Shown here: positions 1 to 32,680 of the stretch, in pieces
How positions within the stretch are numbered: position 1 is the first letter of the stretch
Layout of the letters: the number at the start of each line of letters is the position of its first letter
Assembly (NCBI GenBank): GCA_026991225.1
Contig: JALXCB010000192.1
Coordinates: 1-32,680, forward strand
Length of the DNA: 32,680 bases
From: Anaerolineae bacterium
GTDB lineage: Bacteria; Chloroflexota; Anaerolineae; J102
Direction: 5' to 3'
The notes under the pieces: model-generated
Database searches by the model: none
What the model saw: only the letters and a program-made list of their open reading frames with translations
What the model was told of the DNA's origin: nothing
Made by a program: the position numbers and the translations under genes

Positions 1-187
1 TCTCTTTCTCACTATCCCAGGCTGTCAGAAAGATGATTTCGCCCGGCTCTTTCGATTCCAGCAGGTAATGAAACCGATGTCCTTTCTGAGAATTGAAGAA
101 GTCAGTAAGCGCCTGACTGCGATAAAGCTCCCGAATATCGGCCACTTTATCGGGATAGGCGTGAGAATAGGTGATTCGAATAATCAT
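1..187 (-). CDS. ABM-type (antibiotic biosynthesis monooxygenase-like) small protein, 3' part outside window
   Basis: The gene starts at an ATG at 187 and runs off the left edge, so only about 62 residues are visible. The protein opens MIIRITYSHAYPDKV and continues through FNSQKGHRFHYLLES to EIIFLTAWDSEKE. This matches the small ferredoxin-like alpha-beta fold of ABM-domain proteins: a first strand, a helix, a central strand with an aromatic residue, then a strand ending in a W-[DE]-[ST]-x-E turn. Family members form dimeric barrels and act as cofactor-free monooxygenases or haem-binding proteins; the substrate cannot be told here. A GGAG lies about 10 nt before the ATG. No clear promoter is visible. 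The family call is moderate because the C-terminal half is missing. Confidence 0.55.
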   Translation of the reverse strand, partial: MIIRITYSHAYPDKVADIRELYRSQALTDFFNSQKGHRFHYLLESKEPGEIIFLTAWDSEKE

Positions 188-597
188 AAAGCAGTTGCTC
201 CGATGATGGCGGGTTTGAAGAAAGGAATGAAGATGGCAAACGCCATCGGCTAAAGAAGATTCCACTCATGTAAAGCATACCACATTTTTAGTCATTTGTG
301 AACGATATACGCATCCCAGGGTGCGTCCCAGGAATTTGGCGCCATCCAGCCGACTGAAGTCGAACTCTTCAGGCCTGCGGCCAGTGGACGGCCTACGCCG
401 TCCAAAATCATGCCAACAAATGGTCGCCGAAGGGCGACCACCGGCGCCATCGAATCCTCCTTCCTTATCTCCTCCCCCGCCCGCCTCGAAGCGGGGGAGG
501 AAGCAAAGGAGGGGGCTTGCGCCTAAAGAACCCGAGTTTACTCGGCAAATGTCTGCCCATAATTGGGGACGCGCCCTCGCCCGAACGCCCCACGCGC
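188..597. other. 410-bp gene-free region holding a diverged structured repeat
   Basis: This gap separates the start of the ABM-like gene from the end of the mannose synthase gene, both on the minus strand. I see no credible gene; open frames through it are artefacts of GC-rich palindromes. Most of it is occupied by a diverged copy of the hairpin-chain element (351-545), described separately. Confidence 0.6.
351..545 (-). repeat. Diverged copy of the hairpin-chain MITE family, without terminal inverted repeats
   Basis: In order, it carries CGACTGAAGTCG (351-362), AGGCCTGCGGCC, the stem-loop GGACGGC-CTAC-GCCGTCC (386-403), the stem-loop GGTCGCC-GAAG-GGCGACC (422-439) and CCGAGTTTACTCGG (532-545). 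These are the hairpins of the intact copies at 2074 and 23509, in the same order. The 16-bp ends are not recognisable. An extra strong hairpin, CCTCCCCCGC (471-480) with GCGGGGGAGG (491-500), sits inside it. The GAAG loop is kept while the stem around it has changed on both sides, from A-T to C-G. Confidence 0.75.
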
Positions 598-1395
598 TCA
601 CACGGTCCCCGCGCTGACCTCTCTCGTCCGGGCCTGCGCCTCCGGCATCCGATCCGCGGGCGTGAGGTCTTGATGCCGCATCCGGATTTGCCAGGTGCGG
701 AAGGCGGCCTCGATCTTCACGGGCACGGTCATCTTCGATTTGCCGATGCGCCGGTCTTCGAAATAGATGGGGACTTCCACCACCTTGTAGCCCAGCCGCT
801 CCGCCACATAGGCCATCTCCACCTGAAACACGTACCCGTTGGATCGGATGCGGTCCAGGCCGATGCCTTCCAACGCCCGCCGCCGCCAGGCTTTGAACCC
901 CGCGGTGCCGTCTTTCACGTCCAGGCTCAGAATCAGTCGGGTGTAGATGGCGTTGGCCCACCAGCTCAGAAAGCGCCGCCACCAGCTCCAATGCGCGTCC
1001 AGCTCGCCCCCGGCCACATAGCGCGACCCCACTACCACATCCACGGTAGGGTCCTGCTCCAGAATGTCCAGGAAGATGGGAATGTATTGGGGCGAGTGGG
1101 AGAAGTCCGCGTCCATCTGCACGATGATGTCCGCGCCCATGGCCAGCGCCCGCTGGAAGCCCGCGATATACGCCCGCCCCAGGCCATGATCCTCATGCCG
1201 ATGCAGCACCGAGACCTTGCCGGGATTGCGCGCGGCCAGGCGATCCGCAATGTCCCCGGTGCCGTCGGGCGAGTCGTCATCCACGATGAGGATGTGACGG
1301 TCGCACTTGATCTCGGGCAGGGCCAGCAGTTCGGCGGTAATGGCTTCGATATTATCCGCTTCGTTGTAGGTGGGGATGACGATGACGAGATTCAT
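598..1395 (-). CDS. Polyprenol monophosphomannose synthase (GT2 family, DPM1-like)
   Basis: The 265-aa product belongs to glycosyltransferase family 2, which transfers mannose from GDP-mannose to polyprenyl phosphate on the cytoplasmic membrane face. Visible motifs are VIPTYNEADNI (about 6-16), the nucleotide-binding VDDDSPDGT (38-46), the catalytic DAD (95-97) in QMDADFSHSP, GSRYVAGG (about 123-130), DGTAGFKAW, and the RRIGKSKM segment typical of the DPM1 branch. Length fits the soluble DPM1 type without C-terminal membrane helices. The lipid-linked mannose would feed GT39/PMT-type enzymes such as the one at 13287, which is a functional link by inference only. A possible promoter lies between it and the divergent DUF433 gene. 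The GT2/DPM1-like call is strong; the exact sugar is inferred. Confidence 0.88.
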   Translation of the reverse strand: MNLVIVIPTYNEADNIEAITAELLALPEIKCDRHILIVDDDSPDGTGDIADRLAARNPGKVSVLHRHEDHGLGRAYIAGFQRALAMGADIIVQMDADFSHSPQYIPIFLDILEQDPTVDVVVGSRYVAGGELDAHWSWWRRFLSWWANAIYTRLILSLDVKDGTAGFKAWRRRALEGIGLDRIRSNGYVFQVEMAYVAERLGYKVVEVPIYFEDRRIGKSKMTVPVKIEAAFRTWQIRMRHQDLTPADRMPEAQARTREVSAGTV

Positions 1396-1430
1396 AAAAG
1401 GGAAGCAATCCTACGGGCGAGAGAGGCCCT

Positions 1431-1460
1431 ATTATACTCGGATGCGGGCGTTTGGGCGAA
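1431..1460 (-). promoter_or_regulatory. Possible promoter of the mannose synthase gene
   Basis: On the minus strand a perfect TATAAT (1431-1436) follows a weak TTCGCC (1455-1460) after 18 bp, with the gene starting about 35 bp downstream. The -35 element is poor, so this rests on the -10 box. The segment also has short-unit GGGCGAA/TGGGCGAG repetition. Confidence 0.35.
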
Positions 1461-1488
1461 TGGGCGAGGGAGCGAGGATGAAGATCGT

Positions 1489-1518
1489 TTGCGAAAGATG
1501 CCAGAAGCGCAGTATAAT
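1489..1518 (+). promoter_or_regulatory. Promoter of the DUF433/DUF5615 toxin-antitoxin pair
   Basis: TTGCGA (1489-1494) and a perfect TATAAT (1513-1518) are separated by 18 bp. Transcription would begin near 1525, giving a leader of about 20 nt that contains AGGAG (1532-1536), 8 nt before the ATG at 1545. Confidence 0.6.
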
Positions 1519-1544
1519 TGTGAAGATTAGTAGGAGATTGTACC

Positions 1545-1895
1545 ATGACCTGGAACAATGATCTCATTATCGAAGCGCAACCTGTCCCTCTTTCGATGGA
1601 CGAAGAGGGTGTATTTCGCGTCGGCAACACTCGGGTGCCCCTCGATACAGTCATAGAAGCCTTCGAGGAGGGTTTGACCGCGGAGGAGATTGTCCAACAA
1701 TATCCTTCCCTTGACCTTTCGGACGTCTATTCGGTCATCGGGTACTATCTCAATCACCGGACGGAGATAGAACGTTATTTGCGAGGACGATCGGTCCGGC
1801 GGCGTGAAATCAGACAACAGAATGAAAGCCGATGGGATCCAAGGGGCATTCGCGAGCGGCTATTGGCCCGCAAGGAGCGCCTTCAGGAGCGGTAA
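1545..1895 (+). CDS. DUF433 domain protein, antitoxin-type partner
   Basis: The 116-aa product has the DUF433 signature: a leading GVFRVGNTRVPLDTVIEAF stretch followed by GLTAEEIVQQYPSLDLSDVYSVIGYYLNH (about 22-70). This is a winged-helix-like fold found in VapB45-type antitoxins and commonly encoded directly before DUF5615 PIN-like toxins. That is the arrangement here: the next gene starts 3 bp after the stop codon. The C-terminal third is basic (RGRSVRRREIRQQ, RLLARKERLQER) and probably wraps the toxin or contacts DNA. The start is supported by AGGAG at 8-nt spacing. Its partner is now broken, so the antitoxin is orphaned unless the remaining toxin fragment matters. Confidence 0.8.
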   Translation: MTWNNDLIIEAQPVPLSMDEEGVFRVGNTRVPLDTVIEAFEEGLTAEEIVQQYPSLDLSDVYSVIGYYLNHRTEIERYLRGRSVRRREIRQQNESRWDPRGIRERLLARKERLQER

Positions 1896-1898
1896 AAC

Positions 1899-2485
1899 GT
1901 GGTGCGTTTCCTGGCCGACGAGAACTTCAACAACGCCATTCTGCGAGGATTGCTGCGGCGGAAGCCGGATATCGATATTGTCCGCGTGCAGGATGTGGGT
2001 TTGTCAGGAGCCAGCGATCCTGAAATCCTGGCTTGGGCGGCGCGGGAAGACCGGCTCGTCCTGACACATGACGCTGGTTGACTGACAAATCTTGAATCTT
2101 TCCTTTCCGACCGTATTCACCGAGTAAACTCGGGCTCTTTAGGCGCTTCGCGCCTGTGGTCGACCTTCGTCGACCTGATTTCCATCATGAACATGGACGG
2201 CGGAGGCCGTCCACTGGCCGCAGGCCTGAAGAGTCCGACTTCAGTCGACAGCATAGGCGACCACAGCAGACCAAAACGCGTTTTGTCAGTCAATCAGCAC
2301 ATGACGTTTCGACGATGACCCGTTACGCTTATGAACGGGTGCGTCGCGGCGAGCGCATGCCCGGCCTGTTTGAAGTGAGTCGCAAAACGCCCGTCAGCAC
2401 GGTGATCGATGACCTGCTGCTGATCGCCGAGGTCAGTGAAGAGGGAGAATGGGAGGGCCAGGTGCGTTATCTCCCGTTGAAGTGA
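1899..2485 (+). pseudogene. DUF5615 PIN-like toxin gene interrupted by a 224-bp MITE-like element
   Basis: The 5' part (GTG at 1899, coding to about 2072) encodes VRFLADENFNNAIL through PEILAWAAREDRLVLTHD. Those are the conserved first acidic motif (ADENF) and the LTHD motif of DUF5615/Mut7-C-like PIN nucleases. The frame then reads into inserted DNA and stops at 2079-2081. After the insertion, 2298-2485 resumes at HDVSTMTRYAYERVRRGE and runs to LPLK and a TGA. Removing the element and one copy of its 9-bp target duplication restores a 117-aa frame of normal family length. The downstream half can only be read from within the element, giving a chimeric frame that is unlikely to be functional. 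The toxin is probably inactive. Confidence 0.88.
2074..2297 (+). mobile_element. MITE-like non-autonomous element, copy 1 (224 bp)
   Basis: The ends are imperfect inverted repeats: CTGGTTGACTGACAAA on the left, and the complement of CTGATTGACTGACAAA on the right (15 of 16 matching). A perfect 9-bp direct repeat, CACATGACG, flanks it at 2065-2073 and 2298-2306, as expected for a transposition target duplication. The interior is a chain of small hairpins: CCGAGTAAACTCGG, AGGCGCTTCGCGCCT, GGTCGAC-CTTC-GTCGACC, GACGGC-GGAG-GCCGTC, CGACTTCAGTCG and the palindrome CAAAACGCGTTTTG. It has no coding capacity, so a transposase elsewhere in the genome must have moved it. Confidence 0.9.
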
Positions 2486-2492
2486 GCAATGA

Positions 2493-5426
2493 TTACGCGG
2501 GAACGCGGTCGAGGACCTTTTTCAGGTATTGGCCCGTGTAGCTGCGGGGGTTGGCCGCGACCTGCTCGGGCGTGCCTTCCGCCACGATCTCACCCCCACG
2601 ATCGCCTCCTTCCGGGCCCAGGTCGATGATCCAGTCCGCGGATTTGATCACGTCCAGGTTGTGCTCGATGACCAGCACCGTGTTGCCCCGGCTGGTCAGG
2701 TCATGGAGCACGGCCAGCAACTTCTCCACGTCCGCGAAATGCAGCCCCGTGGTGGGCTCGTCCAGAATGTACAGGGTCTTGCCCGTGGCCCGGCGGGAGA
2801 GCTCTTTGGCCAGCTTCACGCGCTGGGCCTCGCCCCCCGACAGGGTCGTGGCGGGCTGGCCCAGGCGGATATAGCCCAACCCCACCCGGCTCAGGGTCTC
2901 CAGCTTGTTGCGGATGCTGGTGATGTTCTGGAAGAACGCCAGAGCCTCGTCCACGGTCATTTCCAGCACTTCGGAGATGTTCTTGCCCTTGTAGCGAATC
3001 TCCAGGGTCTCCCGGTTGTAGCGCTTGCCGTGGCACACCTCGCAGGGCACGTACACGTCGGGCAGGAATTGCATCTCGATGCGGATGATGCCGTCACCCC
3101 GGCAGGCCTCGCAGCGCCCGCCCTTGACATTGAAGGAGAAGCGGCCCGGCTTGTAGCCTCGCAGTTTGGCCTCGGGCAGGCTGGCGAAGAGCTTGCGGAT
3201 GGGAGTGAACACGTCGGTGTAGGTGGCGGGGTTGGAGCGGGGTGTGCGGCCGATGGGACTCTGGTCGATGTCGATGACCTTGTCCAAATGCTCCAGTCCC
3301 TCGATGGCGTCATGTTTGCCCGGCTTTTTGCGGGCGCGGTAGAGGCGCTGGGCCACGGCCCGGTAGAGGGTATCGATGACCAGCGTCGATTTGCCCGAGC
3401 CGCTGACGCCCGTCACTACGATGAATTTCCCCAGGGGGAACTTCACCGTCAGGTTTTTGAGATTGTTCTCCCGCGCGCCGCGGATGACAAGATATTCACC
3501 CGTGCCGGGGCGACGCTGCTTGGGGATGGGGATCTGCCGTCGGCCCGAGAGATATGCGCCCGTGAGGCTGGCCTCGTTGGCCATGATGGCCTCGGGCGGG
3601 CCTTCGGCCACGATCTCGCCCCCGTGCTCTCCTGCGCCCGGCCCCAGGTCGATGACCCAATCCGCCGACAGGATGGTCTCCTCATCGTGCTCCACCACCA
3701 GCACCGTGTTGCCCAGGTCCCGCAAGTCGGTGAGGGTGCGGATGAGGCGGGCGTTGTCCCGCTGGTGCAGGCCGATGCTGGGCTCGTCCAGGATGTAGAG
3801 CACGCCCATGAGCTGGGAGCCGATCTGCGTGGCCAGGCGGATGCGCTGGGCTTCGCCGCCCGACAGCGTGCCCGCCTTGCGGTTGAGGGTGAGGTAATCC
3901 AGCCCCACGTCGTGCATGAACTGCAAGCGGGCCTGGATCTCCTTCAGCACCTGGCGGGCGATGGTCCATTCCCGCTGGCTGAGGGGCGAGTTGGGCGGAA
4001 CCTCGTCGAGCAGGGGCGCGTTGTAGTGGTCGTCGGGCCTGGCCCCGCGCAGCTTCTTCACCCAGGCCAACGCCTCGGCCACCGACATTTCCCCCACCTC
4101 ATGGATGTTCAACCCCTGGATGGTGACGGCCAGAGCCTCGGGCCGCAGGCGCTTGCCCCCGCACACCGGGCACGGGCGCTGGGTCATGTAGCGCTCCAGA
4201 AACTCCCCGCGGATGTATTCAGACGTCGTCTCCTTGTAGCGACGCTGCAGGTTGGGGATGATGCCCTCGTAGGAGGTCTGGAACTGGCGCAATCGTCCAT
4301 ACTGGTTCACATAGCGCACGGTGAAAGTGTCGTTGCGCTTGCCGCCGTAGAGGATGATGTCTTGCTGCTTGCGGCTGAGCTCCTTCCAGGGCACGTCCAT
4401 GGGGATGCCGTAATGCCGGGCCGCGGCCTCCACCAGGGCCTGATAGTAGGCCGCGGTGTCCCGCGACCAGGGATGCAGCGCACCCTCGGCCAGGCTGAGA
4501 TCAGAATTGGGTACGATCAACTCGGGATCGAACTCCATCTGCGTGCCCAGGCCCATGCAGGCGGGGCAGGCCCCATGCGGCGAGTTGAAGGAGAAGGTGC
4601 GGGGCTCGATCTCGGGCAGGCTGATATTGCAGACCGGGCAGGAGAGATGCTCGGAGAACAGCCGGTCGGTAGGATGCTCCCGGTCGGTGACGTCGGCCAC
4701 GATGATGACGCCGCCGCCCAGATGCAGCGCGGTCTCCACCGAATCGGCCAGGCGGGTCATGTCCAGGCCGTGGCCGTTGCTGCCGCCGTGCCGGATGATG
4801 AGCCGGTCCACCACGGCCTCGATGGTGTGGTTCTTGTAGCGATCCAGCTCGATATCCTCGTCCACGTCGTGGATCTCGCCATCCACCCGCACCCGCACAT
4901 AGCCCGCCTTGCGGATCTGGTCGAAGATCTGCTTGTGCTCGCCCTTGCGGTCCTTGATCAGGGGCGCGAGGATGAGCAGGCGGCTGCCTTCGGGATAGGC
5001 GGCGATGGCGTCCACGATCTGCTCCACGGTCTGACGGGTGATGGGGCGGCCGCATTGGGGGCAGTGGGGCTGGCCGATGCGGGCGAAGAGCAGGCGCAGG
5101 TAGTCGTAGACCTCGGTGACCGTGCCCACGGTGGAGCGGGGATTGCGGCTGGTTCCCTTCTGGTCGATGGAGATGGCCGGAGAAAGCCCCTCGATCTGGT
5201 CCACGTCGGGCTTCTCCATCAGGCCCAGGAACTGACGGGCGTAGGCGGAGAGGGATTCCACATAGCGTCGCTGGCCCTCGGCGTAGATGGTATCGAAGGC
5301 CAGGGAGGATTTGCCCGACCCGGACAGGCCGGTGATGACCACCAGCTTGTCGCGGGGGATTTCCACGTCGATGTTTTTGAGATTATGCTCGCGTGCGCCG
5401 CGAACGATGAGCTTCGATTGAGGCAT
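2493..5426 (-). CDS. uvrA: UvrA, excinuclease ABC subunit A
   Basis: The 977-aa product is the damage-recognition ATPase of nucleotide excision repair. It forms UvrA2 or UvrA2B complexes that scan DNA and load UvrB. Two ABC ATPase halves are visible, with Walker [10 protein letters not shown] (33-41) and GVSGSGKST (about 660). ABC signatures LSGGEAQR and Walker B segments YILDEPS and YILDEPT are present in each half. Zinc-module cysteines are present: CPQCG, CPVC...CPAC in the first half, and CEAC...CEVC in the second. Length is close to the usual 940-980 aa. The gene stands alone between the interrupted toxin gene and a phosphatase gene. No recognisable LexA box is visible upstream, so SOS control cannot be claimed. 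Confidence 0.98.
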
Positions 5427-5460
5427 GGGACAGGATCGGGATTGGGATCAGGATGAGATG

Positions 5461-5505
5461 GGCGCGAAGCGCCAGAACATATTATCTTATCCCATTTTGT
5501 CTCAA
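5461..5505 (-). promoter_or_regulatory. Possible uvrA promoter and leader hairpin
   Basis: On the minus strand TTGAGA (5500-5505) and TAATAT (5479-5484) are 15 bp apart, which is short for a standard promoter. Just downstream, the leader contains GGCGC-GAA-GCGCC (5461-5473), the same hairpin that occurs inside the MITE copies. The 5427-5460 stretch also carries GGATT/GGATC short-unit repetition. Confidence 0.3.
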
Positions 5506-5578
5506 TCGCCCAAAATTCGATTCGAAATTCCTCAAAAATAACTGGTTTGCAGGTTTCCTGGCTTCCCAGTTCCCCCAC

Positions 5579-6679
5579 CTATTCACTGACAGGATACCGA
5601 ATCACGCCCGAAGCATCCTTCACCACCCGCGCGATCTCGGCGTCGTCCACTTGATGGCAGTTCGCAGGGATGACCGCGTAATCGAAATAAGCGTCGGGGT
5701 AGGGCAGGGGCAGGAAGAGGTATTGGTAGCGGACGTGATTGGCGTTGAGCACGGCCCGCCGCAGCTCGCCCGCCTCCAGCAGTTGCAGATCATCGCTGAG
5801 GATGACCGAGGCCCGGGAACGCAGGGAGACGCGCAGGGGCGTGAGTGGGTCGGGCGGTTGGATGAAGAGGATGCGGTCGGAGCGGCGCAGATGGTTGCTG
5901 AGGAAGGCCAGTTGGGGATGCGCGGGCAGATCGGACCAGGATTGGATGAGGCCCTCGGGAATGCGCACGAACCCCCCTTCGTCCGGGATGGCTTCGGGCG
6001 GGTGGGGATAGTCGGCCTCGTTCAGGTCCAGCAGGTGCTCCCGGCGGTTGATGAACATGACCATCCACCGCCTCCATTCGGGCCAGAGGAAATGGCTGAC
6101 GCCCGTGTTGTGCTGCCACACCGAAAGCTGTTGGCTGCCCACCATCGCCGCCGTAATCACCCCCATCGTGCCGCCATGACTGACTACACAGATGCGCTTC
6201 CCCGCCCAGGTTTCCAGTATCTCCGCCAGCGCGGCCAACACCCGGTCCCGAAACGCGGTGAAGCCGGGCGCACCCTCGCTGGTGGGCGTCCAGTCGGACC
6301 GGCCCCACCAGGGGCGCGTGGGATGATGGAGGGGCATTTCCTCGTAGAACGCGGCGAATCTTTCCTCCAACCCCGCCAGCTCGATGACCTCCAGGCCCTG
6401 GGCGTGGGCCACGGCCAGGGCGGTGCTGTGGGCCCGGCGCAGGGGCGAGCTGACAACCACGTCCACGGGCAGTTCCCGGGCCATGTACTCGCCCACGCTC
6501 AGCGCCTGGGCCCATCCCAACGCGGTGAGGTTGGGATCGTAGGACACCAGGTTTTTGTAGATATTGGTCATGGATTGGCCGTGGCGCACCAGGAACAGCT
6601 CGGTGCCCACCAGATAGCCGTAGCCCCGGTCTTCCAGGGGAATGTCGGGCAGGTCATTGGGATCGTAGATGGGAGGCAT
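5579..6679 (-). CDS. Histidine phosphatase family protein with a C-terminal extension
   Basis: The 366-aa product carries the branch-1 histidine phosphatase fold. FLVRHGQSMTN (about 29-39) holds the catalytic RHG (32-34). LTALGWAQA and SSPLRRAHSTA follow, then the glutamate region EERFAAFYEEMP and the second catalytic histidine in VVSHGGTMG. The catalytic core ends near residue 210-220. The remaining 140 or so residues (from about FINRREHLLDLNEADYPHPP to RYPVSE) are not part of the usual 200-240-aa enzyme and I do not recognise them. The reaction is phosphoester hydrolysis or a mutase reaction; the substrate is unknown. There is no signal peptide, so it is cytoplasmic. It is transcribed toward uvrA but separated by about 150 bp, so probably independent. 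Confidence 0.85.
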   Translation of the reverse strand: MPPIYDPNDLPDIPLEDRGYGYLVGTELFLVRHGQSMTNIYKNLVSYDPNLTALGWAQALSVGEYMARELPVDVVVSSPLRRAHSTALAVAHAQGLEVIELAGLEERFAAFYEEMPLHHPTRPWWGRSDWTPTSEGAPGFTAFRDRVLAALAEILETWAGKRICVVSHGGTMGVITAAMVGSQQLSVWQHNTGVSHFLWPEWRRWMVMFINRREHLLDLNEADYPHPPEAIPDEGGFVRIPEGLIQSWSDLPAHPQLAFLSNHLRRSDRILFIQPPDPLTPLRVSLRSRASVILSDDLQLLEAGELRRAVLNANHVRYQYLFLPLPYPDAYFDYAVIPANCHQVDDAEIARVVKDASGVIRYPVSE

Positions 6680-6778
6680 GGAATTATCTTACCGTATGTG
6701 GGAAGGTTCGACCAAGCTGATTCCCGCGCCGCTGCGGGCGGTGTGGCTCCGCCGGGTCAGGCGCTGACCAGCGCAGGC

Positions 6779-7876
6779 TCAGCGGGCGATGGTGCGATGG
6801 AGGCAGAAGGCCTTGCTCAGCGCCTTGGAGTGGAAACAGACGGAAAGAACCCATCCCCCATCCACCTCCTCGATCTGCACGGTGGACCAGGCGGTAGACC
6901 ATCGCCTGACGGGCGGGGGTTTGGGGTTCGCCCCCGAGACGGGATACTCGTAGCGGTCGATGACCTCGCCCTGGCGGTTGACGAATCGATAGGTAATGCG
7001 CGTGGGCGCGGCCTCCACCAGCATGGCCCCGTAATCGCCATTGTAGCGCACGACGCTCTCGGGCAGGGGATCGCCGAAGCCGTAGATGCTGTTCCCGCCG
7101 ATGCCGTTGACGAAATAGGGGATGCCGCCCACCTGCAGCCGCTCGTAAGTGTGGTCATGCCCGCCGATGACCGCGTCTGCGCCCCACGCCTCGAAGGGCC
7201 ACTGCATCCACACGCTGGAGCCGTGCGCGGAGCTGGAGGAATAGGGCGCGTGATGGAAGATGACGATCCGCCAGGGCGCATCCGATTGGGCCAGAGCCTT
7301 TTTCAACCACCGGGCCTGACGAGAGTTGGCGCCCACGCCGTCCGGCTCGCCCGGATTGGAGTTGAGAATGAAGGCGTGCACCGGACCCCAACGCACGTCG
7401 TAATACCGTTCGTTGCCCGATGAACTGACGAAATCCCTCCCCGGCAGGGTGAAATAGTTCAGATACTCCTGGAATCCCCGGCCGTCGCTGTAATCGTGAT
7501 TGCCCGCGGCGGGGAAGAAGGCGTTGCGAGCCGCGTTGCCGCCCACACAATACTCGCCCGGCTCCACGTCCTTCAGCCAGTCGCAGAAAAACTGGCCGAT
7601 GACCTGATCGTAGGTGGTGGAGCCGTAGCGGTTGTCGCCCGCGGTGAGGATGAAGTCGGGATGCCAGTCGGCGATGATGCGGGCCACGCCCGCTTCGCGG
7701 GGGCTGCCGCTGCCGAAATCGCCGATGACCGCGAAGCGGACGCTGTCTTCGCCCTGCGCGCTGCCGGCCATGGACGCGCGGACGCTGGCGGGCCTGCCGA
7801 GGAGGAGGGTGAGGAGCGCCAGCGCAAGGATGAGGAGGAGCGGGCGTTTGGAATTGAGAAGAGGTCGAAGAAGCAT
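6779..7876 (-). CDS. Secreted metallophosphoesterase of the tartrate-resistant (type 5) acid phosphatase group
   Basis: The 365-aa product begins with a basic stretch and a long hydrophobic segment (about 10-30, LLLILALALLTLLLGRP), consistent with a signal peptide or anchor. The calcineurin-like dinuclear metal motifs follow in order: FAVIGDFGSG, TAGDNRYG, AAGNHDYSDG, FHHAPYSSS and GGHDHTYER. These match purple or tartrate-resistant acid phosphatases, which hydrolyse phosphomonoesters outside the cytoplasm. The C-terminal 60 residues after the last conserved strand carry two cysteines (VCFHSKALSKAFCLH) and do not match a motif I know. It follows the Phd/PIN pair on the same strand with 51 bp between. 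The 100 bp downstream holds GC-rich hairpins such as GCGCTG-AC-CAGCGC but no U-tract terminator. Confidence 0.88.
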   Translation of the reverse strand: MLLRPLLNSKRPLLLILALALLTLLLGRPASVRASMAGSAQGEDSVRFAVIGDFGSGSPREAGVARIIADWHPDFILTAGDNRYGSTTYDQVIGQFFCDWLKDVEPGEYCVGGNAARNAFFPAAGNHDYSDGRGFQEYLNYFTLPGRDFVSSSGNERYYDVRWGPVHAFILNSNPGEPDGVGANSRQARWLKKALAQSDAPWRIVIFHHAPYSSSSAHGSSVWMQWPFEAWGADAVIGGHDHTYERLQVGGIPYFVNGIGGNSIYGFGDPLPESVVRYNGDYGAMLVEAAPTRITYRFVNRQGEVIDRYEYPVSGANPKPPPVRRWSTAWSTVQIEEVDGGWVLSVCFHSKALSKAFCLHRTIAR

Positions 7877-7927
7877 GGTCTTTGTAGAGTGTGATATCCG
7901 TGTGAGATTTCAAAAAACGCCGGGCGT

Positions 7928-8356
7928 TTACGCCTGCGTCCATGCCGCCATGAACGCATGGGGAGAAAGGATGCGCAGATCGCCCACGGGATCGAGGGCG
8001 AGCAAATCCGCGTCACCCGTGACGAGATAATCTGCGTTATCCAGCAGCGCGTGAGCCAGAAGGTAGTCGTCCTTGGGATCGCGGACGACGCGGGGGATTG
8101 CCGCATCGATCTCGGGGAGAGGCTCGCCAACGGCTTCGAGGATGGTCCGCAATGCCTGAATCTGTTCAGCCGAGATGCGGCGTTGAAGATGGGGCTTGCG
8201 GCGGACAACCTCCACCAGCTCCCGCCAGAGCGCGTCGGGAACCAGCGGCGTGAATTTTCCCATGATCCCCGCTTCGACGACCTGACAGACCGCGCTATCG
8301 GCCGCGGGATTCAGCAGATAGCTCAAATAGACATTCACGTCGATGAGCACGCGCAT
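7928..8356 (-). CDS. PIN-domain ribonuclease toxin (TIGR00305-type VapC-like)
   Basis: The 142-aa product opens MRVLIDVNVYLSYLL, with the first catalytic aspartate at D6. E46 (ALWRELVEVV), the cluster RDPKDDYLLAHAL (D93, D96, D97) and TGDADLL (D115, D117) complete the acidic Mg2+ site of PIN nucleases. The RDPKDDYLL and ADYLVTGDADLL pattern is diagnostic of the putative PIN toxin family that cleaves RNA when released from its antitoxin. It starts 12 bp after the stop codon of the Phd-like gene, forming a two-gene operon. All catalytic residues are present, so it looks intact, unlike the toxin gene at 1899. The RNA target is unknown. Confidence 0.9.
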   Translation of the reverse strand: MRVLIDVNVYLSYLLNPAADSAVCQVVEAGIMGKFTPLVPDALWRELVEVVRRKPHLQRRISAEQIQALRTILEAVGEPLPEIDAAIPRVVRDPKDDYLLAHALLDNADYLVTGDADLLALDPVGDLRILSPHAFMAAWTQA

Positions 8357-8368
8357 AGACGCCTCGAA

Positions 8369-8695
8369 TCAGGAACGTTCGAAACGCACCTGGCCCTTTG
8401 CCGCCAGGCCTTCGAGCGCTTCGCGGGCGAGTGCATCCGCCAGCGCCTCGCTATCCTCGGGCGTCAGACCTTCATTCTGAGCGCGCACTTCCCGGGCCAG
8501 CGCCCGCAATCGGGCGAGCGCTTCCTTCCGCCTGGCTTTCTCGCGCAGAGTCTGCAAATCCAGATAATCCTCATAAGAAAGCATCACCGCCACAGGCTGG
8601 CCGCGCCGCCGGATGACCACTTCGTCACCTTCCTGCGTTTTCTCGATCAGTTTGCTGAACTGGGCTTTGGCCTGCGTGCTGGAAACGACGACCAT
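8369..8695 (-). CDS. Phd/YefM-type antitoxin
   Basis: The 108-aa product starts MVVVSSTQAKAQFSKLIEKTQEGDEVVIRRRGQPVAVMLS, the classical N-terminal DNA-binding fold of Phd/YefM antitoxins. The second half is helical and charged (residues about 50-108) and should bind and cover the PIN toxin. A longer in-frame start at 8755 exists, but the ATG at 8695 is preferred: AGGAGG lies 6 nt upstream and the family motif begins there, while the longer version would overlap the promoter. Family members repress their own operon, and a 10-bp palindrome over the -10 box fits that. The pair is divergent from the 5'-nucleotidase gene. Confidence 0.9.
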   Translation of the reverse strand: MVVVSSTQAKAQFSKLIEKTQEGDEVVIRRRGQPVAVMLSYEDYLDLQTLREKARRKEALARLRALAREVRAQNEGLTPEDSEALADALAREALEGLAAKGQVRFERS

Positions 8696-8725
8696 ATTGA
8701 CCTCCTGAATGACCTGAAATATAGT

Positions 8726-8755
8726 CATTATAATGGACAGAATCAACCGACGCAA
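8726..8755 (-). promoter_or_regulatory. Promoter of the Phd/PIN operon with an overlapping palindromic operator candidate
   Basis: On the minus strand TTGCGT (8750-8755) and a perfect TATAAT (8727-8732) are 17 bp apart, giving a leader of about 25 nt. The perfect palindrome CATTATAATG (8726-8735) covers the -10 box, which would suit autorepression by the antitoxin. Confidence 0.65.
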
Positions 8756-8792
8756 CTATCGAAGAGGGAGACGCCACTACCCCACAGTCACA

Positions 8793-8821
8793 TTGCCAAT
8801 CCCGTCCGTTCGTATTACACT
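8793..8821 (+). promoter_or_regulatory. Possible promoter of the 5'-nucleotidase gene
   Basis: TTGCCA (8793-8798) and TACACT (8816-8821) are 17 bp apart, and the ATG is about 34 bp downstream. The -35 box matches 5 of 6 and the -10 box 4 of 6. The assignment is tentative. Confidence 0.35.
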
Positions 8822-8854
8822 TTTGTCAATCCACCGACTCTCCCCGACAACCCC

Positions 8855-10372
8855 ATGAAAACCATCCTCACCTCCCTTCTCGCCATCCTTTTTGCAACGC
8901 TATTCGCCGGGTGCAATGTCCCCGCGCTTCCCACAGTCTCGCCGCCTCCGCCCGCAGCCACCGAGGCCCCCGCCGAAACCCCGGCCCACACCGTCACCCT
9001 CACCATCCTCTACACTGATGACGAACATGGGTGGATGGAGGGGCAGAGCGAGGGCGCGGGCGCGGCCAATCTGCTGGGCCTGTGGCAAAAGCAGTTCGGC
9101 TACGACCCCGCGGACCCGCGCTTTCTTGTCCTCAGCGGCGGCGACAACTGGACCGGGCCCGCCATCTCCACCTGGTTCAAGGGCGAGAGCATGGTCGAGG
9201 TGATGAACGCGATGGGGTATGACGCATCCGCGGTGGGGAATCACGAGTTCGACTTCGGGCTGGAAAACATGCAGTACACCATCTCCCTGGCCGATTTCCC
9301 CTATCTCGCGGCGAACATGCGGAACAAGAGCGACGGACAGATTTCCGAAAGCCTGGGCGTCCAGCCCTACGCCATCATCGACGCGGGCGGCCTGAAGGTG
9401 GGCGTCATCGGCCTGGCCAATATCCACACGCCCAAGGTCACCAACCCCGCCAATGTCCAGGATTTCGACTTCGAGCCCTATGTGGAAACCTTGCAGCAGA
9501 CCGCGCCCGAGGTACGGGCTGCGGGCGCAGACGTGGTCATGGTCATCAGCCATCTCTGCAACCAGGAGCTGCGCCACACCACGGCCAAGACCAAAGACCT
9601 GGGCATCGTCCTGTTCGGGGGCGGGCACTGCCACGAGTCCCTGGCGGAGAAGGCCGGGGACGCGGTGCTGATCACGGGCGGGCCCTATCTCCAAACCTTC
9701 GCCTGGGCCCAACTGGCCATCGATCCCGAATCAGGTGCAGTGGTCAGCGCCAAATACGACGTGGAAGCCAATCGAGGCGGGCCCGCTGACCCCGACGTCG
9801 CGGCCATTGTGGCTAAATGGCGGCAGGAAACGGACGCGACGCTCGGCGAACCCATCGGCTATCTGGCCCAAACCCTGCCCGAACGCAGCGAGCCCATGCT
9901 CAAGCTGGTGACCGAGACCTGGCTGCTGGGCTATCCCAATGCTGACGTGGCCATCACCAACAGCGGCGGCGTGCGGGATGACCTACGCGCGGGCCCCATC
10001 ACCATCGCCGACATCATCAGCGTCATGCCCTTCGACAATGTGCTCATCGACATGAAAATGACGGGCGCGCAGATCGAAGCCTTCATGGATGCGCAGGGGA
10101 AGAAGGTCTTTGCGGGCGGCGTCCATCAGCAGGGAGGCCATTGGGAGTTGAACCGCACGGGCGAGCCCCTTCAGGCTGACGCGGTCTATCACGTGCTGGT
10201 GAACGATTACATGTACGCGGGCGGCGGCTCCTATCAGAAGCTGGCGGAATACGATCCCGAGGGCTATGACACGGGCATCGACTGGCGGCAGCCGGTCATC
10301 GACTGGATCATCGCCCGAAAGAGCACGCCCGAACAACCTCTCGACGAGGCCATCCGGGCGCTAGGGAAGTAG
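8855..10372 (+). CDS. 5'-nucleotidase / UshA-like metallophosphatase lipoprotein
   Basis: The 505-aa product begins with a lipoprotein signal peptide: a basic start, a hydrophobic core, and the lipobox LFAGC with lipidated Cys20. A Pro/Ala/Thr-rich spacer follows. The N-terminal calcineurin-like domain has TILYTDDEHGW, VLSGGDNWTG, AVGNHEFDFG, VISHLCNQE and GGGHCHE. The C-terminal 5'-nucleotidase domain has ITNSGGVRDDLRAGPIT, VMPFDN and VNDYMYAGGGSYQ. Family enzymes hydrolyse nucleotides or related phosphoesters at the cell surface to salvage nucleoside and phosphate. The frame is open far upstream, but the ATG at 8855 is chosen because the signal peptide starts there and the upstream part overlaps the toxin-antitoxin pair antisense. 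The exact substrate is unknown. Confidence 0.9.
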   Translation: MKTILTSLLAILFATLFAGCNVPALPTVSPPPPAATEAPAETPAHTVTLTILYTDDEHGWMEGQSEGAGAANLLGLWQKQFGYDPADPRFLVLSGGDNWTGPAISTWFKGESMVEVMNAMGYDASAVGNHEFDFGLENMQYTISLADFPYLAANMRNKSDGQISESLGVQPYAIIDAGGLKVGVIGLANIHTPKVTNPANVQDFDFEPYVETLQQTAPEVRAAGADVVMVISHLCNQELRHTTAKTKDLGIVLFGGGHCHESLAEKAGDAVLITGGPYLQTFAWAQLAIDPESGAVVSAKYDVEANRGGPADPDVAAIVAKWRQETDATLGEPIGYLAQTLPERSEPMLKLVTETWLLGYPNADVAITNSGGVRDDLRAGPITIADIISVMPFDNVLIDMKMTGAQIEAFMDAQGKKVFAGGVHQQGGHWELNRTGEPLQADAVYHVLVNDYMYAGGGSYQKLAEYDPEGYDTGIDWRQPVIDWIIARKSTPEQPLDEAIRALGK

Positions 10373-10374
10373 GA

Positions 10375-10432
10375 TTAGGATTGGGATTGGAAGGGGCGGG
10401 TTGCAATCTTGATCCTAACCCGGACAATCCGG
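10375..10432 (+). repeat. GGATT-type short-unit hairpin after the 5'-nucleotidase gene
   Basis: TTAGGATTGGGATTG (10375-10389) pairs with CAATCTTGATCCTAA (10404-10418) with three mismatches, followed by the small hairpin CCGGA-CAA-TCCGG (10420-10432). It begins 3 bp after the stop codon and could assist termination, but there is no T-run. Confidence 0.55.
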
Positions 10433-10444
10433 CCCCAGGTAGGA

Positions 10445-10548
10445 ACACAGAGTCGCACAGAGAAATCGCAGAGTTGCACAGAGAAAAAAAGATCCATGAA
10501 TCTCTGTGAACTCTGTGTAGCTCCAAAGCAACTCTGTGAGCTCTGTGT
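10445..10548. repeat. CACAGAG-type short-unit hairpin repeat
   Basis: Units of CACAGAG/CGCAGAG spaced 8-17 nt apart on the left arm (from ACACAGAG at 10445) pair with CTCTGTG units on the right arm (to CTCTGTGT at 10548). It fills the gap between two convergent genes, where a long stem-loop could act as a bidirectional terminator (inference). Confidence 0.7.
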
Positions 10549-10594
10549 AACTTTTAACTCGCTGGCAAAAATGTCACTGATGAGGCGCTAATCC

Positions 10595-12115
<1,521 letters not shown>

Positions 12116-12260
12116 TCAAAATAAAGTGATATTTATCTCAATCATTCTTTCGATTATTCCAATTCGCCATCTGCGAAATTTCGCCCGGTCGAAGCATCGT
12201 AACTGCGAAACGTGGCCCCTCCTACACCGGGCGTCCGATTTCGCCTCTCCCCTCCGAAAC

Positions 12261-12269
12261 TGGTATGAT
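12261..12269 (+). promoter_or_regulatory. Possible extended -10 promoter upstream of trmD
   Basis: TGG-TATGAT (12261-12269) resembles an extended -10 box, but no -35 is visible and the trmD start is about 240 bp away across the composite repeat. Weak support. Confidence 0.25.
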
Positions 12270-12272
12270 TAA

Positions 12273-12462
12273 CCTGCCTTGTAAATAGGATTGCGTTCGT
12301 CTACGAAAGCGACTCGAAGCCCACGTTGGGCGAGTCAGCAACGGGCGTGATGCGTGAACACGTGAAACGTGAGCTCATTACGCATCACGTTTCACGTGTT
12401 GGCTTCCCGCGCCGCTCTGGCCGCGAGGCATTGTCATCTATATCGGCAAGCCCTCGCACGTG
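12273..12462 (-). repeat. Modular composite repeat, full form (A-B-hairpin-L)
   Basis: Read on the minus strand it contains four parts. Block A is at 12462-12427, with core GCTTGCCGATATAGATGA. Block B is at about 12436-12396, with core GCGCGGGAAGCCAAC. The hairpin has a perfect 15-bp stem, ACACGTGAAACGTGA (12358-12372) with its complement at 12385-12399. Block L is at 12292-12273, with core AATCCTATTTACAAGGCAGG. A second hairpin built on GACTC...GCCCA-CGT-TGGGC...GAGTC lies between the main hairpin and L (about 12311-12336). The blocks match those at 16072, 23382 and 27137. Confidence 0.75.
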
Positions 12463-12511
12463 TCGCCCGCCCGACCACGCGGCTGCACGACCGCACGACT
12501 GTCCGACCTCT

Positions 12512-13267
12512 ATGCGCATCGACATCCTCACCATCTTTCCAGACATGTTCCCCTGCGTCCTGGACGCGTCCATCATCGGCCGGGCGCAGGACAAGGGCCT
12601 GGTGGACATCCGCGTGTGGAATCTACGGGATTGGACCACGGACCGACACAAGACCACGGACGACACGCCCTACGGCGGCGGGGGCGGCATGGTCATGAAG
12701 CCCGAGCCCATCTTCGCCGCGGTGGAAGATATCCTGGGGGACGAGGAGGCCCCGGTCATCCTCCTCACCCCCCAGGGGAGACGCTTCACCCAGGCCGTGG
12801 CGGAGGAGCTGGCCCGGCAGGAACGGCTCATCTTCATCTGCGGTCGCTACGAGGGCGTGGATGAGCGGGTGCGGCAGCATCTGGTCAACGATGAGATCTC
12901 CATCGGGGATTTCGTGCTGTCGGGCGGGGAGCTGGCTGCGATGGTCATTGTGGATGCGGTGGTGCGGCTGCTGCCCGGCGCGCTGGGCTACGAACGGGCC
13001 GCGGCCGAGGATTCCCACGCCACGGGCCTGCTGGAAGGCCCGCACTACACCCGTCCGCCCGTCTTCCGCGGCTGGGAAGTTCCTGAGGTGCTGCGTTCCG
13101 GGCATCACGCCCGGGTGGCCGAGTGGCGGCGCAAGCAGGCCCTGAAGCGCACCCTGGAGCGGCGACCCGACCTGCTGGCCCGCGCGCCCCTCAGCGCACA
13201 GGATAAGCAATGGCTGCGGGAGATGGGCTATGACGGGCCGTTCGCAGAAGCATCCCAGGACGAGTGA
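12512..13267 (+). CDS. trmD: tRNA (guanine-N1)-methyltransferase TrmD
   Basis: The 251-aa product methylates G37 of tRNAs using S-adenosylmethionine, preventing +1 frameshifts. It has the SPOUT trefoil-knot family motifs: [13 protein letters not shown] at the start, [18 protein letters not shown] (about 50-67), [21 protein letters not shown], and the knot segment [44 protein letters not shown] and [14 protein letters not shown] follow. Length is normal. The frame is open upstream to 12326, but that part is repeat DNA and the conserved N-terminus starts at the ATG at 12512, although no good Shine-Dalgarno is visible there. Unusually it lacks rpsP, rimM and rplS neighbours. A large glycosyltransferase gene follows 19 bp after its stop. 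Confidence 0.97.
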
Positions 13268-13286
13268 ACGGAGTTGGGGTAACGTT

Positions 13287-15941
13287 GTGACAAAAAAGTG
13301 GCTGTTGATCCTGGCCCTGACGCTGGCGTACGCTTCCCAGGCCATTTTCTTCCCCGACAATCCCAACGGCGCGTTCTTCCAGAAGCTGCTGGCGTTCGCT
13401 CCCTGGCTGGGGGAGGAGAGGATGCGGCTGGTCGTTGGCGTGATGGGCTACGCGTTGGCGATGGGACTTTTCGCCTGGGTTGCGCCCGCGATGAATGGAA
13501 TAAGTAATCAGTATTCAGTATTGGCTTCACTACGAAAAGGTTGTTTACCGCAGAGAACGCAGAGGACACAGAGTCAAAAGGTTGGATTCATGGGCGTCTT
13601 CTCCTCGAAACCTGATGATTTTCTCAGCGTTCTCAGCGCACTCTGCGGTAAAATTGTCTTTTCAGGAGGGCCAGTGTCCAGTGTTCAGAGGGGGAGGCGC
13701 GGCGCGTGGGGGACGATGGGCGTGGCGACGGCCTTGCTGGGGTCGAGTATGGCCCGCTTTTTGTTGACGGGCGAGGATGGGATCACGCGGGGGCTGTGGG
13801 TGGCGAGCATGGTCGCCCTGGTGATGGCGTCTGTGTGGATGGCAGGGGAGGGGAGGAAGTTATCAGTGTTCAGTGATCAGTCATCAGTGTTCAGGTGGCG
13901 GCATGTGGCGGTGTTGGCTGCAATCTTGGGAGGCGCGGCGTGGCTGCGCTTCCATCTGCTGGCCGATATTCCCCAGGACCTGCACGGCGATATGGCGTCC
14001 ATGGGCCTCCAGGCCCGCGACATCCTCGCAGGCGCCGCGCCCGGCATCTTTCACCAGGGCTGGGCCGAGATACCCATGCTGGGGTTCTATCCTTCGGTCA
14101 TCGGCCTCAAATTCGTGTCCAACAGCATCCTGGGGCTGAACTTCATGCCCGCGGTGGAGGGGCTGCTGACCATCCTCGGGCTTTATCTGCTGGCCTGGCG
14201 TCTGTTCGACTCCCACCGCCTGGCTGCGCTGGCCGCGGCCGCGCTGGTGGTGAACATCCCCCACATCCACTTCTCCCGCCTGGCCGCGTACATGGACCCC
14301 TGGCCCTGGATCCTGTTCGCCTTCCTTCTGCTGGCCCACGGACTGCGCTCGCGCCGGCTCTGGCCCTTTCCCCTGGCGGGATTGCTGGTGGGCGTGAGTC
14401 TGCAAATGTACTACTCGGGCCGGGCCGTGCTGTTCATCCTGCCCGCGGCCGCGCTCTACCTCATCCTGCTGCATCCCAAAACCGCGCGGCGGGGATGGCG
14501 CTTTGGGCTGGCCGCGGCCGCGTTGTTGGGATTGGGAACTGTGACCGCGTTAGGGCCGTCGCTCATCTACTTTCTGCAGCACACCAACGCCCTGCTGGAA
14601 CGATCCCGGTCGGTTTTCCTCTTCCACGAACCGGTCATGACCCATCTCATGGGCAAGTATGGCGTGGACACGCCCGCGGCTGTCGTCTGGGAGCAGATCT
14701 GGCGCTCGGCCCTGATGTTCAATGACACCCACGACACCAGCACCCAGTTCGGCTACACGCATCCCATGTTCACCCTGGCCCTTTCGCCCCTGGTGCTGCT
14801 GGGGCTGGGATACAGTTTGAGGCGCTGGCGGCATCCGGGTCTGGGATTCGCGCTCATCTGGCTGCTGACCATTCTGATCACGGGCAGCGTCCTCACCAAC
14901 AACGCGCCCTTCTGGCCCCGGCTGGTGGGCATCCTGCCCGCGGCCGCGCTCATGGCGGGCGTGGCCCTGCATGTGACGCTGTCCGGGCTGGGGCTCGATC
15001 GTCCCATCCGCTCGGTCTGGGACCCCAACCCCGCCGTCGTGGTCATGATGGGACTGATCATCGCCTTCCTGGTTCTGGGGCAGCGCAACTGGCGGGATTA
15101 TTTCCTGACCACCAGCAACAACGCCCGGCCCCGAGCCCGCATCGGGCGCTACCTGGACGCCCTGCCCGACGCGATCAACGCCTGCGGCTTCTCGACCCCC
15201 TACCGCCTGAGCGAACGGGAGATCGCGTTTCTGGCCTGGCCGCATCAGCTCCTCGACCTGGAGCCGGGCGTCACCGGCCCGCTGCTGGAAGCCTGTCCGG
15301 GCCCAGAACGCGTCTGGATCCTCTCGCCAGATGAACCCTCCCAGCGCATCCGCGTCGAACGACGCTGGCCCGACGGACAGTTGCGGGAGATTCGGGACGG
15401 TGCGGGCCGCGTCGTCTTTCTGAGCTATCTCACCGGGCTCGAAAGGCTCCCCGCCTCGGCCGAGGACGCTTCGCCCCGGGCCACGAGCAGCGCCTACCTG
15501 CCTAACGGCGACCTGTTCCGACCTGACCACGTCTATTTGGGTGACGTGAATAGCCGGGTGGCGCGCTGGCGCGTGGGCCCTGTGGAGGTGCGCGGCGGAC
15601 GCGTCACGCTCACCATCGGCCCCATCTCCGGACATGACGCCCCATTCGATTATGTCGAGTTTTTGGGTGCGGATGGTCAGCGCCATCGCTTCGAGGCGGA
15701 AGACTTGACTTACGAGGGCGATATCCGCTTCGTGGGCGGACCGGGCCAGGACAATCGCTGGTGGTTGCAGCGCTATGATCCTTTCAGCGGCGGCGCGGGC
15801 CTGGTCGCCCAGAAAAACGAACTCGTGCCCGCCCTGCGCGCGGCCATCCCCCTGCCCGACGGCCTCTACGACCTGACCATCGGCACATTCACAGGCGATC
15901 CGGCCAACGGCGTCTTTGCTTTGGGCGTTTCCGTGCAGTAA
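13287..15941 (+). CDS. GT39/ArnT-like membrane glycosyltransferase with C-terminal beta-sandwich and repeat-derived insertions
   Basis: The product of about 884 aa (GTG start at 13287; an ATG at 13230 would overlap trmD) is a polytopic GT-C type protein. Hydrophobic helices occupy roughly residues 4-21, 45-65, 145-190 and 203-600. The first large loop, FHLLADIPQDLHGDMASMG, has acidic residues where GT39 enzymes carry their catalytic Asp. Such enzymes transfer sugar from polyprenyl phosphate on the outer face. After the helices comes a soluble region and a beta-rich domain (about 750-884; VEVRGGRVTLTIGPISG, LPDGLYDLTIGTF). Residues about 72-145 and 191-203 are encoded by short-unit repeat DNA and look unlike the rest, yet the frame stays open. 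It probably uses the lipid-linked mannose made by the GT2 enzyme at 598 (inference). Confidence 0.75.
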   Translation: MTKKWLLILALTLAYASQAIFFPDNPNGAFFQKLLAFAPWLGEERMRLVVGVMGYALAMGLFAWVAPAMNGISNQYSVLASLRKGCLPQRTQRTQSQKVGFMGVFSSKPDDFLSVLSALCGKIVFSGGPVSSVQRGRRGAWGTMGVATALLGSSMARFLLTGEDGITRGLWVASMVALVMASVWMAGEGRKLSVFSDQSSVFRWRHVAVLAAILGGAAWLRFHLLADIPQDLHGDMASMGLQARDILAGAAPGIFHQGWAEIPMLGFYPSVIGLKFVSNSILGLNFMPAVEGLLTILGLYLLAWRLFDSHRLAALAAAALVVNIPHIHFSRLAAYMDPWPWILFAFLLLAHGLRSRRLWPFPLAGLLVGVSLQMYYSGRAVLFILPAAALYLILLHPKTARRGWRFGLAAAALLGLGTVTALGPSLIYFLQHTNALLERSRSVFLFHEPVMTHLMGKYGVDTPAAVVWEQIWRSALMFNDTHDTSTQFGYTHPMFTLALSPLVLLGLGYSLRRWRHPGLGFALIWLLTILITGSVLTNNAPFWPRLVGILPAAALMAGVALHVTLSGLGLDRPIRSVWDPNPAVVVMMGLIIAFLVLGQRNWRDYFLTTSNNARPRARIGRYLDALPDAINACGFSTPYRLSEREIAFLAWPHQLLDLEPGVTGPLLEACPGPERVWILSPDEPSQRIRVERRWPDGQLREIRDGAGRVVFLSYLTGLERLPASAEDASPRATSSAYLPNGDLFRPDHVYLGDVNSRVARWRVGPVEVRGGRVTLTIGPISGHDAPFDYVEFLGADGQRHRFEAEDLTYEGDIRFVGGPGQDNRWWLQRYDPFSGGAGLVAQKNELVPALRAAIPLPDGLYDLTIGTFTGDPANGVFALGVSVQ
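13505..13694. repeat. Palindromic repeat cluster inside the glycosyltransferase frame
   Basis: A perfect 12-bp inverted repeat, TTTACCGCAGAG (13544-13555) with CTCTGCGGTAAA (13641-13652), encloses further CGCAGAG/CTCAGCG units. It is flanked by ATCAGTATTCAGTATT (13508-13523) and CCAGTGTCCAGTGTTCAG (13672-13689). This is intergenic-type repeat DNA that the reading frame crosses without a stop. Confidence 0.8.
13862..13894. repeat. TCAGTGT/TCAGTGA short-unit repeat inside the glycosyltransferase frame
   Basis: ATCAGTGTTCAGTGATCAG continues into CATCAGTGTTCAG, four units of the type seen at 16171 and 19047. It encodes the loop residues LSVFSDQSSVF between two predicted membrane helices. Confidence 0.75.
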
Positions 15942-15945
15942 AAAA

Positions 15946-15999
15946 CTGTCAAAAACTGTCAGGCGGGCGAAATCGGGCTGGATTGATGGTTTTTGACAG
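15946..15999 (+). repeat. Inverted repeat just after the glycosyltransferase gene
   Basis: CTGTCAAAAAC (15946-15956) is perfectly complementary to GTTTTTGACAG (15989-15999), starting 4 bp after the stop codon. It may serve as a transcript-end structure; there is no U-tract after the right arm, so I do not call it an intrinsic terminator. Confidence 0.5.
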
Positions 16000-16071
16000 G
16001 ATTTCAAGTCTATACTCCATGGCGACGCAGAGAAGATGATTTGCATTTCGGACACGACGCGGTTTTTCACA

Positions 16072-16205
16072 GCAACGCCTCGCGGCCAGGTCGGCGCGGG
16101 AAGCCAAGCACGTAATGCGTAATGCGTGATGCGTAACGACCTCACGGATTACACATTACGCATCACGTCAACTGATCACTGATTACTTTATTTTCATAGC
16201 AGGAG
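16072..16205 (+). repeat. Modular composite repeat (B-hairpin-L) ending in a gene leader
   Basis: Block B (about 16072-16110, core GGCGCGGGAAGCCAAG) is followed by a hairpin of GTAATGCG/GTGATGCG units (16111-16136) pairing with CATTACGCATCACG (16154-16167). An AACTGATCACTGATTAC unit (16170-16186) and block L, TATTTTCATAGCAGGAG (16189-16205), come next. The terminal AGGAG is the ribosome binding site of the gene at 16214. A degraded block A may lie just upstream. Confidence 0.75.
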
Positions 16206-16213
16206 AACCACGT

Positions 16214-16612
16214 ATGCACATTGCTCGCAATTGGCGAATCAAAAAACAACGTTACAGCCTTCATGGTGAAATCTGCCACCATTGTGGCGCGCATGTCTTT
16301 CCCCCGCGGGATGTGTGTCCCGAATGCGCCAAGCCCGCCTACGATCCCGCCCAATTGAGCGGCCTGGGCGAGGTGTACAGCTTCACCACCGTCTACAACG
16401 CGCCCGAAGGCTTCCAGACCCAGGCCCCCTATCCCCTGGCGCTGATCAAGCTGGAGGAGGGCCCTATGCTTACCGCCCAGCTCACCGACGTGGATCCCGA
16501 CCGGGTCGAGATCGGCATGGAGGTGGAGATGGTGACCCGCAAGTTGAGCGTGGAAGGCGACGAAGGTTTGATCAACTACGGTTACAAATTCCGACCCCGC
16601 ATGGCCGCCTAG
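16214..16612 (+). CDS. Zn-ribbon/OB-fold protein of the DUF35 family
   Basis: The 132-aa product has the rubredoxin-like zinc ribbon CHHC (about 21-24) and CPEC (about 36-39), followed by an OB-fold segment (LSGLGEVYSFTTVYNAPEGF, PLALIKLEEGPMLTAQLTDVDPDRVEIGMEVEMV). DUF35 proteins usually accompany thiolases, HMG-CoA synthase-like enzymes or other acyl-CoA enzymes and may channel or bind acyl-CoA. No such enzyme is adjacent here, so it may serve an enzyme encoded elsewhere. The start is fixed by AGGAG 8 nt upstream, which is part of repeat block L. A strong intrinsic terminator follows, so it is a single-gene unit. Confidence 0.85.
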   Translation: MHIARNWRIKKQRYSLHGEICHHCGAHVFPPRDVCPECAKPAYDPAQLSGLGEVYSFTTVYNAPEGFQTQAPYPLALIKLEEGPMLTAQLTDVDPDRVEIGMEVEMVTRKLSVEGDEGLINYGYKFRPRMAA

Positions 16613-16637
16613 AAATCCGTCACAAACAAATCCCGTG

Positions 16638-16673
16638 AGACCGCCCGGTTTCTGCCAGGCGGTCTTTTTCTTT
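16638..16673 (+). terminator. Intrinsic terminator after the DUF35 gene
   Basis: AGACCGCC (16638-16645) pairs perfectly with GGCGGTCT (16658-16665) around a 12-nt loop, followed by TTTTCTTT. This is the clearest Rho-independent terminator in the window. Confidence 0.9.
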
Positions 16674-16764
16674 GCCCCTCACGCTCAACTTTCGAGACCG
16701 CGCATCCTGGTGTATCATTGATTCCCACTTGCCATCATTTATCCAACCCACAAAAGGAATATCC

Positions 16765-17253
16765 ATGAAGATTCGCACCAAAGACATTTACGACGCCGAC
16801 CCGGACGCCGTTTTCGGCTATCTCACAGACCCGGCCTTCCTCAAAGCCCGGGCCGAGGCCATCGGCACGCGCAACGTAAAAGTGACGGTTGAAAAAGGGG
16901 GTGACGCCGTAAGAATCACCCTGGAACGCGAGGTCCAGTCGGACGCACCCGGCCCGCTCAAGAAATTCGTGCCCGAATGGAACCCTTCGGTGCAGAAGGA
17001 GAGCTGGAAGGTGCAGCCGGGCGGCCCCTATCTGGGCAAAGCCAGCATCGAGATCGAGGGCGTGCCCGTCTCTGCGCGCAGCCGCATGAAGCTGGCCGCA
17101 GGGGAGAACGGCGGCAGCGTCATGCTCATCGAGACGGAATTCAAGAGCAGCGTGCCCGTCGTCGGCGGCAAGCTGGCGTCGTTTGCAGGCGAAACCGCCA
17201 AAGAAACGCTCAAAGCGGAATACGCGTTTACCAAAAAACGCGTGGATGGGTAG
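16765..17253 (+). CDS. DUF2505 family protein (SRPBCC/START-like fold)
   Basis: The 162-aa product opens MKIRTKDIYDADPDAVFGYLTDPAFLKA, the typical first strand and helices of SRPBCC ligand-binding proteins, and ends with ETAKETLKAEYAFTKKRV, the long C-terminal helix. The overall pattern fits DUF2505, a family of unknown function best known from actinobacteria, whose hydrophobic cavity may bind a lipid or other apolar ligand. There is no signal peptide. The ATG at 16765 is preferred over an upstream in-frame ATG because AAAGGA lies just before it and the upstream part overlaps the terminator. It converges on the gene at 17323. Confidence 0.7.
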   Translation: MKIRTKDIYDADPDAVFGYLTDPAFLKARAEAIGTRNVKVTVEKGGDAVRITLEREVQSDAPGPLKKFVPEWNPSVQKESWKVQPGGPYLGKASIEIEGVPVSARSRMKLAAGENGGSVMLIETEFKSSVPVVGGKLASFAGETAKETLKAEYAFTKKRVDG

Positions 17254-17322
17254 TTCCCTTCTGAGGGCGGCTCGGGAGGAGTGGGAAAGGGCCGGGCCTT
17301 CATGGCAAAACCCTCGCGTGTT

Positions 17323-17883
17323 TCAATCCTCATCGGGCCGGGACATAAAGATGCGCTTGCGCGTCTTCTTCTGGCGCGGTTTCCGGCCCCAGAACCACCA
17401 GCCGATCCCCAAAAACGCCAGGGTGACGAATGCGGCCAGGCGGATGAGGTTTTTGTCGATGGGCGCGGGCGCCACCGTCAGGGGAAAGGACGCCCGCCCC
17501 TCCCAATCGCCCTCTTTCACCACCAGCTCGATGGTCCAATCCCCCGCGTAGGGGACCTCGAAATCCGTGTTGTAGAAATAGGGCGTGGCCGCGTCGTCGT
17601 GGCTCATGCCCGCTTCGATGACGTCGTTCTTGTTGACGCCGCGAGCGTAGACGATGATGACCGGCGCGGTCACGGGCTCGCCCGTATCGGTGCGGGCCAG
17701 CGCTGCGGTCACATGCAGCTCGCCCACCTGCGGCGGGTCGGGTTGGGTCCAGACCGAGAGCCAGTACGGGCCCAGGGGTTCGTTGACCAGTTGGGGCGTT
17801 CCGCCGCCGTGGGCCCGGGCCAGGGCCGCCAGGGCGAAGAAGGCCAGAAGGGCGAGGAGCACGCTTGGGGTTCGCTTGCGCAT
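17323..17883 (-). CDS. FixH/YtkA-like membrane-anchored beta-sandwich protein
   Basis: The 186-aa product starts MRKRTPSVLLALLAFFALAALARAHGGG, a clear signal peptide. It continues with an extracytoplasmic beta-sandwich (about 35-145; LSVWTQPDPPQVGELHVTAAL, TDFEVPYAGDWTIELVV, FPLTVAPAP). It ends with a transmembrane helix (LIRLAAFVTLAFLGIGWWFW) and a basic cytoplasmic tail. The pattern resembles YtkA/FixH-type domains, which are often encoded with oxidase or copper-handling genes. It sits downstream of ctaG on the same strand, about 200 bp away with a hairpin repeat between them, so a role in oxidase assembly or copper delivery is plausible but inferred. An in-frame ATG five codons upstream exists. 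Confidence 0.6.
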   Translation of the reverse strand: MRKRTPSVLLALLAFFALAALARAHGGGTPQLVNEPLGPYWLSVWTQPDPPQVGELHVTAALARTDTGEPVTAPVIIVYARGVNKNDVIEAGMSHDDAATPYFYNTDFEVPYAGDWTIELVVKEGDWEGRASFPLTVAPAPIDKNLIRLAAFVTLAFLGIGWWFWGRKPRQKKTRKRIFMSRPDED

Positions 17884-17907
17884 GGCACAATTATACACAC
17901 AAATTCC

Positions 17908-18052
17908 GTAACTGCTAACGTACTCGACTTTGGGCTACAAGAAGCCACGAAGTCTCGAAGTTTCTCGAAGACACGAAGAGAAAAAGAAAAATACTTCGTG
18001 CCTTTATCCTCTTCGTGTCTTCGTGGCAAAAAGTGGTGGCGACAGTAGTTAC
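17908..18052. repeat. CACGAAG-type hairpin repeat with inverted outer ends
   Basis: GCCACGAAGTCTCGAAG (17944-17960) pairs with CTTCGTGTCTTCGTGGC (18011-18027), with more CGAAG units between. Outer segments GTAACTGCTAACG (17908-17920) and CGACAGTAGTTAC (18040-18052) are complementary at 10 of 13 positions. It lies within the ctaG to FixH-like gap. Confidence 0.7.
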
Positions 18053-18084
18053 CAAATTCCGGATCCGGGCATCAGTCCAACCCC

Positions 18085-19035
18085 TCACTCACGCCCCTCC
18101 AGGCCCGGGATCAGCAGCGCGTTTTCGCCATCCCATTCCGATTGCGGCAGCGCCTCCTTCTTCTCCTCCTCGACGAAATAGACCGCGGCCGAGACCAGCG
18201 CCGCCATCATGAACATCATGCTGCCGGGCACCCACATGAGGATGCCGCCCCACTGCTGATCCGCCATCACGCTGACGCCCCACAGCCGGGGCACCGCCGT
18301 GTAGTAGGCGTAGAGGGGCTCCTCGGCCAGGGCGATGGAGAGCCCCAGCAGGGCGTTGGGAGGAACCGCGGCCAGGAGGTAGAGACTGCGTTTGAGGGGC
18401 GAAGCAAAGCGATAGTGCCGGGGCGCCGCGCCGATGACCAGCCACCAATAATACAGCCCCATAGCCACGAAACTGAGATGCTGGATATCGTGGATGAGCT
18501 CGCTGGTGAGGGAGAGATTGTACATTTTGCCGTCGTGCCACACCCAGGTGACCACGACCATGACCATCCAGGCCAGGCCCGGTTTGGCGATGGCGTCCAA
18601 CGCCCGCCGCGCGGGCGCGCCACCCGTGAACAAGCTCCCCACCTCCAGTCGCCAGCGCCGGGGCAGCCCCCACATGCCGATGGCGTAGGGCTGCGCCAGC
18701 CACAGCAGCGGCGGCGCCACCATCATGATCAGCAGATGCTGAAGCATGTGCACGAAGAAGAACATGGAACCGTAGGCGTCGATGCCCGAGATCAACGCCA
18801 CCAGCAGGGTCAGCCACCCTGCCAGGTAACTGACCAGTCGCCAGGGCGTGGCCAACGGCTGCGAACGCCGGGCCAGCCGCCACCGCTGCTTGCGACGCTT
18901 CGCGTCCACCCGCCGCTGAATCTCCCGCAATCGCAACCAGCCGCGCAGATAGAGATAGAGCATCACGCCCAGAGGCAGCAACACCTCCGGGCGGAACTCC
19001 CAAACGCTGAAGATGGTGCGCAGGAATTCAGTCAT
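18085..19035 (-). CDS. ctaG: CtaG, caa3-type cytochrome c oxidase assembly factor
   Basis: The 316-aa product is a multi-helix membrane protein of the CtaG_caa3 family, which supports copper insertion into caa3 oxidases. Characteristic segments are FFVHMLQHLLIMMVAPPLLWLAQP, VVTWVWHDGKMYNLSL, IHDIQHLSFVAMGLYYWW, and a late DQQWGGILMWVPGS with conserved histidines in the helices. About seven hydrophobic helices are visible, and the charged C-terminal tail (EEEKKEALPQSEWDGE) is cytoplasmic. It is the fifth gene of the oxidase cluster, about 90 bp after ctaE, with a perfect-stem hairpin repeat in the gap. Confidence 0.92.
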   Translation of the reverse strand: MTEFLRTIFSVWEFRPEVLLPLGVMLYLYLRGWLRLREIQRRVDAKRRKQRWRLARRSQPLATPWRLVSYLAGWLTLLVALISGIDAYGSMFFFVHMLQHLLIMMVAPPLLWLAQPYAIGMWGLPRRWRLEVGSLFTGGAPARRALDAIAKPGLAWMVMVVVTWVWHDGKMYNLSLTSELIHDIQHLSFVAMGLYYWWLVIGAAPRHYRFASPLKRSLYLLAAVPPNALLGLSIALAEEPLYAYYTAVPRLWGVSVMADQQWGGILMWVPGSMMFMMAALVSAAVYFVEEEKKEALPQSEWDGENALLIPGLEGRE

Positions 19036-19046
19036 GGGGTAAGTTT

Positions 19047-19108
19047 TCAGTGTTCAGTGTTCAGTTTTCAGGGTCGATTGACGCCTCCAACTGCACACTG
19101 AACACTGA
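19047..19108. repeat. TCAGTGT hairpin between ctaE and ctaG
   Basis: TCAGTGTTCAGTGT (19047-19060) is perfectly complementary to ACACTGAACACTGA (19095-19108). The units match those at 13862 and 16171. In the transcript it would form a 14-bp stem between two genes of the oxidase cluster. Confidence 0.75.
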
Positions 19109-19123
19109 CCCACTGAATACTAC

Positions 19124-19741
19124 TCAATGCGCTGGTCCCACCGCCGTGCCGATGAGATAGAGCGCGGGGTAGAAGAACACCCACACCACGTCCACGAAGT
19201 GCCAGTAGACCACGGCGGCCTCCACGCCCCAGAAATTCCTGGAGCTGAAATGGCCCTTCTTGCCCAGCCGGGCGATGATGGCCAGGATGATCACGCCCGT
19301 GAGCACGTGGAACGCGTGCATCCCCGTCATGAAGAAGAGGATGGCGCCGTAGACGTTGAACTCGCCATTCATCATCGGCGTCACGGGCGACGTGCGCCAC
19401 TCCATCCCCACCACGCCGACCAGGAACAACAATCCCAGGCCGATGGTCATGAGGATGCTGCGGAAGAACGTCTTATGGTCGTCGTACTTGATGGCGACCT
19501 CGGCCCGGTTGGCGAAGAAGCTGCTGATGAGCAGGATGATGGTCACCGACATGCCCAGGGCCTGATCCAGATGAGGCCGGGTGGAGCCCCAGAGATAGAA
19601 TCGGGACACCAGAATGCCGCCGAACAGAAAACTTTCGGAGATGATGAACAGCCACAGGCCCAGACGGTTGAGATAGAGCCGTCGGGCGGGCGAGACCTCT
19701 TCGTGATGCGCTTCATGCGCGGGAGCGGTCGTAACAGCCAT
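19124..19741 (-). CDS. ctaE: Cytochrome c oxidase subunit III
   Basis: The 205-aa product has five predicted helices and COX3 family segments: RLGLWLFIISESFLFGGIL (about 26-44), LISSFFANRAE, GAILFFMTGMHAFHVLTGV and VYWHFVDVVWVFFYP, which ends the family signature. It is the short five-helix form lacking the first two helices of the mitochondrial protein. The ATG at 19741 shares one base with the stop codon of the preceding subunit IV gene (TGATG), implying translational coupling. The longer in-frame start at 19855 would overlap subunit IV. Confidence 0.95.
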   Translation of the reverse strand: MAVTTAPAHEAHHEEVSPARRLYLNRLGLWLFIISESFLFGGILVSRFYLWGSTRPHLDQALGMSVTIILLISSFFANRAEVAIKYDDHKTFFRSILMTIGLGLLFLVGVVGMEWRTSPVTPMMNGEFNVYGAILFFMTGMHAFHVLTGVIILAIIARLGKKGHFSSRNFWGVEAAVVYWHFVDVVWVFFYPALYLIGTAVGPAH

Positions 19742-19974
19742 CAGTGATCTCCTTCCAGCGAGAAGATGGTGTGGACGTGCATGTAATACTGAATGATCAG
19801 CGCCGCGTTGATCAGCGCCAGCACCATGAGGATGGTGGCGGAGCCGCCGCTCCATTGCGCCATGAAATAATCGAAGACCTCCAACACCACCAGGGCGATG
19901 AGCACGATAAGGCCGCGGCGGTAGAGGAACTTCTTTTCGGCTTCCCGCCGTTCGGGGGATGCTGCTGCTTCCAT
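19741..19974 (-). CDS. ctaF: Cytochrome c oxidase subunit IV (prokaryotic type)
   Basis: The 77-aa product has a charged N-terminus (ERREAEKKFLYRRG) and two to three helices (LIVLIALVVLEVFDYFMAQW, TILMVLALINAALIIQYYMHV). It matches the small COX4_pro subunit found between ctaD and ctaE in caa3 operons. The ATG at 19974 is chosen because AGGAG lies 8 nt upstream. An in-frame ATG at 19992 overlaps that ribosome binding site and the end of ctaD. Confidence 0.88.
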   Translation of the reverse strand: MEAAASPERREAEKKFLYRRGLIVLIALVVLEVFDYFMAQWSGGSATILMVLALINAALIIQYYMHVHTIFSLEGDH

Positions 19975-19988
19975 AACAATCACTCCTT

Positions 19989-22001
19989 TCATCCAGAAGC
20001 GGGTTCAGGTTCGATCTTCACATAGACGGAGCCGGGAACGCCGTAATCGTAGGGATCGCCCACGACCTCGAAAGGCTCCTCGTAATTGTGTTCGGGCACG
20101 GGCGAGGGAATCTGCCATTCGGGCGAGCGGGAGCCCCAGGGATTGGGCTCGGCCACCTTGCCTCGATATGCGCTCCAGGCCAGATTGATGACGCCGATGG
20201 TCACGCTGATGAAGATGATCCACCCGGCCCAGGTGACCACCGTCTGATAGCCCTCCACGCCCAAAGCGGGATCGTAATCCACAATGCGGCGGCGCATGCC
20301 CAGCAGCCCGGCGCGCATCATGAACAGGGACATGGTGTAAAATCCCACCGTCTGCAGGAGCCAATGCACCTTGCCCAACCGTTCATTGTACATCCGGCCC
20401 GTGATCTTGGGGAACCAGAAATAGAGCGCGGCGAAGAAGGGGAACACGAACCCGCCGAACATAGTGGCGTGGAAGTGCCCCACCACGTAGTAGCTGTCGT
20501 GCAGATGCAGGTCGGTGGGCACGGTGGCCAGAGGCGGCCCCGTGAGCCCGCCGATGAGAAAGACTGCGATGGAGGTGAGCACGAACAGCATGGGCGTGGG
20601 GAAGGTGAGCTTCCCCCGCCACATGGTGCCCAGCCAGCTAAAGAACTTCACGCCCGTGGGCACCGCCACCAGCATGGTGGAATACATGAAGGGCACGCGC
20701 AGGCTTTCGCTCATGCCCGAGGTGAACATGTGATGCGCCCACACCAGGAAACCGATGATGGCGATGGCCATGCTGGACAGCGCGATCCACTTGTAGCCGA
20801 ACAGGGGCTTGCGGGCGAACACCGGCAGCAGCTCGCTGATGATGCCCAGGCCGGGCAGGATGAAGATATAGACCGCGGGATGGGAATAGAACCAGAACAG
20901 ATGCTGGAACAGCAGCACCTTGCCGCCCGACGCCGGATCGAAGAACCCCATGTTGAAGATGCGCTCCAGCACCACCATGAGGAAGGACAGGGCGATGAGC
21001 TGCGTGCCCGTGAGCTGGATCAGCGAGGTGGCCAGGGACGCCCACACGAAGATGGGCATGCGGAACATGCTCATGCCCGGCGCCCGCATCCCCACCACCG
21101 TGGTGATGAGATTCACCGCGCCCACGATGGAGGAAAAGCCGAAGATGAACACGCCCAGCATGAAGAAATCGATGCCCAGCGGCCCCCGCACGCTCAGCGG
21201 CGCATACCCGGTCCAGCCCGTGTCCCAGCCGCCGAAGAAAAGGGCCAGCACGATGAGGATGGCTCCGGGCACGGCCACCCAGAACCCAAAGCTGTTCAGC
21301 CGGGGAAAGGCCATGTCACGGGCGCCCAGCATCAACGGCACGAGATAGTTCATCAGCCCGCCCACGCCCAGCAGGATGGACGCGATCATGACGATGCCGT
21401 GGATGCTGATGAAGGTGTTGAACAGGTCCGCGGGCAGGAAATCGATGCCCGCCTTGCTCAACTCGGTGCGGAAGATCATGGCGAAGCTGCCCGCCGTGCC
21501 CAGCAGCAGAATGCCCGTCACCGTGTATTGCACGCCGATGACCTTGTGGTTCTGGTCCGGGCCGAAATAGCGCACCCACGCGGGCTTGCCCTTGGGCGGA
21601 CCGTCCTGCAGAGGCGTTTCCTCGCCCCACGTCCACTTCAGCCAATCGGTGACCACGCCCACGCCCAGCAGGAACCCGATGGTTCCCAGCAACGCGCCCG
21701 TCACCCACGCGGGTTCGGGGCTCCAGGCCGGGTCCATGCCCAGGAGCAGGCGGATGCCATAGACCAGCAGGAGGCCCACGGCGAAGCCGAGGACCATGCC
21801 CGCCAGCGCCCGAGCCAGCCCCAGACTCGGTTCGATCCCCAGCATCAGGCCAATGACGCCCGTCGCCGCCATCAAGGCGATCATGGGCCAGGGATTGGCC
21901 GACATCGCGGGCATGCCCAGGATCAGCCGCATGACCACATACAGGGCCGCGCCGGCCGCCGCGCCAATGATGAGTCCTAACAGAATGCGTCCGATTTTCA
22001 T
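19989..22001 (-). CDS. ctaD: Cytochrome c oxidase subunit I (A2-type) with a duplicated four-helix N-terminal extension
   Basis: The 670-aa product is the catalytic haem-copper subunit that reduces oxygen and pumps protons. Haem and CuB ligands are visible in FISIHGIVM, the YSHPAVY segment (CuB His and the cross-linked Tyr), VWAHHMFTSG, and DSYYVVGHFHATMFGG. YSHP in place of the GHPE motif marks the A2 class, as in caa3 oxidases. The core begins near residue 150. The first 120 residues are an extension of four helices formed by two similar 54-residue units (7-60 and 66-119), each with a motif near RLxLGM. The start at 22001 has AGGAG at 11 nt; the upstream ATG at 22010 would leave only 2 nt. 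Confidence 0.96.
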   Translation of the reverse strand: MKIGRILLGLIIGAAAGAALYVVMRLILGMPAMSANPWPMIALMAATGVIGLMLGIEPSLGLARALAGMVLGFAVGLLLVYGIRLLLGMDPAWSPEPAWVTGALLGTIGFLLGVGVVTDWLKWTWGEETPLQDGPPKGKPAWVRYFGPDQNHKVIGVQYTVTGILLLGTAGSFAMIFRTELSKAGIDFLPADLFNTFISIHGIVMIASILLGVGGLMNYLVPLMLGARDMAFPRLNSFGFWVAVPGAILIVLALFFGGWDTGWTGYAPLSVRGPLGIDFFMLGVFIFGFSSIVGAVNLITTVVGMRAPGMSMFRMPIFVWASLATSLIQLTGTQLIALSFLMVVLERIFNMGFFDPASGGKVLLFQHLFWFYSHPAVYIFILPGLGIISELLPVFARKPLFGYKWIALSSMAIAIIGFLVWAHHMFTSGMSESLRVPFMYSTMLVAVPTGVKFFSWLGTMWRGKLTFPTPMLFVLTSIAVFLIGGLTGPPLATVPTDLHLHDSYYVVGHFHATMFGGFVFPFFAALYFWFPKITGRMYNERLGKVHWLLQTVGFYTMSLFMMRAGLLGMRRRIVDYDPALGVEGYQTVVTWAGWIIFISVTIGVINLAWSAYRGKVAEPNPWGSRSPEWQIPSPVPEHNYEEPFEVVGDPYDYGVPGSVYVKIEPEPASG

Positions 22002-22071
22002 CAGGTGCATGACTCCTTGGTGTGGAAGAAAGATGAGTGAATGAGATAATGCAATGGCGATTTATGTCGGA

Positions 22072-22121
22072 CGTGATGCGTGACGAGTGATGCGTGACCC
22101 GTAACGATCTCACGCATCACG
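22072..22121. repeat. GTGATGCG hairpin between ctaC and ctaD
   Basis: CGTGATGCGTGA (22072-22083), with a second unit GTGATGCGTGA at 22087-22097, is perfectly complementary to TCACGCATCACG (22110-22121). It is the hairpin of the composite family without the A, B or L blocks. Confidence 0.8.
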
Positions 22122-22124
22122 ATC

Positions 22125-23147
22125 TCATTTCAAACTACGGATATAAGCGATGAGCGCTTCCACATCCAGTTCCGATAGAGTGTCGCCGTAGGTTGGGGGC
22201 ATAATGTCGGGGAAGCCCGCCACTGTCTTGGCCTTGGGATTCAGGATGGACTCCCGAATGTAATCCTCATCCGCGACCACGGTCGAGCCATCAGCCAGCG
22301 TCCGCTCCGAGCCGAACAGCCCTTTCCACGTTGGCCCCACCGACTTCGATCCATCCACCGAATGGCAGGCCAGACAGCCCGCGGCCTCGGCCGTGCTCGC
22401 GCCCAGGGTCACCAGTTCCTCCTCGCTCAGGTCTGCGGGACTGGTGGGCGCTTGCTTGCCTTGCAGCCATTGCTCGAACTCCTCGGGGCTCACCACCCGG
22501 ATGGTGCCCAGCATGGCCGCGTGGGCCGTGCCGCACAGCTCCGCACAGCGCACCTTGTAGGTCCCCTCCTCCGAAGGGGTGATGCGCAGCGTCGTGGTGA
22601 TGCCGGGCACGGTGTCCATCTTCACCCGGAACTCGGGCACCCAGAAGGAATGAATGACATCCTCCGAAGTCATGGTCAGCTTCACCTTGCGGCCCGCGGG
22701 CAGATACAGCTCCGTGGACTTCACGCCCGCTTCGGGATACTCGAAGCTCCACGACCACTGGCGGGCCCGCACATTGACATCCATCTCATCCGCGGCCGCG
22801 GCGCTGATATCGTTGAGCACCAGCGTGCCCAGATAGGCGAAGAACAGCACCGTGATCAGGGGAATCACCGTCCAGGCGATCTCCAGCTTCGTATTCCCAT
22901 GCAGATTCGCTCCCACCGCATCCTCCTCCCCCTTCTTGCGCCGAAACACAAAGATGCTGTACAGGAGGATGCCATTCACCAGCACATACAGGAAGGTGAT
23001 CACATCGATATGCAGCCCAAACAACCAGTCGATAGGCCGGGCCTCCGCGGCCGCCTGCACGGGCATCCATTGGATGGTCCGCATCCACAGGATCATAGCC
23101 GCTGAGACCACTGCGATGATGGCGCCAACGATAATGCCGTGTTTCAT
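22125..23147 (-). CDS. ctaC: Cytochrome c oxidase subunit II fused to cytochrome c (caa3 type)
   Basis: The 340-aa product has N-terminal helices (about 3-22, 48-68, 92-112) followed by a cupredoxin CuA domain. The CuA ligands are H166 in HSFWVPEF and C201, E203, C205, H209 and M212 in CAELCGTAHAAM. The C-terminal 90 residues form a cytochrome c domain with C258-LA-C261-H262 and the likely axial Met316 in PDIMPPTYG. The fused cytochrome defines a caa3 oxidase that takes electrons directly from the quinol-oxidising complex. It is the first gene of the cluster. GAGGAG precedes the ATG, and an upstream TATAGT (23252-23257) on this strand is a weak promoter candidate. Confidence 0.96.
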   Translation of the reverse strand: MKHGIIVGAIIAVVSAAMILWMRTIQWMPVQAAAEARPIDWLFGLHIDVITFLYVLVNGILLYSIFVFRRKKGEEDAVGANLHGNTKLEIAWTVIPLITVLFFAYLGTLVLNDISAAAADEMDVNVRARQWSWSFEYPEAGVKSTELYLPAGRKVKLTMTSEDVIHSFWVPEFRVKMDTVPGITTTLRITPSEEGTYKVRCAELCGTAHAAMLGTIRVVSPEEFEQWLQGKQAPTSPADLSEEELVTLGASTAEAAGCLACHSVDGSKSVGPTWKGLFGSERTLADGSTVVADEDYIRESILNPKAKTVAGFPDIMPPTYGDTLSELDVEALIAYIRSLK

Positions 23148-23381
23148 GCAGCGACTCCTCGAAACATGATGAAAGAAAGACAGCCAATCAGATATGAAAA
23201 ACCTGTTGCCACGGCTCTAGACGAGAAGGCCCGGCAACGCACGAACAATTTACTATACCCGGCATGTTATTCCCATGCAGTAATCTATTTTCCCATTTCC
23301 CGGACGAATTTCGGATTTTCCCAAAATTTCGCATCGGGTGATATGACAATAAGTCACATTCGATGCAATAAATAGTTTCAT

Positions 23382-23500
23382 ATGCAGACTTCACGAGCGG
23401 CGGCTCGCCGATACGGGTGAAAACGCCTCGCCGCCCCGGGGGCGCGGGAAGCCGATGACGTGGCGAGTGAAACGTGATGCGTGAGGACATGACGTTTCAC
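23382..23500 (+). repeat. Modular composite repeat (A-B-hairpin), cut short by the MITE
   Basis: Block A (23382-23423, core GGCTCGCCGATACGGGTGAA) runs into block B (about 23424-23456, core GGCGCGGGAAGCCGATG). A hairpin with GTGAAACGT (23467-23475) and ACGTTTCAC (23492-23500) follows. Block L is missing. The MITE begins 9 bp after the hairpin. Confidence 0.7.
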
Positions 23501-23508
23501 GTTTGACG

Positions 23509-23733
23509 CTGATTGACTGACAAAACGCGTTTTGGTCTGCTGTGGTCGCCTATGCTGTCGACTGAAGTCGTACCATTCCAGGCCTGCGGCCAGTGGACGG
23601 CCTCCGCCGTCCATGTTCATGATGGAAATCAGGTCGACGAAGGTCGACCACAGGCGCGAAGCGCCTAAAGAGCCCGAGTTTACTCGGTGAATACGGTCGG
23701 AAAGGAAAGCCTCAAGATTTGTCAGTCAACCAG
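23509..23733 (-). mobile_element. MITE-like non-autonomous element, copy 2 (225 bp, inverted relative to copy 1)
   Basis: In minus orientation it matches copy 1 except for about six substitutions and one indel by eye, including the 16-bp ends CTGGTTGACTGACAAA and CTGATTGACTGACAAA. Its immediate flanks are CGTTTGACG (23500-23508) and CGGTTGACG (23734-23742), a 9-bp near-duplication with one mismatch. It contains the same hairpin chain and no coding capacity. Confidence 0.88.
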
Positions 23734-23795
23734 CGGTTGACGTTTGACGCTGGTTGCAGCCTCGGCCCGGCGACCTTTCTCAAACGACGTCCGTC

Positions 23796-24779
23796 TTACT
23801 CCTCGCGGAACAGGTCCGCCAGCAGCCGTTCCGCCCGGATCATGCGCCGGGTGCCGGTGCGGGCCCGCAGCACCAGGGAATGGGTGTGCGCCAGCCCCCC
23901 GGCGTACTGCACCCCATCCAGCAGCATCCCCTCGGTGACGCCCGTGGCCGCGAAGAACACGTCATCCCCGCGGATGAGTTCATCCTGATGCATCACGCGC
24001 CGCATATCCAGGCCCGCCTCCTCCACCCGCCGCCGCTCCTCCCCCGATTGCGGCGCAATGCGCGCGAGCATAGCCCCCCGCAGCGCCTTCACCGCGCATG
24101 CGGCCATCACCCCCTCGGCCGCACCCCCCACGCCCATGAGCACGTCGATGCCGCTGCCAGGGATCGCAGCCAGAATCGCCCCTGCGATATCCCCCTCCCG
24201 CCGCAGCGCCACCCGCGCCCCCGCCATCCGTATCTCCTCGATGAGCTCTTGATGCCGGGGCCGATCCAGCACGAACACCACCAGATCGCGAATGGTCTTC
24301 TTCTTGATGCGGGCGATCATGGCCAGGGTCCAGGCCGCGGGCGCATCCAGCGCCTCCTTCACCAGCGCGTGGGCCACCTCCCGATCCACCACCAGCTTCT
24401 CCATGTAGACCGCAGGATAGGGCGACCACATGGCCCCGCGCGGGGCCACGGCCACCGCCGAGATCGCGCCCGTGCGCCCGTGCACCAGCAGATTCGTGCC
24501 ATCGATAGGGTCCAGCACCACGTCCATCTCCGGGCCTTTACCATTGCCCACGCGGTTGCCGCTGTCCAAAGGCGAATGCAAGCCGCTCTTGGCCTCCTCG
24601 CCGATGACGATATACCCATTCATGTCCAGCGCGTTGAGCCCGTTGCGCATGGCGTCGATGGCGGCCTGATCCGCCTCCTCCCGGCGTCCCAGGCCCATCC
24701 AGCGGGCCGCCTGAATGGCGGTGGCCTCGGTTACGCGCACCAGGTCCAGGCCCAGATTGCGTCGCAGAAATCCGGTCAT
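23796..24779 (-). CDS. glpX: Class II fructose-1,6-bisphosphatase (GlpX)
   Basis: The 327-aa product hydrolyses fructose 1,6-bisphosphate to fructose 6-phosphate in gluconeogenesis. Characteristic segments are RVTEATAIQAARWMGLGRREEAD (N-terminal metal-site helix), IVIGEEAKSG (about 57-66), the inositol-phosphatase-like DPIDGT (90-95), DVLMGVGGAAEGVMAACAVKALRG, and DDVFFAATGVTEG near the C-terminus. Length is typical of GlpX (320-340 aa). GAGGAG lies 6 nt before the ATG. It starts 34 bp after the SulP gene ends on the same strand, so the two may be cotranscribed. Confidence 0.95.
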   Translation of the reverse strand: MTGFLRRNLGLDLVRVTEATAIQAARWMGLGRREEADQAAIDAMRNGLNALDMNGYIVIGEEAKSGLHSPLDSGNRVGNGKGPEMDVVLDPIDGTNLLVHGRTGAISAVAVAPRGAMWSPYPAVYMEKLVVDREVAHALVKEALDAPAAWTLAMIARIKKKTIRDLVVFVLDRPRHQELIEEIRMAGARVALRREGDIAGAILAAIPGSGIDVLMGVGGAAEGVMAACAVKALRGAMLARIAPQSGEERRRVEEAGLDMRRVMHQDELIRGDDVFFAATGVTEGMLLDGVQYAGGLAHTHSLVLRARTGTRRMIRAERLLADLFREE

Positions 24780-24813
24780 GGGAATCTCCTCACAAAAGAT
24801 GACGGCCCCGCGC

Positions 24814-27063
24814 TCACGGCGTCATCTCCACCGCGGTGAGCAGGTCTGCATTCTCCCAGGCCAGCATCCCGCCCTCCAGCAAAACCAGCTTCTCGAAGCC
24901 CAGCTCCTTCAGCGCGACCGCGGCCCGCCGGGCCCGGCGGCTCGTCCGGCCCACCAGCACCAGCGTGCGGTCGCGGGGCAGATCGCCGTGGCGTTCGAGG
25001 ATGCGGGAGAGGGGGACGTTGACGGCTTCGGGAATGTGGCTGAGACGGAACTCGCGCGGCTCGCGCACATCCACCACCAGCGGCGGATCGTCGCTGTGCA
25101 GCGCGTGATACAGTTCGGCGGGGGAGAGGGTCGGCAGGGAGAGATCGAGGGACGGGGCGCGGGGGATGGGCAGATGCTCGGTGGGACGGGGCAGGTTCTG
25201 GCATTCGGCAAAGACGCGTACGTCGCATTCGTAGATGCAGAAGGCCGGGTCCAGGACGTGATAGAAGAGGTGGGAAATGGCTTCGTCCTCCTCCAGGAAA
25301 TGATCCTCGCCCAGACGGGCCACGAACCCCAGATTCTTCATCCGATCATAGACAGGCCCCCGCACCTTGACCAGATATATATCGCCCCCCGCTTCCCGGT
25401 AGGCCGCGAGCAAAAATTCCAACATGTGGATGCCGCTGATATCGATGACCTGCACATTCTGCATCCGCAACAGCAGATAGATCTGTTCGGGGTTCTGGCG
25501 CATGTGGGCCAGAATCCAGCGCTCCACATGATCCACCGCGCCGAAATAGAGGTCGCCCCGCACCTCGATGACGGCCAGTTGCGGGCATTCGGGCTTGCCA
25601 GGATGATAGGCCAGATGCTTGTAGCCTGGATCGGGCGTGACGGGCAGCACTTGCGGCGCGCTGGTGCGCAGGATATAGCGCCCAAGCGACATGACAATGC
25701 CCAACAACACCGCGAACTCCAGCGGCAGCAGCAGGGTGGCGACCAGGGTCGTGGCCATGATCAGGGCGTCGCCCCGGCCGCCGTGCAGCAGCCGCTTGAT
25801 TTCGAGCAAGTCCACCATGCGATAGGCGATGACCATGAGCACGCCCGCCAACGCAGCCGTGGGAATGAATGCGGCGTAAGGGGCCAGCAGCAGCATCCCC
25901 GCCAGCACGAACACGCCCGAGAAAGCCGCGGCCAGTTGGGTGCGCGCGCCCGATTGCAGGTTGAGCGCGGAGCGGTTGAAGGAGGTGGTGACCAGGAACC
26001 CGGAGAAGAAGGCGGAGGCGATATTGGCCAGGCCTTGGGCCACGAATTCCTGATTGCTGTCCACCCGCTGCCGGGTGAGGCTGGAGATGGAGCGGGTGAT
26101 GGAGGTGGTCTGGACCAGGCCGATGGCGCCCACGGCCAGCGCGCCTGTGGAGAGCTGGCGCATCAGGCTCCAGTCGGTGAGGGGCAGTTTGGTCAGCGGG
26201 GGCAATCCCCTGGGCAGCTCGCCAATGACCTTGACGCCGTGCGCTTCCAGGCCGAACAGGGCGACCGCGGCCGCAGAGAGGACGATGGCGATGAGAGGGC
26301 CGGGAATGCGGTTGTCGATGCGGGTGAGGATGACGATGATGAGGATGGCGGCGACGCCCAGGACCGCGCTCAGCCAGTGGATATCCGCATAGTGCACGAC
26401 GACCTGATGCAGCGTGCCCGTGAAACCGCTCCCCCGCGGGATCGTCACCCCCAGCAGAGGCGGGAGCTGATTGATGGCGATGAGCACGCCCGCGCCCGCG
26501 GTGAAGCCTACGATCACCGCGTCGGAGACGAAATTGGCCAGCGCGCCCAGCCGGGTGACGCCCACCAACAGCCGAAACACGCCCACCATGAAGGTGAGCA
26601 GCCCGGCCGCGGCCAGGAACTCGGGCGTGCCCACCGTCGCCACGGTCATGGTCACCGACAGGGTGAGCAGGGAGTGGGTGTTGGTGGGGCCCGATTGGGC
26701 CTGGCGGGAGGAGCCCCACAGCGCGGCCACGATGGAGCCGAGAATGGCCGTGTAGAGGCCCGTCACCGGCGGCATGCCCGCGATGAAAGCGAAGACCATG
26801 GCCTGCGGCAGCATCACCGCGGCCACGGTCAGCCCCGCGATCATATCGAACCGCAGGTCGGGAAGCCGATAGTCGCGCAGGATGCGCACTGGCTGGATGA
26901 AATACCCCAGAGTCTCCAGCCCGATGGCGGTCAGGTTCTGCGCCGTAGCCTGAACCCGTTGCGAGGAAAACGTGCTGGCGCTCAAAGGAATGCCTCGATG
27001 GTGGGATGGTTGGCGGGACTGCCCCCGGTATTTTAGCAGGTGGAACGACAACGCGCCACTCAC
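24814..27063 (-). CDS. SulP-family anion transporter fused to STAS and a degenerate rhodanese domain
   Basis: The product (749 aa from the GTG at 27063) carries a SulP membrane domain (about 55-465) with AGLTVAAVMLPQAMVFAFIAG, GSSRQAQSGPTNTHS and AQGLANIASAFFSGF. A STAS domain (about 495-600) has the VIDISGIHMLEFL loop. A C-terminal rhodanese-like domain (about 645-745) has VVDVREPREFRLSHIPEAVNVPL. SulP proteins move sulfate, bicarbonate or other anions. The rhodanese active loop reads VGRTSRRA, with Gly705 where the catalytic cysteine should be, so the domain is probably non-catalytic. The first 35-40 residues are dubious: a TTG at 26985, preceded by GAGG at 6 nt, may be the real start. It is probably cotranscribed with glpX. 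Confidence 0.9.
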   Translation of the reverse strand: MSGALSFHLLKYRGQSRQPSHHRGIPLSASTFSSQRVQATAQNLTAIGLETLGYFIQPVRILRDYRLPDLRFDMIAGLTVAAVMLPQAMVFAFIAGMPPVTGLYTAILGSIVAALWGSSRQAQSGPTNTHSLLTLSVTMTVATVGTPEFLAAAGLLTFMVGVFRLLVGVTRLGALANFVSDAVIVGFTAGAGVLIAINQLPPLLGVTIPRGSGFTGTLHQVVVHYADIHWLSAVLGVAAILIIVILTRIDNRIPGPLIAIVLSAAAVALFGLEAHGVKVIGELPRGLPPLTKLPLTDWSLMRQLSTGALAVGAIGLVQTTSITRSISSLTRQRVDSNQEFVAQGLANIASAFFSGFLVTTSFNRSALNLQSGARTQLAAAFSGVFVLAGMLLLAPYAAFIPTAALAGVLMVIAYRMVDLLEIKRLLHGGRGDALIMATTLVATLLLPLEFAVLLGIVMSLGRYILRTSAPQVLPVTPDPGYKHLAYHPGKPECPQLAVIEVRGDLYFGAVDHVERWILAHMRQNPEQIYLLLRMQNVQVIDISGIHMLEFLLAAYREAGGDIYLVKVRGPVYDRMKNLGFVARLGEDHFLEEDEAISHLFYHVLDPAFCIYECDVRVFAECQNLPRPTEHLPIPRAPSLDLSLPTLSPAELYHALHSDDPPLVVDVREPREFRLSHIPEAVNVPLSRILERHGDLPRDRTLVLVGRTSRRARRAAVALKELGFEKLVLLEGGMLAWENADLLTAVEMTP

Positions 27064-27136
27064 GGGCGAGGGGACGATTGACGAAGATGCGAGCGCCCTT
27101 TCTCCCGCTTGTCATGGCGCCATAAGGAGGAGTACA

Positions 27137-27314
27137 ATGCAGGCGTCACGAGTGAAAGCTCGCCGATACGGACGAAAATGAGAACGCAGATGATACGGAT
27201 GCTTCGCATCGCAGATTTCCGCAGATGATTTTCACAGATTTTTTCTTTTTATCTGCGTTCATCCGTTTCAATCTGCGTCATCTGCGTTCCCTAATCCTAT
27301 TTTCATAGCAGGAG
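27137..27314 (+). repeat. Modular composite repeat (A-hairpin-L) ending in the aminopeptidase leader
   Basis: Block A (27137-27178, core AGCTCGCCGATACGGACGAA) is followed by a hairpin of ATCTGCG-type units. Its perfect 12-bp outer stem is GAACGCAGATGA (27182-27193) with TCATCTGCGTTC (27278-27289). Block L, TATTTTCATAGCAGGAG (27298-27314), comes last. Block B is absent. The AGGAG of L is the ribosome binding site of the gene at 27324. Confidence 0.75.
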
Positions 27315-27323
27315 TTTGCAACG

Positions 27324-28838
27324 ATGCAAATCGACATCAAACAAGGCAACATTCTCGAAACCGAAGCGGATATCCTCATCGTCAATCTTTTCGAAGGCGT
27401 GACCCAGCCCGGCGGGGCCACGGGCGCGGTGGACAAGGCCCTGGATGGGCAGATCAGCCAGCTCATCGCCCTGGGCGATTGTTCGGGCAAGCTGGGCGAT
27501 ACGACCCTCCTCTACACTCTGGGCAAGCTGCCCGCGCCCCGCGTGCTGGTCGTGGGCCTGGGCGAGGCCCATGAATTCGACGGCAAAAACGCCCGCATCG
27601 CCGCGGCCAAAGCCATCCACGCCGCCAAAAAGGCCAAAGCACGCACCGTCGCCACCATCGCCCACGGCGCGGGCATCGGCGGCATGAACCCCATCGAGGC
27701 CGCGCAGGCCCTGGTGGAAGCCACCCTGCTGGAGAGCTACGAGATGCCCGCGGAGCGCAGCGATGAGGATAAGGAACCGCGCGTGGAGAAAGTGACCGTC
27801 GTCGAGTTCAACGGGGACCACATTCCCCTGCTGGAGACGGGCGCACAGATCGGGCGCATCATCGCCGAAAGCGCCATCTTCTCCCGCGACCTGGCGGCCA
27901 CGCCCTCCAACATCGCCACCCCCGCCTACGTCGCCAACCAGGCCGCAACCATGGCCGAGAAAGTCGGCCTGGACATCCGCATCATGGAATGGGGCGAAAT
28001 GGAGGCGCTGGGCATGAACATCCTGCTGGCGGTGGCCAAGGGCAGCGACGAACCGCCCAAATTCGTCATCCTGGAACACAACAAGGACCGGGCCGAGGAG
28101 CTCCCCACCATCGTGCTGGTGGGCAAGGGCGTCACCTTCGACACGGGCGGCTATTCCCTCAAGCGCAGCGACGGCATGTGGAAGATGAAGTACGACATGA
28201 GCGGCGCGGCCAACGTGCTGGGCATCCTGCGGGCCGTGGCCCTGCTGGACCTGCCCCTGCATGTGGTGGGGCTGACGCCCCTGGTGGAAAACATGATCAA
28301 CGGCCACGCCCAAAAGCCGGGCGACGTGTATAAGGGCATGACCGGCAAGACCATGGAGGTCATCTCCACCGACGCGGAGGGCCGCATGATCCTGGCGGAC
28401 GCGCTGGCCTACGCGGGGCGCTACAATCCGGACGCGGTCATCGACCAGGCCACCCTGACCGGGGCCATCAGCATCGCTCTGGGCCAGCAGGCCGCGGGGC
28501 TGTTTACCGAGGAGGATGCGTTGAAGGCCCGGTTGCTGGCCGCGGCCGAAGCCACGGGCGAACGGCTCTGGCCCATGCCCATGTATGACGAGTACAAGGA
28601 TTACATCAAGAGCGATTTCGCAGACGTGAAGAACTCCACCGCACCGGAGCGGGGCGCGGGCGTCAGCACCAGCGCCAAATTCCTCCAGCACTTCATCGAG
28701 GATTACCCCTGGGCGCACCTGGACATCGCCAACATGAGCTGGACCAACAAGGCCCATCCCCGTCCCATGTATCCTCCCGGAGCGGCCGCGTTCGGCGTGC
28801 GCCTGCTGGTGCAGATGCTACGGGATTGGAATGGCTGA
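27324..28838 (+). CDS. pepA: Leucyl aminopeptidase (M17 family, PepA-like)
   Basis: The 504-aa product removes N-terminal amino acids from peptides using two metal ions. Catalytic and metal residues are in place: K268 and D273 in VGKGVTFDTGG, K280, D291 in MKYDMSGAANV, and D350, E352 and R354 in STDAEGRMILADAL. All are offset by two from the E. coli PepA numbering (K270, D275, K282, D293, D352, E354, R356). The N-terminal 150 residues form the usual variable macro-like domain. AGGAG from repeat block L lies 9 nt before the ATG. The CYTH gene follows after 27 bp, suggesting a two-gene unit. Confidence 0.95.
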   Translation: MQIDIKQGNILETEADILIVNLFEGVTQPGGATGAVDKALDGQISQLIALGDCSGKLGDTTLLYTLGKLPAPRVLVVGLGEAHEFDGKNARIAAAKAIHAAKKAKARTVATIAHGAGIGGMNPIEAAQALVEATLLESYEMPAERSDEDKEPRVEKVTVVEFNGDHIPLLETGAQIGRIIAESAIFSRDLAATPSNIATPAYVANQAATMAEKVGLDIRIMEWGEMEALGMNILLAVAKGSDEPPKFVILEHNKDRAEELPTIVLVGKGVTFDTGGYSLKRSDGMWKMKYDMSGAANVLGILRAVALLDLPLHVVGLTPLVENMINGHAQKPGDVYKGMTGKTMEVISTDAEGRMILADALAYAGRYNPDAVIDQATLTGAISIALGQQAAGLFTEEDALKARLLAAAEATGERLWPMPMYDEYKDYIKSDFADVKNSTAPERGAGVSTSAKFLQHFIEDYPWAHLDIANMSWTNKAHPRPMYPPGAAAFGVRLLVQMLRDWNG

Positions 28839-28865
28839 GCGCGTCAAAGCCGCCTGCCAGGATCC

Positions 28866-29534
28866 ATGTCCACCGAAATCGAACTGAAATACCATCTGGA
28901 TGAATCAACGGCGCGGGCGCTATTGCATCAGCGGCGGTTGGGCGGGTTTGCCATCGGCCCGTTTTCGGCGAAGAAGGTCACCGACATCTATTTCGACACG
29001 CCCGACCGCCGTCTGGCCCGAGCGGGTTTCGCGCTGCGTTTTCGGCGCAAGGGAGAAAAGACGGCGTTGCAGATGAAGAGCCTGACGCCCGCATCGGGCG
29101 CGTGGCACGCCCGCCGCGAGATGCACATCCCCACCCAATTCCCCACCCAGCCGGATCGCTGGCCCGACACGCCCGAAGCCGCGTTCCTGCGGAAAATCGT
29201 AGGGGATCAACCCCTGCAGCGCTTGCTCACCATCCATCAGACCCGCCACGAAGCGCCGGTACGGGACGCCGCGGGCCAGCCCTTCGCCCAGATCAGCCTG
29301 GACGAAGTGCGTTGGGTGACGGAGACGAAGGAGGCACGGGCCTGGGAGTTGGAGGCGGAGCTGCTGCCAGACGCCGACGAGGCCAAACTACGGGCCCTGC
29401 AAGAAGCGCTGGCCGCGCTGCCGGGCCTGAAACCCCAGGCGACCAACAAGTACGAACGGGGCATGGCGTTACGCGACGAACGTCCTACTTCCCCCGGCAA
29501 TACAGGGGAACCGCCTGTCCGCCCGACTCCATGA
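28866..29534 (+). CDS. CYTH domain protein
   Basis: The 222-aa product has the signature EIELKY at residues 4-9 (the ExExK motif, E4-E6-K8). It is followed by the basic and acidic strands of the CYTH tunnel fold: DIYFDTPDRRLARAGFALRFRRKGEKTALQMKS, ISLDEVRW, AWELEAELLP and TNKYERGMAL. CYTH proteins bind organic or inorganic triphosphates with divalent metals; members include inorganic triphosphatases, thiamine triphosphatases and class IV adenylate cyclases. The precise activity cannot be read from sequence. The last 50 bp overlap the 3' end of the convergent gene, and the C-terminal 20 residues (SPGNTGEPPVRPTP) look non-conserved. Confidence 0.85.
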   Translation: MSTEIELKYHLDESTARALLHQRRLGGFAIGPFSAKKVTDIYFDTPDRRLARAGFALRFRRKGEKTALQMKSLTPASGAWHARREMHIPTQFPTQPDRWPDTPEAAFLRKIVGDQPLQRLLTIHQTRHEAPVRDAAGQPFAQISLDEVRWVTETKEARAWELEAELLPDADEAKLRALQEALAALPGLKPQATNKYERGMALRDERPTSPGNTGEPPVRPTP

Positions 29535-31815
29535 ACACAGGCGCATCACTGCCATCCGCTTTGTGAATCCGCAATCGGGCGTCCTTTTCATCCCCCCGGG
29601 CGCTTTTCACGCTGTACAGATACCCGCCATCCTCGCATCGAGCCATGATCAGCATGGGCGGATGCGCCGAAGGTGCATCGAAAAGATACGCTATCTTCCC
29701 CGAACCATCCCAGGGAATCGAGGCGACCTGCCATGGGGCGAGGGCGTCGCCCTGGCGATGGAGCAGGAAATAAACGCGATCAGGATCGCCTCCGACCATC
29801 TGAATGGGAAGAATGTCTTGATCCTGTGACCGATAGATGGTCCGGGACTCGCCCGTGGCCCGGTCGATGACGATGAGGGCGTCGTGGGTGGCATTGTCGG
29901 CCGCGCCCCATGTCCAGCGCCGATTGGGAGGCATTTGTGCATAAGCCTCCTTCAGCGCGGTCTCCGTGATGGGCGCGAGGGTGTGCTCCTGCCCGGTCCT
30001 GACGTACTGCACGGCGCCCTGTCCATCGGAAAGGCCCAGCAACAGGGAGCCATCGCTTTGCTTCAAGGCCTGGACCACTCGCATCCCCGAGGCGGGAGCC
30101 AACCATGCGCCCGTCACGCCCCGAATGGGATCATAGGCCAGCACCCAGTCCCGACCGCAATGGGTTACCTGACTCCAGACCAGCAGAGGCGGCGCGTCCG
30201 AAGTCGCGGCCAGGGGAAAGTGGTCCGCCTCGGCCACGATCCCCTCGATTCCGGTCGGGAAAAGCTGCACCAAACTCGCGCCGATCCTGTTGACGTTCGT
30301 GCGGGCCACCAGCGCCCACGCCTGCGGCGACATGGGTTCCGCCCGCGCCACAGGCGGCAGCATCGCGCGGCCCAGAACGACCTCACGGGCGTCCAGTTGC
30401 AGCCCGACGTCGAGCCAGTCCCCCGCAATGCGGAGGGTGGATCCGGAGGCGATGCAATCGAAAGCGAGGGGCGAACCGTCCGCCATCACCAAGGAGACCC
30501 CCTCCCCCATACGCACCGTGATGACGCTGCCGTCGGCGGTGCGGGCCAGAAACGCGTCCGGGGCAACGCCGGGGAGGCTGAGGAAGGTGACCGAGGCGGG
30601 AATGGGGGGAGCGATGGCTTCGGGCCAGTCGGGCAGAGGGGCCTGTGGATTGCGGGCCAAGGCACGGGCCGCTTCTTCCACCTGTCGGGCGGTCTTGCCC
30701 ACCGTCTGACCATACGCCTCATCCCAGGTTTCAGCCGTGGTCAGGGCCGCGTTCAGGGCGACCAGCGCGTCGACGCCCTCCTTGCGAAGCAAGTAGGTCA
30801 TCATCAGCCGGGCGGCCATCTCACCGGCGTTGGGTTGAAGTTTGGTGATGAGGTTGGGTGGCACGCCCGTGATGGGGGACGCCCATTCCCCTTTGAGCTG
30901 TGCGGCCCAATCGGCCACAGCGGCGTCGCTGACGCCGCCCACGGCCCACACCCAGGCTATCACCTCGTCGATGGCAGATTGCACCCGAGCTGCGCCGGGC
31001 AATGACGAGGAGGCGGGCGCCGCGCCGCGGGCGTCGACCAGCAGCTTGCGGGCCAGAGCCAGCCGCAATTCCTCCTCGGGCGTGAGATTCCCCGGTTCCT
31101 GAGGGATCAGATCCACGTGGGGAGAATTGACGACCACGCCGGTCACCCGTCGTCCCGACCGCGCCAGATCACCGAATTCCTCGGGGATGATGAGCAAACG
31201 GTGAGCGTCTGCCGTGGGGGCCAGGCCCATGGTTTGCATCACCGCCAGGAGTTTGGGCATATCCTCGGCCAGAGCGCGGGCCATGTCTTCGTCCTCATCC
31301 CAATAAATGATTTCCACACCTTCTGGCAGGGGCAGCGCTTGTTTCTCGCCCCAGCCACTCGCCTGAAAAGGCGCGCGTCGCCACGATCCCTGCTCAAGCT
31401 GATACTTTCGGAACTGCCTGACGCCATCCACCCGCAGATACGCCCGGGCGGAACGACCGTCGTAATCCACCTTCTCCAGCGCCAGATCGGGGATGGGGCG
31501 GTCTTTACGAGCACGCATGCTGGCGAGATAGCGATAGCGCCAGGCGACGGGCGCGTCCGTCACGATGAGATCGGGCGCGGCGTTGATGCCGCCCAGCGCC
31601 CGCACATCCTCCTCATGGGCGATGAACGCGGCCAGGTCTTTCTTCACCCGATTCTGTACAGAATAGTAACGCCAGCCAATGAACGCGGCCGCCAGCAAGG
31701 CGACGCCGGCCAGCGCAGCCAGCGCCTGCAACAGCCAGCGCAGCCAGCGGGGCAAAGGCTGACGGGTCGTCAGCACCAGGACTTCTTCTTCGTCTCCGAA
31801 GGGGCGATGATTCAT
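29485..31815 (-). CDS. Unrecognised 776-aa single-span membrane protein
   Basis: The 776-aa product has a short cytoplasmic N-terminus (MNHRPFGDEEEV), a transmembrane helix (about 27-48, LLQALAALAGVALLAAAFIGW) and a large extracytoplasmic part. Residues about 60-170 form an NTF2-like or beta-rich segment (YLASMRARKDRPIPDLALEKVDYDGRSARAYLRVDGVRQFRKY). Residues about 170-390 are helical and resemble the layout of peptidase-MA-type domains encoded near beta-propellers, but no HExxH zinc motif is visible. The C-terminal 380 residues look like repeated beta-strands (LVWSQVTHCGRDWVLAYDP, VYFLLHRQGDALAPWQVAS, YLYSVKSARGDEKDARL), perhaps a propeller. No function can be assigned. It lies 45 bp downstream of the DNRLRE gene on the same strand. 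Confidence 0.7.
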   Translation of the reverse strand: MNHRPFGDEEEVLVLTTRQPLPRWLRWLLQALAALAGVALLAAAFIGWRYYSVQNRVKKDLAAFIAHEEDVRALGGINAAPDLIVTDAPVAWRYRYLASMRARKDRPIPDLALEKVDYDGRSARAYLRVDGVRQFRKYQLEQGSWRRAPFQASGWGEKQALPLPEGVEIIYWDEDEDMARALAEDMPKLLAVMQTMGLAPTADAHRLLIIPEEFGDLARSGRRVTGVVVNSPHVDLIPQEPGNLTPEEELRLALARKLLVDARGAAPASSSLPGAARVQSAIDEVIAWVWAVGGVSDAAVADWAAQLKGEWASPITGVPPNLITKLQPNAGEMAARLMMTYLLRKEGVDALVALNAALTTAETWDEAYGQTVGKTARQVEEAARALARNPQAPLPDWPEAIAPPIPASVTFLSLPGVAPDAFLARTADGSVITVRMGEGVSLVMADGSPLAFDCIASGSTLRIAGDWLDVGLQLDAREVVLGRAMLPPVARAEPMSPQAWALVARTNVNRIGASLVQLFPTGIEGIVAEADHFPLAATSDAPPLLVWSQVTHCGRDWVLAYDPIRGVTGAWLAPASGMRVVQALKQSDGSLLLGLSDGQGAVQYVRTGQEHTLAPITETALKEAYAQMPPNRRWTWGAADNATHDALIVIDRATGESRTIYRSQDQDILPIQMVGGDPDRVYFLLHRQGDALAPWQVASIPWDGSGKIAYLFDAPSAHPPMLIMARCEDGGYLYSVKSARGDEKDARLRIHKADGSDAPVFMESGGQAVPLYCRGK

Positions 31816-31860
31816 GGCCTCGTTATTTTATCACGAGTGGAAACGAAGAGGAGAAACCTG

Positions 31861-32679
31861 TCAAGGCTGAATCAATGGTAGCCACACCGTGTGGGAAACT
31901 TCGGTGGGCGTGACGGTAGGCGTCGCGGGCGTTTGCAGTCGGTAGCGCACCAATAGCTTCGGGCGTTGATCCGGGCTGCTTTCCCTACTGCCCAGGGCGT
32001 AATACACCGACCCGTCCGACTCGCCGCTGAGGAGGATTCCCTGATTGCTGGCGGGCCGGGCAAGCCAATCCGCCACGGCCGCCTTGACGTCGATGCGCGT
32101 CGATCCACTCGATGGCAGCCTGCGAGCCCCGATCTGATTCGGATCCCGGTCGCCGCTTCCCTTCGCGCCTGGCTGTTCCCAGGCGACGCCGTTGCGGGCC
32201 TGACGATAATTGGCCTCGGATTCACGCCACGCCTTCAGCAGACGATAAACTTTCACCGTCAGCGGATTGCTATTGGATCGATTCGTGACGGTCACCTGTA
32301 ATTGGGCCTCGTCCAGCAGGATATTTTGGGGGAGGGAGGAGAGATCGAACTGGAGCAGGGCCTGTTCGATGGAACTGCTGCGCACCCGCAACGCCGTCCG
32401 CGCGCCGAAATTGTCGTCGGGATACCATTCGCTGATGAATGTGTCGGCTGCAGGGGTGAGTTCGACCAGTTTCTGGCCCCTGGGCGTGGGCGTGGGGCTG
32501 GGCGTGGGCGTGCTGGTGGCCGTAGGCGTGGGGGTGGGGCCGGTGGTGGGTGTCGGAACGGGCGTTCCGGGCGGCGGCGTGGGGGTGGGCGTGGCCTGTT
32601 GCAGCCAGCGCTGTTGGGCCGGATTCACGCAATCGTTGGAATTTGTGTCGATATCCGGGCCGATGGAGGGCCAGCGCAT
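31861..32679 (-). CDS. Secreted DNRLRE-domain surface protein, 5' end probably outside window
   Basis: At least 272 residues are visible. The frame reaches the right edge, and the ATG at 32679 may be internal because no signal peptide follows it. A Pro/Thr linker (TPTPTP-type, about residues 30-68) leads to a DNRLRE domain (about 70-250). This shows the expected opening VELTPAADTFISEWYPDDNFGARTALRVRSS, then ALLQFDLSSLP, ILLDEAQLQVTVTN, RIDVKAAVADWLARPASNQGILLSG and RPKLLVRY. DNRLRE domains are carbohydrate-binding-like modules of cell-surface and extracellular proteins. The C-terminus ends with a second short linker and HTVWLPLIQP, an LPLI-type tail that I associate with exported Chloroflexota proteins. 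The linkers are candidate sites for O-mannosylation (inference). Confidence 0.8.
   Translation of the reverse strand: MRWPSIGPDIDTNSNDCVNPAQQRWLQQATPTPTPPPGTPVPTPTTGPTPTPTATSTPTPSPTPTPRGQKLVELTPAADTFISEWYPDDNFGARTALRVRSSSIEQALLQFDLSSLPQNILLDEAQLQVTVTNRSNSNPLTVKVYRLLKAWRESEANYRQARNGVAWEQPGAKGSGDRDPNQIGARRLPSSGSTRIDVKAAVADWLARPASNQGILLSGESDGSVYYALGSRESSPDQRPKLLVRYRLQTPATPTVTPTEVSHTVWLPLIQP
32450..32610 (-). repeat. Low-complexity Thr-Pro coding repeat
   Basis: On the plus strand this is GGGCGTGGGCGTGGGG-type DNA. On the coding strand it gives alternating Thr-Pro dipeptides with interspersed Gly, Ser and Ala. It is the linker of the DNRLRE protein and is probably length-variable between strains. 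Confidence 0.8.
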
Positions 32680-32680
32680 G

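Follow-up and report, generated by a model that had tools for sequence, protein, structure and literature searches.

The locus raises the question of how the gene for a membrane glycosyltransferase can be read, without a stop, through palindromic and TCAGT-type repeats of an intergenic kind, and how these repeats came to lie inside it. The gene was analysed in the window, meaning the whole stretch of 32,680 nucleotides, which belongs to a 3.87-Mb, 201-contig draft, a metagenome-assembled genome from the Chloroflexota (Anaerolineae/Caldilineae). The host is presumably an uncultivated member of the Chloroflexota, judging from the titles of its nearest named relatives, which are Anaerolineae and Caldilineae bacterium assemblies. 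The evidence presented below points to a MITE copy that inserted in frame into an older array of TCAGTNN heptads, and this account as a whole is considered highly probable.

The gene, its orthologues and the two repeat-coded segments

The reading frame runs from the GTG at 13287 to the stop at 15941 with neither an internal stop nor a frameshift in its 884 codons, crossing the repeats as the initial annotation had described. The product gave a weak match to PMT_2 in Pfam, below the Pfam cut-off, while its AlphaFold model (mean pLDDT 77.8) matched the folds of AglB, ArnT, PglB and EmbB with E values of 1e-8 to 1e-6, and on this basis it is predicted to be a GT-C-type membrane enzyme. In four relatives trmD lies directly upstream of the orthologue, and the downstream gene is also the same. 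Same-genus orthologues, likewise located behind trmD, conserve residues 1-70 at 57-61%, and a true start downstream of 13894, which would have left the repeats as mere upstream DNA, was rejected on this ground. Comparison with the orthologue in the genome G004 over residues 1-70 and 205-884 gave a dN/dS of about 0.2. Both repeat-coded segments are N-terminal to a conserved HGDMAS stretch (residues 233-238) that presumably represents the catalytic first loop of GT-C enzymes.

In five genomes of the same genus, the orthologues align with residues 1-70 and 131-884 but lack the segment in between. In the AlphaFold model, residues 73-132 have pLDDT values below 50 and fall between helices 44-65 and 130-161, so that this first segment is predicted to be a disordered inter-helix loop. 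Linkers at the same site are also long and variable in more distant family members, indicating that the loop tolerates changes in length. The second segment is likewise modelled in a short loop between helices, in agreement with the placement proposed initially, but this loop has the same length in G004, the nearest orthologue, and is 9 nt shorter in G002, so that no clean insertion can be claimed for it. The idea of two separate tolerated insertions was thus not upheld, and the expectation that orthologues would lack both segments held for the first one only. The repeats themselves are real, with slightly different limits: they encode residues about 72-134 (79-129 for the MITE) and 193-203, rather than about 72-145 and 191-203.

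Table 1 Features of the glycosyltransferase gene and its repeats, in window coordinates
Feature	Position	Strand	Remarks
GT-C-type membrane glycosyltransferase gene (predicted)	13287..15941	+	884 aa, GTG start, reads through the repeats
TCAGTNN heptad array 1, left part (MITE target)	13501..13522	+	array at this site in orthologue L002: 18/20 (0/200 shuffles)
Left target-site duplication AGTATT	13517..13522	+	4/6 identical to right copy; 6-bp rule from the family
MITE copy	13523..13672	+	150 bp, encodes residues 79-129; ends and length as in the 32 copies read
Left terminal inverted repeat GGCTTCACTACGAAAAGGT	13523..13541	+	from copy alignment
Left internal palindrome arm (CGCAGAG nonamers)	13544..13573	+	
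Right internal palindrome arm	13623..13652	+	
Right terminal inverted repeat TCTTTTCAGGAGGGCC	13657..13672	+	from copy alignment
Right target-site duplication AGTGTC (diverged)	13673..13678	+	
Heptad array 1, right part	13673..13689	+	in register with left part after removing the element and one duplication
TCAGTNN heptad array 2	13863..13894	+	residues 193-203, inter-helix loop (helices 165-192 / 204-222); not a length insertion

The MITE family and its copy in the gene

The stretch 13495-13700 matched 43 places in the genome, corresponding to about 40 copies of an element of about 151 bp that has sharp limits, terminal inverted repeats of ~17 nt (GGCTTCACTGCAAAAAG...) and inner arms of CGCAGAG or ACGGAG nonamers. 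The two ends, GGCTTCACTGCAAAAAGG and CTTTTTTCAGGAAAGCC, are inverted repeats of each other (GGCTTCACTGCAAAAAG / CTTTTTTCAGGAAAGCC). Across the 32 copies read, 27 from the window genome and 5 from G005 and G008, lengths ranged from 132 to 153 bp, mostly 149-153, and the copies carry no transposase gene, as is typical of MITEs. Beyond the ends the flanks were unrelated between copies, except for 6-bp repeats on either side, which were exact in 19 of the 32 copies and matched at 5/6 positions or better in 26, compared to 1/320 in a shifted-flank control. Constant ends flanked by such repeats identify a MITE that duplicates 6 bp of its target on insertion. Targets follow an A-R-T-N-Y-T-like consensus (A....T in 15/19), and in G008 a tandem pair of copies shares the duplication AGTATT. 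Other genomes, in the genus as well as in the family, contain full-length relatives.

The palindrome reported in the initial annotation, a perfect 12-bp inverted repeat of 13544-13555 (TTTACCGCAGAG) with 13641-13652 (CTCTGCGGTAAA), was confirmed; it forms the end of a longer, imperfect 30-nt pair, the inner arms of the MITE. As a point against the account, the two target duplications of the window copy match at only 4/6 positions, which implies an old insertion or drift in the right-hand duplication. The nearest genomic copy of the element differs from the window copy at about 14% of bases. Together with the adjoining heptads (13501-13522 and 13673-13689), the 150-bp element forms the whole repeat-derived unit, and an example of a predicted tryptic peptide within residues 79-129 is VGFMGVFSSKPDDFLSVLSALCGK. 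The insertion is carried by one genome only, a metagenome assembly.

A scan for the end pattern in G000, G005, and G012 found no autonomous parent with these ends. Among the pairs listed, the only one a few kb apart, 2.8 kb on contig C47 of G005, was rejected as a parent, as it encloses ordinary genes between two independent short copies. A link to RAYT/REP systems was also dismissed: the element flanks none of the five Y1 (RAYT) transposase genes in the genome, and heptads lie near just one of them. At three other loci (L041 5141-5625, L043 1005-1090 and L062 823), a different repeat, bearing TAACTGCTAACG, interrupts MITE copies or adjoins them, which suggests a further mobile element. The open-access literature yielded no report of the family or of its targeting of heptad arrays, and a search by repeat letters returned only primers; both the family and its preference for such arrays appear to be new.

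Heptad arrays, nesting and the open frame

The TCAGT clusters were found where the initial annotation had placed them, far beyond chance, with 8 occurrences of TCAGTNNTCAGT in the window against 0.01 expected. Heptad arrays number in the hundreds across the genome, and TCAGTNNTCAGTNNTCAGT occurs 839 times when up to 2 mismatches are allowed, compared to 78 for a backwards control. In an 841-kb sample, 62 clusters were counted, of which, by the calls of a home-made gene caller, 44 were intergenic, 7 at gene ends and 11 inside genes. Read in the sense direction TCAGTNN is poor in stops, whereas the opposite direction, through ACTGA, gives TGA in all frames, and the sense orientation of 9/11 in-gene clusters is in line with this, although five of the nine are paralogous NRPS sites and the count is not independent. 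These five arrays lie in NRPS adenylation domains of L123 (G000:C128; 1846-1878, 5913-5952, 10335-10374, 16492-16531 and 19877-19909), where QYSVFSVQYSE recurs in one and the same loop with inverted heptads (ELNTEHY) after it, probably the outcome of a single insertion later copied with its module. Ahead of the RLYRTGD motif in several A domains of L123 there is a third type of dispersed repeat, CACGAAG-like, which in these NRPS genes is apparently read in frame as NHEGTKARRHEEEKELPPLQ. Another large membrane protein, encoded at L133 (G000:C158) with a weak match to YfhO below the cut-off, carries the in-frame array HQYSVISDQF (3741-3766), probably in a loop. Elsewhere in the window, two oppositely oriented heptad arrays occupy the gap between two minus-strand genes (19042-19121), and another short repeat array (GATTTCCACAGAT / ATCTGCGTC) lies in an intergenic gap (27214-27287).

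Within the window genome 11/27 MITE copies sit inside TCAGTNN arrays, while heptad pairs make up 1.0% of intergenic sequence in the 841-kb sample, a preference of ~40-fold, and every TCAGTNN heptad contains AGTNNT. When 13523-13672 and one duplication are removed, the empty site reads AGTAATC AGTATTC AGTATTC AGTGTTC, in perfect heptad register. At this place the G004 orthologue carries a heptad array but no MITE; the array matches at 18/20 positions, a score reached by 0/200 shuffles, and the heptads thus predate the MITE. A visual impression of shared heptads at the site in G002 was discarded, the 12/20 match being at chance level. The first segment, in which intergenic-type repeats are indeed read in frame, is a true insertion: 13523-13672 is a MITE copy nested in an older heptad array that the closest orthologue retains.

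The added length, 150 + 6 = 156 bp or 52 codons, kept the reading frame. A frame-keeping length occurs in 13/32 copies, and the frame used in the window is open in 7/32; the window copy has CAA where close sister copies have TAA. A sense-strand heptad array was thus already present in the loop that connects helices 2 and 3, and TCAGTNN arrays supply every 7 bp the A(R)TNNT-like targets that this non-autonomous, 6-bp-duplicating element prefers. We propose that a transposase acting in trans placed a MITE copy into an AGTATT of the array. Because this copy is stop-free in the used frame and adds 156 bp, the gene remains open as one longer reading frame, and the MITE would be read by ribosomes as about 50 additional residues, most of them disordered, within an N-terminal loop that lies outside the catalytic core. 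The enzyme would still work, and the insertion would persist as nearly neutral and not through any function of the peptide.

Given that only one genome carries the insertion and that 17/192 copy-by-frame combinations (about 9%) are open and in phase, the frame might instead be open by chance in a recent pseudogene or split gene with a non-functional product. This is unlikely, as both sides of the uninterrupted frame are intact and conserved, few copies are open in the used frame and the TAA of the near sisters has been lost here. A multi-copy element in a draft of 201 contigs could also have joined the flanks of two loci through the dispersed repeat, but both flanks form one gene in the orthologues with the same neighbours on either side, and the divergence from the nearest copy shows that the element is no collapsed consensus; synteny ruled out a chimeric assembly, leaving an artefact with next to no probability. 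The initial annotation had likened the repeats to the palindromic elements of Rickettsia, which would make the MITE a recurrent, protein-building selfish element adapted to genes and donating a useful peptide. The analogy of a repeat read in frame stands, the element being similar in size (~150 bp), palindromic and coding for a disordered loop, but membership does not: with a home-made gene caller applied to the 841-kb sample and the fetched copies, 1/27 copies was inside a called gene, 22 were intergenic and 4 overlapped gene ends, which already largely refutes this reading. Most copies have stops in most frames, and the other match with an intact frame, in G005, was called intergenic, so that a Rickettsia-type role is very improbable.

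A further idea is that the arrays are causally linked to the family as serial excision footprints as well as landing pads, in which case a 6-bp duplication (e.g., AGTNNT) plus one terminal base (G or C) retained at excision would yield a 7-bp repeat. In line with this, the copies at L072 and L047 lie in other heptad runs (GGATATT and AATCTTC), each unit of which adds one base to the 6-bp duplication (GATATT+G in G005, AATCTT+C in G000). The units of the arrays differ mainly at the same two positions, unlike simple footprint duplications, which weakens the idea, and we regard it as improbable; if true, footprints would seed stop-free sense-strand loops in genes.

The in-frame nested MITE insertion offers a clean case, backed by orthologues, in which selfish or repetitive DNA has become protein sequence in two layers in a free-living lineage other than Rickettsia, with frame survival explained by the 156 bp, the stop-free sense-strand heptads and the predicted disordered N-terminal loop. 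It also connects two repeat classes that are poorly understood, in that TCAGT/TAACTGA heptad arrays are preferred targets of a 6-bp-duplicating MITE, which opens a testable path to how the arrays arose.

Relation to known systems

In-frame MITE insertions are already known elsewhere, and the present case is a MITE by anatomy that works like them. Such fusions have been reviewed, with the Rickettsia elements as the extreme case (PMC10969869). Like the Rickettsia palindromic elements (Ogata 2000, 2002; via the review PMC10969869), a palindromic selfish repeat of ~150 bp is found in frame and adds a peptide that orthologues lack, but recurrent insertion into the ORFs of unrelated genes is not seen here (1/27), and the host, the element and the nesting in a heptad array all differ. 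ERIC/RU (Delihas 2007, PMC2759123) and the Coxiella elements QMITE1 and QMITE2 (PMC5896051) are similarly short, bounded by terminal inverted repeats, free of a transposase, mostly intergenic and occasionally fused in frame; the Coxiella QMITEs have direct repeats of 2-3 nt and 7-11 nt (PMC5896051). The present family differs from them in its 6-bp duplications of A....T targets, its strong association with heptad arrays and its terminal sequences.

For the heptads, the closest parallel is the TAACTGA heptamer direct repeats of marine Beggiatoaceae, Cyanobacteria and Bacteroidetes (MacGregor 2015, PMC4679880), which are stop-free in one orientation (LSVISYQ-like peptides), contain stops in the other and occur in a few ORFs (PMC4679880). 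TAACTGA is the complement of the TCAGTTA unit, and both sets are dispersed, mostly intergenic 7-nt direct repeats with a few copies in ORFs. The unit here is TCAGTNN, with two variable positions and TCAGTTA as only one variant, and the arrays differ from the TAACTGA repeats in belonging to Chloroflexota, in lying in loops within a conserved membrane protein and in serving as MITE targets.
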